In this document: positions 1 through 64,000 of the stretch, piece by piece
Numbering within the stretch: position 1 is the stretch's first letter
Layout of the letters: every line of letters begins with the position of its first letter
Assembly (NCBI RefSeq): GCF_000735135.1
Contig: NZ_JPLZ01000006.1
Location: forward strand, 1,054,001 to 1,118,000
Origin: Chryseobacterium sp. FH1
GTDB taxonomy: Bacteria; Bacteroidota; Bacteroidia; Flavobacteriales; Weeksellaceae
Length of the DNA: 64,000 nucleotides
Direction: 5' to 3'
Translations under genes and position numbers: made by a program
The notes under the pieces: generated by a model
Told to the model about the DNA's origin: nothing
Database searches by the model: none
Seen by the model: the letters and a program-made list of their open reading frames with translations, nothing else

Positions 1-157
1 CGCTAGCAGACAAGGCGTTGAAACTATCCAAAAAGCTTATCCTGACGCAAACATCTGGATTGGCGCATTGGACGAAAGTCTGACTTCAAAAGGTTACATC
101 ACGCCAGGTTTGGGTGACGCAGGCGATTTGAGCTATGGCGAGAAACTTCAACGCTAA
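1..157 (+). CDS. upp: Uracil phosphoribosyltransferase, C-terminal end (partial)
   Basis: Only the last 51 codons lie in the window; the gene starts upstream. The enzyme makes UMP from uracil and PRPP in cytosolic pyrimidine salvage. The visible tail contains IWIGALDESL and then YITPGLGDAGDLSYGEKLQ, which is the highly conserved uracil-binding C-terminus of the Upp family, ending at the usual place. Reading frame begins at base 2 and stops with TAA at 155-157. No terminator hairpin follows; instead a low-complexity ATTTATC-type tract separates it from the convergent ComF gene. Identification is secure from the C-terminal motif although the PRPP site is not visible. Confidence 0.93.
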   Translation, partial: ASRQGVETIQKAYPDANIWIGALDESLTSKGYITPGLGDAGDLSYGEKLQR

Positions 158-159
158 AA

Positions 160-217
160 TTTATCAATTATAATTGATTGCCACTCATCATTTATCAATT
201 ATCATTCATCACTTATT
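160..217. repeat. Heptameric ATTTATC-like low-complexity tract
   Basis: A run of near-7-bp units of the type TTATCAA / ATTTATC / ATTCATC fills the whole gap between the convergent upp and comF-like genes. The same type of tract occurs at 37181-37216, 38811-38866, 47971-48000 and 61994-62024, always against a gene end or start. Confidence 0.6.
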
Positions 218-218
218 A

Positions 219-875
219 CTATATGTCCATTGCCATCACAAGCAAACTGACCTTCACATTGTCGGAATTGCGCAGGATTTCCCAAGCGATGTTTGAGCTT
301 GTGTTTCCGGTGGTGTAAACGTCATCGATTAATAATAGATGCTTATCACAGATCTTCTTGGTCAGTTGATAGGCATTTTTTGTTTTCAGACGTTCGCTTT
401 GTCCTTTCTTCGCTTGTGCCTTGGAATGTTTTGTTCGTTGAAGAAGAGAATGGCTGATCGGAATCTGAAAATGCTTTGACAACTCATTTCCGAAAATATG
501 AAGTTGATTGTAGCCTCTTTGTTTCAGCTTTTTGGGATGGAGTGGAACGGTGGCGATGAGGTCTGGCTTTTTGTCTTCGAAGTTTAATTTTTCGATCGTC
601 CATTCTGCGAGATTCTTCCCGATCTTTTCGCGGTGGTTATACTTCAATTGTTGAATGATCTTTTGCGACAGACTTTCCTTTTCATAAAGCATTAATGAAA
701 ACGCATTTTCAACCGGAAATAGGAGAGAAGCCTTTTCCTTCAAACCATTGTTTTCTGAGAATTGATGATGGGAAAAATGGATCTTGTCTTTGCAAATCTC
801 ACAGACGATCTCATTTTTGTCAATCAACTGATTGCAATCCAGACAGCGGTTTGGGAAGAGAAAATCGAAAAGCAT
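219..875 (-). CDS. ComF family phosphoribosyltransferase
   Basis: A 218-residue ComF/GntX-type protein. The N-terminus has a zinc-ribbon cysteine pattern (Cys11, Cys14, Cys25, Cys28), followed by a type I phosphoribosyltransferase fold whose PRPP loop is seen near residues 183-192 (IDDVYTTGNT). In other bacteria ComF proteins are needed for DNA uptake, but homologues occur widely in non-competent species, so the actual substrate is unknown. Length is normal for the family. A perfect minus-strand -7 box (913-920) lies upstream, and the terminator of the phosphorylase gene lies just beyond it. It is transcribed on its own. Confidence 0.85.
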   Translation of the reverse strand: MLFDFLFPNRCLDCNQLIDKNEIVCEICKDKIHFSHHQFSENNGLKEKASLLFPVENAFSLMLYEKESLSQKIIQQLKYNHREKIGKNLAEWTIEKLNFEDKKPDLIATVPLHPKKLKQRGYNQLHIFGNELSKHFQIPISHSLLQRTKHSKAQAKKGQSERLKTKNAYQLTKKICDKHLLLIDDVYTTGNTSSNIAWEILRNSDNVKVSLLVMAMDI

Positions 876-912
876 TGTTTGTGTTTTGAAAATTAAAATT
901 AAGAATTTAATT

Positions 913-920
913 CAAAACTA
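913..920 (-). promoter_or_regulatory. Bacteroidetes -7 box for the comF-like gene
   Basis: On the minus strand this reads TAGTTTTG, a perfect TAnnTTTG match, about 40 bases before the ATG at 875. No clear -33 element was seen; that position overlaps the upstream terminator stem. Confidence 0.45.
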
Positions 921-957
921 AAAACCCCTTCAGAGTTTTAAACTCTAAAGGGGTTAG
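921..957 (-). terminator. Rho-independent terminator of the phosphorylase gene
   Basis: Arms 923-937 and 941-955 form a 15-bp stem with one weak pair around a 3-base loop; on the minus strand the stem is followed by TTTTTAGTTTT. It sits 44 bases after the phosphorylase stop. Almost the same hairpin recurs at 39428-39460. Confidence 0.8.
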
Positions 958-998
958 AAATTATAAGATTTATATAATTAATAATTTACCATTAATAA

Positions 999-2651
999 TT
1001 AATAAAGCAATTTGTAATATTCATCTGCCATTCTATCACTTCCGAATTGGATTTTTACATCATCCATTGCGTTGTGGACAATCTTTCTCCATTGGTCTGG
1101 CTTCTCGTAATAGGCTGGGATGATCTCGTTTTCCAAAACGTCATAAAGATTATTAAGGTCAAATTGATCTTGCTCTATCGTTGGCCAATTGTCATAATCC
1201 GCCTTTGGAACTACGAAGGAGTTTTCCCCATGTTTCGCAAATTCCGGAATCCAACCATCATCCGTTGAAAGGTTGACAGATCCGTTCATAGAAGCGGTCA
1301 TTCCGCTTGTTCCGGATGCTTCTCTTGGAACTCTTGGGTTATTCAACCAAATGTCAGAACCTTGTTTTAATGATTTGCTTAATGCCAATTCGTAGCCTGT
1401 AAGCACGGCCATATTTTTATGATTCTTGCTTTCCTCAACCAAGTTGTTAAAAGTAGAGATCGAGCCATAATCCATCGGGTAAGGTTTTCCTGCCCAAATG
1501 ATTTGAACTGGATGATCTTTGTTGGATAGCAATTTTCTGAAACGCTCTTTGTCTGCCAAAAGAAGGTCTGCTCTTTTGTAACCTGCGAAACGTCTTGCCC
1601 ATACAATGGTGAGAACTTTTGTGTCAAACATATTTCCAGTTTGATCTGCTACGATTCTGAAGGCTCTTTTCTTTAGATAAGCTTTTCTGATGTCAAATTC
1701 TTCATTGTCACCATTTTCTTTGTGCTGATAAAGTGCTTTGTCTCCCCAATAACCAAATTCCTGAGCGTTGGTGATCGACCTGATTTCGCAGATGCCTTCA
1801 TATTTGTTCCACATTTCTCTGGAAACTACGCCGTGCAACTGGGAAACACCATTAGCAACTCTTGCCATTCTCAAGGCACAAAGTGAATGGTTGAATCTGT
1901 CGTCTTCTACACCTTCGATCTTCTTTACCTCATCGATGGTCAATCCGCAGAAATACGACATATCGTGGCAAAGGTGGATGTTGTGTTTTTCGTTTCCTGC
2001 TTCTTCTGGTGTGTGTGTGGTGAAAACCAATTTTTCTTTCACTTTGGCCAAATCACCGCCATATTTTCTTAATAAATAAAATGCGGCTGGCAATCCGTGC
2101 GCCTCGTTCAAGTGGTAAACATCTCTTTCGAAATTCATCACGTCCAAAAGTTTTGCACCACCTTTTCCTAGAAGAATGTATTGGGCAACTTTAGTAGATT
2201 CGTTGGCATCGTAAAGTTTATGGCAGATCGTTTTTGATAAGTGATCATTCTCAGGAACGTCTGTGCTCAGGAAGAACATTGGACAAGTTTTGAAAGTCTC
2301 TGGAGCCAAGTACCAAACTTTTACCCAAACCGGGGCGTTGTGGATCTCGATTTGAAATTTGATGCCGGTATCTTCTAAGAAACTGTACATTTTTTTTGTC
2401 CAGATTGGATTCAGGGTTTGATCCATATTTCTGCTTTGGTCGTAGTAACCATATTTCCACAAAATCCCGATTCCCAAGAAATCCTGTTTCAAATTGTAAG
2501 CACTTTTCATATGAGAACCTGCAAGGAATCCCAAACCACCACTGTAGATCTTAAGCGATTGGTCTATCGCAAATTCCATTGAGAAATAAGCTGTTTTTTT
2601 TGAGTAATCTGGATTGATGCTGTAAGGCATCTTGAAGTTTTTAAAATCCAT
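999..2651 (-). CDS. Short-type alpha-glucan phosphorylase family protein lacking the PLP lysine
   Basis: A 551-residue protein of the GT35 alpha-glucan (glycogen/maltodextrin) phosphorylase family, short subtype. Active members release glucose-1-phosphate from alpha-1,4-glucan using PLP. The start is placed at the ATG at 2651 (MDFKNFKMPYSI) because a perfect -7 box lies at 2688-2695, so an upstream in-frame start at 2699 would precede transcription. Family features visible include AYFSMEFAI and SGGLGFLAG near the N-terminus and VWARRFAGYKR in the middle. The PLP-attachment segment reads EASGTSGMTASMNG: the position normally Lys in glycogen phosphorylases (GxxMK) is Thr452, codon ACC. The nucleotide is unambiguous here. 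Either this subgroup lost classical PLP chemistry or uses another residue. A terminator follows. Confidence 0.85.
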   Translation of the reverse strand: MDFKNFKMPYSINPDYSKKTAYFSMEFAIDQSLKIYSGGLGFLAGSHMKSAYNLKQDFLGIGILWKYGYYDQSRNMDQTLNPIWTKKMYSFLEDTGIKFQIEIHNAPVWVKVWYLAPETFKTCPMFFLSTDVPENDHLSKTICHKLYDANESTKVAQYILLGKGGAKLLDVMNFERDVYHLNEAHGLPAAFYLLRKYGGDLAKVKEKLVFTTHTPEEAGNEKHNIHLCHDMSYFCGLTIDEVKKIEGVEDDRFNHSLCALRMARVANGVSQLHGVVSREMWNKYEGICEIRSITNAQEFGYWGDKALYQHKENGDNEEFDIRKAYLKKRAFRIVADQTGNMFDTKVLTIVWARRFAGYKRADLLLADKERFRKLLSNKDHPVQIIWAGKPYPMDYGSISTFNNLVEESKNHKNMAVLTGYELALSKSLKQGSDIWLNNPRVPREASGTSGMTASMNGSVNLSTDDGWIPEFAKHGENSFVVPKADYDNWPTIEQDQFDLNNLYDVLENEIIPAYYEKPDQWRKIVHNAMDDVKIQFGSDRMADEYYKLLY

Positions 2652-2687
2652 TCGTATTATTTTTTTAAGGTCTTGTCTATATACTTG

Positions 2688-2695
2688 CAAATATA
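2688..2695 (-). promoter_or_regulatory. Bacteroidetes -7 box for the phosphorylase gene
   Basis: The minus strand reads TATATTTG, a perfect consensus, 37 bases before the ATG at 2651. It decides between the two possible starts of the phosphorylase gene. Confidence 0.6.
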
Positions 2696-2838
2696 ACAAT
2701 TACTTTTTGGTACGGGAGTTTAGTAGGAATAATGTTAAAAAAATCAATGAAAAATTTCGACACCCGGCTGTTATTGCTTGTTTTTGAAGCTTTCTATTTG
2801 TTTTTAGAAGTCCTTAATCTGGAATCTTCCTTCTGTAT

Positions 2839-2860
2839 TGTCAGGCTGAGGTTCTCGAAG
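2839..2860. repeat. Degenerate half of a GTCAG..CTGAG..TCGAAG repeat
   Basis: TGTCAGGCTGAGGTTCTCGA followed by AG resembles the right arm of the inverted repeat at 47668-47740. It lies in the 250-base gap between the phosphorylase and the next gene, which otherwise shows only AT-rich sequence without a credible gene. Confidence 0.4.
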
Positions 2861-2954
2861 CCTTTTCATTTTATTATTAATTTTAATTCATATAAGTGTT
2901 TAGTGTTCAATTATTTATTAAATTTAAACAGGTTTAATTTCTAATCAATTCAAA

Positions 2955-3734
2955 ATGATCTATTGTGAAGACCTTCAGAAGAATTTGGACGTGTACGTCG
3001 CTTCCAAAACCTGCAAATCGGAAAATATGGTAAAGTGGTACGATTCCATTGGTAATGCAAATCTGCACGAGCGCGAGGAATATCAAAAGAAAACCGAGCT
3101 TCTTTTGCTGAGTACATTATTTGCTCATTATCCAGATATTGAAATCGAAAATTTGACAGGTGAGAGTCCGGATTTTATTATTAATTATCAGGGAAAAAGC
3201 ATCGGTGTTGAAGTTTCGGAGATCATCAATCATTTTGAACTCAAGAAAAAAGAAAGTTACATCAATCATATCTTTCGAACCGTGGAAAGTTTGCTTTCGG
3301 ATTATAAAAGTCTTTCCGGTATTTATTATCTCAGCATCGATTACCATCAGGAAGATTTTTATCAGCAACCAGAGCAGTTGATCAAAGAAATCTCGTCTGC
3401 AATCACCAACAACAAGAACACGAAATTTGTCAAACATATCAGGAGAACGCCCCATCACAAGGGCGTTCTTTTGTTTTTAGAGTATCGGTTTTCTTTGTTC
3501 GATGAGCTTCACTCCGAAAAAATCCGCCAGGTTATCGAAAAGAAAAACAGCAAGTACAAACTTTACAATGCTAAAGCCAAAGAATGCTGGTTGGTTTTAG
3601 TTTCAAATATGTACAATATAGCTTCCCGATATACCTACATCTACGCCAAAGAAGAATTGAAGAATATTAGCAGTCCATTTTCTAAAATCTTGCATATTGA
3701 GAATCTTCATAGTCAGATGATGGTGATCAAATAA
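2955..3734 (+). CDS. Hypothetical protein with PD-(D/E)xK-like motif
   Basis: 259 residues, family not recognised. Residues 72-89 read PDFIINYQGKSIGVEVSE: a Pro-Asp pair followed after a short beta-hairpin by a hydrophobic strand with Glu86. This resembles the core of restriction-endonuclease-like folds, but the usual Lys of the ExK motif is Ser88, so catalysis is doubtful. No signal peptide or membrane segment is seen, so it should be cytosolic. The N-terminal 60 residues are charged and helical in character. It is a lone gene between the divergent phosphorylase and the large surface protein, and no terminator is evident after it. Function unknown; nuclease-fold assignment is an inference from the motif only. 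Confidence 0.6.
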   Translation: MIYCEDLQKNLDVYVASKTCKSENMVKWYDSIGNANLHEREEYQKKTELLLLSTLFAHYPDIEIENLTGESPDFIINYQGKSIGVEVSEIINHFELKKKESYINHIFRTVESLLSDYKSLSGIYYLSIDYHQEDFYQQPEQLIKEISSAITNNKNTKFVKHIRRTPHHKGVLLFLEYRFSLFDELHSEKIRQVIEKKNSKYKLYNAKAKECWLVLVSNMYNIASRYTYIYAKEELKNISSPFSKILHIENLHSQMMVIK

Positions 3735-3939
3735 ATCTTTACCAAAATTAATTGCTTGAAAAAAATTGTTATTCTGTATTATATAGAATAAGGTTTGTTT
3801 CGTGTAAAAATGGGCATTAATAGGCGAATAAACTAATGTTGTAGCGGATCAATGTTATAAAAAAACTTTATTGAAAATGATATACAATTAAACGCTAGTT
3901 TGGTTAATAGATTGTATTAATGTTAAATTTTTAAACAAG

Positions 3940-3971
3940 TTGCAAAGAATTCAATAAATAGTTTACATTTG
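3940..3971 (+). promoter_or_regulatory. Promoter of the first large T9SS protein
   Basis: TTG at 3940-3942 and a perfect -7 box TACATTTG at 3964-3971, 21 bases apart, with the ATG 24 bases further on. Both boxes fit the Bacteroidetes sigma-A consensus. Confidence 0.6.
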
Positions 3972-3994
3972 TCTTCGAAAAAAAAATAACACAA

Positions 3995-6900
3995 ATGAGA
4001 AGAGATTTATTCTTCGGTCCACTTCAGGATCGCATTTCTAGATGCCTAATATTATTGACTGTGCTTTTGAGTGTTGGAGTTTGGGGGCAGGTAACACTCG
4101 CAGGATGGACTTTTCCAACAACCTCCGGTAATGCCCCTGCTACTTTAGGTGCGGAATGTGGAGTTTTATCTACATCATCCAATTTTTATGCTGATGGAAC
4201 AAATGGATCTAGTAATTGGTCAGATGCCGCTTCTAGATTATATTTTGCGGGTAATACAAATTCTTCCGCCCCTTGTTCTGTTACTGCTGCAACTGGGGCA
4301 TATTCTTTAGTGAATAGTTCTTCTCATAACGGTAAAGGAATTATTTTTAAACTATCAAGTTCTGGTTATAAAGATTTAGTTTTAAGTTATGATACTAGAG
4401 GTACTAGCACGGGTTTCTCAACACATGTATGGTCATATAGTATCGATGGTACTTTCTTTAGTAATTTATCCACGATTACTGGTAGGACAGATACATCTTT
4501 TTCAACGCAAATTGTTGATTTTAGCTCAATAACTGCATTGAACGATATACCGGTTATCTATGTTAAACTAGTACTTTCGGGAGCTTCTGGTACTGGAAAT
4601 AATAGAATTGATAATGTAAAGTTTGTTGGAACAGCTGTGCCGTCAGGTAAAACTGTAACTTTCAACTCAAACTATGGTACTCCAACTACCACTACGCAAA
4701 CCTCGTCCATCGCAGCAAATCTTACTGCAAATTCATTTACTAGAACAGGTTATGCCTTTGCAAATTGGCATACAACAACTTCTGGTACAGGAGGAACAAC
4801 TTATACAGACGGACAGAATTACAGTTTCTCATCCGACCTTGCTTTGTATGCACAATGGAACATTAATCAATATGCTGTTTCATATGATTTAAATGGTGGT
4901 ACAGGAACAGTTCCAACAGCTCAAACCGCCAATTATGATTCAAATATTATTTTGTCCTCTGGTACTGGGTTTTCTAGGGCTGGATTTACTTTTAGTGGTT
5001 GGAATACTGTTGCAAACGGGAGTGGAACTGCATATGCTGCAGGTGCAAACTATGTGGTTCCTGCCACAAACCAAACTCTTTATGCTCAATGGATCTCTAC
5101 AGCACCAGTAATTAGTACTTCCGGTACCATCACCGCAATGACAACAGTATATGGAACGCCATCTGCTCCACGTAGTTTTACTTTCACAGCAAATAACTTA
5201 ACAGGATCGCAACTTATTGCAACAGCATCTGTTGGGTTTGAAGTTTCTATAAGTTCAGATGGAACTTATGGTAGCACTGCAAACTATTCTGTGTTAGATG
5301 GAAGTTCTTCGGGTACGATTTATATAAGAATAGCAAAAACAACTTCTGTAGGTTCACATGCAGGAGGAAGTGTGACTTTAGCTGATAATACCAACTCCGC
5401 CACAGCGTCGGCAACAATTGCTACAAGTACGGTAAACCCAAAAGAGTTAACAATTTCAGGTCTCACGGCTACGGGCAAAGTATATGATGGAAATACATCT
5501 GCATCAGTTACTGGAACGCCAGCATACGTAGGATTAGAAAATAATGAAACATTTCCCGTTAGTAATAGTGCAACATGGGCATTCAGTACAAAAAATGTGG
5601 GAGCAACTTTAACTAGATCAGGTAATTATAATGCTCCAAGTACCAACTACACCATTACGCAACCAGCTTTAACAGCCACAATAACTCCAAAGACACTCGC
5701 GATTTCTGCGCCATCAATTACTTCAAAAGTATATAATGGTTCTACCACAACAGGAGCAGTCTCGCCAGGAACACTTTCGGGACTTGTGGGAACTGAGGCT
5801 CTTGCTGTTTCAGGGATCGGAACATTTGATGTACCAAACGCTGCTGATGCTGGGACAAATAAACCGGCTACGATCGTTTACACTTTGGCAAATGGCTCAA
5901 ATGGAGGTTTGGCAACAAATTACTCTTTAGCAAATGGAGCGGGAGTGGGTGATATCACAAAGGCAACACCTGTTTATACAGCTACAACTATTTCCTTAAG
6001 TGTTGGTGGTAGCCAAACTATTGCGTCAAGTATTTCAAACTCTCCAGGTGCACTGACTTTTTCATCTTTAAATACAGGAATTGCAACTGTTGGCGCAACA
6101 AATGGTCTTGTGTCAGGTGTTGCAGTTGGTTCGACCACAGTTAATGTTACTCAGGCAGAAAGTACTAATTATATCGCTGGTAGTACGGCAGTTCCAGTGA
6201 GTGTGAACGCTATTACCTATCTTAATGGTGATTTTATGACAAAATCCACAGGGACTTGGACAAATAATACAAGTGGTACTGTAATATGGTACAAAAGGGT
6301 AAATGGGGCATGGGTTGAGCAATCAGCTGGTTCATTTCCTTCTGGAACAACTAGTTCTTACACTGTTTACATTACAGAAGATATTGAAGTGCCTGCATCA
6401 GGAGTGACTCAGCTTGCTACTTCTAAAATCTATGTAACCAATAATAAAACCTTAACATACAGATGGGGTTCTAATCAGTGGACTTTTAATAACATTATAA
6501 TTGATAATGGTGCTACCATAAAGTTAGATGCAGCAGGAAGGTTTACCGTGTCAAGTTCTGGACAATTTGAAATATTGAACGGTGGCAATTTCAACTATAG
6601 TAATACTTCAACCAACGCATCCGCTGCAAATATGAATTCCTCGCTTTGGAATGGAACAGAAGTTTTCCATCCAAATTCTAATGTGATTATTGGATATCAC
6701 CAGAGCGGAGGCAGTAATTATTTTTTACCTTCTGCTACTAGCTTAAGTACACACACGGAAAATGGAACAACTGCTTACTTTGGAAATTTGATTTTTGATG
6801 CTTCTGTTCAAGACATAAGGCTTACTGCTACTAATTTGTCCTCAACAACAACTTATCTAACTGCAGGGAATTTGGAGATAAGACCTTATTCTATATCTAG

Positions 6901-9598
6901 CGGATCGCAAAATTTATTTTATGGAGCTGGTAATTGGATTATAGGTAAAAACTTAATAATTGGTTCGAATTCAACTTCGGCGGTTAATTCATCTACTGTT
7001 GTTTTGAAAGCTTCAACAAATTCAGGAAATATAGGGATAAAAGTAAAAGGGGATGTCATTAATAATTCAACTAATACCTTAAACCTTTCAAATAGTACAT
7101 TGGGATTGATGGAGTTAAATGTTGATGGTGATTTGGAGATTGGTGAATCTGCTAAACTTATTAGTACTTTAAATAGCAATCCATCTTTCAATTTTTCAGG
7201 TACAGGCAATGGCTCTACGGATGCTTTAACCCAGACGATAGATGTGAAAAATGCTGCGACATCAAGTAATATCGTATTCAGTGTCAACTCTGGTGCGTAC
7301 GTAAAACTCATCAATCAAGATCTTGCTTTAGGGACTAACTCCTCATTTACAGTAAAGACTGGAGGTACTCTAGATTTCGGTTTCAATGGTGCTAATGCGT
7401 TGAATATAACTAGGGTGGTTGCTCCTGCTGCTGCAGTCGGTCAATCATTTACCAGTGAGACAGGAAGTACCCTGAAAATATCCTCGCCTGACGGGATTGT
7501 TGCAGGATCTACAACGCCCGCTAGTGATTTGTACAAAGGAAATGTACAGGTCGGTTCATCCAATGCTGCTAGATTATTCAGTCCCAATGTGACTTATCAC
7601 TACATAGGAAAAGCAAATCAAATCACAGGTAGTGGTTTGCCACAAGGTATTACAGGTAAAGTGATCGTGGATCTGGAAACACAATCCGTCACGCAGGACG
7701 ATCTTGATTTTAAATCTAGTAATACAACTTCTTTCGGAACTTCCGGTGGTAACAATGGTGTTTTAGAAATTAGAAAAGGAAGGGTGTTTGATGAAGCTGG
7801 AAATGGTTTCAGAAATTTCAATGGCATTGCTGATGATGGTGAAGATGCGACACAACGTGGTGATATTACTATGACTGGAGGTAGATATGTGATTTCTGGC
7901 TCGGGAACCAAGCCCAACTTGTCCGGGAATTATAATCTTGTTGCAGGTACCGTAGAATTTGCTGGAACTTCTGCTTCTAAGATTAGAGTAAAGCCCCTCT
8001 ATCACAATGTGGATGTTTCTGGAACCAATGTGGAGCCAGGAGGTAAAAATCTGAATGTGAATAATTTGTTAAAGATTACGGATCCATTTGCTGTGTTTAC
8101 TATTCCATCAACTTTGGAGTCAGAAAATCCGTATGTTGTAAATGCCAAAAAAGGAATTCAGATAGTTGCTGGTGGTAAAGCACTTTTTAAGAATAATGCG
8201 AATCTATTGCAAGACAAGGATGCTGCAAACATTGGAAGCATTACAATGGAACGCAATGCAAATGTACCATCCACACAGTACAATTATTGGTCATCACCAG
8301 TTAAGAGTCAAACTTTGTATAGTTTGTATGCTGGGATTCCTAATAATTCTGTGATGGTTTATAATTCTGCTAATGACCGATTCACTGCGCTTACAACAGC
8401 TAGCAATCCTTTGTCTGCGTTCGCTAAAGGTTATTCTATCAAAGGATCGGCGACATTAGGGGATGCTATCACGGCAAATTTCGTTGGTGAACCGAATAAT
8501 GAAACGACTTCCGGTGTTAATACTATAGTTTTGTCCGCTGCAGGAAATAATTATAATTTAATTGGAAATCCATATCCGTCGAATCTTAATATTCAAGCAT
8601 TGTACAATGATCCAGATAATACTGCTAAATTTTATAATGATTTAGACGAGTCGCCAACAGTCTACTTCTGGGATAATACAAGCAACACCTATCTTTCTCA
8701 ATTAGGATCGGGCTATGTCAATCAAAATTATGCAATATTCAATTTGTCCTCTGGTGTTGGAACGTCAGCACCAAGGTTTGGAACAAGTGGTAAAATACCA
8801 AATGGCATTGTGAAACCAGGTCAAGGATTTATTATAAGAGCTTTGGAAACAGCTGGAAATCTTACTTTTAAAAATTCTCATAGAACTAGCACTTCTGGAG
8901 TAGGTGGCGTTTATTATAAGGAATCTTCGGAAAATAATGATAGATATTGGCTGCGACTTACGACTTCAAATAATATGAATATCGTTATAGCTTTGGCTTA
9001 CAATCCGGAGGCTAGCAATTCTTTTGAGCGTTTCGATAGTACTATTTTCAGTGAGGCTGTTACGGAGAATTTTTATTCATTAAGTTCAGATTCCAAAAAG
9101 TTGGCAATCCAGAGCAGGGAAGGAAATTTCAATTCTGAAGATGTCATTCCTTTGGCTGTCAAAACTTCTGTCAACGGAACTCAAAAAATCAGTATCAATG
9201 AAAAATCAGGCATCTTCGCTGAAAGTCAGAGTATCTATCTCAGAGATAAATTATTGAATAAAATCATCAATTTAAGTAGTGGTGATTATACTTTCGAAGC
9301 TTCAAAAGGAACAGATGCCACTCGTTTTGAGATTGTCTATAAAGATACTTCTGTTTTAGGGAATAATGAAACTACAAAATCTGACTTCATCGTTTACAGA
9401 GACAAAGATTCGTTCGTGGTTAAGTCCTCGAAAATATTAGGTAGAGTAGAGATTTATGATGTTGGTGGCAGATTGATTCGTCAGCTGACATCCAAAGAAA
9501 AAAGTTTGACCTTTGATGCAAGTGAGTTGTCAAATGCGATCTATATTATAAAAGCAGAAAATTCTGGTGATGTGAAAACAAAGAAGATTCTAAAATAA
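3995..9598 (+). CDS. Giant T9SS-secreted surface protein with InlB and YDG repeats
   Basis: A 1867-residue exported protein. Residues 1-36 form a signal peptide ending in VGVWGQ. A beta-rich N-terminal domain (about 37-215) is followed by two InlB B-repeat (Listeria-Bacteroides) modules, about 218-288 and 289-366, each ending in LYAQW. Then come an Ig-like domain (about 367-480), two YDG-type modules (about 483-566 and 566-657; KVYDGNT and KVYNGST), a Big_2-like domain (about 658-738), a long beta-rich stalk, and a cargo region with YWSSPV and IGNPYPSN. The last 75 residues are a type A T9SS sorting domain (DVGGRLIRQL then AENSGDVKTKKILK). It should be exported through Sec and T9SS and attached to the cell surface, perhaps as an adhesin or matrix protein. 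The next gene encodes a paralogue sharing the C-terminal half. It has its own promoter and terminator. Confidence 0.88.
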   Translation: MRRDLFFGPLQDRISRCLILLTVLLSVGVWGQVTLAGWTFPTTSGNAPATLGAECGVLSTSSNFYADGTNGSSNWSDAASRLYFAGNTNSSAPCSVTAATGAYSLVNSSSHNGKGIIFKLSSSGYKDLVLSYDTRGTSTGFSTHVWSYSIDGTFFSNLSTITGRTDTSFSTQIVDFSSITALNDIPVIYVKLVLSGASGTGNNRIDNVKFVGTAVPSGKTVTFNSNYGTPTTTTQTSSIAANLTANSFTRTGYAFANWHTTTSGTGGTTYTDGQNYSFSSDLALYAQWNINQYAVSYDLNGGTGTVPTAQTANYDSNIILSSGTGFSRAGFTFSGWNTVANGSGTAYAAGANYVVPATNQTLYAQWISTAPVISTSGTITAMTTVYGTPSAPRSFTFTANNLTGSQLIATASVGFEVSISSDGTYGSTANYSVLDGSSSGTIYIRIAKTTSVGSHAGGSVTLADNTNSATASATIATSTVNPKELTISGLTATGKVYDGNTSASVTGTPAYVGLENNETFPVSNSATWAFSTKNVGATLTRSGNYNAPSTNYTITQPALTATITPKTLAISAPSITSKVYNGSTTTGAVSPGTLSGLVGTEALAVSGIGTFDVPNAADAGTNKPATIVYTLANGSNGGLATNYSLANGAGVGDITKATPVYTATTISLSVGGSQTIASSISNSPGALTFSSLNTGIATVGATNGLVSGVAVGSTTVNVTQAESTNYIAGSTAVPVSVNAITYLNGDFMTKSTGTWTNNTSGTVIWYKRVNGAWVEQSAGSFPSGTTSSYTVYITEDIEVPASGVTQLATSKIYVTNNKTLTYRWGSNQWTFNNIIIDNGATIKLDAAGRFTVSSSGQFEILNGGNFNYSNTSTNASAANMNSSLWNGTEVFHPNSNVIIGYHQSGGSNYFLPSATSLSTHTENGTTAYFGNLIFDASVQDIRLTATNLSSTTTYLTAGNLEIRPYSISSGSQNLFYGAGNWIIGKNLIIGSNSTSAVNSSTVVLKASTNSGNIGIKVKGDVINNSTNTLNLSNSTLGLMELNVDGDLEIGESAKLISTLNSNPSFNFSGTGNGSTDALTQTIDVKNAATSSNIVFSVNSGAYVKLINQDLALGTNSSFTVKTGGTLDFGFNGANALNITRVVAPAAAVGQSFTSETGSTLKISSPDGIVAGSTTPASDLYKGNVQVGSSNAARLFSPNVTYHYIGKANQITGSGLPQGITGKVIVDLETQSVTQDDLDFKSSNTTSFGTSGGNNGVLEIRKGRVFDEAGNGFRNFNGIADDGEDATQRGDITMTGGRYVISGSGTKPNLSGNYNLVAGTVEFAGTSASKIRVKPLYHNVDVSGTNVEPGGKNLNVNNLLKITDPFAVFTIPSTLESENPYVVNAKKGIQIVAGGKALFKNNANLLQDKDAANIGSITMERNANVPSTQYNYWSSPVKSQTLYSLYAGIPNNSVMVYNSANDRFTALTTASNPLSAFAKGYSIKGSATLGDAITANFVGEPNNETTSGVNTIVLSAAGNNYNLIGNPYPSNLNIQALYNDPDNTAKFYNDLDESPTVYFWDNTSNTYLSQLGSGYVNQNYAIFNLSSGVGTSAPRFGTSGKIPNGIVKPGQGFIIRALETAGNLTFKNSHRTSTSGVGGVYYKESSENNDRYWLRLTTSNNMNIVIALAYNPEASNSFERFDSTIFSEAVTENFYSLSSDSKKLAIQSREGNFNSEDVIPLAVKTSVNGTQKISINEKSGIFAESQSIYLRDKLLNKIINLSSGDYTFEASKGTDATRFEIVYKDTSVLGNNETTKSDFIVYRDKDSFVVKSSKILGRVEIYDVGGRLIRQLTSKEKSLTFDASELSNAIYIIKAENSGDVKTKKILK

Positions 9599-9618
9599 TA
9601 TAGTTTTAAAATAGATTT

Positions 9619-9656
9619 AAAAACCTTTCAGAATTTCATTTCTGAAAGGTTTTTTT
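9619..9656 (+). terminator. Rho-independent terminator after first T9SS protein
   Basis: Arms 9621-9633 and 9640-9652 pair perfectly over 13 bp around a 6-base loop, followed by a T run. It ends the transcript of the 1867-residue protein. Confidence 0.88.
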
Positions 9657-9795
9657 ATGTCAAAAATTTATTTGCAGAAACAAATCTGGATTAATATTCC
9701 TTTATCCGATACACACCAAATTTTGTTAATTATTATCTTCAATGTAAACTAAATACTAATTTTTTTAAAGTATTAATAAAAATAAAAAATATTTC

Positions 9796-9826
9796 TTTCA
9801 CGATATGTGTTAATATATTAATTTTG
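9796..9826 (+). promoter_or_regulatory. Promoter of the second large T9SS protein
   Basis: A perfect -7 box TAATTTTG at 9819-9826 with a TTTC element near 9796-9799 about 19 bases upstream; the ATG is at 9855. The remaining gap sequence (9657-9795) shows nothing else. Confidence 0.5.
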
Positions 9827-9854
9827 CTAAATTATATATGATAAATAAATTGTT

Positions 9855-12800
9855 ATGAAGATAAAATTACTAATTAGTTGTTATTCTGCTAGTGTTAGGA
9901 GACAATTACTGCTATTCCTATTGATGGTTACAGTTGCTAATGTTTGGGGGCAAACCACTATAGCGTCTGATGGGCTCAATAATTCCACCTCCGCATTTAA
10001 TTTGACTGGAGGAGCATATTACTCAGGTAGTTCTGCTACAGGGGACAGGGTTGCTAATTCTCCGTTCTTTAGTGAGGGTACACACGGGTATGGAGTGACG
10101 AATGGGACGGCAACTTTATTATCAAATAATATTAATACATCCGGATACTCTTCGGTTTCTGCTACATTTAAACTAGCGTCATTTTCTATTGGTTCTACAA
10201 GTAATGGAGCAGATGCAAATGATATTGTAACTGTAGAAATAAGCCCTGATGGTGGTACAAATTGGTATAGTACGGCCAGAGTTTTAGGGAATGCTAATGC
10301 TTACTGGTCATATAGTGCTGGCGGATTAGCTTCAACAGCTTATGACGGAAACGCCACACCTGTAGACTTCAGTTCCGCATCGGGTAATGCAGGTAGTGGA
10401 GGTTTTTCTACAGTTTCAGTAACTGGTTTACCGGCTGTAACAAATTTGAGAGTTAGAATAACACTTTTAAATAATGCTGCAGCTGAACGTTGGATTGTAG
10501 ATGATTTTAAAGTGACAGGTACATCTGCTCCAACTTCTGCTCCGGTAGTAACCTCAGGTACCGGTTTTACTGGTACTGTAAACACACTGCTTTCAAACTT
10601 TCAGATTAGTGCGAGTAATAGTCCATCATCTTATGCCATAAATTCTGGTACTTTGCCTGCAGGTCTTAATTTTAATACAACCACAGGTATTATTTCGGGT
10701 ACACCAACTGTCGCAGGCGCTGGATCAGTAACAGTAACAGCTACCAACGCTATTGGAACTAGTAGCCCGGTACCAGTAACTTATAATATCGCGAAAGCGG
10801 GACAAACAATTACCTTTGCTGTTCTGGCTGCAAGATCCTATGGAGATGCCAATTTCACATTGTCGGCTACTTCCAATTCTGGTCTAGCGGTTAGCTACGC
10901 AAGTTCTAATCCTGCGGTTGCCACGGTTTCTGGTAATACAGTTACAATCGTTGGAGTGGGAAACACTAATATCATTGCTTCTCAGGCAGGTGATGCCACA
11001 TACAATCCGGCTACCGATGTTTCAAGATCGCTTGTTGTTAATACAAGATCGCTTACTGTAACAGGTTTAACGGCCGCTAACAAAGTTTACAACGCGTCAA
11101 ATATTGCTTTAGTTGATGGCTCTCCAGTGCTTAATAATGTCCTTGATGGAGACGTTGGAAGTGTCACACTATCTGGAACGCCAACATTTACATTTGCAAA
11201 TGCTAATATTGGAGCCAATAAAACCATAACAACCTCAGGTTTATCATTGACTGGTTCCAAGGCTTCCAACTACAGCCTAACACCTCCATCTCTAGTTGCA
11301 TCTATTACTCCTAAACCATTGACGGTTACTAATGCAGTTGCGTACGATAAAACTTTTGATGGAACTACGATTGCAACGGTAACAGGCGGTACGCTCAACG
11401 GTGTAGAGCCAGCTGATGCTGCAACGGTACTGTTAGCTCCAAACGGTGTGTTTGCAACTTCTGATGCAGGAACAAATATAGCTGTAACGCTAAATCTAAC
11501 AGGTAATACACTAAATAACTATACGCTGACCCAACCAGGTCTGACGGCTAATATTCTAAAAGCAGTGCAGGCTATTATTTTTGATGATATTCCTGTTGTT
11601 GTTCTACCGTCATCTTTGATAGATTTGAATGAATATGCATATTCTACACAGGGGTTAGAACTCACTTATGCAAGCTCCAATCCAGCTGTAGCATCCGTAA
11701 CGGATAATATTCTGACACCTTTGGCAGCAGGAACAGTTACCATTACAGCTTCACAGGCGGGTGGTACTAATTATGATCCTGCAACTAGTGTTGAGAAGGT
11801 TGTGACAATTATTGCTACTCCTGTTGCTACTCCTGCAGACCCGATAACTTATACCTCAATTACTGCAAATTGGCTAGCTGTCCCAGGTGCTGAAAGGTAT
11901 GCGTTGGATGTTTATAAAAAAGAAACAGGGGTAGGTGAAGTTGCTGAAACAGCTTCATGGAATTTTAATACAGCTTCTCCTGCTTTAGTTCCTAATGAAA
12001 TTTCTATTTCTGCGATTTCACAGGGGAATAATAATGGTACAACTACATTAATAGATGGTGGATCTGCATCTTCTGGATATGTAGGTGCTTCTGGAGGTAA
12101 TAATGCTGGAGCAGCGGCGAGAATTGGAGCTTTAAATACAGCTACAGGTGGAAGCGCTTATTTCCAATTTACAGTGACGCCAAATAATGGTAGTTTTACA
12201 TTGACGGGGATAAGTTTTGGTACGCGTTCCACAGGAACAGGTCCCCAACTTTATACATTAAGATCCTCAGCAGATGGGTATACCACTGATATTGCAACTG
12301 GAACTATTAGTGGAACTTCTTGGAGTTTGAAAACAAATTCATCTCTGTCAGTAGTTGCAAATCAAGCGGTGATATTTAGATTGTATGGTTACAATGGTTC
12401 AGGTGGGGCCCAAGCAAGTACAGCTAACTGGCGTATAGATGATTTGTCTTTGAATGTAATAGTGCCAACAACAACAGAAGTTAAAAGTTATGTTTTAGAA
12501 AACGAAAATGTAGATAATGTAACTTCTTACACTGTGGCTAATCTAGAACAGAATACAGAATATTTCTATGTAGTAAGAGCCGTAAATGGAAGTGCGGTTA
12601 CCGCTGATTCCAATGAAATAGATGTTACCACAAAGACAGGTATTGTTTGGAATGGAACAGCTTGGAGTAATGGTGATGGACCAACAGGTACAGAAGATGC
12701 AGAGATCATTGGTGCATACAATATCAACGAAGGATTTGAAGTTAACAATCTTACAATTGTAGGTGATGGGCTTTTAGCTATTCAGAATAATCAGGATGTT

Positions 12801-14333
12801 GTTGTAAATGGAACCATCTCGGTGTTTACAGATAACAGATTGGTTTTGGAGAATGATGCCAACCTGATCCAAACATCTGCAGGAGTTGATAATAATCCAT
12901 CTATCAACCATGCAATTCTTGTGAAAAGATTTGCTTTGCTGCCAACCGTAGGTTACACTTTCTGGAGTTCTCCTGTCTCTGACCAAAATCTTTACAGCTT
13001 CTCAGATGGGTATAACTCTGCAAACGGAGGCACTGGCGACGGAACGCCTTGGAATAGATTCTTTGTCTATAATGAAGCCAACGACTATTTTGTGACCAAT
13101 ATTGCAGGCGAAATAACGCTTAACAATCAATCTATATTTGACACTGGTAGAGGATACGCAATCAAAGGAAAAAATACTTTTGGAAACATATTGCCATATC
13201 CTACGACAACATTCTCTTTCAGTGGTAAGATAAACAATGGTCAGTTGTTCTCACAAAATCTTAAGAATTCTTGCGCTCAAGAAGCAGGATGTGAGAAAGG
13301 GTACAATCTAGTTGGTAATCCGTACCCTTCAAGTATTGATTTCGAAGCCTTGTATAATGCTAACTCTTCTAAGATCTATGGTTCTGCTTATTTTTGGACC
13401 AATAATGACATTACTGCATTAACCCAACAAGGTTCTGGATATAGTGGTAACAACTATGCTATCTATAATCTAAGTGGCGGAACTCCGGCGGTGGAAGTAG
13501 ATCCAAATCCAGGGAATGCTATAGAAGTTCCAAATGGTGTTGTTAAACTAGGGCAAGGTTTTATAGTAAAAGCAAAAGTTGCTGGAGTAGGTCAACCTTT
13601 GGAATTCAATAATGATATCAGATTGGGTTATGATCCGGGAGCAATTTTCTATAATAGTAGAACTGCTGTGGTCAAAGATCGTTTCTGGTTGACATTTACT
13701 TCGCCTACAAATATTTCGAACACAATATTGATGGCCTATTTGCCTCAGGCAACAAATGATTTTGAAATTAATTATGATGGTGAATTGTTTGTAATTGGTT
13801 CTGATTCTTTTTATTCTATACTGGGAGCCAGAAAACTGGCAATCCAAGGTAAAGCAGATTTTAATGCAGATGATAAAGTGGCATTAGGAAATGTATATTC
13901 AAAAGCTGGTGAGTATAAAATCTCTATCAAAAATAAAGAAGGAATCTTCACAAATGGTCAAAACATATATCTAAAAGATAAACAACTGAACAAGATCGTC
14001 AATTTGTCAGAACAAGATTATGTATTCCAGGCAACCAAAGGAACCAATAACACGCGTTTCGAGATTGTTTACAAAGATTCATCTTTCTTAGGTGCAGATG
14101 ATATAATTAAGAAATCCGATTTCAATATTTATAAAGATGGAAATGCCTATGTTGTCGCTTCAACGAAACCATTAGGAAGAGTAGATGTTTACGATGTGAG
14201 CGGAAAACTTCTTAAGTCTATCAAAACCAACGATTCCACTCTAAGAATTGATGTTTTAGATTTACCTAACGGGGTTTATATCATCAAAGCCGAAAACTCT
14301 GGAGATATTCACACGAAGAAAATCATCAAATAA
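9855..14333 (+). CDS. Large T9SS-secreted surface protein with Ig, YDG and split FN3 modules
   Basis: 1492 residues, paralogue of the preceding protein. The signal peptide ends near residue 33 (VANVWGQ). A jelly-roll-like N-terminal domain (to about 220) is followed by a putative-Ig module with SGTPTVAGAGSVTVTATNA (about 225-310), an Ig-like module (about 312-395), two YDG-type modules (about 397-572) and another Ig-like module. A fibronectin type III domain starts near residue 660 (SITANWLAVPGAERYALDVY), is interrupted by about 170 residues of a second beta-sandwich-like domain, and resumes at NVTSYTVANLEQNTEYFYVV. The C-terminal cargo region (FWSSPV, VGNPYPSS) and T9SS sorting domain (DVSGKLLKSI to TKKIIK) match the first protein. 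Likely an adhesin or matrix protein; ligand unknown. It lies directly before the polysaccharide locus. Confidence 0.88.
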   Translation: MKIKLLISCYSASVRRQLLLFLLMVTVANVWGQTTIASDGLNNSTSAFNLTGGAYYSGSSATGDRVANSPFFSEGTHGYGVTNGTATLLSNNINTSGYSSVSATFKLASFSIGSTSNGADANDIVTVEISPDGGTNWYSTARVLGNANAYWSYSAGGLASTAYDGNATPVDFSSASGNAGSGGFSTVSVTGLPAVTNLRVRITLLNNAAAERWIVDDFKVTGTSAPTSAPVVTSGTGFTGTVNTLLSNFQISASNSPSSYAINSGTLPAGLNFNTTTGIISGTPTVAGAGSVTVTATNAIGTSSPVPVTYNIAKAGQTITFAVLAARSYGDANFTLSATSNSGLAVSYASSNPAVATVSGNTVTIVGVGNTNIIASQAGDATYNPATDVSRSLVVNTRSLTVTGLTAANKVYNASNIALVDGSPVLNNVLDGDVGSVTLSGTPTFTFANANIGANKTITTSGLSLTGSKASNYSLTPPSLVASITPKPLTVTNAVAYDKTFDGTTIATVTGGTLNGVEPADAATVLLAPNGVFATSDAGTNIAVTLNLTGNTLNNYTLTQPGLTANILKAVQAIIFDDIPVVVLPSSLIDLNEYAYSTQGLELTYASSNPAVASVTDNILTPLAAGTVTITASQAGGTNYDPATSVEKVVTIIATPVATPADPITYTSITANWLAVPGAERYALDVYKKETGVGEVAETASWNFNTASPALVPNEISISAISQGNNNGTTTLIDGGSASSGYVGASGGNNAGAAARIGALNTATGGSAYFQFTVTPNNGSFTLTGISFGTRSTGTGPQLYTLRSSADGYTTDIATGTISGTSWSLKTNSSLSVVANQAVIFRLYGYNGSGGAQASTANWRIDDLSLNVIVPTTTEVKSYVLENENVDNVTSYTVANLEQNTEYFYVVRAVNGSAVTADSNEIDVTTKTGIVWNGTAWSNGDGPTGTEDAEIIGAYNINEGFEVNNLTIVGDGLLAIQNNQDVVVNGTISVFTDNRLVLENDANLIQTSAGVDNNPSINHAILVKRFALLPTVGYTFWSSPVSDQNLYSFSDGYNSANGGTGDGTPWNRFFVYNEANDYFVTNIAGEITLNNQSIFDTGRGYAIKGKNTFGNILPYPTTTFSFSGKINNGQLFSQNLKNSCAQEAGCEKGYNLVGNPYPSSIDFEALYNANSSKIYGSAYFWTNNDITALTQQGSGYSGNNYAIYNLSGGTPAVEVDPNPGNAIEVPNGVVKLGQGFIVKAKVAGVGQPLEFNNDIRLGYDPGAIFYNSRTAVVKDRFWLTFTSPTNISNTILMAYLPQATNDFEINYDGELFVIGSDSFYSILGARKLAIQGKADFNADDKVALGNVYSKAGEYKISIKNKEGIFTNGQNIYLKDKQLNKIVNLSEQDYVFQATKGTNNTRFEIVYKDSSFLGADDIIKKSDFNIYKDGNAYVVASTKPLGRVDVYDVSGKLLKSIKTNDSTLRIDVLDLPNGVYIIKAENSGDIHTKKIIK

Positions 14334-14379
14334 AAAAATGATTAACATACCCTGAATAGAGATTTCTATTTTTGAAGTA

Positions 14380-14409
14380 AAACGCTCTTCTATAGAGCGT
14401 TTTTTTTTA
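14380..14409 (+). terminator. Rho-independent terminator after second T9SS protein
   Basis: Arms 14381-14388 (AACGCTCT) and 14394-14401 (AGAGCGTT) around TCTAT, followed by nine Ts. It separates the surface protein from the polysaccharide locus. Confidence 0.88.
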
Positions 14410-14543
14410 GCCATACTTTAGATTGATGAATAATTATACTTTTAGAATTACGCTCGCAATAACTAATTGTAATGGTTGTGTATAACAAACATTTGTTTCC
14501 GGACGGAAGAAAGATATGTTAAAGATGAATTAATAGGAAGTTA

Positions 14544-14574
14544 AACCCGTCTGTTGCCAAACAATGTATATTTG
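14544..14574 (+). promoter_or_regulatory. Consensus promoter with no intact gene downstream
   Basis: TTG at 14544-14546 and a perfect TATATTTG at 14567-14574, 20 bases apart. The only frame after it is a 38-codon stub (14594-14710) that would need a TTG start and ends inside the MITE-like element at 14700. It may mark a gene destroyed by insertion, or an RNA. The 584-base gap 14334-14917 holds only this, the terminator at 14380, the repeat at 14700 and the promoter at 14880. Confidence 0.45.
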
Positions 14575-14699
14575 TGAGAGCTAACAATAAACTTTGTTTG
14601 AAATCGTCTACACAGAAGCCAAATTATATAAGCAGCATCATTGTCATGGATCCAGAATCCAAGCACCAACCAAGAAATATGACGATGGTTCAAATTATA

Positions 14700-14844
14700 G
14701 AGTCTGTTTATAAATGATTAAAAAATAAAATTTTTTAAGTATTTTTCTTTTCCCAACCCTAAAAGGATAGAAAACGCCTTGAAAATTCCATCAAAATTAA
14801 TCCCTTAGGGTGGGGAAATAATTTTGTTGAATTTGAACAGCCTC
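14700..14844. mobile_element. MITE-like element, copy 1
   Basis: 145 bp with imperfect terminal inverted repeats: left end GAGTCTGTTTATAAAT, right end AATTTGAACAGCCTC. Inside are the inverted arms CCCAACCCTAAAAGG (14752-14766) and CCCTTAGGGTGGGG (14802-14815). The element is flanked by TATA on both sides (14696-14699 and 14845-14848), a possible target duplication. A second copy is at 45035 and a core at 57701. It encodes nothing. Confidence 0.7.
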
Positions 14845-14879
14845 TATAATTTGGTACTTTAAATTTAATTAATATTGAA

Positions 14880-14913
14880 TTTGATTAAGTTTTAACATTT
14901 TTTTATATATTTA
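14880..14913 (+). promoter_or_regulatory. Probable promoter of the polysaccharide locus
   Basis: A TTTG at 14880-14883 and TATATTTA at 14906-14913 (one base off consensus), about 22 bases apart and just before the first small gene of the locus. Confidence 0.45.
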
Positions 14914-14947
14914 CACCTTGAAAAATATGTTTTGTATTAAACAACCA

Positions 14948-15256
14948 ATGAGAAAGTATTTATCATTAATATATGTAGTACTTAGTACTATGGCTTTTGC
15001 TCAGTTCCAGGACAATGTCTTCGAACAGGACAAGACAGTTGTGCAACCAAAATCTGAGTTAAATGCGACAGCAGAAGCTGATGATGGCCAGTCTTCATTT
15101 GGGAAAGTTCCCGATCCGGGAGATCAACAAGAAGCAGGACCTGGAAACCCAGGGGATCCAGTTGTTTCAATTGATGATTATATTCCAGCACTATTGCTTA
15201 GCGGATTACTTTTGGTGGTTTACTACCAGAGAAGAAATAAAAAGGTTAATATTTAA
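14948..15256 (+). CDS. Small exported protein with PID-CTERM-like sorting tail
   Basis: 102 residues from the ATG at 14948 (MRKYLSLIYVVLSTMAFAQ, a good signal peptide); an in-frame TTG start 30 bases upstream is less likely because it would place 10 extra residues before the signal sequence. The mature part is short, acidic and low-complexity. The tail has GNPGDPVVSIDDYIP, a hydrophobic helix (ALLLSGLLLVVYY) and a basic end (QRRNKK). This tripartite ending resembles the PID-CTERM type of protein-sorting signal, though the match is by eye. It is the first gene of the polysaccharide locus, and CTERM sorting signals are known to associate with such loci. No exosortase-like gene is present in the window. 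Function unknown; it may simply be a one-pass membrane protein. Confidence 0.7.
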   Translation: MRKYLSLIYVVLSTMAFAQFQDNVFEQDKTVVQPKSELNATAEADDGQSSFGKVPDPGDQQEAGPGNPGDPVVSIDDYIPALLLSGLLLVVYYQRRNKKVNI

Positions 15257-15303
15257 TATATTTAAATCCGGAATTTTTTTAAATTTCGGATTTGTTTTTC
15301 ATT

Positions 15304-15912
15304 ATGTACAGAGATTTTCTTAAGCCGATTTTTGATTTTTCTTTAGCATTGGCTTTGATACTTGTTCTATCGCCGGTTTTTATTTTGTTGATTCTTTTGC
15401 TTTATTTCTTCAATCAGAAAAATGTTTTCTTTTTTCAACAAAGACCTGGCAAAAACGAACGTGTCTTCAAAATCATAAAGTTCAAGACAATGACGGATGA
15501 AAAGGATGCTTCTGGACAACTTTTGCCAGACGAGTTCCGATTGACCAAAATGGGAAAATTTGTAAGAAAAACTTCTTTGGATGAACTTCCACAACTACTC
15601 AATGTTTTGAAGGGTGATATGAGTTTTATAGGGCCAAGACCGCTTTTGGTAAGCTATCTATCGTTATACGATAGTGAGCAAAAAAGGAGACACGATATAA
15701 AACCAGGCATCACAGGTTGGGCCCAGGTCAATGGAAGAAATGCAATAAGCTGGGAGAAAAAATTTGAATACGATGTGTGGTATGTAGATCATCAGACTTT
15801 TTTACTAGACATGAAAATTTTTTTATTGACTATAAAGAAAGTGGTGAAAAGCGAAGGAATCAATACTGCTGGACAAGCAACAACAGAAAATTTTAAAGGG
15901 AATAATGGCTAA
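15304..15912 (+). CDS. Monotopic phosphoglycosyltransferase, PglC-like sugar transferase
   Basis: 202 residues from ATG 15304. It transfers a sugar-1-phosphate from a UDP-sugar to undecaprenyl phosphate, starting assembly of a lipid-linked repeat unit at the inner membrane. One N-terminal re-entrant hydrophobic segment (about 5-34) is followed by the bacterial sugar-transferase domain: [31 protein letters not shown] (Asp-Glu catalytic pair), [19 protein letters not shown]. Size and single hydrophobic segment match the small PglC type and not the large WcaJ type found at the other end of the locus. Its last 8 bases overlap the acetyltransferase gene, and with the next genes it forms a bacillosamine-like set. 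Confidence 0.88.
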
Positions 15913-16513
15913 CGATATTTGCATATTGGGTGCAGGAGGTCACGCAAAAGTGGTAATAGAAATCGCTGAACAGACAGGTTATAAAATTGCAGAAATTTTT
16001 GATCAGAATGAAGATGTAACGGAAGTGTTGCAATATCAGGTAAATCACGATCTCGAAAATCTTTCTCAATGCAAAAATGTTTTCTTGGCCTTGGGAAGTA
16101 ATCAAAGCAGAAAGATGAATGCAGAGAGTTTTTCCACGATCAAGTCTAATCTGATCCACCCTTCTGCTATCATATCTAAAAATATTATTATAGGTTTTGC
16201 TAATGTTATGATGGCTGGTTCCATCATCAACTCCTCTACCAAAATAGGAAATCATTGTATTATCAATACGGGTGCTACTATAGATCATGATTGTGTGATC
16301 GAAGATTTCGTGCATATCTCACCAAGTGTTGCTTTGGCAGGGAATGTAAAAGTACAGGAAGGTGCACAGGTGGGAATTGGTGCCTGTGTAAAACAAAATA
16401 TAAATATTGGGAAGTGGGCTATTGTAGGCGCTGGAGCGGTTGTTGTAAATGATGTTCCAGATTTTACTGTAGTAATTGGAAACCCTGCAAGGGTTGTAAA
16501 GACTTTAGCATAG
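15905..16513 (+). CDS. PglD/NeuD-like sugar O/N-acetyltransferase
   Basis: 202 residues. The N-terminus has a Rossmann-like nucleotide-sugar site ([19 protein letters not shown]), and from about residue 90 the protein is a left-handed beta-helix of hexapeptide repeats (for example [19 protein letters not shown], with the conserved His of the family). PglD-type enzymes acetylate the 4-amino group of UDP-4-amino-sugars using acetyl-CoA in the cytosol. The gene overlaps the PglC-like gene by 8 bases, which implies translational coupling, and is followed by a matching aminotransferase and dehydratase. The exact acceptor is inferred from context; a related sialic-acid O-acetyltransferase role is the alternative. 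Confidence 0.85.
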
Positions 16514-16652
16514 TTTTAAAAAGTGTGTTTTTTTTCCGTAATCATATTGTGATTATGTTGATTATTTTTTTATTTTCTTGGAGAATTTAAGATTATCTGT
16601 TTTGTATATTTAATAATACAATATTTAATCAATATATTTAAATGAATTGTAA

Positions 16653-16660
16653 TATCTTTG
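16653..16660 (+). promoter_or_regulatory. Bacteroidetes -7 box before the aminotransferase gene
   Basis: TATCTTTG, perfect TAnnTTTG, 23 bases before the ATG at 16683, in a 169-base gap. It suggests the aminotransferase/dehydratase genes can be transcribed separately. Confidence 0.5.
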
Positions 16661-16682
16661 CAATCGAAAAAACTAATTGGAA

Positions 16683-17816
16683 ATGGATTCTAAAATTTGG
16701 CTATCATCACCTCATATGGGAGGTGGAGAAATGAAATATATTCAAGAAGCATTTGAACATAATTGGGTTGCACCGCTAGGGAAAAATGTTGACGAATTTG
16801 AAGTGGCTATAGAGCGTTTTCTGGATGAAGATAAATTTGTAGCAGCATTGAGTTCCGGTACTGCAGCTTTACATTTAGCATTAATTCAATTAGGTGTGGG
16901 CTATGAGGACGAGGTTATTTGTCAATCATTTACTTTCTCTGCGTCGGCGAATCCAATAAAATATCTTGGAGCGACGCCGGTTTTTGTGGATTCCGACAAA
17001 ACCAATTGGAACATGTCACCTGAGTTTCTGGAAATAGCCATTCAGGATCGAATTAAAAATCATAAAAAGCCAAAAGCTGTCATCGTTGTGCATCTTTATG
17101 GGATGCCCGCTAAAATGGATGACATCTTGCAAGTTTGTAACAAGTACGATATTCCATTAGTAGAAGATAGTGCAGAATCATTAGGTTCAACCTATAAAGG
17201 TCAAAAGTGCGGGACATTCGGAGAATTTGCACTGTTGTCATTTAATGGTAACAAGATTATCACAACTTCTGGAGGTGGCGCATTGGTCACTAATACAAAC
17301 GATCAAAAGGACAAAACTATTTTTCTATCTACGCAAGCAAGAGATCAAGCACCGCATTATCAGCATTCCGAAGTGGGGTACAATTACAGATTGAGTAATA
17401 TCTGTGCAGGAATCGGAAGAGGGCAGATGGAAGTTTTGGATGACAGAGTTGCACAAAGAAGAGCCAATCACGATTTTTACAAAGATTTGTTTTCAGGTAT
17501 AGACGCGGTGGATGTTTTTACAGAAATCAATCCTGACTTTTATTCAAATCATTGGCTCACTAGTATTACATTAAATAAAAATCTAACTGCAAAGACGAAT
17601 CATGATTTCATGAATGCCTTTGCAGAGAAAAATATAGAAACGCGACCATTGTGGAAGCCAATGCACCTACAACCAGTTTTCAAAGATTGTCCGTATTACG
17701 GGGAAAACGTTGCAGAAGAATTATTCAACCAAGGTCTATGTTTACCTTCTGGTTCCAACTTAACAAATGATGATAAAAAAAGAATTTATGGAGTAATTAC
17801 TAATTTTCAATTTTAA
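16683..17816 (+). CDS. DegT/DnrJ/EryC1/StrS aminotransferase, PglE-like
   Basis: 377 residues from ATG 16683; a TTG two codons earlier is less likely. PLP-dependent sugar aminotransferase acting on a UDP-4-keto-6-deoxy sugar. Visible are the N-terminal WLSSPHMGGGE, the PLP-phosphate site SSGTAALHLAL, the Asp of VEDSAESLGS that holds the pyridine nitrogen, and the Schiff-base lysine near residue 191 in SFNGNKIITTSGGGAL. C-terminal ETRPLWKPMHLQP is typical of the family. It follows the acetyltransferase and precedes the 4,6-dehydratase by 10 bases, so the three probably make UDP-di-N-acetylbacillosamine or a close relative. Substrate inferred from neighbours. Confidence 0.9.
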   Translation: MDSKIWLSSPHMGGGEMKYIQEAFEHNWVAPLGKNVDEFEVAIERFLDEDKFVAALSSGTAALHLALIQLGVGYEDEVICQSFTFSASANPIKYLGATPVFVDSDKTNWNMSPEFLEIAIQDRIKNHKKPKAVIVVHLYGMPAKMDDILQVCNKYDIPLVEDSAESLGSTYKGQKCGTFGEFALLSFNGNKIITTSGGGALVTNTNDQKDKTIFLSTQARDQAPHYQHSEVGYNYRLSNICAGIGRGQMEVLDDRVAQRRANHDFYKDLFSGIDAVDVFTEINPDFYSNHWLTSITLNKNLTAKTNHDFMNAFAEKNIETRPLWKPMHLQPVFKDCPYYGENVAEELFNQGLCLPSGSNLTNDDKKRIYGVITNFQF

Positions 17817-17826
17817 CTAGCCAAAC

Positions 17827-19758
17827 ATGGATAAGGAAAAAAATCTCAAGAGATTTTCGCTCAATGATAATGTATTGGATCTTGCGGATCTGAAATTCCT
17901 GCCAAGATGGGTCATTTTAATTATCGATTTATTAATAGTACTTGTCTCTCTCTTTATCTCCCATTTACTGATACTAGGTTTGGATGTGAAACATTATCAA
18001 GTGTATCCACTCTCTTATGTCTTTGGTTTCATCATCGCGGTCAATGTTTTGTACATGTATATTTTCAAAACATATCTTGGAGTGATAAGACATTCTACTT
18101 TTGTCGATCTCTTCAAGATTTTTTTGGCAAATCTATGTGGCGTTTTAACGATTGTTATTATCAATTATACTTACTTTTTGAGTTCATCAGAAAAAGTAGT
18201 TCTGATTCCTTTTTTGGGATTGTATTTTGCTATTTCTTGCTTGTTTTTATTTGTATTTAGGCTTTGTGTAAAAGGCTTTTTTAATATCATCAAAGAAAAT
18301 AAAAGAAGTGGCAGCAGGAAAAAAATATACATATTGGGTGATGATGATACATCTGTAGCCATTGCCCAAGTCATTCTTTCTAATCCAAACTTACCATTTG
18401 ATATCAAAGGTTTTATCTCTTACCATGATAAAAAGGTAAGTATCAAACTTTTGGATAAGCCTATCATCACCAAATCGAATTTCATTAAGAATCTAAAAAA
18501 TGGAGTCAGTGATGTTTCTGGCGTTTTGGTCATCAAAGAAGCTTTGCAAAGAGAAGAGTTAGATTTTTGGGTGAATGTATTTCTAGAAAATAATCTTAAG
18601 ATTTACAAGGCTCCATCTCTTCAAAAATTGCGTAGCAATGAAATGATCAATCAGATCAATACCATTCAGATCGAGGATCTTCTCAATAGAAGACCCATAA
18701 AACTGGATAATTTGGAAGTGAAAAAAAGACACTTCCAAAAAACAATTTTGGTAACTGGTGGTGCTGGCTCTATAGGTAGAGAGATTGTAAGACAGGTCGC
18801 ACTTTTGGAACCTTTGCAAATTGTGATATTGGATCAGTCTGAAACGCCATTGTATGACACCGAGTTGGAGATGAAGGAGACTTATCCTCATATCAATTTC
18901 AAATTTGTCTTGGCAGATATCTCCAACCTTAGCCGATTAGAGCCTATCTTCAAGAAGTATAATTTTTCTATGGTGTATCACGCGGCAGCATACAAACATG
19001 TGCCACTAGTAGAAGAAAATCCTCACGAGGCTGTTTTGGTAAATGTGATGGGTACCAAAAATCTGGCACTTCTGGCAAGCAAATACGGTGTCAATAGATT
19101 TGTCATGGTCTCGACAGACAAAGCTGTGAATCCTACGAATGTGATGGGAGCATCCAAAAGAGTAGCTGAGTTGTTTGTACAATCCTTGCAAAATTTAGAA
19201 GGGAACTCTACAAAATTTATTACCACTCGTTTTGGAAATGTGCTAGGATCCAATGGATCTGTAATTCCCCATTTCAGAAAACAAATAGAAAAGGGAGGTC
19301 CGGTCACAATCACTCATCCTGACATTGTAAGGTATTTTATGACCATTGCAGAAGCTTGCGAATTGGTTTTGAATGCCGGGACTATGGGACAAGGTGGTGA
19401 GATCTATGTTTTTGATATGGGAGAACCTGTGAAGATTTTGGATCTTGCTAAGAGAATGATCAAGTTATCAGGATTTGAGCCCGACATTGATATCAAAATT
19501 ATCTACACAGGTTTAAGACCTGGCGAAAAACTGTATGAAGAACTTTTAAGCGACAATGCTCGTACGCTACCAACGTCTCACGAAAAAATTATGATTTCCA
19601 AAGATCCGTCTATGCAGTTTGAAGAAATTGATGAACTCACGGAGCTTGTAATAGAGTTTTCCAAGAAAGAAGAGAAGCAGGAAATTGTGAGAATACTGAA
19701 ATCTATCGTAAAAGAATTTAAAAGCAATAATTCTATTTATGAATCGTTAGATAAATAA
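17827..19758 (+). CDS. UDP-GlcNAc 4,6-dehydratase-like polysaccharide protein (PglF/CapD type)
   Basis: 643 residues. The N-terminus carries about four membrane helices (roughly 28-145), then a CoA-binding-like Rossmann domain (about 165-290), then the NAD-dependent dehydratase domain with VTGGAGSIGREIV near 308-321 and STDKAVNPTNVMGASKR near 429-445, where the Tyr of ordinary short-chain dehydrogenases is Met as in PglF and WbpM. The enzyme removes water from UDP-GlcNAc to give the 4-keto-6-deoxy sugar, the substrate of the preceding aminotransferase. C-terminal GLRPGEKLYEELLS is typical. It sits in the inner membrane facing the cytosol. Full length for the family. Confidence 0.92.
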   Translation: MDKEKNLKRFSLNDNVLDLADLKFLPRWVILIIDLLIVLVSLFISHLLILGLDVKHYQVYPLSYVFGFIIAVNVLYMYIFKTYLGVIRHSTFVDLFKIFLANLCGVLTIVIINYTYFLSSSEKVVLIPFLGLYFAISCLFLFVFRLCVKGFFNIIKENKRSGSRKKIYILGDDDTSVAIAQVILSNPNLPFDIKGFISYHDKKVSIKLLDKPIITKSNFIKNLKNGVSDVSGVLVIKEALQREELDFWVNVFLENNLKIYKAPSLQKLRSNEMINQINTIQIEDLLNRRPIKLDNLEVKKRHFQKTILVTGGAGSIGREIVRQVALLEPLQIVILDQSETPLYDTELEMKETYPHINFKFVLADISNLSRLEPIFKKYNFSMVYHAAAYKHVPLVEENPHEAVLVNVMGTKNLALLASKYGVNRFVMVSTDKAVNPTNVMGASKRVAELFVQSLQNLEGNSTKFITTRFGNVLGSNGSVIPHFRKQIEKGGPVTITHPDIVRYFMTIAEACELVLNAGTMGQGGEIYVFDMGEPVKILDLAKRMIKLSGFEPDIDIKIIYTGLRPGEKLYEELLSDNARTLPTSHEKIMISKDPSMQFEEIDELTELVIEFSKKEEKQEIVRILKSIVKEFKSNNSIYESLDK

Positions 19759-19765
19759 GAATCCC

Positions 19766-19773
19766 TATATTTG
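19766..19773 (+). promoter_or_regulatory. Bacteroidetes -7 box before the export genes
   Basis: TATATTTG, perfect consensus, with TTAG at 19747-19750 as a weak -33. The ATG of the Wza-like gene is 28 bases downstream. Confidence 0.5.
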
Positions 19774-19799
19774 CAAACCCTCAATTTAAGAAAACATTT

Positions 19800-20603
19800 A
19801 TGAGAAGAGTTTTATCCATAGTTTTTATGGCTTCATTATTTTGTGTAATATTTTCATGTAAGGCAAAAGAAGATATCGACTATATGAAGAATATAGAGAG
19901 TGTTGCAATTCAAACCTCCAAACAAAATTCAAAATTCACAATACAAACCGGCGATCAACTAGTTATTTTGGTTTCAGCAAAAGATATGGATGTTGTAAAA
20001 CCTTTTAATCAAAATTACTCCTCTAGTGAGATTTCTCAGTACTCATTACCAAGTAGTAATTTACCATTGCAAGGGCAAAGTTCTGTTTCTGGGCCAACAT
20101 ATATTGTAGATTCCAATGGATTTATCCAGTTTCCAATTTTGGGCAATCTAGATACTAAGGAAAAAACTTTGGAGCAGTTTCGTGAGATTCTTAAAGAAAG
20201 GTTAGCACAGTATGTAAAGGATCCTGGGGTGAGCATTAGGAATACAAATTTCACGGTCACTGTCTTGGGAGAGGTCAATAGAACAGGTCAATTCTTAATA
20301 ACAGCTGGTCAATCTGCTACGTTACTTAATGCAATTGGTCTTGCAGGAGACTTGACGATATATGGGCAAAGGAAAAATGTATTGATCGTTAGGAATGTTG
20401 ATGGAAACACTACTACTCAGAATATTGATCTTACAAATGCTGAGTTTATCAACTCGCCTTATTATTATTTAAAACAGAATGATGTGATCTATGTTTCTCC
20501 TAATAATTCTAGAAAAAATGCATCGGCGTATGGTCCGCAAACTGGGGTATGGATTTCTGTTGCATCAGTCGTTGTAGGTCTATTCGCGCTTCTATTCAGG
20601 TAA
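19800..20603 (+). CDS. wza: Outer-membrane polysaccharide export lipoprotein (Wza-like)
   Basis: 267 residues. A lipoprotein signal peptide ends at Cys20 (VIFSC). The Poly_export domain starts near residue 45 (IQTGDQLVILVSAKD), followed by an SLBB-type domain (VTVLGEVNRTGQFLI), and the extreme C-terminus is a hydrophobic helix (VWISVASVVVGLFALLF). Wza proteins form the outer-membrane pore of Wzx/Wzy polysaccharide export and work with a Wzc kinase, encoded by the next gene 26 bases later. The C-terminal helix is compatible with the Wza alpha-barrel. Bacteroidetes versions are often somewhat short, as here. Confidence 0.9.
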   Translation: MRRVLSIVFMASLFCVIFSCKAKEDIDYMKNIESVAIQTSKQNSKFTIQTGDQLVILVSAKDMDVVKPFNQNYSSSEISQYSLPSSNLPLQGQSSVSGPTYIVDSNGFIQFPILGNLDTKEKTLEQFREILKERLAQYVKDPGVSIRNTNFTVTVLGEVNRTGQFLITAGQSATLLNAIGLAGDLTIYGQRKNVLIVRNVDGNTTTQNIDLTNAEFINSPYYYLKQNDVIYVSPNNSRKNASAYGPQTGVWISVASVVVGLFALLFR

Positions 20604-20629
20604 ATAATTTCATTTTAGCAACACTAATA

Positions 20630-22954
20630 ATGGAAAAAACAACTAATAACCCACCTGATTTTGACATTTATTCACTTTTAAAGCCATATTTAGCAAAATG
20701 GTATTGGTTTTTAATTAGTGGAGTTATTTTTATCCTAGTAGCTATTTTATACATCAAAACCGCAACGCCAATCTATAGTATTCAAGGAGCAGTCCTGATA
20801 AAAGATGCTAAAAAATCTATCTCTGGATCCCCCATGGGTTCTGTAGGTATTCTGGATGGCCTCTCAGGTTTTGGTGGTATGAGTACTAATAGTATTGAAA
20901 ATGAAATTGAGATTTTCAAGTCCAAAAAGCTTGTAAGGGATATAGTTTCTTTGAACTCGTTACAGACTACCATCTATAGTACAGAAGAATTAAGAAAAAA
21001 AGAACTTTTTGGAGATACGGCACCAATAATCATTCATGTTTTAACTGAAAAAAAGAATAAAAAATTCCCTAAAAAAAATTTTCTATTACATTATAAAGAA
21101 GATAATCTCGAATTAGAGTCAGATGAATTCGAAATCAAGAAGACTTACAATTATGGGAAATTAATTAATCTTCCTTTTGCTAATATTATAATTACAAAGA
21201 ACAAACACTTTGATGCTGAAAAGGCTGAGAAAATAGGCAATGTCTTTGAAATTAATTTTTCTACATTGGAATCTTGTGCTACCTCTACTCAAAGACAGAT
21301 TCAGGTAGATCTTGCTGATAAAGATGCAACCGTAATAAATCTTGCCATTGAAGGTCCTCAGGTTGACAAGGCAACACTTATTCTAAATGAATTGATAGCG
21401 GCATATAACAAAGATGCAATACTAGATAAAAATTCGGAGTCTCAAAAGACTAAAGAGTTTATTGATGATAGAATTAATAAAATTTCCAGAGAGTTGAGTG
21501 ATGTTGAAGATGAAAAAGAACGTTTTAAAACAAAGAATAAAATATCTGACATACTCACCGAAGCAAAAATAAATCTAGAATCATCAGCAGAAGCAAAAAT
21601 GAAACAACTGGAGTTGGATGCGCAACTGGAGTTGACAAATAATTTGCTTTCATATTTGAACAAACAAAACAACACCCAGGTTTTGCCTTCTAATGTAGGG
21701 CTTAATAATGCAGATTCAAATAGTTCAATAAGTGCATATAATAGATTAGTTTTGGAAAGAAACCGAATACTGGAAAATGCAACACCTCAGAATCCGCTTG
21801 TTATAGATATTACAAAACAAATCAACTCTATGAAGGAGGCTGTTGCAGAATCTCTTTCGAAAAACAAGATGGGTTTGCAAATTTCGCTTAATGAGTATGT
21901 TGGTGAGCAAGGTGCAATTGATTCTAAAATAATAAAAATTCCTTATCAAGAAAAACTGTTTAGAAGTTTGGAAAGACAGCAACAGATAAAAGAAAGTCTC
22001 TATTTGCTATTGCTCCAGAAGAGAGAGGAGACTGCGATTTCACTTGCCGTTGTTGCTCCGAAAGCAAGAACAGTAGAACCTGTTTTTGTATCAGATAAGC
22101 CTGTGGCACCAAAAAAAATGATTACAATGGTAGTAGCTTTGCTGTTTGCTGCTTTGATTCCCTTTTCATATATCTATACAAAAGAGCTTTTCAACACTAA
22201 GATTGTCAGTAAGAACGATATCAAGAAATATTCCGATTTGCCAATTATTGCAGAACTTCCTTCAATTAATAAAAATGTAGATCATTTGATCAGAAAAAAT
22301 GATTTTTCACCATTGGCCGAAGCATTTAGGATACTTGTTACGAATATGGGATTTATGTTGGATGTAGCTAGCTCTTCGAAAATCATTTTTGTAACATCAT
22401 CAATAAAGGGGGAAGGGAAAACTTTTGTATCAATGAATCTTGCTTTGACACTTTCTAATTCTAGCAAAGTCATCATTATCGGAGCGGATATTAGAAATCC
22501 TCAACTGCAGAGATATGATCAGATAAAAAAACAAGTAAAAGGATTGTCGGAATTTTTATATGACAGCTCAATTTCAATAGATGATATTGTTCTTAAAAAT
22601 CCGATGAATGATAAAAGTGATATAATATATTCTGGGATGATCCCGCCCAATCCTACAGAACTTTTGAAGAACGGTAGGTTTGAGGTGCTGTTGGAAATAC
22701 TAAAAACCAGATACCAATATATTATTATTGATACAGCTCCGTTATTATTGGTGACGGATACGCTCACAATCGCAAAATATGCCGATCTCAAACTTTATGT
22801 TACGAGATCTAAATATACTGAGAAAGCTCTAATAGAGTTTATAGATGAAACTGTAAAATCAGGAAAATTAAATAAAGTAGCTCTTGTTTTGAATGACATA
22901 TCCAGTGATGATTTTGGATATGGAAACAAATTTGGCTATGGTTACAATAATTAG
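20630..22954 (+). CDS. wzc: Polysaccharide co-polymerase and tyrosine autokinase (Wzc), first copy
   Basis: 774 residues from ATG 20630; an in-frame upstream ATG at 20549 lies inside the Wza gene and is unlikely. A Wzz chain-length domain is bounded by membrane helices near 24-44 and 497-517, with a long periplasmic coiled-coil region between. The cytosolic BY-kinase domain has a Walker A motif near 594 (IKGEGKTFVS), Walker A' (IIIGADIRNP) and Walker B near 698 (YIIIDTAPLLLVTD). The C-terminus is tyrosine-rich (FGYGNKFGYGYNN), the expected autophosphorylation tail. It controls polymer length and couples polymerisation to Wza. A second, similar kinase gene follows 8 bases later. Confidence 0.92.
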   Translation: MEKTTNNPPDFDIYSLLKPYLAKWYWFLISGVIFILVAILYIKTATPIYSIQGAVLIKDAKKSISGSPMGSVGILDGLSGFGGMSTNSIENEIEIFKSKKLVRDIVSLNSLQTTIYSTEELRKKELFGDTAPIIIHVLTEKKNKKFPKKNFLLHYKEDNLELESDEFEIKKTYNYGKLINLPFANIIITKNKHFDAEKAEKIGNVFEINFSTLESCATSTQRQIQVDLADKDATVINLAIEGPQVDKATLILNELIAAYNKDAILDKNSESQKTKEFIDDRINKISRELSDVEDEKERFKTKNKISDILTEAKINLESSAEAKMKQLELDAQLELTNNLLSYLNKQNNTQVLPSNVGLNNADSNSSISAYNRLVLERNRILENATPQNPLVIDITKQINSMKEAVAESLSKNKMGLQISLNEYVGEQGAIDSKIIKIPYQEKLFRSLERQQQIKESLYLLLLQKREETAISLAVVAPKARTVEPVFVSDKPVAPKKMITMVVALLFAALIPFSYIYTKELFNTKIVSKNDIKKYSDLPIIAELPSINKNVDHLIRKNDFSPLAEAFRILVTNMGFMLDVASSSKIIFVTSSIKGEGKTFVSMNLALTLSNSSKVIIIGADIRNPQLQRYDQIKKQVKGLSEFLYDSSISIDDIVLKNPMNDKSDIIYSGMIPPNPTELLKNGRFEVLLEILKTRYQYIIIDTAPLLLVTDTLTIAKYADLKLYVTRSKYTEKALIEFIDETVKSGKLNKVALVLNDISSDDFGYGNKFGYGYNN

Positions 22955-22962
22955 TAATAGTA

Positions 22963-25332
22963 ATGGATAACGTAAAAGAGAGAGTAGAGGAGATTAATTT
23001 CAGAGAACTTATAAAACCATACCTTACGCGCTGGCATTGGTTTGTGATAAGTGTTTTTATCATGGGGGTTTTGGCTGTCGTTTACACAAAATTCTCAACA
23101 CCTATTTATAGTATACGCTCTTCTGTGCTCATTAAGGATGCGAAGAAAATGTCTAATGCATCTGGAGATTTTGGCGTGCTTGCAGGCTTAGGAGGATTTG
23201 CTGGGATGGGAACCAATAGTATTGAGAATGAGCTAGAGGTTTTCAAATCAAAAAATATTCTGGAAGATGTTGCGCGTAATTTAAAATTAGAGACATCTAT
23301 CTTCTCAAGAGAAAAGTATCATGATGTAGAGCTTTATAGAGATACAAATCCTTTCAATATCATAGTGGTAAACGAAAAGGAGTACGAAGAATTACCAGAG
23401 AAACCAGTCGATATTACCATCAAAGGAGACGTAATTACACTATCTTCTGAAGAGTTCAAAAAAGGTAATATTGTTACGACTTACAACAAAATGATCAACT
23501 TGCCTTACGCTAATTTTATGATCGTGAAAAATCCTAAGTTTAATCGTAAGAAAGTTAAAAAACTAGACTTAAAAGAGTTCTACTTCAAGTATTCACATTT
23601 GAGTGATATTGTAGATGACTTCCAGAAATCTATAGATATTGATCTTTTGGATAAAGATGCTACAGTGATTGGGCTGTCATTGTCATATCCCAACAAGGAT
23701 AAAGCAATAGACATCTTAGATGATATGGTGAGGGTGTACAATTTGTATGCGACTACTGACAAGAATACAGAGTCTAGCAAAACAAAAGATTTTATAGATG
23801 ACAGGATACAAATTATCTCTAATGAATTAGGTGAGGTAGAAACAGAGAAAGAACAATTCAAAATTGATAATAATGTAATTGACATAGGTGCAGAATCCCG
23901 TCTCAATTTGCAGATTTCTACCGAAGCGAAAAGAAGGATGTTGGACATCGATACGCAGATAGAAATTACAAATGTTTTGATTGACTATGTAAATTCTCAG
24001 GGTAGTAACTCGTATCAGTTGATGCCAACAAACATAGGTATAGATAATTCTACATCTGCTGCTTCTAACATTTCCATGTATAATAAACTTATTCTGGACA
24101 GAAATAGGATGTTGGAAAATGCGACTACAGAAAATCCACTCGTGGTTGATATTACAAAGGAAATCAATGCCTTGAGAGGAGCTATGAAGGAAAGTCTTTA
24201 TAAGAATCTAGCATCACTTAAGTCTACAAAGTCGTTTACATCCGGGTATGAAGGTTCTGCTGATAATAAAATGAGTAGAGTTCCTAGACAGGAAAAGCTT
24301 TTTAGGAATATCGAAAGACAACAAGGAATAAAGGAAAACTTGTATCTTCTATTATTGCAAAAAAGAGAGGAAGCTGCAATTACAATGGCGATAACTAGTG
24401 ACAAAGCTCGTTCCGTAGATTCTGCTTATGCGCTTAAAAAACCAGTGGCTCCAAAAAAGATGTTGACCTTGCTAGGAGCAATGATTTTTGGTACATTGAT
24501 ACCTTTCGCGTTTATCTATACCAGAGAATTACTAAATAATAAATTGCTTAATAAGCATGATTTGGATAAATTAAGCTCTAATCCTATTTTATCTGAAATT
24601 CCTAGACTTGGAAGGAGAGACGATGAAACTATAAAACCAAACGACATCACCCCATTAGCAGAATCCTTCAGGATTTTGGTTACAAATCTAAGTTTTATGT
24701 TACCGAAAAAACAGGATGCAAAAGTTATATTTGTAACCTCTACAATCAAAGGTGAAGGTAAAACATTCGTTTCTGTCAACTTATCGTTAGCATTAGCTTC
24801 CCCGAAGAGAAAAGTTGTAGTGATAGGCTCAGATATCAGGAATCCACAATTGCAGAGATATAATCCTTCTATGAAAAATGTAAAAGGACTTACAGAATTT
24901 CTATATAATGATGATAGTGAGATTGATGACTTGATACACCCTAGTGGCTTTAATAATAACTGTGATTTCATCTATTCAGGAAGCATTCCGCCAAATCCCA
25001 CAGATCTTTTACAAAATGGCAGGTATGAATTGCTATTAGAATCCTTGAAAGACAAATATGATTATATCATTTTAGATACTGCTCCATTGATGCTGGTGAC
25101 AGATTCATTCCTGATTTCCAGTGTTGCAGATGCCACGATCTATGTTACAAGATCCGAAGTAACAGAGAAGAGTTTTATAGAGTTCGCAAATAGTAATATT
25201 GACTCCAATAAGATTATCAATGTTGGATTTGTAGTGAATGATGTTCATAAAACCAACTTTGGTTATGGAAATAAATATGGCTACGGATACCAGATGGAAG
25301 AAAAAAAATGGTGGCAGATTTTTAAAAAATAA
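22963..25332 (+). CDS. wzc: Polysaccharide co-polymerase and tyrosine autokinase (Wzc), second copy
   Basis: 789 residues, a clear tandem paralogue of the preceding gene, collinear over its whole length. Helices lie near 25-44 and 500-520; Walker A near 594 (IKGEGKTFVS), Walker A' (VVIGSDIRNPQ) and Walker B near 702 (YIILDTAPLMLVTD) are intact. The tyrosine tail (FGYGNKYGYGY) is followed by an extra basic end (QMEEKKWWQIFKK) absent from copy one. Both copies look active. Two kinases in one operon may allow hetero-oligomers or serve two polymers. The gap to the flippase gene is 55 bases and contains no terminator. Confidence 0.92.
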   Translation: MDNVKERVEEINFRELIKPYLTRWHWFVISVFIMGVLAVVYTKFSTPIYSIRSSVLIKDAKKMSNASGDFGVLAGLGGFAGMGTNSIENELEVFKSKNILEDVARNLKLETSIFSREKYHDVELYRDTNPFNIIVVNEKEYEELPEKPVDITIKGDVITLSSEEFKKGNIVTTYNKMINLPYANFMIVKNPKFNRKKVKKLDLKEFYFKYSHLSDIVDDFQKSIDIDLLDKDATVIGLSLSYPNKDKAIDILDDMVRVYNLYATTDKNTESSKTKDFIDDRIQIISNELGEVETEKEQFKIDNNVIDIGAESRLNLQISTEAKRRMLDIDTQIEITNVLIDYVNSQGSNSYQLMPTNIGIDNSTSAASNISMYNKLILDRNRMLENATTENPLVVDITKEINALRGAMKESLYKNLASLKSTKSFTSGYEGSADNKMSRVPRQEKLFRNIERQQGIKENLYLLLLQKREEAAITMAITSDKARSVDSAYALKKPVAPKKMLTLLGAMIFGTLIPFAFIYTRELLNNKLLNKHDLDKLSSNPILSEIPRLGRRDDETIKPNDITPLAESFRILVTNLSFMLPKKQDAKVIFVTSTIKGEGKTFVSVNLSLALASPKRKVVVIGSDIRNPQLQRYNPSMKNVKGLTEFLYNDDSEIDDLIHPSGFNNNCDFIYSGSIPPNPTDLLQNGRYELLLESLKDKYDYIILDTAPLMLVTDSFLISSVADATIYVTRSEVTEKSFIEFANSNIDSNKIINVGFVVNDVHKTNFGYGNKYGYGYQMEEKKWWQIFKK

Positions 25333-25387
25333 ATAAAACTAACAGGTTTATCAGCATTTCAAAAAATGTTTCTGATATCAAGTAATA

Positions 25388-26851
25388 ATGGCTAAATCAA
25401 TAAAAAGTAATTTTGTATATAATCTAATAAACACTAGTTTAGGTATACTTTTTCCTTTGATCTCGTTTCCCTATGCTTCAAGAATATTGATGGCAGAGGG
25501 AATCGGTGAGGTCAATTTTTTTCAGTCTATTATTCAATATGTATTATTACTTACCTCATTGGGAATTCCCATGTATGCTATTCGAGAAATAGCTAAAGTG
25601 CGAGACGATGTAACAGTAAGAAATAAAACGCTCTTAGAGGTATTGATTTTAAATTTGATATTGACTGTAATAGGCTATTTTCTAATATTTATTATTACTC
25701 TGACAGTAGCTAAAATACAAGTCAATATTCCTCTTTTCCTCATTCTTAGCCTTTCCATAATTCTTACAACCGTTGGATGCGATTGGTTCTATCAAGGGGT
25801 AGAAGATTTTAAATATATTACTATACGTGGTATTATTGTCCGCTCATTATCTCTCATTCTTTTGTTCTTATTGGTCAAGACGCAGCAGGATATTTTGTAT
25901 TATGCCATTTGCATCACCATAGGCTCTGTAGGAGGTAATGTTTTTAATTTTTTCAGATTAAGAAAGTATATAAAGGTATCAGATATAAGTTCTGACTTAA
26001 AACCATTCAGACATCTGAAGCCCGTTCTCAGGATATTTGTTCTTAATTTGATTATCAGCATCTACATCAACCTTAATGTTATCATGCTGGGATTTATGAA
26101 AAGTAATGAGAGTGTCGGTCTCTTTACCTCCGCTACAAAATTGACACATGTGATTCTAACGATGGTTACTTCGTTAGGTGTTGTACTGTTGCCTCGCATG
26201 TCCAATATGATTCAAAATAATCAACTATCAGAGTTCCGGGAGTTAGCACAAAAGTCACTTGATATCATTGTTGCATTGACTTTACCGATATCATTTGGAC
26301 TTATTCTGCTAGCAGATTTTGTGATTCCGATATTCTGTGGAGATACTTATGTGGATGCAATATTGACACTTAAGATACTGTCTCCGATCATTATTTTCAT
26401 AGGCATTTCCAATGTATTGGGAATACAGATTCTCTATCCACAAGGACATGAGAAAATTGTGATTTTTTCAACAGCAATTGGTGCCATTGTTAATTTTATA
26501 CTTAACTTATGGCTCATACCACTCTACAGTCAAAATGGAGCTGCTGTTTCAACCTTATTTGCGGAGCTCCTTGTAACTGTCATGATGTGTTGGATTGGTA
26601 AAAGATTGATTTGGGTAAAATGGAAAAAACAATATTGGATATATGCGCTTGCCACATTAGCCATGGTTGTTGCTGTTTCTTTGATTAAAAAGATCAATCT
26701 TGGTTTTATGCAAGATTTCGCGATCTCAATTTTAGCAGGATTTATTATATATCTCTTATTCTTAAAATTTACCAAAGATCCCTTGTATATTACTGCAAGA
26801 GATATTCTGAGTAATAAACTAAATATAAAAACCAATACAAATGATAAATGA
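25388..26851 (+). CDS. Oligosaccharide flippase (Wzx-like)
   Basis: 487 residues of a polytopic membrane protein of the MATE/PST superfamily, with about 12-14 hydrophobic helices spread over the whole length. The N-terminus (NLINTSLGILFPLISFPYASRIL) and the motif around IGEVNFFQSIIQY are typical of RfbX/Wzx proteins. It should move undecaprenyl-linked repeat units from the cytosolic to the periplasmic face of the inner membrane. Placement between the Wzc genes and the putative polymerase supports this. A short AT-rich hairpin (26933-26952) lies in the 141 bases before the next gene but is not a convincing terminator. Confidence 0.9.
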   Translation: MAKSIKSNFVYNLINTSLGILFPLISFPYASRILMAEGIGEVNFFQSIIQYVLLLTSLGIPMYAIREIAKVRDDVTVRNKTLLEVLILNLILTVIGYFLIFIITLTVAKIQVNIPLFLILSLSIILTTVGCDWFYQGVEDFKYITIRGIIVRSLSLILLFLLVKTQQDILYYAICITIGSVGGNVFNFFRLRKYIKVSDISSDLKPFRHLKPVLRIFVLNLIISIYINLNVIMLGFMKSNESVGLFTSATKLTHVILTMVTSLGVVLLPRMSNMIQNNQLSEFRELAQKSLDIIVALTLPISFGLILLADFVIPIFCGDTYVDAILTLKILSPIIIFIGISNVLGIQILYPQGHEKIVIFSTAIGAIVNFILNLWLIPLYSQNGAAVSTLFAELLVTVMMCWIGKRLIWVKWKKQYWIYALATLAMVVAVSLIKKINLGFMQDFAISILAGFIIYLLFLKFTKDPLYITARDILSNKLNIKTNTNDK

Positions 26852-26992
26852 TTTGTTGACTGTCGAAGCAGGATTCTGCGAACTAAGATTTGCAAAGCCA
26901 GCCAGACAAAATAAAAAAGACCTTTTTTAAGATTGTAAAATTTTTTTTACAACGATTAAATAAAATATTTTAATAATATTATCCCCTGATTG

Positions 26993-28123
26993 ATGTTTCC
27001 GTATCTGTTTGTTTTTGCGATTAGTATATTTTCCACATATCTGGCTCAGATCTCTCTGAACCGGAAAAATAAAGTTCTATTCTTTGTTTTTTCGGCAATT
27101 GCAATACTTACACCCTCATTATTGGCAGGTTTTAGAGATTCTGGCGTTGGAACAGATACAAAAATATATGTAGATTCTGTATGGAATCAGTTTAAACATA
27201 TTCAGAGTTGGGGACAGTTTTATAAGTATTATAAGAATGATGCCTTCGCTGATATAGAGTTTGTATATCTATTACTTAATTTTGTAGGATCCCGTTTTGG
27301 AACCGATGTTCACATTATATATTTTTTAACAAGCTTCGTTATTGTTTTGTTTGTTTATTTGACAGCGTATGACAATAGGAAAAAGGCTTATATGTGGCTG
27401 GTGATGTTTGTATTTCTATTTGGTTTTTACAATCAGTCACTCAACCTGGTCCGACAAACCATCTGTTTGACTTTGTGTTTGTATGGATTCAAATATTTGG
27501 AAGAAAAGAAGTGGATCAAGTTTATTTTATTATTGATTGTAATTAAGTATACACATAACACGGGGATCTTTTATTTTGGTTTTATAGGTGCGTACATATT
27601 AGCAGTTTCAAAATATAAGGCGAAACACTTGGTACTATTCACTACACTTACTTGCTGTGTATTCATATTTATGTACTTCGATTACATCGTAGGTTTATTT
27701 GTAGTTCTGGGCATTCTACCGCAGAAATTTTTATACTACCTCAGTGGAGATACAATTAACTATGTTTTTGTATTTATTTTCCACTTTGCAATAAGTATGA
27801 TTTTATTAGTAGCTTTAATTTTCAACATAAAATCAAATGAAAAAGATAAATTAATATCCTACATGTTTCTAAACTTATTAGGATCGATTCTCATTCTTAC
27901 AGCATTAGTTTCTGTCTGGTCATTCAGAGTAGCATTTTACTTCTTATTTATCAGTGAGTGTATCTTGCTTCCAAGAGCATTATTTCTGATGAGAAAACAT
28001 AAATTAGAATATTCAATATTAATACTTCTTGTAGTATCCATGTTTTTCACATATTGGTTTACGACTATTGCCTATTATAATGAAAATGAAACTTATCCTT
28101 ATAAATCCGAAATATTAGAGTAG
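26993..28123 (+). CDS. EpsG-family membrane protein, putative polysaccharide polymerase (Wzy)
   Basis: 376 residues from ATG 26993 (MFPYLFVF). About ten hydrophobic helices and the N-terminal pattern AGFRDSGVGTDTKIYVD, which is characteristic of the EpsG/Wzy-like family (G-x-R-D-x-x-x-G-x-D). A long non-membrane loop follows. Such proteins polymerise lipid-linked repeat units in the periplasm. Sequence similarity among polymerases is low, so the role rests on the EpsG-like motif plus position between the flippase and the glycosyltransferases. No other candidate polymerase is present in the locus. Confidence 0.8.
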   Translation: MFPYLFVFAISIFSTYLAQISLNRKNKVLFFVFSAIAILTPSLLAGFRDSGVGTDTKIYVDSVWNQFKHIQSWGQFYKYYKNDAFADIEFVYLLLNFVGSRFGTDVHIIYFLTSFVIVLFVYLTAYDNRKKAYMWLVMFVFLFGFYNQSLNLVRQTICLTLCLYGFKYLEEKKWIKFILLLIVIKYTHNTGIFYFGFIGAYILAVSKYKAKHLVLFTTLTCCVFIFMYFDYIVGLFVVLGILPQKFLYYLSGDTINYVFVFIFHFAISMILLVALIFNIKSNEKDKLISYMFLNLLGSILILTALVSVWSFRVAFYFLFISECILLPRALFLMRKHKLEYSILILLVVSMFFTYWFTTIAYYNENETYPYKSEILE

Positions 28124-28143
28124 CTCTTTAATACTGTTTTATT

Positions 28144-28989
28144 ATGAATTTAAAAATATTAGTTTGTTGTCTCAAGGATGACTTAAAAGTTGAAAACGAG
28201 TATTATTTGCCAATTCACGTTGGGAAAAAAACATCTGATAAAAATTTGCAGATGACTGGCGATGACACAGGGGATAACATAAGCTTGAAAAACCCTAATT
28301 ATTGTGAGTTGACGGGTATATATTGGGCTTGGAAAAACTTGAAGAATGTTGATTATATTGGTTTATGCCATTACAGGAGATACTTCAATTTTGATAATGC
28401 CTTGTTTTCATCACCCAGTAAAAGATTAGGAACTGAAAATTTTAAAAAATCAGAATTCAATATATCTGACAAAGTAAAAGACAGTTTGAAAAAAGGAAAT
28501 GTGATTGTACCTATATCTGAAAGTTTCCGAGTATCTTTATATATAGACTATTGTGTAAGGCACTATAGCGAGGACTTAAGATTTCTGGAAAAAGTCATCA
28601 AAAAACAAGATACAAAGTATTCTAATGCTTTCGATAAGATAATGTATGAAAATAATGAGCTTTATCCATACAACATGTTTATTATGTCATGGCAGGAATT
28701 TGATAAATATTGTACATGGCTATTTCCTATATTGGAAGAAATTGAGCAGTCTATCGATATTTCAAAATATGATTTCTATCAAAAAAGAATCTATGGATTT
28801 ATGGCAGAAAGATTGTTTAACATATACGTAGAAGCCAATCAGCTAAAAGTAGATGAGCGACAGGTTCTTTTTGTGAGCGATGACAATTATAAGGTTTTGC
28901 CATATCTTTTTTTCGAAGCAAAAAGAATATTTAACAAATTGGTTTCAAAGCTGGCAAGTCCACCGCGGAAATTTTTCAGCAATAAATAA
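28144..28989 (+). CDS. DUF4422 protein, putative capsular glycosyltransferase
   Basis: 281 residues. The central motif YCELTGIYWAWKN followed by YIGLCHYRRYF identifies the DUF4422 family, found in capsule and exopolysaccharide loci and regarded as glycosyltransferases. The N-terminus shows PIHVGKKTSD, also typical. It has no membrane helix, so it acts at the cytosolic face of the inner membrane on the growing lipid-linked oligosaccharide. Donor sugar unknown. The gap after it is 62 bases and AT-rich without obvious signals. Confidence 0.82.
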   Translation: MNLKILVCCLKDDLKVENEYYLPIHVGKKTSDKNLQMTGDDTGDNISLKNPNYCELTGIYWAWKNLKNVDYIGLCHYRRYFNFDNALFSSPSKRLGTENFKKSEFNISDKVKDSLKKGNVIVPISESFRVSLYIDYCVRHYSEDLRFLEKVIKKQDTKYSNAFDKIMYENNELYPYNMFIMSWQEFDKYCTWLFPILEEIEQSIDISKYDFYQKRIYGFMAERLFNIYVEANQLKVDERQVLFVSDDNYKVLPYLFFEAKRIFNKLVSKLASPPRKFFSNK

Positions 28990-29051
28990 TCGTTTGCAGT
29001 AAAATTGATTTTTACTTTAAATTATTTTTTATAAATTTATAATCATAAAAA

Positions 29052-29903
29052 ATGAAATTATTAGGGATAGTTATAACCTATTTTCCCGATTTTCCTGAAA
29101 TAGTAAGTAACATCAATTCTTATATCAATGATATTGATACTTTGATTGTATGGGACAATACACCTAATCAAGGCAATGATCATCATGTTCAAAAACTGAA
29201 AAACATCAGTCCGAAAATTATCATTTTAGGAAATGGTGAAAATGTAGGTATTGGCTCCGCTTTGAATGTGGCTGTCAAAAGGCTTTTGGAAAATGATTAC
29301 GATTTTTTAATCACTTTTGATCAGGATAGTTATTTCAAATCGGGAATGCTAGAGAAATATAAAGAAATTGTATTGAACAATAGCGACTCTACTATTGGAG
29401 TTTTTGGGGTAAATTACACATCACACGACAAGTTAGCTTACACAAATAATAATGACATACTGGTTGTGAAAGAATGTATCACATCTGGATCTATCTATCC
29501 TAAGTCAAGTTTTGAAACTGGTTTAGAGTTTGATGAGGATTTGTTTATTGATGGAATTGATTTTGATTTTTGCTACAATATATATAAGCAATCTGGATTA
29601 CAGACAGTCATTCTCACAGATGTGGTTTTGAATCATAAGATCGGATATTCTGAAAATAATCTCAGAGGGAAAATATCAGATAATTACTCTGCATTTCGAA
29701 CATTCTACCTGATAAAGAATCATATCTATCTTTGGAGAAGATATTCGGATGTTTATCCAATAAGGAAGAAGGTCCACTTGATTGTAAAATATATAGGGCT
29801 AAGGTGCATATCTATTTTGTTTTTTGAAAATGACAAATCTGCCAAGCTAAAATCGATTAGAAAAGGAATTAGTCAAGGTTTATCAAAAAGAATTAAGAAA
29901 TAA
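29052..29903 (+). CDS. GT2-family glycosyltransferase, rhamnosyltransferase-like
   Basis: 283 residues with a GT-A fold. The N-terminus MKLLGIVITYFPDFPEIVSNI, IVWDNTPN and NVGIGSALNVAV match WbbL/RfbF-type rhamnosyltransferases. A DQD motif in FLITFDQDSYFK is the probable metal and nucleotide-sugar site; LFIDGIDFDFCYNIYK is the typical downstream acidic motif. The presence of rfbC later in the locus makes dTDP-rhamnose a possible donor, but rfbA, rfbB and rfbD are not in the window. A short inverted repeat (AAATTCAAATTT and AAATTTGAATTT) lies between this gene and the next. Confidence 0.85.
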   Translation: MKLLGIVITYFPDFPEIVSNINSYINDIDTLIVWDNTPNQGNDHHVQKLKNISPKIIILGNGENVGIGSALNVAVKRLLENDYDFLITFDQDSYFKSGMLEKYKEIVLNNSDSTIGVFGVNYTSHDKLAYTNNNDILVVKECITSGSIYPKSSFETGLEFDEDLFIDGIDFDFCYNIYKQSGLQTVILTDVVLNHKIGYSENNLRGKISDNYSAFRTFYLIKNHIYLWRRYSDVYPIRKKVHLIVKYIGLRCISILFFENDKSAKLKSIRKGISQGLSKRIKK

Positions 29904-29986
29904 TAATCCTTAGTTTGTTGGAAATTCAAATTTCAATCCCTAATTTGAAATTTGAATTTTATGCATATAAAAATAAAAACTAATAC

Positions 29987-30709
29987 ATGAAAATAAGTGT
30001 TTGTATGGCCACGTACAATGGCGAAAAGTATGTTGAAGAACAATTACGTTCTATACTTGCACAATTAAAGGCTACGGATGAGATTGTGATTTCTGATGAT
30101 AATTCTACAGATGATACTATTGAAATAATCAAAAGTATGAAAGACGACAGGATCAAAATATTTTACAATCTTCTTGAGAAAGGGTTTACTTCTAACTTTG
30201 AAAATGCTCTCAGAAATGCTGAGGGAGATATTATATTTCTATCTGACCAAGATGATGTATGGCTACCCAATAAAGTAGATACTATAGTAAATCATTTGCA
30301 AGATTATGACTTGGTTGTTAGTAATTCCAAGGTTACTGATGAATTTTTGAATGTAACCAATGAGTCATTTTTTAGTATCTTCAATTCAGGACCGGGTATC
30401 TTTAAAAATTTAGCATACAACACTTACTATGGCTATTCTATGGCATTTCAAAAAAAGGTTTTAGAAAGAGCACTACCATTTCCAAGGAATCGGGAAGTTG
30501 CTTTTGATATTTGGTTAGGTTTTGTTGCAGAGATCACGGGCAAAGTCAAATTTATAAACGAAACTCTTGTCTTGTATAGAAGAAATGAAAATACTGTAAC
30601 AACGATAAAGAAAAGTGATAGACCATTGTCGGGAAAATTGTACAAAAGATTTATTATTTTTAAATATGTTGTCAAATTTTATTTTAAAACAAAATTTAAA
30701 AATGCTTAA
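29987..30709 (+). CDS. GT2-family glycosyltransferase
   Basis: 240 residues. Classic GT2 N-terminus (ISVCMATYNGEKYVEEQLRS), nucleotide site EIVISDDNSTDDT, and LSDQDDVWLPNK as the DxD-type motif. Related proteins transfer rhamnose or other hexoses in O-antigen synthesis. No membrane segment. It is somewhat shorter than many relatives (about 300 residues) because the C-terminal part ends soon after the LYRRNENTVT segment, which is common in this subgroup. Acceptor and donor cannot be told from sequence. Confidence 0.85.
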   Translation: MKISVCMATYNGEKYVEEQLRSILAQLKATDEIVISDDNSTDDTIEIIKSMKDDRIKIFYNLLEKGFTSNFENALRNAEGDIIFLSDQDDVWLPNKVDTIVNHLQDYDLVVSNSKVTDEFLNVTNESFFSIFNSGPGIFKNLAYNTYYGYSMAFQKKVLERALPFPRNREVAFDIWLGFVAEITGKVKFINETLVLYRRNENTVTTIKKSDRPLSGKLYKRFIIFKYVVKFYFKTKFKNA

Positions 30710-30822
30710 TGCGTTAAATCATATTGTTTTTTTTTATTATTAAAGTTATTATAATCTAACAAATACAATAAGATATTTAAAAATACATTATTTTTGATTG
30801 AATGATTTTTAAAAAATAGTAA

Positions 30823-32157
30823 ATGAAGACTAAAATTTATTATATGTATCAGATATCTTGTCAACTTCTTCAGAAAATTATTTTTTCTAGTTTACTTCTG
30901 GTATTTGTACTTTTGGGAATTTCAAATTTTCTTTTCCCTCAAAAGACGATAGAGTTAGACCTTTCTCAAAAAACATCTGGACAAAAATCTGTTGTAGGAT
31001 TTTTGCACTTCAATGATCTTAAAGCATTAGAAAACGATATAGTGGAATTGAAACCAGTTTATTGGCGGATAGGAAGCTCAATGGCAGAAAAAAGCAAGAG
31101 GGTAGAACAAATAAAAATATTAAAAGGATATAATATAAAACCTATTCTCGTAATAACTGATTTTTTTTATCACAAATCAACTCAATGGAAAAAACCTTAC
31201 TTAGATAGAAATAACTTATTAAATCTCGTAGAGGAACTTTACAAGGAGAATGGGAATACTGTAGTCTACGATTTGTGGAACGAGCCAGACATAGAGGTTT
31301 TCTTCGAAGGGTCACGGCAAAACTTTTTTGAGACCTTTAAGCTAATTCATGACAAAATTAGATCGCTCCCCGGAGGCGAAAATGCTATTATTATGGGGCC
31401 TTCTACTTCATGGTTTGTTCAGGATTTTTTTGAAGATTTTCTCAATTATTGTAACAAGAATAATATCAGGTTGGATCTATTGAACTGGCACCAGAACTAT
31501 GGTATTGATGATGCTATAAATATGGGTAAAACCATTAAACACGTTAGAGAAAATCTAATTCAAAAATATCCAAACTTAAAAATAAAAGATATTATAATCC
31601 CAGAATTTGCAGGGCCGGAGGATTATTTCAAGCCACTTACATCTCTTGCCTATGTAGCAGTTTTAGATAAAGAAGGAGTTGCAGGATGCAAAACCTGTGG
31701 TGATGCACCATCATATCAAAACGAAAATACTTGCTGGAACAATTCTATAGATGGATTATTGACGCCACAAGGTAAACCAAGATCTGTTTGGTGGGTTTAT
31801 AAATATTATGCGGAAAGTCTAAGTAACAGACTTAGTACAAAGGTTGATTCAGATAGAACGGTCGCAATTTCTTACATGTCCCAAGATAAAAATTCCGCTA
31901 ATATATTGTTTGGAAACTTGGGAAAAATCACTTCATCCATTCAGATCAATTTAAAAGCAGTAAAGAAATCCTCTTTGTTTTCACGATCAACTAAAGTTAA
32001 TTATACACTTTTTAAAGTTCCTAATACTGAACAAAAAGAATTAACTTTGCCGATTAAAGTAAAGTCAGGCTCTGTAAATTTGAAAAATGATAATGCTAAT
32101 ATCAAGCTCAATAGTATTGATACAGAATCCGTTTATTTGTTAAAGATTAATAAATAA
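30823..32157 (+). CDS. Membrane-anchored GH39-like glycoside hydrolase of the polysaccharide locus
   Basis: 444 residues. A hydrophobic segment near 19-38 (IIFSSLLLVFVLLGISNFLF) acts as signal or membrane anchor. The rest is a TIM-barrel like that of GH39 enzymes and PslG: VYWRIGSS, the acid/base Glu154 in DLWNEPD, LLNWHQNYG, and a second Glu261 in IIIPEFAGPED at the nucleophile position. A Cys-containing loop (AGCKTCGDAP) follows and a small beta domain ends the protein. PslG-type hydrolases trim or release polysaccharide in the periplasm. This one probably acts on the polymer made by the locus. The assignment to GH39 is by motif only. Confidence 0.72.
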   Translation: MKTKIYYMYQISCQLLQKIIFSSLLLVFVLLGISNFLFPQKTIELDLSQKTSGQKSVVGFLHFNDLKALENDIVELKPVYWRIGSSMAEKSKRVEQIKILKGYNIKPILVITDFFYHKSTQWKKPYLDRNNLLNLVEELYKENGNTVVYDLWNEPDIEVFFEGSRQNFFETFKLIHDKIRSLPGGENAIIMGPSTSWFVQDFFEDFLNYCNKNNIRLDLLNWHQNYGIDDAINMGKTIKHVRENLIQKYPNLKIKDIIIPEFAGPEDYFKPLTSLAYVAVLDKEGVAGCKTCGDAPSYQNENTCWNNSIDGLLTPQGKPRSVWWVYKYYAESLSNRLSTKVDSDRTVAISYMSQDKNSANILFGNLGKITSSIQINLKAVKKSSLFSRSTKVNYTLFKVPNTEQKELTLPIKVKSGSVNLKNDNANIKLNSIDTESVYLLKINK

Positions 32158-32174
32158 AACAACAACCCATTTTT

Positions 32175-33248
32175 ATGAAAATCTTACACGTTGCAGAAGC
32201 TTTCAGTACAGGGATTTATACTTATTTGAGGGATTTGACATCTTATATGCTTAATCTTCATGGTGCTGGGAACTATGAAATTGTTGTCGTTTATAGTAAA
32301 AGAGATGTGTTAGATGAATCTAAGATCAAAGATGAGTTTTCGGATAAAATAAAATTTATCAAACTACAAATGACTCGGAACATCAGTCCGAAAACCGACT
32401 TCAAATCATTCCTAGAACTAAGAAAAATTTTAAAAGCAGAAAAACCCGATATTTTGCACCTTCACTCTTCGAAGGCAGGTGTGCTGGGCAGGATGGCGGC
32501 AGTCGGCATTCTGAAGCGAGATAAGATTTTCTATTCCCCTCATGGCTATGCTTTTTTAAGACAAGATATTTCGCCATCTACACAAAAATCATTTCGACTT
32601 ATTGAGAAATATGTGCAATTTTTTTTCGGCGGAATTACAATTGGCTCTGGTGAAACCGAGCTTCAGTTTGCGAAGAGTATTGGAAAAACATATTTTGTTA
32701 GAAATGGAATTGACTTCAAAAACCAAAATTTCACTCAAGATAAAACAGAGAATAAAAGATTTACTGTAGGTACCATTGGTGTTCTTCATGCACAGAAAAA
32801 TCCACAAGGATTCAATGAGATAGCGCTCAAAATGCCAGATGTCGATTTTGTTTGGATCGGGAATGGAGAATTGGCCAATGAGATTACTGCGCCTAACGTT
32901 ACAATTACGGGTTGGGTTGGTACCAGACAAGAACTACTGAGCCGTACTTCAGCATTTGATGTATATTTGCAAGTTTCCCTTTGGGAAGGACTTTCAATAG
33001 CTATATTAGAAGCTATGGCATTAGGAAAACCTATCGTCGCAAGCAATATAGTTGGTAATAAGGACTCGGTAGAAGATGGCAAAACAGGATTTCTTATCAA
33101 CTCTATGGATGAGGCCGTTGAGGCTATCAGGAAGTTGCAAAACGACGCTCTCCGACAAGAGATGGGAAAGGCTTCTTACAATCGTTGCAAAGATTTGTTC
33201 GATAAAGACAAAAATTTTGAAGCACTAATAAAAATTTATGAATCTTAG
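32175..33248 (+). CDS. GT4-family glycosyltransferase
   Basis: 357 residues with a GT-B fold. MKILHVAEAFSTGIYTYLRDL opens the N-terminal domain, DILHLHSSKAGVLGRMAA and YSPHGYAFLRQD are typical of the WbpH/WbnK-like group of retaining transferases, and the C-terminal nucleotide site is SLWEGLSIAILEAMALGKP with the E-x7-E pair. No membrane helices, so it is a peripheral inner-membrane enzyme adding one sugar to the repeat unit. It starts 17 bases after the hydrolase gene. A perfect palindrome and a promoter follow its stop. Confidence 0.9.
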   Translation: MKILHVAEAFSTGIYTYLRDLTSYMLNLHGAGNYEIVVVYSKRDVLDESKIKDEFSDKIKFIKLQMTRNISPKTDFKSFLELRKILKAEKPDILHLHSSKAGVLGRMAAVGILKRDKIFYSPHGYAFLRQDISPSTQKSFRLIEKYVQFFFGGITIGSGETELQFAKSIGKTYFVRNGIDFKNQNFTQDKTENKRFTVGTIGVLHAQKNPQGFNEIALKMPDVDFVWIGNGELANEITAPNVTITGWVGTRQELLSRTSAFDVYLQVSLWEGLSIAILEAMALGKPIVASNIVGNKDSVEDGKTGFLINSMDEAVEAIRKLQNDALRQEMGKASYNRCKDLFDKDKNFEALIKIYES

Positions 33249-33322
33249 GAAATCTATTTTCAAAATAAATTTTTGAAGATAATCATTGCTTTATTGAGAT
33301 TAACATATAGAAATAGATAAAC

Positions 33323-33354
33323 TTTACAACTTTTATAAAAGTTGTATATTTTTG
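33323..33354 (+). promoter_or_regulatory. Promoter with a perfect palindrome between its boxes
   Basis: A -7 box TATTTTTG (33347-33354) is preceded by TTT at 33323-33325. Between them lies ACAACTTTTATAAAAGTTGT (33326-33345), a perfect 20-base palindrome and a candidate operator for the epimerase gene at 33374. It lacks a T run, so it is a poor terminator for the upstream gene. Confidence 0.5.
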
Positions 33355-33373
33355 AAACTAATCAACACAATTA

Positions 33374-34342
33374 ATGAATTATTTTATATTTGGAGGCTCA
33401 GGCTTCATAGGTACACATCTGATCAATCATTTAATAGATAAGCAACCAGATGCTAAAATTTACAATCTTGATATAAAAGAAAATCTGCACAATGGCAAAT
33501 CTGTTTTTATTCACTGCGATGTAAGATCAGAAATTAATATTAATGTTCCTGTGTCTGAAAATGATATCATTTTTAATTTTTCCGCAGTTCATACAACACC
33601 AGGACATCCCGACCACGAATATTTTGAAACCAATATAAAAGGAGCAGAAAATGTAACAGCGTTCGCTGAAAAATTTAACATTAAAAAACTCCTTTTCACC
33701 TCATCTATCGCACCTTACGGTGCATCCGAGGATATAAAGGACGAGAGCACTCTGCCAATGCCAAATACTCCTTACGGTATATCAAAGTTGGTTGCAGAGA
33801 AAATCCATATGGTATGGCAGTCCAAGAAAGAAACCGAAAGACAACTTACCATTCTAAGACCTGGAGTTGTTTTTGGAAAGGGAGAAAACGGGAATTTCAC
33901 CAGATTATACTGGGGCATCAAAAAGCACAGATTCTTCTATCCTGGTAGAAAGGATACTATTAAAGCAAGTATTTACGTCAAAGAACTAGTTCGTTTCATG
34001 ATTTACAGGATTGAAAATGCCAGTCCAGGGAATGAGATTTACAATTGTACCTACGAACCAGCATTTACAATTGAACAAATTTCGAATACGATGATGAAGG
34101 CTACGGACATGCAACGCACCATCTTCAAGATTCCTAGCGGAATCTTGAAATTTGCAGCTACTGTAATTGGCGCTATGGGAGGTAAATCTTTCGGGATTCA
34201 TCCAGATAGAGTGAAAAAGCTGATGATATCTACTAATATTACAGGGAAAAAGTTTAAAAATTCAGGATATGAATTTCATTACACTTTTGAAGAGGCAATC
34301 AGAGATTGGTACAAGGACAATGATAATTTATTTTTAAAGTAG
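33374..34342 (+). CDS. NAD-dependent nucleotide-sugar epimerase/dehydratase
   Basis: 322 residues, extended short-chain dehydrogenase. The NAD site is IFGGSGFIGTHL at the N-terminus; the catalytic triad is suggested by the Ser of FTSSIAPYG and Tyr134 with Lys138 in PYGISKLVAEK. It should change the stereochemistry or reduce a keto group of a UDP- or GDP-linked sugar in the cytosol; the substrate cannot be read from sequence. It has its own promoter with a palindrome in it and is followed by a 223-base gap that holds another promoter (34538) and no gene. Confidence 0.82.
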   Translation: MNYFIFGGSGFIGTHLINHLIDKQPDAKIYNLDIKENLHNGKSVFIHCDVRSEININVPVSENDIIFNFSAVHTTPGHPDHEYFETNIKGAENVTAFAEKFNIKKLLFTSSIAPYGASEDIKDESTLPMPNTPYGISKLVAEKIHMVWQSKKETERQLTILRPGVVFGKGENGNFTRLYWGIKKHRFFYPGRKDTIKASIYVKELVRFMIYRIENASPGNEIYNCTYEPAFTIEQISNTMMKATDMQRTIFKIPSGILKFAATVIGAMGGKSFGIHPDRVKKLMISTNITGKKFKNSGYEFHYTFEEAIRDWYKDNDNLFLK

Positions 34343-34537
34343 AAGCTTAAAAAATTATAATTCGGGTTATGACATGTTTGTAATGTTCCATCTGTCCCTA
34401 GTATTCTGAAGCTTTAATATGAAAATACGAGCGAAAGAAATTCATCTACAATAGCTTGTGTAGGTTATTATCAAAATAGATCTATATATTTGATTAAGAA
34501 TCTTTGCGTTATATTAGCTATTAAGCATTGAAATTTA

Positions 34538-34545
34538 TATTTTTG
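34538..34545 (+). promoter_or_regulatory. Bacteroidetes -7 box before the nucleotidyltransferase gene
   Basis: TATTTTTG, perfect consensus, 20 bases before the ATG at 34566. No good -33 box was found. The rest of the gap 34343-34537 shows nothing else. Confidence 0.45.
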
Positions 34546-34565
34546 CAGTTATAAAACTAAACCCA

Positions 34566-35024
34566 ATGAAAACAACCAAAATTGGAATTACATTTTCTTC
34601 CTTCGATCTCCTGCATGCAGGGCATATCAAAATGTTGGAAGAAGCAAAAACAGTTTGTGACTATTTGATTGTTGGCCTTCAGCTAGATCCTACATTCGAT
34701 CGTCCAAACAAAAACAAACCCACACAGACCATCGTTGAACGTTATATTCAACTAAAGGCTTGTAAAGATGTAGACGAGATTATTCCTTATAATACGGAAG
34801 AGGACTTGATGGATATTTTACAATCATTTGTGGTAGATGTAAGGATCATAGGTGATGATTACAGAGATAAAAATTTTACAGGCAAACAATATTGCGAGGA
34901 CAAGGGAATCGAAATCTTTTTTAACAAGAGAGACCACAGGTTCTCCAGCTCAGCACTTAAAAAATCAGTATTTGAACAGGAATTAAAAAAACTTGATTCA
35001 ACATTAGGAAAACAGATTGTATGA
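34566..35024 (+). CDS. TagD-like cytidylyltransferase/adenylyltransferase
   Basis: 152 residues of the nucleotidyltransferase superfamily. The HxGH motif is HAGH at residues 17-20 after ITFSSFDLL, and the C-terminal signature appears as RFSSSALKKS (normally the ISSTx(K/R) type). Family members make CDP-glycerol, CDP-ribitol or ADP-heptose from the phosphate. In a polysaccharide locus it most likely activates a polyol or sugar phosphate for addition to the polymer. No matching CDP-alcohol transferase is in the window. Its stop overlaps the rfbC start by 4 bases (ATGA), so the two are translationally coupled. Confidence 0.85.
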   Translation: MKTTKIGITFSSFDLLHAGHIKMLEEAKTVCDYLIVGLQLDPTFDRPNKNKPTQTIVERYIQLKACKDVDEIIPYNTEEDLMDILQSFVVDVRIIGDDYRDKNFTGKQYCEDKGIEIFFNKRDHRFSSSALKKSVFEQELKKLDSTLGKQIV

Positions 35025-35566
35025 AAATAAAAGAAACACCACTCAAGGACTGTTATATCATAGAGCCAACTGTTTATGAAGACGAGAGAGGCTACTTTTT
35101 CGAAAAGTTCAATGAAAAAAAGTTTGAAGAATTAACAGGTCTCAATGGCCACTTCGTACAGGATAATATTTCAAAATCATCTTATGGCGTCCTAAGAGGA
35201 TTGCATCTTCAAAAAGGAGAACATGCACAGGCCAAATTGGTCTCTTGTCTTGAGGGAAAAGTATATGATGTAGCTGTGGATCTAAGAGAAGATTCTCCTT
35301 CTTTTGGAAAATGGTTCGGAGTAGAACTGACACCAGAAAATAAACTTCAACTATATGTACCGAGAGGTTTTGGTCACGGTTTTTCTGTTCTGAGCGATAC
35401 GGCGGTTTTTGCATATAAGTGTGATAATTTTTATAACAAAGAATCGGAAGGAGGTGTTCTTTGGAATGACAAAGATGTTAATGTAGATTGGAAACTTCCA
35501 TTAGAACATGTTGTTTTGTCCGAGAAGGATGCTGTACTTTCCAAATTTTCTGAACACAATTTTTAA
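35021..35566 (+). CDS. rfbC: dTDP-4-dehydrorhamnose 3,5-epimerase
   Basis: 181 residues, normal length. Cupin fold with the family motifs FVQDNISKSSYGVLRGLHLQ (catalytic His of RGLHxQ), DVAVDLREDSPSFGKW and VPRGFGHGFSVLSD. It epimerises C3 and C5 of dTDP-4-keto-6-deoxyglucose on the way to dTDP-L-rhamnose. The other genes of this pathway (rfbA, rfbB, rfbD) are absent from the window, so they must be elsewhere, or the enzyme serves a related 6-deoxy sugar. Coupled to the preceding nucleotidyltransferase by a 4-base overlap. Confidence 0.92.
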   Translation: MKIKETPLKDCYIIEPTVYEDERGYFFEKFNEKKFEELTGLNGHFVQDNISKSSYGVLRGLHLQKGEHAQAKLVSCLEGKVYDVAVDLREDSPSFGKWFGVELTPENKLQLYVPRGFGHGFSVLSDTAVFAYKCDNFYNKESEGGVLWNDKDVNVDWKLPLEHVVLSEKDAVLSKFSEHNF

Positions 35567-35604
35567 TTTTATTTATTTTTAGTCATCAGTATTTAAATAA
35601 ATAT

Positions 35605-35612
35605 TATATTTG
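35605..35612 (+). promoter_or_regulatory. Bacteroidetes -7 box before the large sugar transferase
   Basis: TATATTTG, perfect consensus, embedded in a near-palindrome (TTATATTTGAATATAA). The ATG at 35688 is 75 bases away, so the leader would be long. Confidence 0.4.
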
Positions 35613-35687
35613 AATATAATAACTGAGTCATTTTCATAAATGGTTAGTAATTTGATGGAATTAAATTTATTTACATATTTTTAGAAT

Positions 35688-37079
35688 ATGCCTCTTCATT
35701 TCTTGAAAAAATTGACTAGATTTTTAATACTGGGGGATTATATTTTTATTAATGTTTTCTTTTTTTTAGGTATTAATTTTTTTATGGATCAAGCTGAATA
35801 TTCAAAAATTCACGCGGACTATAAAACCCAGTTGATAATACTTAATTTTTCCTGGTACATCATTACCAGGTTCGTAAAACTGTACAATGACCCTTCCTAT
35901 AGAGACTCTGCAAAACATTTCAATGCACTAAGCAAAGCACTTCTGCTATTCATTGTTTTCTTTTTTTTCAATTTCAATCTGATATATTCTAAAACCATAG
36001 ATGTTTGGTTTTGTGTGAAATATCTTTTGTCTTTAACATTTATAATGGTTTTAACAAGGATAATAGTTTTTTTACTAAGAAAAAAGTATAGGATAAAAAT
36101 TAGTAGAAAGCTCAATTCTATTAACACAATTCTTATTGGTAAAAATAGCTTCTCAAAGAAAATACTTTCTAATGATGATATTAGAACTTCAATGGGGATC
36201 AGAGGTTTTTATTCATTAGAGGGTACCAATGAAAAAGGTAAGTATTTGGGCGACGTCAAATGCCTGTTTAATGATTTGGAAAATAGTAAAATAGATAATA
36301 TTGTTCTTTGTGATGATTCTATTGATGAGGAGATCTATAATGACATCGTTCAGATTGCTGAGCATAAAATGATTAGAATATACATCGTTCCGGATTTTAA
36401 ATATATCAATATGGGAAATCATGCGATGGATGTCATTCAAGGTGTGCCTTTTCTGAAAATGATGCCGGAACCTCTTACTGATTCAGAAAACCAATTTTTC
36501 AAAAGATTTTTTGACGTTGTATTTTCCTTGTTTGTAATTGTTTTTGTACTTTCTTGGCTGATTCCAATTGTTGCACTGATTATTAAGTTAGAAAGTAAAG
36601 GGTCGGTATTCTTTCTTCAGAAGAGATCCGGAATCAAGAATGAACCTTTCAACTGTATTAAGTTTAGAAGTATGTCTATCAACAGACATTCTGATCATCT
36701 AAGTGCGAAAAAAGGCGATAGTAGGATCACAAAATTTGGTAAGTTTATGAGGAAAACTAGCATTGATGAACTGCCTCAGTTTATTAATGTTCTAATTGGA
36801 AATATGTCCGTAGTAGGACCAAGACCACACATGCTCTCCCAGACCAATCAATACTCCAAGATTACAAAGAAGTACATGTTGAGACACATTGTAAAGCCAG
36901 GGATCACCGGATGGGCACAAGTGATGGGCTCGCGTGGTGAGATATTTTCTGATAAGGATATGGAAAAAAGAGTAGAAAAAGATATCTGGTACATCCAGAA
37001 TTGGTCATTCTTTTTGGATTTGAAAATAGTTTTCCTTACGTTTTATAATATTGTGAAAGGTGATGAGCAAGCTTACTAA
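35688..37079 (+). CDS. Polyprenyl glycosylphosphotransferase (WcaJ type)
   Basis: 463 residues, the large class of initiating sugar transferase. About four N-terminal helices (to near residue 135), a CoA-binding-like Rossmann domain (INTILIGKNSFSKKIL onward), a further helix near 285-305, then the catalytic domain: [49 protein letters not shown]. It loads the first sugar phosphate onto undecaprenyl phosphate. The same reaction is expected of the small PglC-like gene at 15304, so the locus has two initiating enzymes of different type. It is the last gene of the locus, closed by a strong terminator. Confidence 0.92.
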   Translation: MPLHFLKKLTRFLILGDYIFINVFFFLGINFFMDQAEYSKIHADYKTQLIILNFSWYIITRFVKLYNDPSYRDSAKHFNALSKALLLFIVFFFFNFNLIYSKTIDVWFCVKYLLSLTFIMVLTRIIVFLLRKKYRIKISRKLNSINTILIGKNSFSKKILSNDDIRTSMGIRGFYSLEGTNEKGKYLGDVKCLFNDLENSKIDNIVLCDDSIDEEIYNDIVQIAEHKMIRIYIVPDFKYINMGNHAMDVIQGVPFLKMMPEPLTDSENQFFKRFFDVVFSLFVIVFVLSWLIPIVALIIKLESKGSVFFLQKRSGIKNEPFNCIKFRSMSINRHSDHLSAKKGDSRITKFGKFMRKTSIDELPQFINVLIGNMSVVGPRPHMLSQTNQYSKITKKYMLRHIVKPGITGWAQVMGSRGEIFSDKDMEKRVEKDIWYIQNWSFFLDLKIVFLTFYNIVKGDEQAY

Positions 37080-37110
37080 AATATCCCTTATTTAAACAAG
37101 ATATAAATAT

Positions 37111-37140
37111 AAAGAACCAAATCACGGTTCTTTTTTTTAT
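37111..37140 (+). terminator. Terminator closing the polysaccharide locus
   Basis: Arms AAGAACC (37112-37118) and GGTTCTT (37126-37132) with a 7-base loop and eight or more Ts. It ends the roughly 22-kb plus-strand run. Confidence 0.85.
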
Positions 37141-37143
37141 TCC

Positions 37144-37151
37144 TAAATTTG
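37144..37151 (+). promoter_or_regulatory. Bacteroidetes -7 box for rimO
   Basis: TAAATTTG, perfect consensus, immediately after the locus terminator and 72 bases before the rimO ATG. Confidence 0.5.
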
Positions 37152-37180
37152 CAACCTCAAATTGAAGTCTTCCTAAAGCT

Positions 37181-37216
37181 TTCAATATCATTTATCATCT
37201 ATCAATCATCATTTAC
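37181..37216. repeat. Heptameric ATTTATC-like tract upstream of rimO
   Basis: TTCAATATCATTTATCATCT followed by similar ATC-rich units fills the rimO leader between its -7 box and ATG. Same family as the tract at 160. Confidence 0.55.
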
Positions 37217-37222
37217 ATAAAG

Positions 37223-38524
37223 ATGCGTACTAAATCAACAGGTAAGAAAAAAATAAATATCGTCACACTCGGATGTTCCAAAAACGTCTATGACTCAGAA
37301 GTTCTGATGGGTCAGCTGGAGGCCAATGGCAAAAGCGTGGTGCACGAGGAAAAAGGCGATATTGTAGTAATCAATACTTGTGGATTTATCGATAACGCAA
37401 AGGAGGAGAGTATCAACACGATTCTCGAATACGTAGATCTTAAGAATCAAGGTATTGTAGAAAAAGTTTTCGTGACAGGCTGCCTTTCCGAAAGATACAA
37501 ACCAGATTTGGTTCGCGAAATTCCCGATGTCGACCAGTATTTCGGAACCCGAGATTTACCGATTTTATTAAAACATCTCGGCGCAGATTACAAGCATGAA
37601 TTGGTGGGCGAGAGATTGACGACTACGCCAAAACATTACGCCTATCTCAAGATCTCCGAAGGCTGTGACAGGCCATGTTCGTTCTGCGCAATCCCGTTGA
37701 TGAGAGGAAATCACATTTCTACACCAATCGAAAAGTTGGTCATCGAAACTCAAAAATTAGCAAAAAAAGGCGTGAAAGAATTGATCTTGATTGCTCAGGA
37801 TTTGACCTTCTACGGACTTGATATCTACAAAAAAAGAGCATTAGGAGAACTTTTGCAAGAACTTATAAAAGTAGAAGGCATCGAGTGGATCAGGCTTCAC
37901 TATGCCTTCCCGACAGGTTTCCCAGAAGACGTTTTGGACATCATCAGAAACGAACCGAAAATTTGCAACTACATCGATATCCCGCTTCAGCACATCAATA
38001 CAGAACTATTAAAAGCTATGAAACGTGGAACCACTTTCGAAAAAACAAACACCTTGCTGGACAAGTTCCGTGAGAAAGTTCCGGATATGGCCATCAGAAC
38101 CACTTTGATCGTCGGTTTCCCAGGCGAGACAGAAGAAAAATTCGAAGAGTTGAAACAATGGGTTCGCGATCAAAAATTCGACCGATTGGGCTGTTTCACC
38201 TATTCCCACGAGGAAAACACAACAGCCTACGTTTTGGAAGACAATATTCCAGACGAGGTGAAGCAGAGAAGAGTAGAAGAAATTATGGAAGTTCAGCAAC
38301 AGATTTCTTGGGAAAAAAACCAAGAAAAAATTGGAAAAACCTTCAAATGCATCTTCGATAGGAAAGAAGGCGATTACTTCGTCGGCAGAACCGAGTACGA
38401 TTCTCCGGACGTTGATAACACAGTTTTGGTGCCTGCAAAGGACGTTTACATCTCGATTGGAGAATTTGCAAACGTGAAAATCACATCAGCCGAAGACTAC
38501 GATCTGATTGGGGAATTGGTTTAA
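37223..38524 (+). CDS. rimO: Ribosomal protein S12 methylthiotransferase
   Basis: 433 residues, full length. RimO adds a methylthio group to an Asp of ribosomal protein S12 using two 4Fe-4S clusters. The N-terminal domain shows VTLGCSKNVYDSEVLMGQL (Cys of the first cluster, with further Cys in NTCGFI and VTGCLSERY). The radical-SAM triad is CDRPCSFC in SEGCDRPCSFCAIPLMRG. LHYAFPTGFPEDVL and DIPLQHIN are RimO/MiaB signatures, and the C-terminus is a TRAM domain. The extra N-terminal basic residues (MRTKSTGKKK) are typical of flavobacterial copies. Single gene with promoter and terminator. Confidence 0.95.
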   Translation: MRTKSTGKKKINIVTLGCSKNVYDSEVLMGQLEANGKSVVHEEKGDIVVINTCGFIDNAKEESINTILEYVDLKNQGIVEKVFVTGCLSERYKPDLVREIPDVDQYFGTRDLPILLKHLGADYKHELVGERLTTTPKHYAYLKISEGCDRPCSFCAIPLMRGNHISTPIEKLVIETQKLAKKGVKELILIAQDLTFYGLDIYKKRALGELLQELIKVEGIEWIRLHYAFPTGFPEDVLDIIRNEPKICNYIDIPLQHINTELLKAMKRGTTFEKTNTLLDKFREKVPDMAIRTTLIVGFPGETEEKFEELKQWVRDQKFDRLGCFTYSHEENTTAYVLEDNIPDEVKQRRVEEIMEVQQQISWEKNQEKIGKTFKCIFDRKEGDYFVGRTEYDSPDVDNTVLVPAKDVYISIGEFANVKITSAEDYDLIGELV

Positions 38525-38548
38525 ATCACCTCCTACAACCAAAAATAC

Positions 38549-38580
38549 AAGAGTTTGGATCAGTTCCAGACTCTTTTTTT
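38549..38580 (+). terminator. Terminator of rimO
   Basis: AGAGTTTGGA pairs with TTCCAGACTCT (one bulge) and is followed by seven or more Ts. Confidence 0.75.
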
Positions 38581-38620
38581 ACGTTTCAAATCCAAATTTT
38601 CATTAATTTTAAATCCAATT

Positions 38621-38743
38621 TTTAGGAGCTTGATCCCGCTGTCCACTATATCTTTTTTGTCATTGCGACCCACGTTTGCTTATCCATCTGAAACATTCTA
38701 CCGCAATGCCAAAAAAGGATGCCGTTCCCATCGGGGCTATGGG
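38621..38743 (+). repeat. Long hairpin repeat element, copy A
   Basis: 123 bp starting TTTAGGAGCTTGATCCCGCT and ending CCCATCGGGGCTATGGG. Inside, CTTTTTTGTCATTGCG (38652-38667) can pair with CGCAATGCCAAAAAAG (38703-38718), with one interruption. The outer 30 bases on each side are nearly identical to copy B at 55748, while the inner stem differs in sequence but still pairs. It lies in the 347-base gap 38525-38871 after rimO; no gene is credible there. Confidence 0.75.
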
Positions 38744-38810
38744 TTTTCCAAACAATTTGAAACTTTGCCAATCAATTGAGGTTTTAGTAACAATAATAAT
38801 TAATTTCGCT

Positions 38811-38866
38811 AATTATCAATTATCAATTATCAATTATCAATTATCAATTATCAATTATCAACCATC
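38811..38866. repeat. Tandem AATTATC heptamer array
   Basis: Seven perfect copies of AATTATC (38811-38859) and one AACCATC directly before the ATG of the DUF1697 gene. Array length could vary by slippage and would alter the spacing of the leader. Confidence 0.9.
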
Positions 38867-38871
38867 AACCA

Positions 38872-39399
38872 ATGAAAAATTTCTGTGCATTTCTCCGTGG
38901 CGTCAATGTCAAAGGAACCAATATGAAAATGGCTGAGGTCTGCAAAGTCTTTTCAGATGCAGGAATGCAAAATGTTTCCTCAGTTTTGGCGAGTGGGAAT
39001 ATTTTGTTTCAGTCAGACACAAGTGTGATTAATTTGAAGGGAGTTTTAGAAAAAGCGATGTCAGAGCATTTTAATTATGATGCTTTTCTTTTCCTCAAAA
39101 ACGAAAACGAAATCAATGATATTCTCGCAAAAAATCCATTTCCGGCGATAGAAGATTTCCACAACTACATCTTTCTCGGAAGCGAAAAAGTAGAAGAAAC
39201 TTTGCTAGAAGAATTCGAAAAAGCCACAAAAGAAGAAGGCGAAAAAGGAAAAATCATCAACAATATTTTCTATTGGCAAGTTCCAAAAGGACAAACCCTC
39301 AACTCTACTTTCGGAAAAGTCCTCGGCAAAAAAAGCCTGAAAGATAAAATGACAAGCCGGAATATTAATACTTTTGAGAAAATCATTAAGAAATTCTGA
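38872..39399 (+). CDS. DUF1697 domain-containing protein
   Basis: 175 residues. The N-terminus FCAFLRGVNVKGTNMKMAEV and VSSVLASGNILFQSD are the characteristic motifs of DUF1697, a small ferredoxin-like cytosolic family of unknown function. Length is usual. The start is the ATG at 38872, immediately after the heptamer array. A hairpin terminator follows 29 bases after the stop. No partner is suggested by context, since neighbours rimO and kdsA have their own signals. Confidence 0.88.
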   Translation: MKNFCAFLRGVNVKGTNMKMAEVCKVFSDAGMQNVSSVLASGNILFQSDTSVINLKGVLEKAMSEHFNYDAFLFLKNENEINDILAKNPFPAIEDFHNYIFLGSEKVEETLLEEFEKATKEEGEKGKIINNIFYWQVPKGQTLNSTFGKVLGKKSLKDKMTSRNINTFEKIIKKF

Positions 39400-39427
39400 A
39401 AATATCATTTGCCAATTCAAAAATATC

Positions 39428-39464
39428 AACCCCTTCAGAGTTCAAAACTCTGAAGGGGTTTTTC
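39428..39464 (+). terminator. Terminator hairpin, near-identical to the one at 923
   Basis: Perfect 15-bp arms AACCCCTTCAGAGTT (39428-39442) and AACTCTGAAGGGGTT (39446-39460) with loop CAA and a short T run. The stem differs from the hairpin at 923-955 at a single base. Confidence 0.85.
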
Positions 39465-39494
39465 ATAAGTGGAGTAAGTTTTCTCTTTAATCCG

Positions 39495-39502
39495 TATATT
39501 TG
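39495..39502 (+). promoter_or_regulatory. Bacteroidetes -7 box for kdsA
   Basis: TATATTTG, perfect consensus, 68 bases before the kdsA ATG. No convincing -33 box was found. Confidence 0.45.
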
Positions 39503-39569
39503 TACTAGATTTTGGAGACAAAACGAAAAGTCTAAAATCTAATTTCTCACATCTAATATCTATAACTAA

Positions 39570-40379
39570 ATGATACAATATCTGGACAAAATCCATCACA
39601 AAGATTCCAAAAACTTTTTCTTGATTGCTGGCCCTTGCGCTATCGAGGACGAAACAATGGCTTTGCAAATCGCCGAAAAGATTGTGAAACTTTCTGATAA
39701 ATACAATATTCCATACATCTTCAAAGGAAGTTTCCGAAAGGCCAACAGAAGTCGCGTAGATTCTTTCACAGGAATTGGTGACGAAAAAGCTTTGAAGATT
39801 CTAAGAAAAGTAGGAGAGACTTTCAACGTTCCTACCACTACAGATATCCACGAAAACGAACACGCCGCAATGGCAGCAGAATATGTAGATGTTTTGCAAA
39901 TTCCAGCTTTTTTAGTGAGACAAACCGATTTGCTGATTGCCGCCGCACAAACAGGAAAAGCTGTCAGTTTGAAAAAAGGACAATTTCTTTCACCGGAAGC
40001 TATGCAGTTTGCAGTGCAAAAAGTGAGAGATTCTGGGAATGACAAAACAGCGATCATCGAAAGAGGAAACACATTTGGCTACGGCGATTTGGTGGTAGAT
40101 TTCCGTGGGATTCCGACAATGAGAGCATATTCGCCCGTGATTTTGGACGTGACGCACTCACTTCAACAACCCAATCAAAGTTCTGGCGTGACGGGCGGAA
40201 GACCAGAATTGATAGAAACAATCGCCAAAGCAGGAATTGCAGTTGGTGCAGACGGATTGTTCATCGAAACGCATCCTGACCCATCGGTTGCAAAATCGGA
40301 CGGCGCCAATATGCTAAAACTCGATTTGCTGGATGATCTGCTCGGAAAACTGACAAGAGTTCGAGAAGCGATACTTTAA
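39570..40379 (+). CDS. kdsA: 3-deoxy-8-phosphooctulonate (Kdo-8-P) synthase
   Basis: 269 residues. Condenses arabinose-5-phosphate with phosphoenolpyruvate to Kdo-8-phosphate for the lipopolysaccharide core. Motifs: IAGPCAIED with Cys23, FKGSFRKANRSRVDSF (PEP/sugar site), TTTDIHE, VLQIPAFLVRQTDLL, VSLKKGQF, FGYGDLVVDFR, DVTHSLQ and FIETHPDP. The Cys, the His of DVTH, the Glu of FIETH and a later Asp are the ligands of the metal-dependent class of this enzyme, so it should need a divalent metal, unlike the E. coli enzyme, which lacks this Cys. Own promoter and terminator. Confidence 0.94.
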   Translation: MIQYLDKIHHKDSKNFFLIAGPCAIEDETMALQIAEKIVKLSDKYNIPYIFKGSFRKANRSRVDSFTGIGDEKALKILRKVGETFNVPTTTDIHENEHAAMAAEYVDVLQIPAFLVRQTDLLIAAAQTGKAVSLKKGQFLSPEAMQFAVQKVRDSGNDKTAIIERGNTFGYGDLVVDFRGIPTMRAYSPVILDVTHSLQQPNQSSGVTGGRPELIETIAKAGIAVGADGLFIETHPDPSVAKSDGANMLKLDLLDDLLGKLTRVREAIL

Positions 40380-40401
40380 AAATTTAAAATAATAAAATTT
40401 T

Positions 40402-40428
40402 AAAATCCGGGCAATTCCGGATTTTTTT
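40402..40428 (+). terminator. Terminator of kdsA
   Basis: Arms AATCCGG (40404-40410) and CCGGATT (40417-40423), loop GCAATT, followed by Ts. Confidence 0.8.
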
Positions 40429-40531
40429 GTTCAAATATGAAATCAATTGAGATTGGAAACTTAATATTTCTTAAAACTTCAACAATTATTCTGAAACAAA
40501 TCAATTTTCTGTATAAGAATTATAATTATTC

Positions 40532-40561
40532 TTTCGTTCTTTAGATTAATTGTTATTTTTG
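40532..40561 (+). promoter_or_regulatory. Promoter of the TonB-dependent receptor
   Basis: TTTC near 40532-40535 and a perfect -7 box TATTTTTG at 40554-40561. The ATG-proximal leader is about 35 bases and A-rich. Confidence 0.5.
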
Positions 40562-40600
40562 CTGATACAAGCCATTTTTTAAAATCAAAAAACCAAAGCT

Positions 40601-43036
40601 TTGAAAAACTATATTCTCTTAATTCTTTTCTTCTTGCCATTTTTGGCGTTTTCTCAAATTAATTTAAAGGTCTTGGACGAAGATGGAAAGGCCGTTTCTG
40701 AAGCAGAAGTCACTTACAACAACCAAACTTATCAAACCGATAAAAACGGAAACGTACGAGTTCCACTTTCAGATTCGGAGCAGACTTTGAGCGTGCAGAA
40801 AGAAAACTTTAAAGGTTTTTCAAAGGTCATCAAGCCAACACCGAAATCGCAGAGTGTGAACGTTCTTTTTCTGCCATCAATCAAAGAAAATGAAATTCAG
40901 GAAGTTGTTTTTCAAAAACAGAAAAAATTCAAAACCAACGATATTACTTCAATCGAAATTTCCGCGAAAGAAGCGAGAGAAGTTGCATCATTAGCTGGTG
41001 GTGTAGAAGGACTTTTAAAAAGTTTACCTTATGTAAATTCCAATGCTGAATTGAGTTCTCAATATATGGTAAGAGGAGGAAGTTATGACGAAAATTTGAT
41101 TTACATCAATGACATCGAACTTTATCGTCCGTTTTTGATTCGTAATTCTTTGCAGGAAGGGATGAGTATCATCAATCCAGATATGGTTTCGACCATTAAC
41201 TTTTCGCCTGGTGGATTTGAACCGAGATACGGTGATAAAATGTCATCTGCACTTAATATTTATTATAGAAAACCAGAAAAATTCGAAGTTTCCGGAGAAG
41301 CGAGTTTGATTGGCGGACGTTTGACAACAGGCTTTGCATCGAAGGATAAAAAATTCACAGGAATAGTTTCCGGACGTTACAGAAACACGAATCTCGTTTT
41401 GAATACTTTGAATGAAGATACAGATTTCAACCCGAGATATATGGATCTGCAGTCTTATCTTAATTATCAATTTAATGAAAAATGGTCTTTGTCATTTTTA
41501 GGATATTATGCAAAGAACGATTATCAGATGTATCCAAAGCAGAAAGAAGTAGATTTCGGAAGTGTTTTGCAACCTTTGAGATTGACAGTTTTTTATAATG
41601 GACAGGAAGATGACCAGTACAAAAATATGATGGGAACGGTGAGTGTGAACTTCAAGCCAAGCAAAAAATGGCAGTTTTCACTCGATAATTTCGCTTATCA
41701 AAACAGAGAGAGAGAATACTATTCCATCGCATCGGGCTACATCTTGGAAGCTTTCGACGAGGAGGGAAATCCCGTTGCTGGTTACGATGCTGGCGGACAA
41801 ATTGACCACGCGAGAAATGACTTATTAGTGCGTGTGGCTGGTTCACAATTCAGAACCAAATTTTCTCCGGATGTGAACACAGATTTTGAATTTGGTGTGA
41901 AATACGAAAGAGAAAGCATCAAAGATTTCACCAATGAGTGGCAGTTTGTAGATTCCATCGGTTACAGCAATCCAAGAGATTTTGTGATTCCGGGAAATCT
42001 TGATACATCTAATCTTAATCTAATGTATCACATCGCAGGGCAAAACGACATCAACACAACAAGAGTTTCTGCTTACGCACAGTTTTCTAAAAAATTCTAT
42101 TGGGGAAGCAACCGTATCTTCGTGAATGGAGGTGCAAGAATCCAGAATTGGAACTTCAACAAGGAAACATTATTCAGCCCGAGAGCGCAGTTTGCCATCA
42201 AGCCGAACTGGGATATGGATATGTTGTTCAGATTGGCTGGAGGGGTTTATTATCAGGCGCCATTTTACAAAGAAATCAAAGATTTGACGGGCGCTTTCAA
42301 TCCGGATATTACGGCTCAGAAGTCTTACCAGATTATCCTAGCCAACGATTATGAATTCCAATTCAAAGAAAGAAAATTCAAATTGACGACTGAGGCTTAT
42401 TATAAAAAAATGGAAAATTTGATTCCTTATTATATGGATAATGTGAGAGTTAGATATTCCGGAAAAAATAATTCCGAAGGGTATGCTTACGGTTTGGATG
42501 CGAGATTGTTTGGAGAGTTCGTTCCAGGAATCGATTCTTACATTTCTGCGAGTTACGCGAGAGTTTATGAGAATATCGAAGGAATGGGTTACATCCCGAG
42601 ACCTACGGACCAGCGTTTTAGATTTGCAATGTTCTATCAGGATTATATGCCGAAGTTCCCAAGTATGCGCGTGAACTTGACGTTGACTTACGCAAGTGGA
42701 TTGCCTTCCGGAACACCGGTTTTATTTGATGGCAACGGCGTTCCAGATTATTTGGCCGCTTACCGTTATCAAAAAACTTTGCCAGCTTACAAAAGAGTTG
42801 ATATTGGTTTGACAAAGGTTTTCATCGACCAAAAAGACAACAAAGCGAGCGGAAACTTCTGGGGCAAATTCAAGGAATTGACTTTGGGTGTTCAGATTTT
42901 CAACGCGTTCAACATCAACAATACGATTGCAAACCAATGGATAAGCGATGTGAATGCATCTCCGCAAATGTATTATCCAGTGCCTGTTAGATTGACGGGA
43001 AGATTCTTCAACGTGAAGTTGGAGTTCAAATTGTAA
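40601..43036 (+). CDS. TonB-dependent receptor with N-terminal carboxypeptidase-like domain
   Basis: 811 residues, outer-membrane beta-barrel. The signal peptide ends near residue 18 (LAFSQ; the start codon is a TTG, giving MKNYILLILFF). Residues about 20-90 form a carboxypeptidase-regulatory-like beta domain; the plug (about 105-230) includes AREVASLAGGVEGLLKSLPY, MVRGGSYDENLIYINDIEL and FSPGGFEPRYGDKMSSALN. The barrel ends in FFNVKLEFKL with a C-terminal aromatic-type strand. It takes up an unknown ligand powered by TonB. No SusD partner follows, so it is not a classical Sus system. A small membrane protein gene lies 17 bases downstream. Confidence 0.9.
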   Translation: MKNYILLILFFLPFLAFSQINLKVLDEDGKAVSEAEVTYNNQTYQTDKNGNVRVPLSDSEQTLSVQKENFKGFSKVIKPTPKSQSVNVLFLPSIKENEIQEVVFQKQKKFKTNDITSIEISAKEAREVASLAGGVEGLLKSLPYVNSNAELSSQYMVRGGSYDENLIYINDIELYRPFLIRNSLQEGMSIINPDMVSTINFSPGGFEPRYGDKMSSALNIYYRKPEKFEVSGEASLIGGRLTTGFASKDKKFTGIVSGRYRNTNLVLNTLNEDTDFNPRYMDLQSYLNYQFNEKWSLSFLGYYAKNDYQMYPKQKEVDFGSVLQPLRLTVFYNGQEDDQYKNMMGTVSVNFKPSKKWQFSLDNFAYQNREREYYSIASGYILEAFDEEGNPVAGYDAGGQIDHARNDLLVRVAGSQFRTKFSPDVNTDFEFGVKYERESIKDFTNEWQFVDSIGYSNPRDFVIPGNLDTSNLNLMYHIAGQNDINTTRVSAYAQFSKKFYWGSNRIFVNGGARIQNWNFNKETLFSPRAQFAIKPNWDMDMLFRLAGGVYYQAPFYKEIKDLTGAFNPDITAQKSYQIILANDYEFQFKERKFKLTTEAYYKKMENLIPYYMDNVRVRYSGKNNSEGYAYGLDARLFGEFVPGIDSYISASYARVYENIEGMGYIPRPTDQRFRFAMFYQDYMPKFPSMRVNLTLTYASGLPSGTPVLFDGNGVPDYLAAYRYQKTLPAYKRVDIGLTKVFIDQKDNKASGNFWGKFKELTLGVQIFNAFNINNTIANQWISDVNASPQMYYPVPVRLTGRFFNVKLEFKL

Positions 43037-43053
43037 TTTTAAATTTTGGAAAA

Positions 43054-43305
43054 ATGGAAAAACCAGAAGGTCTTGCTCATCTGAGTGATGAAGTGCTTAC
43101 AAAAAGTTACAATACGGCGAAAGGCATTTTGATTGGATTCATCGTCGTTTTCGTCTTGCTGTTTGCCACTGCGATTTTCATTACCATCAAAAAAGGTTTT
43201 GGGGTTTTTACAATTTTGCCAATCGTTTTTATGTCGGTCTTGATGAGTAATATCACCAATTTTAATAAGTTAAAAGAAGAGATGAAAAACAGGAATTTGA
43301 TTTAG
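43054..43305 (+). CDS. Small two-helix membrane protein
   Basis: 83 residues, family not recognised. Two hydrophobic helices (about 25-46, GILIGFIVVFVLLFATAIFI, and 51-67, FTILPIVFMSVLM) are followed by a charged tail (NKLKEEMKNRN). It begins 17 bases after the TonB-dependent receptor stop, so it is probably in the same transcript, which ends at the hairpin at 43328. Function unknown; proteins of this shape sometimes sit in the inner membrane as small accessory subunits, but nothing here shows that. Confidence 0.75.
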   Translation: MEKPEGLAHLSDEVLTKSYNTAKGILIGFIVVFVLLFATAIFITIKKGFGVFTILPIVFMSVLMSNITNFNKLKEEMKNRNLI

Positions 43306-43327
43306 CCATTACTTTAATATGAATACC

Positions 43328-43356
43328 AAAAGCTTCCAAACCGGAAGCTTTTTTTT
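43328..43356 (+). terminator. Terminator after receptor and small membrane protein genes
   Basis: Arms AGCTTCC (43331-43337) and GGAAGCT (43343-43349) with a T run on the plus strand; the minus-strand gene ends 10 bases beyond. Confidence 0.82.
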
Positions 43357-43365
43357 GTCTAATGA

Positions 43366-43926
43366 TCACATTCTCCAAAGACTCCATTTCGATTTGATCG
43401 CCGATGGATTCAAAGTTTTAATTTTATCATAAAAGTCACGAAAACTCTTGTTCCAAATCGTGTAATTGTGCGCAAATTTGAAAACCAATTCTTTGTTTTC
43501 GACATTGATCTTGACCTGCCAAATAGTTCTATTATTAATATTGATTGCGGTTCTGCTCAGTTCAGTGATGTCTTTCAAATTGAACTTTGCCGTTCTATTT
43601 TCTGGATTGATGGCGTAGAAATTATCATTGTCGAAGTAAAATTCATCATCACTCAATAATTTTTTTTCCAATCCGAATAGAAATGGTTTGGTTGAGATTT
43701 TAATTAAATCCTTTGGAATCGAATTGCTATAACTAATATTCTGATTGCTCGGTTTGAAACCTACAAAGTATTTTTTGTAAACTTCCCGACCAATCAAAAA
43801 AGCAAAAACAAAACTTGACAATACAACGGCAATCAAATAATTGTCATTAATCGAACTCATCGCCAGTGTGATTCCAACGAGGAATATCGCGTACAAAAGG
43901 ACTATTAGAATGATTCTTTTTATCAT
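43366..43926 (-). CDS. Membrane protein with C-terminal PH-like domain, hypothetical
   Basis: 186 residues. Two N-terminal hydrophobic helices (about 4-22 and 29-46) are followed by a soluble beta-rich region with the pattern of bacterial PH-like domains (FYFDNDNFYAI, AKFNLKDITELSRT, WQVKIN). Family not named with certainty. It starts 6 bases after the stop of the YARHG protein gene, so the two form one operon read on the minus strand. Function unknown. Confidence 0.72.
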   Translation of the reverse strand: MIKRIILIVLLYAIFLVGITLAMSSINDNYLIAVVLSSFVFAFLIGREVYKKYFVGFKPSNQNISYSNSIPKDLIKISTKPFLFGLEKKLLSDDEFYFDNDNFYAINPENRTAKFNLKDITELSRTAININNRTIWQVKINVENKELVFKFAHNYTIWNKSFRDFYDKIKTLNPSAIKSKWSLWRM

Positions 43927-43932
43927 AGTTTA

Positions 43933-45018
43933 TCACTTCCATTTTTCGGACCACTTTTTTTCCTCTGGCGTCAGGTCATTCACGTTTGGGATATATTTCG
44001 GGTCAGGAATATACCAATCGAGGCCTTCGAAATAACTTTTCAGTTCAGGATTCTGGAAGATGTAGCCTCGTCTTGCAAACGGAAGATTTTTTAGAAGCTT
44101 TTTTTCAAATTCAGTTTTTGGCTCGGCAATATTTCCCGATTGGTAATAGGAGTGTGGCAAATACGCAAAATCCTGAACGCCAATGGAATTGACCGAATAC
44201 ACAAAAAGATCACCATTTGGTTTAAAATTAATTTTCTTAAAAATAACCTTCCCTTTTTGAATGTGAAATTTCAAAGCATCTCTTTCTATAAATGAGTTAG
44301 GACTTCCTTTTACATTTTCAGTTTTTCCAACGCCGTCGATTTTCCATTCATTGGCATCTTTAAAAAAACTTTTGTTGATGGAGAACGTTTCAAAATCGCC
44401 ATTGTCTATAATCAAAGTGAAATCATCGATATGATTGTTTCCCCAACGTTTCGCCGGAGAAAGTGCGTATTCAAAATCGTAATTGTAGTCAATAGAACCC
44501 GAAACATCGTATTTGTAAGTATGCTTGATGATATTCAGACCTTTTTTGAAATGGGCTACAAAATGATAGACGTAGAAAAAATCCACATAGTTTCCGCTTT
44601 TGTTTCCTTCAAAATTCTTAAAATCGATAGCCTTGATTTTCCCCGCGTTATTGTACAAATTGTCAGAAACGTAGGCAACTTTGTAGTTTAATTTTTCTTG
44701 ATTAAGTTCCACCGTGAAGTCGCTCATATATGGATGTTTCCCATTTTTCGGAGCGCCTTCCACATCGCCTTGCGGAGAGAAAGCTTCGAAACCGACAGTC
44801 AATGTTTTGGCTTCTTTTGGATTGAAAAATTCGTAGTAAACCGTCACTTCTATGTATTTATTCTTGATTTTTTTCAAAGTCAGAATTTCTTTTTTGACAG
44901 AAATGTTGGTTTCAGAAATCGGAATGAGTTGATTTCCTTTGGCGAAAAAAGCACCATCATTTGCCAAAATCAAATTGGGCAAAAGCATCAATAAAATTAA
45001 GAGTGCAAGATTTTTCAT
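43933..45018 (-). CDS. Exported YARHG domain protein
   Basis: 361 residues with a signal peptide ending near residue 19 (LPNLILAND). A beta-rich central region (about 20-280) is followed by the YARHG domain near 310-361: FARRGYIFQNPELKSYFEGLDWYIPD. YARHG domains are extracellular modules of unknown function named after a similar motif, here read as FARRG. First gene of a two-gene minus-strand operon with the PH-like membrane protein. The MITE-like element copy 2 lies only 16 bases upstream of its ATG, which may affect its promoter. Confidence 0.82.
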   Translation of the reverse strand: MKNLALLILLMLLPNLILANDGAFFAKGNQLIPISETNISVKKEILTLKKIKNKYIEVTVYYEFFNPKEAKTLTVGFEAFSPQGDVEGAPKNGKHPYMSDFTVELNQEKLNYKVAYVSDNLYNNAGKIKAIDFKNFEGNKSGNYVDFFYVYHFVAHFKKGLNIIKHTYKYDVSGSIDYNYDFEYALSPAKRWGNNHIDDFTLIIDNGDFETFSINKSFFKDANEWKIDGVGKTENVKGSPNSFIERDALKFHIQKGKVIFKKINFKPNGDLFVYSVNSIGVQDFAYLPHSYYQSGNIAEPKTEFEKKLLKNLPFARRGYIFQNPELKSYFEGLDWYIPDPKYIPNVNDLTPEEKKWSEKWK

Positions 45019-45034
45019 TCTTTTGTTTTTATTA

Positions 45035-45181
45035 GAGTCTGTCTAAAATTATTGAAATTTCATTTTTAATTAATATTTGTCTGCCCCAACCCTAAAAGGA
45101 GCAAAAATCAATTAAAAATGCTATCAAAATTACTCCCTTTAGGGTTGGGGAAATAATTTTGATGGAATTTTAAACAGGCTC
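45035..45181. mobile_element. MITE-like element, copy 2
   Basis: 147 bp. Ends GAGTCTGTCTAAAATTAT and ATTTTAAACAGGCTC are imperfect inverted repeats. Inner arms CCCCAACCCTAAAAGGA (45084-45100) and TCCCTTTAGGGTTGGGG (45134-45150) pair almost perfectly. Flanking target duplication is not clear. Same organisation as copy 1 at 14700. Confidence 0.75.
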
Positions 45182-45221
45182 TTGATGAATATATCAAAAT
45201 TACTTTTACTGTAGATCTTTC

Positions 45222-45950
45222 CTAAGGAATTGTCGAAGTGATGGTTCTGGAAATTAATTTGTTATCCTTCACGCAAAAGGTAATGTTGTAACTATCTCCA
45301 CCGTCACCCGCATTTAAAACAATGTACAACTCACCTTTGTTTCCAATGTAAACAAGTGAGTTTTCAGCATCAGTTCCCATCAGATTTTTGAAACTGGATT
45401 TCGGAAAATTGTAAGTTCGATTTTTTGATTTGACAGTTATATTTTTAATTTCCGTTGTATCTCCGCCATAATAGTTAAAAACTTTCTCGTCATCAATGTT
45501 GTAAAATCCTTTATCAGATTGGGTTATTTTATGTTTAGATTTATTGAAAGCTAGGGTTTCTATAATGATTTCAAAATCTTTATTTCGATGACTAGCTTTG
45601 TTAGGATTTAATTCTTTTTTTTCAAATTTTGGTAAACTTTCCAGTTCTACCAATCGACTTTTGTGAATATAACCTGTTTTCTCTTCGCCTTCAAATTTTG
45701 TAAAGCCTAAATTTTCATTGATGTTAAGGGGAAATTTTACAGCAATCCAATCTTTCGATTTATTCTCTTCATCTTGCACATAACTGTCAATCGCAAAAAC
45801 TTGATGTTCTACAATTTTCCCAATTATTTTGGAGTTTTGATATGTTTTTTCGCGCACATTGGTGTAGCCATCATTATCATCAATGATGCAAAGTTGCGCT
45901 TGATAAACTCCAGTGAAAAGAAGAGAAATAAATAATAATAATATTTTCAT
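45222..45950 (-). CDS. Exported protein with bacterial SH3-like domain
   Basis: 242 residues from ATG 45950; an earlier in-frame ATG at 45983 would put 11 polar residues before the signal peptide and is less likely. Signal peptide MKILLLFISLLFTGVYQAQ. Residues about 20-110 look like a bacterial SH3 domain (GYTNVREKTYQNSKIIGKIV, TGYIHKSRLVEL). The C-terminal part is beta-rich with no recognised domain. Likely periplasmic or outer-surface; ligand unknown. It is monocistronic and precedes an NlpC/P60 gene that also carries an SH3 part. Confidence 0.75.
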   Translation of the reverse strand: MKILLLFISLLFTGVYQAQLCIIDDNDGYTNVREKTYQNSKIIGKIVEHQVFAIDSYVQDEENKSKDWIAVKFPLNINENLGFTKFEGEEKTGYIHKSRLVELESLPKFEKKELNPNKASHRNKDFEIIIETLAFNKSKHKITQSDKGFYNIDDEKVFNYYGGDTTEIKNITVKSKNRTYNFPKSSFKNLMGTDAENSLVYIGNKGELYIVLNAGDGGDSYNITFCVKDNKLISRTITSTIP

Positions 45951-46073
45951 ATTATCAGATGATTTTATTTGAAGGTATTTCAAACTTGCAACAAGATATG
46001 TTCCACTCAGAAATGATTTTCAGAATGTTATGAAAAAAATAAAGAATAAAATAATCTGTCTTTGGAAAAACGC

Positions 46074-46790
46074 CTAAAAATAAGATTTTATAAATCTCAA
46101 TTTGTGCGTGTGCTTATTTTGATCTTTGTTGAAGATCCCTGAAGAATCCAGACTGTCAATCCGCACTTTTCCGTGCGCGTGAATGATTTTCTGATCCGTC
46201 AAAATAAATCCAACGTGAATAATCCTTCCTTCCGAATTTTCAAAAAAAGCGAGATCGCCCGGTTTTGCTTCCTCGATGAAAGTCAGTGCTTCGCCGATTT
46301 CTGCTTGCTGATAAGTATCTCTCGGGATTTTGATGCCGTGAATTTTATAAATGATCTGCGTAAATCCACTGCAATCGATCCCGAAAAAACTTTTTCCGCC
46401 CCATAAGTAAGGAACATTCAAAAATTCTTTCGCACAATTCACAATGCTTTCGCTCAAGTCGTGTCCACGCGTTGGCGAACTGGTTTCAAAAGTCACTTCT
46501 GAACCCATTGAGAGCAATGTCCGTCCGCTTTCCAACATTGTCGATTGGAAAGGTTCTTTGATCAGATTGGTTTTTCTTGAGGCTAAATATTCGTCGGAAA
46601 CAGGCGTGATTTGTTTCGTGTCCATCCAGGCTTCGTAGTTGTCGTAATGCGTACGGATTCTTGTCCAATTATTGGAAACATCGATGATGTCGGCAGATTC
46701 GCCGTACAGAAGTTGTGTTACGATTTCACTTTTGTCGGAGCAGTCTGCTCTCAGCGGAGCGATGGAAACGTTGCAAATTCCTTTGTTCAT
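46074..46790 (-). CDS. NlpC/P60 family C40 peptidase with SH3 domain
   Basis: 238 residues. An N-terminal SH3-like domain (about 1-60, ICNVSIAPLRADCSDKSEI) is followed by the papain-like NlpC/P60 domain with the catalytic Cys140 in WGGKSFFGIDCSGFTQ, His in IIHVGFIL and a further His in IIHAHGKVRID. Such enzymes cut the gamma-D-Glu to diamino-acid bond in cell-wall peptides. No signal peptide is visible, so it may act on imported wall fragments in the cytosol, as YkfC-type enzymes do. A perfect minus-strand -7 box lies at 46808-46815. Confidence 0.88.
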   Translation of the reverse strand: MNKGICNVSIAPLRADCSDKSEIVTQLLYGESADIIDVSNNWTRIRTHYDNYEAWMDTKQITPVSDEYLASRKTNLIKEPFQSTMLESGRTLLSMGSEVTFETSSPTRGHDLSESIVNCAKEFLNVPYLWGGKSFFGIDCSGFTQIIYKIHGIKIPRDTYQQAEIGEALTFIEEAKPGDLAFFENSEGRIIHVGFILTDQKIIHAHGKVRIDSLDSSGIFNKDQNKHTHKLRFIKSYF

Positions 46791-46807
46791 TTGTTGTGGA
46801 TTGATTT

Positions 46808-46815
46808 CAAAAATA
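46808..46815 (-). promoter_or_regulatory. Bacteroidetes -7 box for the NlpC/P60 gene
   Basis: Minus strand reads TATTTTTG, perfect consensus, 18 bases before the ATG at 46790. Confidence 0.5.
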
Positions 46816-46903
46816 CGAATTTTTTGGTCTCAAGTAAAATTGGATTATATTTTAAAGTATTGCCTATTGAGCCTATTGCCAAAAGCCAATTGATATCAGC
46901 GAC

Positions 46904-47551
46904 TTATTTCTTTCTAATGAGATGCAATCCGTCTCGCAAAGGTAAGATTAGATTTTCGAAATCGGGATCTTCAGCCACTATTTTATTCACGAGTTTGATC
47001 TGTTCTGTGGATTTGTCTTTCGGGTTTTCCTGCAGGACTTTTCCGTACCAGAGTACATTGTCGATGAGGATGATACTTCCAGAACGCAGGTTTGGTTTGA
47101 TGAGTTTCAGATATTCCAGATAGCTTTCTTTGTCGGCATCAATGAAAATCAAATCCCAAATTTTGTCCAGTTTTTTGATTTCTTCTTTCGCATTACCGAT
47201 GATGAATTCAATTTGATCATTGTAATCACTTTCGGCAAAGTATTTTTTTGGAATATAAGATAGATCTTCGTTCTTATCGATCGTGTAGATTTTTCCGTCT
47301 TTGGGCAAACCTTCCGCAATGCTAAGTGAAGCGTAACCTGTAAAGGTTCCAATTTCCAAAACATTTTTTGGTTGAATGATATGCGACAAAATACTCAACA
47401 ATCGGCCTTGCAAATAGCCGGAGATCATATGCGGTTGAGTTGTCTTCTGGTAAGTTTCTTTTCTTAATTTCTTTAGGATTGCTGGTTCTTGGGAAGCGTT
47501 TTCTTCCAGGTAGCGATCCATCTCTTTGTCTAATTCTTCGAAATAACTCAT
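46904..47551 (-). CDS. O-methyltransferase, class I SAM-dependent (COMT-like)
   Basis: 215 residues. SAM motif I is VLEIGTFTGYASLSIAEGL; DLIFIDADKESYLEYLKL contains the metal-binding Asp typical of catechol/caffeoyl-CoA O-methyltransferase-like proteins, and LIDNVLWYGKV supplies the other metal ligands (Asp-Asn). It methylates a vicinal diol-like substrate in the cytosol; the natural substrate is unknown. Length is normal. Lone gene; a minus-strand -7 box is at 47581. Confidence 0.9.
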   Translation of the reverse strand: MSYFEELDKEMDRYLEENASQEPAILKKLRKETYQKTTQPHMISGYLQGRLLSILSHIIQPKNVLEIGTFTGYASLSIAEGLPKDGKIYTIDKNEDLSYIPKKYFAESDYNDQIEFIIGNAKEEIKKLDKIWDLIFIDADKESYLEYLKLIKPNLRSGSIILIDNVLWYGKVLQENPKDKSTEQIKLVNKIVAEDPDFENLILPLRDGLHLIRKK

Positions 47552-47580
47552 TCGGAATTCAAGATTTAAAATTTAATATT

Positions 47581-47588
47581 CAAAGTTA
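47581..47588 (-). promoter_or_regulatory. Bacteroidetes -7 box for the O-methyltransferase gene
   Basis: Minus strand reads TAACTTTG, perfect consensus, about 30 bases before the ATG at 47551. Confidence 0.5.
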
Positions 47589-47667
47589 ATGTAATTTGGA
47601 TTTAATTACCAATTTTGCCTGAAAGTACATTGGATATTATCAATCGAGACCAATAATTATAAAAGCA

Positions 47668-47740
47668 CTTCGACTCCGCTCAGTGTGACAATTATAATGT
47701 AAAATCTACTATTTGGATGTCAGTCTGAGCGGAGTCGAAG
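47668..47740. repeat. Imperfect inverted repeat (REP-like)
   Basis: Arms 47668-47690 (CTTCGACTCCGCTCAGTGTG and ACA) and 47718-47740 pair over 23 bp with two mismatches, separated by 27 AT-rich bases. A degenerate half copy is at 2839. The 445-base gap 47552-47996 holds this, the -7 box, the heptamer tract at 47971, and otherwise unexplained sequence with no credible gene. Confidence 0.75.
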
Positions 47741-47970
47741 ACTTTTTAAATTGAAGTCCATTCTACTTAATTATAAACCAATTTTGATTGGATAACAAAT
47801 CCGCAACCCGACTTGAACGGAAATCCTTTTTTGCGTGAAGTAAAGTTCTATATTAAATGGAAATCGTCGACAAAAAAGATTGGGAGTGGAAGGCGGATAA
47901 GTTGCCCAAAATACAAGCACAAAAAAACCTCGCCATTTCTGACAAGGTTTCAATTCTGAACTCTGAATGA

Positions 47971-48000
47971 ATCATTTATCATTCATCGTTTATCATTTAT
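47971..48000. repeat. Heptameric ATTTATC-like tract after the OmpA gene
   Basis: ATCATTTATCATTCATCGTT and TATCATTTAT run right into the stop codon of the minus-strand OmpA lipoprotein gene. Confidence 0.55.
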
Positions 48001-48833
48001 TTTTTAACTGGAGCAATGTCCATCAATTTCATAAATTCATCCAATTTCGGCATAATGATGATTTCCGTTCTACGGTTTTCACCACGTCCAGAAACTGATG
48101 CGTTGGTCGTTTTCGGATTGTATTCGGATCTACCACCAGCTGTGATTCTGTTAGGATTCACACCAAATTGGTTTTGTAAAACTTTCGCTACAGAAGTCGC
48201 TCTAAGCGCAGAAAGTTCCCAGTTGTCTCTTGGTGAGTTGTTGCTGTTCAATGGTGAGTTGTCTGTGTTACCCTCGATCAATACGCTGTAAGTATCATAA
48301 TCGTTGATCACTTTTGCAACTTTTGCTAACACATCTGCAGCTGCTGGCTGGATTTCGTATTTACCAACTTGGTAAAGCATTTTGTCTGATAATGAGATTA
48401 ATACAACTCCTTTTAGAACTTTCACATCAACATCTTGGTCTGCTATGTTATCAAGAGAACGTTTCAATTTGTTTGATAAAGCCAAATTCAAACTGTCGTT
48501 TTTGCTTTTTCCAGAGATCAATTGTTTGATGTATGCGTTGGAAGCATTGATCTCGCCAACCAATTTATCAATATTTGCGGAGCCTTTTCCTGCGTTGGAC
48601 AGACAAGCATCTAGACTGGATTTTAAAGCGTTGTTTTGTCCTACCAAAAGATCGTTTTGACCTTTGAGAGAAGCGTTTTCACCTTTCAAGTCTTGAATTT
48701 GACGCATTCTATCGCCGGCATCTTCGATACATTGTTTGTAATTTAGATTAAGCGCGTCGAATTGTTTTTTGCTGACACAAGAGGTGAGGGAAAGTCCCAC
48801 TACACCAATGGCCAGAAGTTTAAATAACCTCAT
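47997..48833 (-). CDS. OmpA-family peptidoglycan-binding lipoprotein
   Basis: 278 residues. Lipobox LSLTSC gives lipidated Cys19. Residues about 22-105 form a coiled coil rich in Leu, Gln and Asn (LKGENASLKGQNDLLVGQNN), then a linker, then the OmpA domain (about 150-265) with YSVLIEGNTDNSPLN, ELSALRATSVAKVLQ, NRITAGGRSEYNP and NRRTEIIIMP. It tethers the outer membrane to peptidoglycan. A divergent pair of promoters separates it from tilS. Its stop codon lies in a heptamer tract. Confidence 0.92.
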   Translation of the reverse strand: MRLFKLLAIGVVGLSLTSCVSKKQFDALNLNYKQCIEDAGDRMRQIQDLKGENASLKGQNDLLVGQNNALKSSLDACLSNAGKGSANIDKLVGEINASNAYIKQLISGKSKNDSLNLALSNKLKRSLDNIADQDVDVKVLKGVVLISLSDKMLYQVGKYEIQPAAADVLAKVAKVINDYDTYSVLIEGNTDNSPLNSNNSPRDNWELSALRATSVAKVLQNQFGVNPNRITAGGRSEYNPKTTNASVSGRGENRRTEIIIMPKLDEFMKLMDIAPVKK

Positions 48834-48888
48834 ATTGTAAATATTTATTTGTTTAAAAATAATAGTTCTGTTCGTAATTTTAACATTT

Positions 48889-48896
48889 CAAAAGTA
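48889..48896 (-). promoter_or_regulatory. Bacteroidetes -7 box for the OmpA lipoprotein gene
   Basis: Minus strand reads TACTTTTG, perfect consensus, 56 bases before the ATG at 48833. It is only 14 bases from the divergent tilS -7 box, so the two promoters overlap. Confidence 0.5.
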
Positions 48897-48910
48897 AGAA
48901 TTAATAAACG

Positions 48911-48918
48911 TATATTTG
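48911..48918 (+). promoter_or_regulatory. Bacteroidetes -7 box for tilS
   Basis: TATATTTG, perfect consensus, 31 bases before the GTG start at 48950; it supports that start. Confidence 0.55.
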
Positions 48919-48949
48919 TGTTTATAACTTAATATTTCGTTATAAAATT

Positions 48950-50245
48950 GTGTTAAGTCTCTTAAAATTTCAAAACGCTCTTGAGCAATTACAACCTCAG
49001 TCGCAACAAAAAACATACCTTTTAGCGGTAAGTGGAGGCGTGGACTCTATGGTTTTGGCTGATTTGTTTGAGGTTTCAGGTTTGAAATTTCAAGTCGCAC
49101 ATATCAATTATCATCTTCGTAATGAGGATTCGAAGCTCGATCAGAAAGTGGTTTCAGACTTTTGCGAACTTTACAAAATTCCTTTTCATTTGTACGAAGT
49201 TTCGGAGAAGGATAAAAAGCCGGAAAATTCTATCCAGAATTGGGCGCGGGAATTACGTTACCAGTTTTTCCGAAAAATCCAAAAGGAACAAAATCTCGAA
49301 TATCTTGTCACAGCGCATCATTTGAATGATCAGTTGGAAACTTTCATCATCAATCTTTCCAAAGCTTCTGGTGTAAAAGGTTTGAGTGGAATTCCTGCGA
49401 ATCAGAATCAAATTATTCGCCCGCTTCTTGATTTTTCTAAAGATGAGATTTATGAATTTGCTAAGGAAAACAAAATTGAATTTCGCGAAGATAAGTCGAA
49501 TCAAAAATCCGATTATCTAAGGAATAAAATCCGACACAATATTGTTCCAGAATTTGAAAAGATCAATCCAGATTTTCTAAATAATTTTTCGAAAAGCATC
49601 AGTTATATCAATCAAGCTAAAAATTTTATTGATGAATTTGTGGATGAAAAAATTGAAGCTTTCAAAATAAATTCTGACGAAAATCAAGCCATTATTAATA
49701 AAGAAAAATTATCACAGGAATCTGAACTGGTCAGGTATGAGATTTTGAAAAGATTTGGTTTCACCGATGAAAATGAAATGCAAAAAGTGCTGACTTCTCA
49801 AACTGGAAGTTCATTCTTTAATTCTAAATTTCAACTAATCATTAATCGAAATGAATTGATTTTTAGTAAGAAGCTAGAAGTAGTAAATGAGAATTTAGAA
49901 GAAATAGCGCTTGAAATTATGGATGGCGAAATCGTAATTCCTCAAAATATTAAAAATGAGATTCAGGAATTTGGAAATTGTTTTTGGAAATTTGATAAAG
50001 AGAAAGTTCAGCAACCTTTGAAATTACGAAAAAAACAAGAAGGCGATTTGTTTTTCCCTATTGGAATGATTGGAAAAAAGAAAATTTCGAAGTTTTTTAA
50101 AGATGAAAAATTGTCTATTTTAGCCAAGCAAAAAATCTGGCTTCTTTGTGATGCTAATGAACAGATTATCGGTGTTTTACCTTTTCGGCAAGATGGGAGG
50201 TTTGCTTCCGAGGAAATTGAAAGAACATTATCATTGTTCATTTAA
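48950..50245 (+). CDS. tilS: tRNA(Ile)-lysidine synthase
   Basis: 431 residues, GTG start chosen because the promoter leaves room for it and no ATG fits before the P-loop. TilS joins lysine to C34 of tRNA-Ile(CAU) using ATP, so that the tRNA reads AUA. The PP-loop motif is SGGVDS (residues 28-33), followed by HINYHLR, a conserved TAHHLNDQLET and the RNA-binding part. The C-terminal TilS domain includes LRKKQEGDLFFPIGM and KKISKFFKDEKLS. Essential in most bacteria. It is the first gene of a short plus-strand run. Confidence 0.94.
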   Translation: MLSLLKFQNALEQLQPQSQQKTYLLAVSGGVDSMVLADLFEVSGLKFQVAHINYHLRNEDSKLDQKVVSDFCELYKIPFHLYEVSEKDKKPENSIQNWARELRYQFFRKIQKEQNLEYLVTAHHLNDQLETFIINLSKASGVKGLSGIPANQNQIIRPLLDFSKDEIYEFAKENKIEFREDKSNQKSDYLRNKIRHNIVPEFEKINPDFLNNFSKSISYINQAKNFIDEFVDEKIEAFKINSDENQAIINKEKLSQESELVRYEILKRFGFTDENEMQKVLTSQTGSSFFNSKFQLIINRNELIFSKKLEVVNENLEEIALEIMDGEIVIPQNIKNEIQEFGNCFWKFDKEKVQQPLKLRKKQEGDLFFPIGMIGKKKISKFFKDEKLSILAKQKIWLLCDANEQIIGVLPFRQDGRFASEEIERTLSLFI

Positions 50246-50253
50246 AAATAATT

Positions 50254-50272
50254 AACCACATAGACACATAGA
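50254..50272. repeat. Left inverted repeat beside the GxxExxY gene
   Basis: AACCACATAGACACATAGA, 47 bases before the GxxExxY start. It pairs with the repeat at 50800-50818 with one mismatch. Confidence 0.8.
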
Positions 50273-50318
50273 AAAATTTAAGTTTTTTTTAGCGTGAAAA
50301 ATTAAGTTAACATAGTAA

Positions 50319-50723
50319 ATGACACAAAAACAGATTACAGAACTGACTTACAAAATTTTGGGAGCTTGTATTGAAGTTCATAAGATTTTAGGTCCAGGTC
50401 TTTTGGAAAGTGTTTATCATAAAGCTTTGCAAGAAGAATTTAAAATTCAGGAAATAAATTTTAAATCTGAATTTATTATACCAGTAAACTATAAAGGAAT
50501 CGATTTAGATTGTGGATTTCAGTGTGATTTTATAATAGAAGATTCTATTGTTTTAGAAATAAAATCTGTTTCTGAATTACACGATATTCATAAAGCGCAA
50601 GTTTTAAATTATATGAGTTTGTTGAAACTACCGAAAGGAATATTGGTAAACTTTAATGTTTCAAATATTTTCAAAGAAGGACAAAAAACATTTGTAAATA
50701 AATATTACGAACGATTAAACTAA
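50319..50723 (+). CDS. GxxExxY family protein (PD-(D/E)xK-like)
   Basis: 134 residues. The naming motif is G27-x2-E30-x2-Y33 in LGPGLLESVYHKAL. A nuclease-type core follows: Asp70 and Glu80-Ile-Lys82 in CDFIIEDSIVLEIKSV, which fits the PD-(D/E)xK pattern with all three acidic/basic residues present. No signal peptide. The family is widespread in Bacteroidetes, often in many copies per genome, and has no firmly established function. Here the gene is flanked by a 19-base inverted repeat (50254 and 50800) and sits between tilS and dsbD, whose own functions are unrelated, so it looks like an inserted cassette. Confidence 0.9.
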   Translation: MTQKQITELTYKILGACIEVHKILGPGLLESVYHKALQEEFKIQEINFKSEFIIPVNYKGIDLDCGFQCDFIIEDSIVLEIKSVSELHDIHKAQVLNYMSLLKLPKGILVNFNVSNIFKEGQKTFVNKYYERLN

Positions 50724-50799
50724 AAACCATTTACACATATTGGAATTTATAAGAATGGTATCTATTTTACCTTTTTAATTTCCTTTATTGAAAATTAAA

Positions 50800-50818
50800 T
50801 CTATGTGCCTATGTGGTT
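50800..50818. repeat. Right inverted repeat beside the GxxExxY gene
   Basis: TCTATGTGCCTATGTGGTT, the reverse complement of the left repeat with one change. It ends 16 bases before the dsbD ATG. Confidence 0.8.
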
Positions 50819-50834
50819 CAAATAAATTTTAAAA

Positions 50835-52907
50835 ATGAAAGACTTAAAACTAGTGTTATCCACACTTTTTATATTCATCATCACCATTTTCAACGCTCAG
50901 ATCAAGAATCCTGTCAAGTTCAAATTTGATGTGGTTTCTGTTGGCAATGATCAATACGAAGCGGTTCTGACGGGGACAATCGAAGACAAATGGCACATCT
51001 ACTCCAAAGATCTTCCGCCAGATTCTGGAATCCCAACTGAGTTCAAGGTCACTTCAAAAGAAGGAATCCAATTGATCGGAAAAGTGACCGAAGTTGGTAA
51101 AAAGCACGACGAATTCTCGGAAGCTTTTGGGGCGCAGATAGTTTATTATTCTGACAAAGTGGTTTTCAAACAGAAGTTCAAGCCGAAAGATGCTTCGAAA
51201 CCTGCGACGATCACAGCTGAGATAATGTATCAAACTTGTAACGACAGAGTTTGTCTGGCGCCAAATACATTAGAATTTGAAAAGCAAATTACAGGAACTG
51301 CGACTGCTGTGGCTACCGAAGAAAATGTTGAAAAAACAAAAGATACTGTTTACGAAGTTGCGCCTGCAGGACAAGTCGGCACTATTTTGAAACCAACAAA
51401 TATTGAACAAACTCCTGTAGCAAAACAAGACGGTTTGCGCGTTAACTCTTTAGATTTCAAAAATCCATTGACAGATTGCGGAACTGTTGCGCAAAAACCG
51501 AATGATGACAATTGGCTTGTTTTAGGTCTTGGTTTCCTAGGTGGATTGATCGCGTTGCTCACGCCGTGCGTTTTTCCAATGATTCCGCTCACGGTTTCGT
51601 TCTTCACAAAAGGTAATAAGGACAAAGCGAAAGGGAAGCGAGATGCTTTTATTTACGGATTTTTTATCTTGTTGATTTTCGTTTTATTGAGTATTCCTTT
51701 TCATATTATTGATGGGATCTCTGGGAATATTTTCAACCAGATCTCGACCAATATTTGGCTGAATTTATTCTTCTTTGCGATATTTTTATTTTTTGCCTTA
51801 AGCTTTTTTGGTTATTACGAAATCACGTTGCCAAGCTGGATCGCGAACAAATCTTCAAAAGCTGAGGAAGCAGGTGGCATAATCGGGATATTCTTTATGG
51901 CGCTGACATTGGTCATCGTCTCATTCTCCTGTACAGGTCCGATTTTGGGAAGTTTGCTTGGTGGAGTAGTTGCGGGAGCTACAAATGTTCCGACACTTTT
52001 AACTTTTGCTTTAGGCGGTTTTGGATTGGCTTGGGCATTGGTTTTTGGCTTGTTGGCCTTGTTTCCGCAGGCGCTTCAAAGTTTGCCAAAATCTGGTGGT
52101 TGGATGAACACGGTGAAAGTGGTTCTTGGTTTTATTGAGTTGGCTTTGGCTTTAAAATTCCTATCGAAAGCGGATCTGGTTTCCAAAACTTTCTTGTTGA
52201 AAAGAGAATTGTTCATCGTACTTTGGATTCTGATTGCAATTGGATTAGTAGTTTATTTATTTGGTAAAATCAGATTTCCGCACGATGACAAGAAACCGAA
52301 TATCAGTTTGGGAAGAAGGATTTTAGGGGTTTTCGGAATTGTTTTCGTGGCTTATTTGATTCAAGGATTGATTCCATCAGAAAAGCCGAAACTTCAAATG
52401 TTAAGCGGGATTTTGCCTCCGTTGAATGTCAGTTATTTCCACGATGAAAAAGACGGAATTCTTGGTTTGAAACCTTATCACAATTACTTCGAAGCGATAG
52501 AAGTTGCGAAGAGAGAGAACAAACCTGTTTTGATTGATTTCACGGGTTATGGTTGTGAGAACTGTAGAAAAATGGAAGAGTTTGTGTGGAGTCAGGATGA
52601 TATTTTGCCAATCCTTCAAAACGACTTGATCATCGCTTCTGTGTATGTGGATGACAAGGAGGAATTGCCGGAAAATGAGCAACTTAAAATCGATATGGGC
52701 GAAGGTCAAATGAAAAAGATCAAAACAATTGGAGATAAATGGAGTTTGTTCCAGCAGGTTAATTTCAATAATAATTCTCAGCCTCATTATGTTTTGGTAA
52801 CGCCAGATCAAAAAGTGATCAACATTCCGGTTTCTGGTTATATGCCAAAAGAGGATTTTAAAAAATTTCTGAAATGTGGAATTGATTTTTATAAAAACAA
52901 TAATTAA
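50835..52907 (+). CDS. dsbD: Thiol:disulfide interchange protein DsbD
   Basis: 690 residues, inner-membrane electron carrier that moves reducing power from cytosolic thioredoxin to periplasmic proteins. All three parts are present: signal peptide then the N-terminal periplasmic domain (about 25-150, with the Cys pair in YQTCNDRVCLAP); the membrane domain (about 235-520) with one redox Cys in LLTPCVFPMIPL and the other in SFSCTGPILGS; and a C-terminal thioredoxin-like domain with CENC near residue 575 (GYGCENCRKMEEF). A linker of about 85 residues between the first two domains is long. It overlaps no gene; the GNAT gene follows directly. Confidence 0.93.
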   Translation: MKDLKLVLSTLFIFIITIFNAQIKNPVKFKFDVVSVGNDQYEAVLTGTIEDKWHIYSKDLPPDSGIPTEFKVTSKEGIQLIGKVTEVGKKHDEFSEAFGAQIVYYSDKVVFKQKFKPKDASKPATITAEIMYQTCNDRVCLAPNTLEFEKQITGTATAVATEENVEKTKDTVYEVAPAGQVGTILKPTNIEQTPVAKQDGLRVNSLDFKNPLTDCGTVAQKPNDDNWLVLGLGFLGGLIALLTPCVFPMIPLTVSFFTKGNKDKAKGKRDAFIYGFFILLIFVLLSIPFHIIDGISGNIFNQISTNIWLNLFFFAIFLFFALSFFGYYEITLPSWIANKSSKAEEAGGIIGIFFMALTLVIVSFSCTGPILGSLLGGVVAGATNVPTLLTFALGGFGLAWALVFGLLALFPQALQSLPKSGGWMNTVKVVLGFIELALALKFLSKADLVSKTFLLKRELFIVLWILIAIGLVVYLFGKIRFPHDDKKPNISLGRRILGVFGIVFVAYLIQGLIPSEKPKLQMLSGILPPLNVSYFHDEKDGILGLKPYHNYFEAIEVAKRENKPVLIDFTGYGCENCRKMEEFVWSQDDILPILQNDLIIASVYVDDKEELPENEQLKIDMGEGQMKKIKTIGDKWSLFQQVNFNNNSQPHYVLVTPDQKVINIPVSGYMPKEDFKKFLKCGIDFYKNNN

Positions 52908-52908
52908 T

Positions 52909-53346
52909 ATGGATTTCAGAGACGCAAAGATTGAAGATATCAAACAGATGCAATTGGTTCGAAATTCTGTAAAAGAGAATAAATTATCAGATCCGAATCT
53001 AATATCAGAAGACGATTATAAAGAATTCCTTACCAAAAAAGGGAAAGGCTGGGTTTGCGAAATCAAAAATCAAATTGTTGCTTTTGCTGTTGTTGATACG
53101 GTTGCGAATAATGTTTGGGCTTTGTTCGTTGCGCCAAGATATGCAGATCAGGGTATTGGAAAACAATTGCATAATATGATGCTGAATTGGTACTTCCAAC
53201 AAACCAAAACACCAATCTGGTTGGGGACTGAACCCGATACAAGAGCCGAAGAATTCTACAGATTGGCCAATTGGGCAGAAGTTGGAAAGCATGGTAAAAA
53301 TGAAGTCAAATTCGAAATGACTTATGATCAATGGATGAAGTCGTAA
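52909..53346 (+). CDS. GNAT-family N-acetyltransferase
   Basis: 145 residues from ATG 52909, the second base after the dsbD stop; an upstream in-frame ATG at 52876 lies inside dsbD and would add 11 residues that do not fit the fold. Acetyl-CoA site motif VAPRYADQGIGKQLHNMML with the Q/RxxGxG/A pattern, and preceding WALFVAP strand. The acetyl acceptor is unknown. Transcribed with dsbD, with a terminator hairpin after it. Confidence 0.88.
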   Translation: MDFRDAKIEDIKQMQLVRNSVKENKLSDPNLISEDDYKEFLTKKGKGWVCEIKNQIVAFAVVDTVANNVWALFVAPRYADQGIGKQLHNMMLNWYFQQTKTPIWLGTEPDTRAEEFYRLANWAEVGKHGKNEVKFEMTYDQWMKS

Positions 53347-53402
53347 TTTGGTCAATAACGATTTTATAATGAATTAAAATTTAGGGTACAAAATTTGTAT
53401 TC

Positions 53403-53440
53403 AAAAATCCATAATGATGACAAATCGTTATGGATTTTTT
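53403..53440 (+). terminator. Terminator of the dsbD/GNAT transcript
   Basis: Perfect 12-bp arms AAAAATCCATAA (53403-53414) and TTATGGATTTTT (53428-53439) with a 13-base loop. Confidence 0.78.
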
Positions 53441-53472
53441 AATTTTAATACTAATTTATAAAATGTAAAGCT

Positions 53473-53994
53473 ATGGCCGAAATTCAAATCAAAGAGCAAT
53501 CTAAAGGAAAGAAAACTCTGAGCAAAAAAGCAATCCACGTGGATATGACGCCAATGGTGGATCTGGGATTTTTGTTGATCACATTTTTTATGTTTACCAC
53601 CAATTTCTCAAAACCGAACACCATCAATTTTTCAAATACGCCAAAGAACCCAACAAACATTGAAACTCACATTGATTATCGAAATTCAATCACTTTCATC
53701 TTAGGAAAAGACGGCCGAATCTTTTATTATCAGGCCTATAAAAATAATTTGACTGACAATAGTTTGAAAGAAGTTTCATTTGATAGATCTCAAGTGGCAA
53801 AAACCATAGAATCTGCAAAAGCCAACGCACCGAAAAAAGAGAACTTCACTGTGATCTTGAAACCTGCAGACGATTCGAAATACAAAACGATGATCGATAT
53901 GTTGGATGAATTGACCATCACAAAATCCGAGCGCTACGGCATTTCTGATATGAGCGACAAAGAAAAAGAATTGTACGAAAATAAAATTCAATAA
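53473..53994 (+). CDS. ExbD/TolR-family transporter subunit (no ExbB partner)
   Basis: 173 residues. One membrane helix (about 29-44) with the proton-path Asp30 in MTPMVDLGFLLITFFMF, preceded by a basic cytosolic N-terminus (KGKKTLSKKAI) and followed by a periplasmic domain (FTVILKPADDSKYKTMIDMLDEL). ExbD normally works with ExbB and TonB to energise outer-membrane receptors, or, as TolR, in envelope constriction. No ExbB/TolQ or TonB gene lies next to it. Flavobacteria often have several ExbD copies, so this one may be an extra subunit. A terminator follows immediately. Confidence 0.88.
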   Translation: MAEIQIKEQSKGKKTLSKKAIHVDMTPMVDLGFLLITFFMFTTNFSKPNTINFSNTPKNPTNIETHIDYRNSITFILGKDGRIFYYQAYKNNLTDNSLKEVSFDRSQVAKTIESAKANAPKKENFTVILKPADDSKYKTMIDMLDELTITKSERYGISDMSDKEKELYENKIQ

Positions 53995-54000
53995 ATCTCA

Positions 54001-54037
54001 ACTTTGTCAAAGTTCCACACTTTGACAAAGTTTTTTT
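54001..54037 (+). terminator. Terminator of the ExbD gene
   Basis: Arms ACTTTGTCAAAGT (54001-54013) and ACTTTGACAAAGT (54019-54031), 13 bp with one mismatch at the centre, then seven Ts. Confidence 0.85.
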
Positions 54038-54093
54038 ACTTAGAGTGTCTGATGGACGCTCTTTTTTATTTATTTTAGAAGAAAATTTAGCCA

Positions 54094-54591
54094 ATGAAAA
54101 ACTTTTTCCCAATTCTTATTTTACTTTCAGTTGTCTCCTGTAAAAAAACTGAAGAGACCATTGTTTCTAAGGTTGACAGCTCAAAAATCATCGATTCCAT
54201 CAATGTTGCAAGAACCAAAATCAACGATAGTATTCTCAATAGCCGTAGTTTCAAAAATCTGGAAGGCACACACCGTTTGACGCACGATCAGCTTTCTGGA
54301 TCTGGGAAGATCACTTTTAAGAAAGTGGGACAAGATGAATATCAAGTTTCTGGAAAGCAAACAAACGGCAAGGATTTTTTGTCGATCGATGGAACGGCGA
54401 GAATGACTTCTTCGAAAAATCTTAAATTCGATGGAAATATCAGACAAAGCATTTCGGAGTACGACAACGGAAAATTGGATCAGAGAAGTGGAAAGAGAAA
54501 TTTTTCGACAAAAGACGGAGGCAAAACTTTCAAACTGCACGAATCTGTAAATAATGCGGGTTTTGCTGATGATATTAAAATTAAATTATAA
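54094..54591 (+). CDS. Hypothetical lipoprotein
   Basis: 165 residues. Lipobox LSVVSC gives lipidated Cys16. The mature part begins with an acidic linker and continues as a beta-rich domain (for example FKKVGQDEYQVSGKQTNGKDFLSIDG). Family not recognised. It starts 57 bases after the exbD terminator and its stop is 3 bases before the alpha/beta hydrolase start, so it shares a transcript with the hydrolase and the DUF1304 gene. Function unknown. Confidence 0.8.
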   Translation: MKNFFPILILLSVVSCKKTEETIVSKVDSSKIIDSINVARTKINDSILNSRSFKNLEGTHRLTHDQLSGSGKITFKKVGQDEYQVSGKQTNGKDFLSIDGTARMTSSKNLKFDGNIRQSISEYDNGKLDQRSGKRNFSTKDGGKTFKLHESVNNAGFADDIKIKL

Positions 54592-54594
54592 AAA

Positions 54595-55377
54595 ATGCTC
54601 AACTACGAAATAGAAGGAAACGGAACAGAAAACTTGGTGTTGCTCCACGGATTTATGGAAAATCTCTCCATCTGGGAGGATTTGAAACCGCATCTGTCCG
54701 AGAAATTCAAATTGATAAAAATCGATCTGCCAGGATTCGGAAAGTCAGATGTAATTGCCGAAGTTCAAACAATGGATTTGATGGCTGAAGAAGTGAAAAA
54801 ACTAACAGACCATCTGAAATTAAATGAATTCCATTTTCTGGGACATTCGATGGGCGGTTACATTGCCTTGGCTTTTGCAGAAAAATATCCTGAAGATTTG
54901 AAATCATTCACGCTGTTTTTCTCAACCTATTTTGCAGACGACGAAGAGAAGAAACAGACCCGAACCAAAGGTTTGAGGATCATCAAAGAAAATCTGAGAG
55001 CATTCGTAAATGCCGGCGTTCCCAATCTCTTCAATCCAAACGAGCACGACATTCTGGAATCCAAAATAAAACTTGCCAAAGAAATCGCCTACACATCTTC
55101 CGTTGATGGCGTTCTTGCGTCGCAAAAAGGAATGACAGAACGTCCTGACAGATCCAAAGTTTTAGAAAACTTTGAAGGGAAAATCCTAATTTTATCTGGC
55201 AAGCACGATTCGGCGGTCAATTCAGAAAAAACCATCAAAAATCTGCCCGATAATACCAACATCAAATCATACGTTCTGGATTGCGGGCACAACGGACATT
55301 GGGAAAAACCGGAAGTTTGCGCCTCGATCATCAATACGGAATTGCTCTATCATCTACCCAAAAAATTCGTTCTCTAA
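54595..55377 (+). CDS. Alpha/beta hydrolase
   Basis: 260 residues, complete fold. Nucleophile Ser85 in FLGHSMGGYIAL, oxyanion region LLHGFMENLSIW, an Asp in ILSGKHDSAVN and His in DCGHNGHWEKPE complete the triad. No signal peptide, so it acts in the cytosol on a small ester or similar substrate that cannot be named. It lies 3 bases after the lipoprotein gene and 1 base before the DUF1304 gene. Confidence 0.9.
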   Translation: MLNYEIEGNGTENLVLLHGFMENLSIWEDLKPHLSEKFKLIKIDLPGFGKSDVIAEVQTMDLMAEEVKKLTDHLKLNEFHFLGHSMGGYIALAFAEKYPEDLKSFTLFFSTYFADDEEKKQTRTKGLRIIKENLRAFVNAGVPNLFNPNEHDILESKIKLAKEIAYTSSVDGVLASQKGMTERPDRSKVLENFEGKILILSGKHDSAVNSEKTIKNLPDNTNIKSYVLDCGHNGHWEKPEVCASIINTELLYHLPKKFVL

Positions 55378-55378
55378 A

Positions 55379-55744
55379 ATGGAAATCCTATCAAAAATCC
55401 TCATCGCAATCGTTGCGCTAGAGCATCTTTACATCTTGTATATGGAAATGTTCGCGTGGGAAACCTTGGGCAAGAAAACCTTCAAAGATTCACTTCCGGA
55501 CGAGCTTTTCAAACCAACAAAAGGACTCGCCGGCAACCAAGGCTTGTACAACGGATTTCTCGCCGCCGGACTCATCTGGAGTTTGTTCATATGCGACGCC
55601 GTTTGGTCAAAAAATGTAGCGATTTTTTTTCTTGGATGCGTGATTGTAGCCGGAATTTACGGCGCACTTTCAGCTTCGAAGAAAATATTTTTCGTTCAGG
55701 CTTTGCCAGCCATCATCGCTTTGGTTTTCGTCTTGTTGCGATAG
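55379..55744 (+). CDS. DUF1304 family membrane protein
   Basis: 121 residues with about four hydrophobic helices. ILIAIVALEHLYILYMEMF and GLAGNQGLYNGFLAAGLIW are the family signatures of DUF1304. Small integral inner-membrane protein of unknown role. It ends a three-gene run and the stop is followed after 3 bases by hairpin repeat copy B, which may serve as its transcript end. Confidence 0.9.
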   Translation: MEILSKILIAIVALEHLYILYMEMFAWETLGKKTFKDSLPDELFKPTKGLAGNQGLYNGFLAAGLIWSLFICDAVWSKNVAIFFLGCVIVAGIYGALSASKKIFFVQALPAIIALVFVLLR

Positions 55745-55747
55745 ATT

Positions 55748-55861
55748 TTTAGGAGCTTAATCCCGCTGTCCACTATATCTTTTTTGTCTTAGAAGTTTTG
55801 TCATCAAAAACAAGTTTTCGGATAAGACAAAAAAGGATGCCGTTCCCATCGGGGCTATGGG
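55748..55861 (+). repeat. Long hairpin repeat element, copy B
   Basis: 114 bp, starting TTTAGGAGCTTAATCCCGCT and ending CCCATCGGGGCTATGGG. CTTTTTTGTCTTA (55779-55791) pairs perfectly with TAAGACAAAAAAG (55823-55835) and the pairing extends outward. Same end sequences as copy A at 38621, with a different inner stem that still pairs. In both cases the element lies downstream of a plus-strand gene in the same orientation. The rest of the gap to 55967 shows nothing. Confidence 0.8.
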
Positions 55862-55967
55862 CTTTATCTATCTATCAAGATTGGTCAAAAAAAATTAAAG
55901 TTTCAACAAATATAACTGACAATTTTTCAGATTATTTAGGCATTTGAACCAATATTTTTACTGAAGT

Positions 55968-56560
55968 TTAATAATTTCTTTTTATTATTTTTGTTCTAAA
56001 ATAACCTTTGGCTTCAATCGTTTCTTGATTTTTTATCATTTTTAATTTTAAAAATCCATAAATAGAATCATGTATTTTAAAGTTTTTTCTATTTAATATT
56101 AGTTTGCTCTCAAGGATTTTTATTGAATCTTTCTGCTTGTGATCTATTACAACATCACTTGCTTCTATATATTCGGTTTTAAATATATTGCGATAAATTT
56201 TTAAGGTAACTCCATTTCCATAATAGCCATTGAAATTGTCAATTAAAACAATTAAAGTGTCCGTTACTTTATTATCAATACGAATTTGAAAAAAAGATTC
56301 TGAGTTAAACTCATTATAATTTTTTTTAATTGTCCTAATTCTGTTTTGATTTCGAGATTATTTGACCTTTTTTGATTTCCGCCAATTTTTCTAAATCGAT
56401 AGCCAAAATCAAATTCATTCTGTTGGTTTAAATTTTTAAAGACTTCGTTATTCTTTAAATTCTTACGAACTTCATATTTTTCATAATCTCTAATATTCTC
56501 TTCTTTGCAAGAAGGTAATAATAGTAAGATCGAAAAAAAAGATGTAGCTATTTTTAACAT
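55968..56560 (-). pseudogene. Lipoprotein gene broken by a frameshift in a homopolymer
   Basis: Reads as a lipoprotein from ATG 56560 (ATSFFSILLLLPSC, lipidated Cys17) for 98 codons, then stops at 56264. The other frame continues the protein: from about 56325 it reads NYNEFNSESFFQIRIDNK and then VTDTLIVLIDNFNGYYGNG to KGYFRTKIIKRNY with a stop at 55968-55970. The frames meet at eight As on the minus strand (T8 at 56320-56327); nine As would give one frame of 197 residues. So the gene is broken by one base, or the count is a sequencing error, or it is phase-variable. Family unknown. Confidence 0.72.
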
Positions 56561-56591
56561 TGATTTTGTGAGTTTTATAAATAATCATTTG

Positions 56592-57596
56592 TTAAAACTC
56601 CTCCGCCTCGATCTTCTCTTTAAAATCCTCAATCGTTTCCTCCATAGATTTGAAATATTTACCGCCAGAAGCATTGATGTGTCCGCCACCGTTGAAGTGC
56701 TTTCTCGCAAACTGATTGGTGTCCACAGCATCTTTGGAACGGAAAGAGATCTTGATGAAATCTTCATATAGATCTTCCATAAAGAAAACCGCCATTTTGG
56801 TTCCGAGAACGCTCAGGCCATAATTCACGAAACCTTCTGTATCGCCTTTGTCAAAGCCATATTCTTTCAATTCAGCACGTTTCAACCAAAGAATGGCAAC
56901 TTTTCCATCTTTAGTTAATTCGATTCTGCTAAGAACGAGAGAAAGCAAATGCAATCGGGAAATTGTATTCGTATCCCAAGTGTTGGAAGTGATGATGGCT
57001 GGATCTGCACCTTTCTCGATCAGATCGGCTACAATTCTGTGTGTGCTTGCGCTCGTAGAACGGAAGCGGAAACCGCCTGTATCGGTCATTATTCCGGTGT
57101 AAAGACATTGTGCAATATCCAGATTCACAGATTTTTCATCATTGTTGGCTTGGATAAAGTGATAGACCATTTGGCAAGTCGCCGGGATTGTCGTGTCAGA
57201 ATATACATAATCGAATTGCTCAGGCATCTGATGATGGTCGATCAAGATTTTTTTTGCTTTCGCTTTCGTTACCCAATCGCCAAGAATTCCTATTCGCGAA
57301 GGTGAATTGAAATCAAGACAGAAGATCACATCCGCGTTATAGATCGCTTCGCCAGCCACTTTTCTTTTGTATTCGCCGATCACGATCTTCTTCGCTTCCG
57401 GCATCCATTTAAGGAACTTTGGAAAGTCATTGGGAACGATCACGGTTGCTTCGATGCCTTTTGTTTTCAGGTAATGTTTGAGACCAAGAGAAGAGCCGAT
57501 TGCGTCTCCGTCTGGATTGTGATGTGATACGATGACGATATTATTTTCCGGAACGAGAAGCGCGTTGATCTCTGAGATTTCTTTGGCTGTAAACAT
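56592..57596 (-). CDS. nrnA: DHH-family oligoribonuclease / pAp phosphatase
   Basis: 334 residues, full length. NrnA degrades short RNA oligomers and dephosphorylates 3'-phosphoadenosine 5'-phosphate. DHH-domain metal motifs: HHNPDGDAIGSS (residues 25-36), ICFDFN-like CLDFNSPSRIG, ILIDHHQMPEQF (the DHH triad) and DTGGFRFRST. The C-terminal DHHA1 domain ends in FNGGGHINASGG, the GGGH substrate site. Cytosolic and complete. A minus-strand -7 box lies 27 bases upstream of the start. Confidence 0.93.
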   Translation of the reverse strand: MFTAKEISEINALLVPENNIVIVSHHNPDGDAIGSSLGLKHYLKTKGIEATVIVPNDFPKFLKWMPEAKKIVIGEYKRKVAGEAIYNADVIFCLDFNSPSRIGILGDWVTKAKAKKILIDHHQMPEQFDYVYSDTTIPATCQMVYHFIQANNDEKSVNLDIAQCLYTGIMTDTGGFRFRSTSASTHRIVADLIEKGADPAIITSNTWDTNTISRLHLLSLVLSRIELTKDGKVAILWLKRAELKEYGFDKGDTEGFVNYGLSVLGTKMAVFFMEDLYEDFIKISFRSKDAVDTNQFARKHFNGGGHINASGGKYFKSMEETIEDFKEKIEAEEF

Positions 57597-57622
57597 AAAT
57601 GATGATTGAAAAAGTGAAGTTC

Positions 57623-57630
57623 CAAAGGTA
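57623..57630 (-). promoter_or_regulatory. Bacteroidetes -7 box for nrnA
   Basis: Minus strand reads TACCTTTG, perfect consensus, 27 bases before the ATG at 57596. Confidence 0.5.
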
Positions 57631-57700
57631 AAACTTTAAATAAAAAAATCGACTCAAATTTGAACCGATTTTACTGTTGATTTAAAAGTAATTTTCTCTC

Positions 57701-57764
57701 CCCAACCCTAAAGGGTGTAATATTACTTTTAAATCTAATCAAAATTGCACCCTTTAGGGTTGGG
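57701..57764. repeat. MITE-like element core, copy 3
   Basis: Perfect 17-base arms CCCAACCCTAAAGGGTG (57701-57717) and CACCCTTTAGGGTTGGG (57748-57764) around 30 bases. The right arm and following AATAATTTTGAT match copies 1 and 2, but the GAGTCTG ends are absent. It lies between nrnA and the T9SS cargo gene. Confidence 0.75.
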
Positions 57765-57785
57765 TAATAATTTTGATCTTCAATA

Positions 57786-58463
57786 TTATTTTTTGATGAT
57801 CTTTTGAACAGATTTTCCGTCAACTTTCAGATAATAAACGCCCGAAGGCAGATTTTTGATATTAATTTCAGTATTGCTAGCTGTATTATTGGAAATTGAT
57901 TTCACGATTTTCCCTGAGTTGTCAATTAATTGCAAAAAAGCATTTGGTCTCAGATTTTCTATAGTTATAATGTCAGTTGATGGATTTGGAGCTATCATAA
58001 TTTTGGATAGTTCATTCTCTTTTGTTCCTAAAGTAACCGATTTAAAATGTATTGATTGAAATATTGTATTATCAATGGTTAATGTTTTTTCACTTCCATT
58101 ATTTGTAATAGTGTAATAATAATTTGAGTCGGGTTGGAAAAAACTACACAACAATCCAAAAAACTGATTCACTTCTCCATTGTCATCCATATAGTTTGCC
58201 AAAGTACAAGCCTTGTTATTTACTGTAAACTGATTTTCTCCAGTGTAAGTTAGATCAGCTGAGACAGTATTGAAAAAAGATAGATTTAGTTTTGATGGAT
58301 TTGCTCTAAACTCGGTCACTTGCTGATAAGGCATTGATGGAGGAAGTTGATCAGAAAACATCTCCCCAACAACTTTGGTGACCTGCCAGCTTGTGTTTAT
58401 TAATTCTGCATTTTGTGCAAAAAACAAATTGGCAAAAAAGATAAGCAGTAAAGTTTTTTTCAT
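57786..58463 (-). CDS. Small T9SS type A sorting-domain protein
   Basis: 225 residues. Signal peptide MKKTLLLIFFANLFFAQ. A lipocalin/META-like region (about 20-145, beginning INTSWQVTKVVGE) is followed by a type A T9SS sorting domain: IAPNPSTDIITIENL, LIDNSGKIVKSI, LPSGVYYLKV and VQKIIKK. It should be exported by Sec and T9SS. Bacterial proteins of this shape are often of unknown function. Copy 3 of the MITE-like repeat lies just downstream. Confidence 0.88.
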   Translation of the reverse strand: MKKTLLLIFFANLFFAQNAELINTSWQVTKVVGEMFSDQLPPSMPYQQVTEFRANPSKLNLSFFNTVSADLTYTGENQFTVNNKACTLANYMDDNGEVNQFFGLLCSFFQPDSNYYYTITNNGSEKTLTIDNTIFQSIHFKSVTLGTKENELSKIMIAPNPSTDIITIENLRPNAFLQLIDNSGKIVKSISNNTASNTEINIKNLPSGVYYLKVDGKSVQKIIKK

Positions 58464-58571
58464 AGAATGTAATTTTTATTTAATCTTAAAATTACAGTTT
58501 TTTATAATATGGTTTTAATCGACTGATAGTTTTAATATGATCATAATACAAGTCGTCCTGCAAAAATTCCG

Positions 58572-58579
58572 TAACTTTG
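58572..58579 (+). promoter_or_regulatory. Bacteroidetes -7 box for era
   Basis: TAACTTTG, perfect consensus, in the divergent gap with the T9SS cargo gene; the era ATG is 70 bases downstream. Confidence 0.5.
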
Positions 58580-58648
58580 CAAATCATTTCTAATCGTTGA
58601 ATGCTCAAATCTTTTGGTCATTCAACCTTTTAATTTTAATTCAAGTTA

Positions 58649-59524
58649 ATGCACAAAGCAGGATTCGTAAACATCGTTGGGAAACCAAACGCCGGAAAAT
58701 CAACCCTTCTCAATCAATTGATGGGAGAGAAGCTGGCAATCGTGACCCAAAAAGCACAAACCACAAGACACAGGATCTTCGGGATCTATAATGAAGAAGA
58801 CCTTCAAATCGTTTTTTCTGATACGCCAGGCGTTCTGGACCCGAAATACGGTTTGCAGGAAAAAATGATGGATGTTGTGAAAGATTCTTTACAGGATGCA
58901 GACGTTTTCTTGTTCATAGTTGATGTGACGGACAAAGCGGAACAATCAGAATTCTTGATTGATAAATTGAACAAAATACCAGTTCCTGTTCTATTATTAT
59001 TAAACAAGATCGACCAGACCAATCAGGAAGCGCTCGAAAAAATCGCGACCGACTGGCACGAGAAAATCCCAAAAGCTGAGATCCTTCCAATTTCTGCTTT
59101 AAACTCTTTCAACACACACGTGATTCTTCCGAAACTGAAAGAGATGTTGCCGGAAAATCCACCTTACTACGACAAGGAAATGTACACGGACAGACCAGAA
59201 CGTTTCTTCGTCAATGAAGCAATACGTGAGAAGATCTTGTTGAATTACGAGAAAGAGATTCCTTACGCTGTAGAAGTGGTGACAGAACAGTTCAAGGAAA
59301 AAGAAGGTGCGATCGTTATTGATTCAATCATCTACGTGGAACGTGATACGCAGAAAGGGATCATCATTGGCCACAAAGGCGAGATGATCAAAAAAGTGGG
59401 TACAGAAGCGCGTATCGACCTGGAGAAATTCTTTAATAAAAAAATACATCTCAGCCTTTTCGTAAAAGTCAAAAAAGACTGGCGAAAAAATGATAGAGAT
59501 CTCAAAAACTTCGGTTACCGTTAA
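58649..59524 (+). CDS. era: GTPase Era
   Basis: 291 residues. Era binds the 3' end of 16S rRNA and helps 30S ribosome assembly. GTPase motifs: G1 GKPNAGKST (residues 11-19), the QTTRHRI switch I, DTPG, and LNKID (G4). The KH domain near the C-terminus contains IIIGHKGEMIKKVGTEAR. Length is normal. Has a promoter upstream and a terminator just after the stop; cytosolic and membrane-associated. Confidence 0.95.
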   Translation: MHKAGFVNIVGKPNAGKSTLLNQLMGEKLAIVTQKAQTTRHRIFGIYNEEDLQIVFSDTPGVLDPKYGLQEKMMDVVKDSLQDADVFLFIVDVTDKAEQSEFLIDKLNKIPVPVLLLLNKIDQTNQEALEKIATDWHEKIPKAEILPISALNSFNTHVILPKLKEMLPENPPYYDKEMYTDRPERFFVNEAIREKILLNYEKEIPYAVEVVTEQFKEKEGAIVIDSIIYVERDTQKGIIIGHKGEMIKKVGTEARIDLEKFFNKKIHLSLFVKVKKDWRKNDRDLKNFGYR

Positions 59525-59533
59525 AAACCTCCT

Positions 59534-59560
59534 AAATCCTTTTCTATAAAGGATTTTTTT
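59534..59560 (+). terminator. Terminator of era
   Basis: Arms AAATCCTTT (59534-59542) and AAAGGATTT (59548-59556) with a 5-base loop and following Ts. Confidence 0.82.
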
Positions 59561-59590
59561 TGTTAGCTTTGGTAGAAATTGATTCTGGAA

Positions 59591-60016
59591 ATGAGAAATT
59601 TTAATTCATCTAAAGTTAATGACACGGTTTTAAACGGATTGATATTGATAATAAGATTATTCGTGGGAATATCAATGTTGACGCACGGTTTGCCAAAATT
59701 GGATAAGCTGATCGCGAATGACAAGATAGAATTTATGAATTTCCTGGGACTGGGATCAGCGATTTCTCTGGTGCTTGTTGTTTTTGCTGAGTTTTTGTGT
59801 TCCGTTTTCATTATGCTTGGATTTCTCACAAGATTTGCCACAATTCCTTTGATGGTCACAATGCTCATTGCGTTTTTCGTGGTTCACGGTTCAGATCCGT
59901 ACGCGACCAAAGAATTGAGCTTGGTGTATTTCTTCTTTTATCTTACGATATTTGTCTTAGGTTCAGGCAAGTTTTCTCTGGATTGGCTATTTTCTAAGAA
60001 AGAAGCGCTTTACTAA
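59591..60016 (+). CDS. DoxX family membrane protein
   Basis: 141 residues from ATG 59591; upstream in-frame TTG is unlikely. Four hydrophobic helices. ILIIRLFVGISMLTHGLPKL is the DoxX signature, followed by GLGSAISLVLVVFAEF and a second TM pair with VHGSDPYATKELSLVYF. DoxX proteins are small quinone- or thiol-related membrane proteins of uncertain role. Its stop is directly adjacent, with no gap, to the stop of the convergent small gene on the other strand. Confidence 0.88.
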   Translation: MRNFNSSKVNDTVLNGLILIIRLFVGISMLTHGLPKLDKLIANDKIEFMNFLGLGSAISLVLVVFAEFLCSVFIMLGFLTRFATIPLMVTMLIAFFVVHGSDPYATKELSLVYFFFYLTIFVLGSGKFSLDWLFSKKEALY

Positions 60017-60199
60017 TTAAAACAGATTGGCAAAATAATCGCGGATGATGATCCAGAAATTTTTACCAAGAAAATAGATAAGGGTAGAAGTGATGATTCC
60101 TTTCACAGTAAAGAAAATGATTCCGCCGATGCCAAACTTTTTAAGTAAGATCTTCCACTTCGGTAATTTTTTCTCCTCCGACTGAATATGCTCTTCCAT
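60017..60199 (-). CDS. Small single-helix membrane protein
   Basis: 60 residues. Charged N-terminus (MEEHIQSEEKKLPKWKI) and one long hydrophobic stretch (about 24-44, GGIIFFTVKGIITSTLIYFLG) with a basic pattern KKFGIGG before it. It shows codon use like its neighbours and a sensible start, and its stop abuts the DoxX stop, so it is probably a real small protein. Family not recognised with certainty; function unknown. Confidence 0.7.
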   Translation of the reverse strand: MEEHIQSEEKKLPKWKILLKKFGIGGIIFFTVKGIITSTLIYFLGKNFWIIIRDYFANLF

Positions 60200-60403
60200 T
60201 TTTTATTTTTTTCAAAATTAAGGAAAATTATCCAATTTAGATTTGTTCAAAATAATTTTATGTTTGGCTACTATTCAGTTCTCCCACACCCAAACGCTAC
60301 AACTTCTATACTTTTCAACTCGTTTACTAACGTTTGTTAGTTTTAAATTTTGTCCGTCGAAATATATTTTTATCTTTAGAGACTTCTAAAAATAAAAAAT
60401 TAT

Positions 60404-61945
60404 ATGTCCTCAATTTCAATATCAGAAAGCTTAAAAAAATTAGGAATCTCCACCGAAAACAACGGAACTTCCACAGGATTGGAATTTTTCTCTTCTGGAA
60501 AAAAAATAGAAAGCAATTCTCCCGTTGATGGGAAATTAATAGCTTCCATCAAAACTTCTGACGCCAATGACTACGAAAAAGTGTTGTCAAAAGCACAGGA
60601 AGCTTACAAAGAATTCAGACAAATTCCTTCTCCAAAACGTGGTGATCTAGTGCGTCAATTCGGAAACAAATTGAGAGAATATAAAGACGACTTGGGAAAA
60701 CTTGTTTCTTACGAGATGGGAAAATCCCTGCAGGAAGGTCTTGGAGAAGTACAAGAAATGATTGACATCTGTGACTTTGCAGTCGGATTGTCGCGTCAAC
60801 TTCACGGTTACACGATGCATTCCGAAAGACCAGGTCACAGAATGTATGAGCAATATCATCCGCTAGGAATTGTAGGCGTGATCTCCGCTTTCAACTTTCC
60901 GGTGGCAGTTTGGGCTTGGAACGCTTCATTGGCTTGGATCTGTGGAAATGTTGTTGTTTGGAAACCGTCAGAAAAAACACCACTTTGTGCAATTGCTTGT
61001 CAAAATATCTTTGCTGAAGTAGCCAAAGAAAATGGACTTCCGGAAGGAATTTCAAGTTTGGTGATTGCGGATCACGAGATTGGCGATACATTGGTGAATG
61101 ACAAAAGAATTTCGTTAGTTTCTTTTACAGGTTCTACTAAAGTTGGAAGAATCGTTGGACAAAATGTGGCGAAACGTTTCGGAAAATCGATTCTGGAATT
61201 GGGCGGAAATAATGCCATCATCATCACAGAAAATGCCGACATCAATATGAGTATCATCGGCGCAGTGTTCGGCGCGGTCGGGACGGCTGGACAAAGATGT
61301 ACTTCTACAAGACGTCTCATCATCCACGAGTCTGTTTATGACCAAGTGAGAGACCGTTTGGTAAAAGCGTATGGACAATTGAAAATCGGAAATCCGTTGG
61401 ACGAATCCAATCACGTTGGTCCTTTGATTGACAAATCTGCCGTAAAACAATATCAGGATTCCATCGAAAAATGTAAAGCAGAAGGTGGGAAATTCGTGGT
61501 TGAAGCTGGCGTTTTGGAAGGTGAAAATTACACTTCCGGCTGTTACGTAAAACCCTGCATTGCTGAGGTTGAGAATAGCTACGAGATCGTTCAACATGAG
61601 ACTTTTGCACCCATTCTTTATCTGATCAAATATAAAACTTTGGAAGAGGCGATTGCGATCCAAAATGATGTTCCACAAGGTTTGAGTTCCGCAATTATGA
61701 CTCAAAATCTGAGAGAAGCAGAATTGTTCCTTTCAAACGGCGGTTCGGATTGTGGCATCGCAAACGTGAATATCGGAACTTCTGGAGCAGAAATCGGTGG
61801 CGCTTTCGGTGGCGAAAAAGAAACTGGAGGCGGGAGAGAATCCGGTTCCGATGTTTGGAAATATTATATGAGAAGACAAACCAACACAATCAATTACACG
61901 ACCAGTTTGCCTTTGGCTCAGGGAATTAAATTCGATTTAGATTAA
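60404..61945 (+). CDS. Aldehyde dehydrogenase, ALDH7 type (aminoadipate semialdehyde dehydrogenase)
   Basis: 513 residues. NAD-dependent oxidation of 2-aminoadipate 6-semialdehyde (in equilibrium with piperideine-6-carboxylate) to 2-aminoadipate. Family motifs: [45 protein letters not shown], general-base Glu265 in [11 protein letters not shown] and catalytic Cys299 in [35 protein letters not shown] near the C-terminus is typical of the ALDH7 group. A lysine 6-transaminase follows 87 bases later, which supplies the substrate and supports the assignment. A weak -7 box (TATCTTTA) lies near 60371. Confidence 0.9.
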
Positions 61946-61993
61946 TAAAGTCGGAAGCTGGAAGTCAGATGTAAGAAGTTTTTTAAAATTCTG

Positions 61994-62024
61994 CATTTAT
62001 CATTTATCAATCACCATTTATCAC
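61994..62024. repeat. Heptameric ATTTATC-like tract upstream of lat
   Basis: CATTTATCATTTATCAATCA and CCATTTATCAC lie directly before the lat ATG. Same family as the tract at 160. Confidence 0.55.
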
Positions 62025-62032
62025 TTATAAAA

Positions 62033-63355
62033 ATGAACACAATTGTACACGAAAATAAAGTAAAAGAAACTCTCGGCAAACACATCCTTGCAGACGGTTT
62101 CGATTTTGTAATGGATTTCGAAAAGTCCCACGGTTCCTACATTGTCGACCGTTTGACAGGCAAAGAATATCTCGATATGTTCTCGATGTTTGCTTCGGCT
62201 TCCGTTGGTTACAATCATCCTTACATTTTGGAAAAAGCCAATTGGTTGGGAAAAATGGCAATCTACAAACCCACATTGAGTGATGTTTACCTTCAGGAAT
62301 ATGCAGATTTTATGGACGTTTTCTCGAGAGTGGCAATCCCAAAAGAACTGCCTTATTGCTTTTTCGTGGAAGGTGGCGCTTTGGCTGTAGAAAACGCTTT
62401 GAAAACGGCTTTCGACTGGAAAACCAGAAAGAACTGGCAAAAAGATATTGACAAGGAGGCTAGTTTGGTCATTCATTTCAAACAGTCTTTCCACGGCAGA
62501 AGTGGTTACACATTGTCATTGACAAATACTTCGGACCCAAGGAAACACCAATATTTCCCAAAATTTGAGTGGCCTAGAATCACCAATCCAAAACTGAATT
62601 TCCCAATCACGGAAGAAAATTTGGAAGAAACCATCAAGCACGAACAAATGGCTTTGCTTAATATTCAGGAAGCGATTTTGGCAAATCCGGATGAGGTGGC
62701 TTGTATCATCATAGAGCCGATCCAGGCAGAAGGTGGCGACAACCATTTCAGAAACGAATTCTTCGCCGAACTGAGAAGGATCTGTGACGAAAACGAAATC
62801 CTTTTGATCCTCGACGAAGTTCAAACCGGAATCGGAATGACGGGAAAAATGTGGGCTTACGAAGACTTAGGAATTATTCCAGACGTCATTTCTTTCGGTA
62901 AGAAGACACAGGTTTGCGGAATCTTGGCCAACAAAGAAAAGCTGGACGAAGTAGAACATCACGTTTTCGTAGAAAGTTCCAGGATCAACTCTACTTTCGG
63001 TGGGAATTTTATCGATATGCTTCGTTTTCAGTTGGTTTTGGAAATTATTGAAAATGAAAATCTAGTAGAGAATTCAAAAATTGTTGGTGAGTTTTTATTA
63101 GAGGGCTTATTAAAATTAGAACAAAAATTCCCAGAACAGATTTTCGCATCTAGGGGAAAAGGCTTGATGTGCGCTTTCGATTTGAAAGATCACGACACCA
63201 GAAATTGGCTGAGAGAAAAGCTTTATGACGAAGGAATCATCGTCTTGACCTGCGGTGATCAGTCCATTAGATTCCGGCCGCATCTTAATGTAACAAAAGA
63301 AGAAATTCAGATTGTTTTAGATAAAATTAATTCAATATTTGAGAATTTACTATAA
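62033..63355 (+). CDS. lat: L-lysine 6-transaminase
   Basis: 440 residues, class III PLP aminotransferase. It moves the 6-amino group of lysine to 2-oxoglutarate, giving 2-aminoadipate 6-semialdehyde, the substrate of the preceding dehydrogenase. The N-terminus HILADGFDFVMDFEKSHGSY and DMFSMFASASVGYNHP, and the PLP-lysine segment ISFGKKTQVCG (Lys290 or Lys291) are characteristic of Lat and not of acetylornithine transaminases. DEVQTGIG holds the pyridine-nitrogen Asp. The two genes form a lysine catabolic operon with a heptamer tract between them. Confidence 0.93.
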   Translation: MNTIVHENKVKETLGKHILADGFDFVMDFEKSHGSYIVDRLTGKEYLDMFSMFASASVGYNHPYILEKANWLGKMAIYKPTLSDVYLQEYADFMDVFSRVAIPKELPYCFFVEGGALAVENALKTAFDWKTRKNWQKDIDKEASLVIHFKQSFHGRSGYTLSLTNTSDPRKHQYFPKFEWPRITNPKLNFPITEENLEETIKHEQMALLNIQEAILANPDEVACIIIEPIQAEGGDNHFRNEFFAELRRICDENEILLILDEVQTGIGMTGKMWAYEDLGIIPDVISFGKKTQVCGILANKEKLDEVEHHVFVESSRINSTFGGNFIDMLRFQLVLEIIENENLVENSKIVGEFLLEGLLKLEQKFPEQIFASRGKGLMCAFDLKDHDTRNWLREKLYDEGIIVLTCGDQSIRFRPHLNVTKEEIQIVLDKINSIFENLL

Positions 63356-63420
63356 AGAATTTTTGATTTTGATATTTTTTTTATAAATTGCTATGCTTAA
63401 TAAATATCAAAATCTGAATT

Positions 63421-63648
63421 ATGGATGCAACAACCAGAGTCTCTGTTTACGAAAGCAGTAGCCCACAGGAGATCCAGCTGATGAAGTCTAAGCTGGAAGA
63501 TGCAGGAATAAAATGTGATGTTGAGAACTCTTACCTTAGTTTTCTTTCGACTCCCACTGCAACCAACACTTTTATTAAAGTTGATCTGAACGACGAGAAA
63601 AGAGCGTTTGAGATCATCGACGAGTATTTAAAATCAAACCAAAATTGA
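63421..63648 (+). CDS. DUF2007 family protein
   Basis: 75 residues, one small ferredoxin-like domain. RVSVYESSSPQEIQLMKSKLEDAGIKC fits the DUF2007 putative signal-transducing family, as does FIKVDLNDEKRAFEIIDEYL. No signal peptide or helix. Function unknown in the family. It has its own terminator hairpin right after the stop. Confidence 0.85.
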   Translation: MDATTRVSVYESSSPQEIQLMKSKLEDAGIKCDVENSYLSFLSTPTATNTFIKVDLNDEKRAFEIIDEYLKSNQN

Positions 63649-63678
63649 TTTCATATTTTTAAATTTTACGTTTTACAG

Positions 63679-63712
63679 AAATCGGGTTCAAATTTATTTG
63701 AGCCCGATTTTT
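63679..63712 (+). terminator. Terminator of the DUF2007 gene
   Basis: AAATCGGGTTCAAA pairs with TTTGAGCCCGATTT (one G-U pair) around a short loop, followed by Ts. Confidence 0.85.
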
Positions 63713-63776
63713 TGTTTCTTATTTGATTATAGATTTAATTTATTATTTTGCATGAAATAATGGCGTAAACACACTG

Positions 63777-64000
63777 ATGAAATCTACAATAACAAAAATT
63801 TTCTGTGAATCGAAACGTAAGATTTGTATATTGTCTGCCTTTTTCTCATTTATTATTGCAAATTCACAAAATAGAATTACACAAAAGTATATTGACTCTA
63901 TTATAGATAATGGAGATAGTTTAACTCTTCAAACGTATTTTTATAAAGGACTGCTTTTGTATAAGAAAGCTAATCAATTCTCTAATAATATTAATTATAA
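63777..64000 (+). CDS. Start of an exported or anchored protein (partial)
   Basis: The first 74 codons of a gene cut by the window end. It opens MKSTITKIFCESKRKI followed by a hydrophobic stretch (CILSAFFSFIIANSQ), a probable signal peptide or anchor after a long basic n-region. The visible mature part (YIDSIIDNGDSLTLQTYFYKG) has the spacing of a TPR-like helix pair, as in the sensor/regulator proteins common in Chryseobacterium, but too little is visible to name it. Confidence 0.6.
   Translation, partial: MKSTITKIFCESKRKICILSAFFSFIIANSQNRITQKYIDSIIDNGDSLTLQTYFYKGLLLYKKANQFSNNINY

Follow-up and report, generated by a model that had tools for sequence, protein, structure and literature searches.

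The REPIN/RAYT systems consist of short inverted hairpin doublets in many extragenic copies, with a specific partner gene and non-autonomous copies that lack it, as set out in the work describing them (Bertels & Rainey 2011, PMC3116915; PMC8049555). MITEs have terminal inverted repeats of 15-30 bp and gene-less copies of 70-300 bp, and TIRYTs are TIR-flanked tyrosine transposases in which one small gene stands between inverted repeats (both PMC3733652). A small ORF in a short selfish element is also known from the 23S rRNA intervening sequence, where 428 nt contain an S23 gene (PF05635; PMC4990558).

The element described here, 565 bp at a tilS-dsbD junction, resembles REPIN/RAYT systems in its inverted, hairpin-forming doublets, its many extragenic copies, its partner gene and its gene-less copies. 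It differs from them in that the partner is a PD-(D/E)XK nuclease-like protein, the element's gene being PF13366, and not a tyrosine (Y1/HUH) transposase, in that its arms are tandem word pairs with no GTAG-type tetranucleotide at the foot, and in that the gene lies inside the hairpin loop. Terminal inverted repeats and short gene-less copies recall MITEs and classical IS, and the one small gene between inverted repeats recalls TIRYTs, but in contrast to TIRYTs and MITEs there is no tyrosine transposase and no clear target-site duplication. With the S23 intervening sequences it has in common a small ORF in a short element (565 bp against 428 nt); however, it is located at tilS-dsbD rather than in 23S rRNA, its protein is unrelated, and the flanks of S23 genes use other words. 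GxxExxY, to which the gene belongs, is a large, abundant family with no established function; among 5.39 million open-access papers, the family name, PF13366 or TIGR04256 appears from 2011 on in three (PMC8934634, PMC12085832 and PMC9756366). We found no description of this element in the open-access literature searched.

A GxxExxY gene between inverted repeats

The window (the whole stretch of 64,000 nucleotides analysed, from Chryseobacterium sp. FH1) has the following features at this junction.

48950..50245, plus strand: left neighbour, a PP-loop protein by its Pfam domain (TilS in the naming of the original prediction)
50254..50272, plus strand: left outer arm AACCACATAGACACATAGA, with two CACATAG words (inverted-repeat comparison, genome-wide arm count)
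50300..50315, plus strand: degenerate left inner-stem segment AATTAAGTTAACATAG, just 5' of the start codon (by eye, from orthologues and gene-less copies)
50319..50723, plus strand: GxxExxY gene, 134 aa, predicted PD-(D/E)XK fold (TIGR04256, PF13366)
50526..50612, plus strand: codons of the nuclease core D70, E80, K82, Q94, Y98 (alignment of 58 sequences)
50762..50776, plus strand: right inner-stem segment CTATTTTACCTTTTT, after the gene stop, the same as in gene-less hairpins (by eye)
50800..50818, minus strand: right outer arm TCTATGTGCCTATGTGGTT (inverted-repeat comparison, genome-wide arm count)
50835..52907, plus strand: right neighbour, DsbD (DsbD domains)

From left to right, the 565-bp unit is made of an outer arm, a degenerate inner stem, the GxxExxY gene, the right inner stem and an outer arm. 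The 19-base inverted repeats that had been predicted around a single GxxExxY gene are exactly where they were placed, with 18 of 19 positions complementary. The statement that the gene interrupts tilS and dsbD needs correction, as neither gene is broken; the element does stand between the tilS stop codon (50243-50245) and the dsbD start (50835). By eye, the feet of the palindrome read AACCAC...GTGGTT. In some orthologues (L082, L077, L051), AAGATTAAATAG forms the left inner stem just before the start codon. Because inner stems flank the gene, on the left in several orthologues and on the right in the window, the gene occupies what is, judging from the sequence, the loop of a hairpin element. 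The layout varies: in L072 and L051, among others, a short complete hairpin stands on one side of the gene and another hairpin on the other.

In the window, the generic word pair is matched exactly at the two arms and nowhere else (shuffle mean 0.17, 100 shuffles); a third match, with two mismatches, was seen on the minus strand at 27463-27479. Folding of the 565-nt unit gave a z of -3.5. Terminator prediction called nothing within the element, and the terminator reading was rejected. The RNA family search returned only two matches to snoRNA models, far under their gathering scores.

The 134-aa protein is assigned to the GxxExxY family by 135.8 bits for TIGR04256 (cut-off 35) and 133.4 bits for PF13366 (cut-off 22). 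Its D-ExK core is intact, as had been proposed: D70, E80-x-K82 and Q94xxxY98 are all present, and among 58 GxxExxY sequences D70, E80, K82 and Y98 are invariant and Q94 is found in at least 90%. The structure is predicted with a pLDDT of 97, and structure comparison of the model returns matches; with Foldseek, none had an E-value of 0.001 or better, the best being 1.2e-3. The modelled protein has the PD-(D/E)XK fold and the D..ExK active site, and nuclease activity is predicted; the fold is predicted to be that of Cas4/RecB-like nucleases, with the catalytic residues intact. Conserved Fe-S cysteines are a feature of Cas4. Unlike Cas4, GxxExxY proteins have no Cys for an Fe-S cluster in the invariant or nearly invariant columns of the 58 sequences. 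The protein is also shorter than Cas4/RecB-like nucleases such as 4ic1 (SSO0001), presumably a Cas4, and at this locus it has no adjoining CRISPR genes.

The Pfam domains of the element are PF13366 and a Cas4 match below its cut-off, with no known transposase domain found. For the window protein, PADLOC gave Cas4 models, none of them better than E 8.7e-5, plus a further weak model, and PHROGs gave one family annotated as CRISPR/Cas associated (E 4.7e-8). We read these Cas4-type matches as shared fold, because there is no CRISPR gene at the locus, and rejected a known defence system. Purifying selection acts on the gene. Of 296 genomes sampled from the phylum, 152 have GxxExxY genes, frequently more than one each.

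Same design, different words

For each gene, the flanks (up to 300 nt per side) were compared and their highest-scoring inverted repeat was taken, with a threshold of 32, which is the 95th percentile for 800 mismatched pairs of flanks. Above this threshold lie 56 of 80 GxxExxY genes of the genus and order, against 0/80 in the reversed control (82 genes were found, with matches under the family cut-off and a few fragments left aside; two were dropped for short flanks). The phylum sample gave 36 of 70, with 2% of mismatched pairs and 0/70 reversed controls above the threshold; these 70 loci are not a random sample, because they were drawn from the best-scoring matches, a part of the total in the 296 genomes. 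Among the named genomes of the window's clade (80 of 104 relatives kept, one of the 80 dropped), 69 of 79 genes are above 32 and none of the 79 reversed controls is; mismatched pairs reach 31% here because the same words are common to many loci. When genes of the window served as comparison, 1 of 48 exceeded the threshold, the GxxExxY gene itself.

The arms follow a common design. Across 66 locus groups, represented by one element each with a score above 32 (a few loci enter twice across data sets), the word is repeated at an offset of 7-11 nt in 102 of 132 arms, with a peak at 9, versus a mean of 14.7 and a maximum of 23 in 200 mononucleotide shuffles. The words vary among loci (CACATAG, CACAAAAG, ACTTAAG, CGCAAAG, GCAGAT, CACAGAG and others). 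A generic CRCANAG word is oriented inward around GxxExxY genes more often than in the opposite direction (125 versus 51 in the genus, 286 versus 74 in the phylum, 34 versus 11 in the window clade); around S23 genes the counts are 6 inward and 8 opposite.

The S23/PF05635 loci of the same genomes (L121-L150) often have other tandem-word repeats (TTTAGAC, GTTGATGG and others), 10 of 29 being above the score, and IS200-like or RAYT-like Y1_Tnp loci (L151-L162, for instance L159 and L160) have GC-richer REP-like hairpins near their ends, with 6 of 11 above it; one locus of each kind had no ORF. Since the flanking repeats differ by eye and CRCANAG is not inward around S23, S23 and Y1_Tnp genes were rejected as users of the same repeats.

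Between different loci, arm similarity co-varies with protein identity (Spearman 0.32, 0 of 300 permutations, 158 elements above 32, 11174 pairs). The mean arm similarity is 8.5, 8.1, 9.4, 13.2 and 17.9 at protein identities of 30-40, 40-50, 50-60, 60-70 and above 70%, so that the rise is confined to closer protein pairs, and some of the co-variation is yielded by common descent alone, because gene and arms are linked. One junction is common to 49 loci, and the three main word types present there follow the protein tree (a tree without support values); a single junction thereby hosts GxxExxY genes with differing words. Protein clade cannot be read strictly from the word, because the protein nearest by identity (62%) to the ACATAG protein of Elizabethkingia has ACAAAAG words; this Elizabethkingia protein is 54% identical to that of the window and has no supported sister relation to it in a rooted tree. 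An early tree without support values had put the ACATAG protein of Algoriphagus beside the Epilithonimonas clade, a placement unsupported in the rooted tree.

Gene-less hairpins and copy number

At up to two mismatches, the 19-mer arm occurs 46 times in this genome (26 forward, 20 reverse) and its backward control does not occur. By our pairing, these arms make 16 inverted pairs, 15 of them gene-less units of 94-123 bp and one with the gene, and 14 are unpaired. The 15 gene-less units fold into hairpins as RNA, most have an inner stem resembling AAGATAAAATAG/CTATTTTATCTT, and two copies folded as DNA gave z of -7.7 and -5.8. Convergent ORFs, from crude calls, surround 5 of the 15 pairs. By eye, REP-like and other repeats are found inside the loops of L341, L343 and L356. 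L356 (G017:C24:9100-10060) is an array in which ACATAG and ACAAAAG elements are nested, with REP-like sequence within.

The original prediction had named two observations that would count against it, other GxxExxY genes lacking these flanks and repeats occurring mostly without the gene. Taken literally, both were made: the flanks of other GxxExxY genes are different, and most copies of the repeat have no gene. Yet many of the other genes have repeats of the same design with words of their own (the 56 and 36 above), and the copies without a gene form hairpins whose arms are those of the gene-bearing element, so that both observations fit the pattern.

Exact ACATAG arms range from 0 to 45 in 23 genomes of the genus, the seven with an ACATAG-flanked gene having 16-45 and the other 16 having 0-19, with a median of 1 (one-sided Mann-Whitney p=1.2e-4); 12 of these 16 have at most 3. 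Contrasts on a tree of 2 kb from the dsbD start, with the element's own arms subtracted, gave r=0.61 (p=0.002). Exceptions are G003, G018 and G022, with 16, 19 and 12 ACATAG arms and GxxExxY genes none of which is ACATAG-flanked. For ACAAAAG, arms are present in all 23 genomes, with 2-31 in the 16 without an ACAAAAG-flanked gene; the medians are 27 with the gene and 13 without (p=0.028; one-sided rank test with own arms subtracted, p=0.044), and the contrasts gave r=0.46 (p=0.029). ACTTAAG arms are few even with the gene (3-6, own arms included, versus 0-3; the backward control has 1 in one genome), and with such low counts everywhere ACTTAAG is weak as a third proliferating family.

Ten genomes outside the genus were reached through loci, Algoriphagus having been picked for its ACATAG-word gene, and arms were counted there with ACCACATAGNNACATAG, a pattern slightly looser than that used within the genus. 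Eight of them, covered by the arm count alone, have 0-1 ACATAG arms; more than one occurs only in Algoriphagus boseongensis (21) and Elizabethkingia occulta (35). The gene-bearing ACATAG copy of Elizabethkingia (L415) came to light after the arm count and was not in the prior locus set. Copy number is thus associated with the presence of a copy that bears the gene and has that word, with exceptions.

Occupied and empty junctions

The empty tilS-dsbD junctions that the original prediction proposed to look for exist in 7 of 23 genomes, as a clean 9-nt spacer; seven others have the gene-bearing ACATAG element, and nine are otherwise occupied (by eye), three by a gene-less CACAAAG-type element, four by decayed remnants and two by different REP-like sequence. 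At a glycosyltransferase junction, whose gene we take to be bshA, 22 of 23 genomes could be compared: five are gene-bearing, two have arms and a gene remnant, five are nested or decayed, seven have no element and three have another gene order. In the two with a remnant, L357 and L367, ACAAAAG arms enclose what is left of the start of a GxxExxY gene, and these are likely, from their sequence, to be intermediates between gene-bearing and gene-less copies. CGCAGAT-type repeats were noticed by eye inside hairpins of this junction. At a flavin-reductase junction, 15 of 23 genomes were parsed, with an ACTTAAG gene in four, a gene-less CACAAAG element in three and another arrangement or no element in eight; G006, outside these 15, has an ACAAAAG gene there. 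The claim of a mobile cassette is well supported, since in related genomes the same junctions are found empty, with the gene, with the gene deleted or with other occupants.

No clear target-site duplication was found in 18 ACATAG and 51 ACAAAAG elements. Of the 36 offset pairs scanned for each length, even the best gave weak excesses (for example 3/18 versus 0.28 at length 4; z at most 2.8), which differ between the families. AT-rich flanks are indistinguishable from an extended palindrome, and so is the TTTAA that stands on either side at G005.

Discussion

On balance, we lean towards the view that the window's element is a gene-bearing member of a REPIN-like family of mobile hairpins with a nuclease-like GxxExxY partner. 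The architecture is seen in the sequence: each element is palindromic, a short word usually standing twice in tandem in either outer arm, and most copies are short-looped, with a GxxExxY gene in the loop of a few. The GxxExxY protein would recognise the words as duplex, as a cruciform or as a single-strand hairpin, and cut at the foot of the hairpin. Through this cutting, its own element and, in trans, gene-less copies could be excised, copied or spread. The gene-less copies would arise through internal deletion. We infer word recognition and cutting at the foot from architecture, copy number and fold, and the action of the nuclease on its own repeats, as originally suggested, from the copy-number association and the co-variation of word and protein, with their exceptions. 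Our confidence is limited because part of the data may be due to an unseen transposase or to the joint descent of gene and arms, which are linked. The genes that miss the score of 32 (24 of 80 in the genus and order, 34 of 70 in the phylum) also count against this reading. Also, retention at a single locus under purifying selection fits a host function as well.

The hairpins could instead be mobilised by another enzyme, a RAYT/IS200-like Y1 or other IS transposase, with GxxExxY a passenger, regulator or stabiliser in some copies. Y1_Tnp matches in 19 of 30 genomes searched speak for this, as do the three genomes with 12-19 ACATAG arms and no ACATAG-flanked gene, the ACAAAAG arms found in 23/23 genomes regardless of gene, and the REP-like and other repeats in the loops of L341, L343 and L356. 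We nonetheless judge it unlikely: arm copy number tracks the GxxExxY gene of the same word, G005 has 54 ACAAAAG arms and no Y1_Tnp (PF01797) match at E 0.001 (in a search that covered Y1 transposases), and the inverted repeats of Y1 genes are by eye ordinary-looking REP hairpins of another sequence, 6/11 above the score. It is more doubtful still that GxxExxY is a homing-endonuclease-like invader of pre-existing hairpin loops that does not move the repeats. If it were, ACATAG arms would not be expected to be so scarce where the gene is missing (at most 3 in 12/16 gene-less genomes of the genus, 0-1 in 8/10 outside it), an argument that is weak for ACAAAAG, and gene-bearing and gene-less elements have both arms and inner stems in common; the position of the gene in a loop, where CGCAGAT-type (bshA junction) and REP-like repeats (L341, L343) are also found, and the genes with different words at the same junction would suit an invader.

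A host role without much mobility, in which the hairpins serve the host in regulation (as terminators, RNA-processing sites or nucleoid sites) and GxxExxY is a nuclease of the host by which palindromes are processed or resolved, seems to us a little less probable again. It would account for the stability of the hairpins (z of -7.7 and -5.8 without the gene, -3.5 for the 565-nt unit), the 5/15 gene-less pairs between convergent ORFs and the purifying selection on the gene, but sits poorly with the lack of a called terminator in the element, the occurrence of the same junctions both empty and occupied, the nesting in L356 and exact-arm counts from 0 to 45 in one genus. A chance palindrome around a random gene has practically no probability left, with 46 copies against 0 in the backward control and reversed controls of 0/80, 0/70 and 0/79; arm counts, reversed controls and window shuffles rule it out.

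Returning to the REPIN-like reading, the frequent packaging of GxxExxY genes in hairpins provides a concrete candidate substrate for the protein, and it may account for an abundant class of repeats between genes. Should the nuclease be what moves the hairpins, the transposition chemistry would be distinct from that of DDE and HUH enzymes. More tentatively, GxxExxY proteins may mobilise an undescribed class of hairpins that extends across the phylum, with a RecB/Cas4-like nuclease in the role of RAYT and word recognition diversifying with the protein.

A minor observation concerns the arrangement of arms in Algoriphagus boseongensis, where 13 of the 21 ACATAG arms are in two tandem arrays (G333:C1:794641-796987 and 811938-813405; L406-L424) of 7 and 6 arms, each in a single orientation. 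In the array that was read, the ACATAG arms are interspersed with CGCAAAG-type words.
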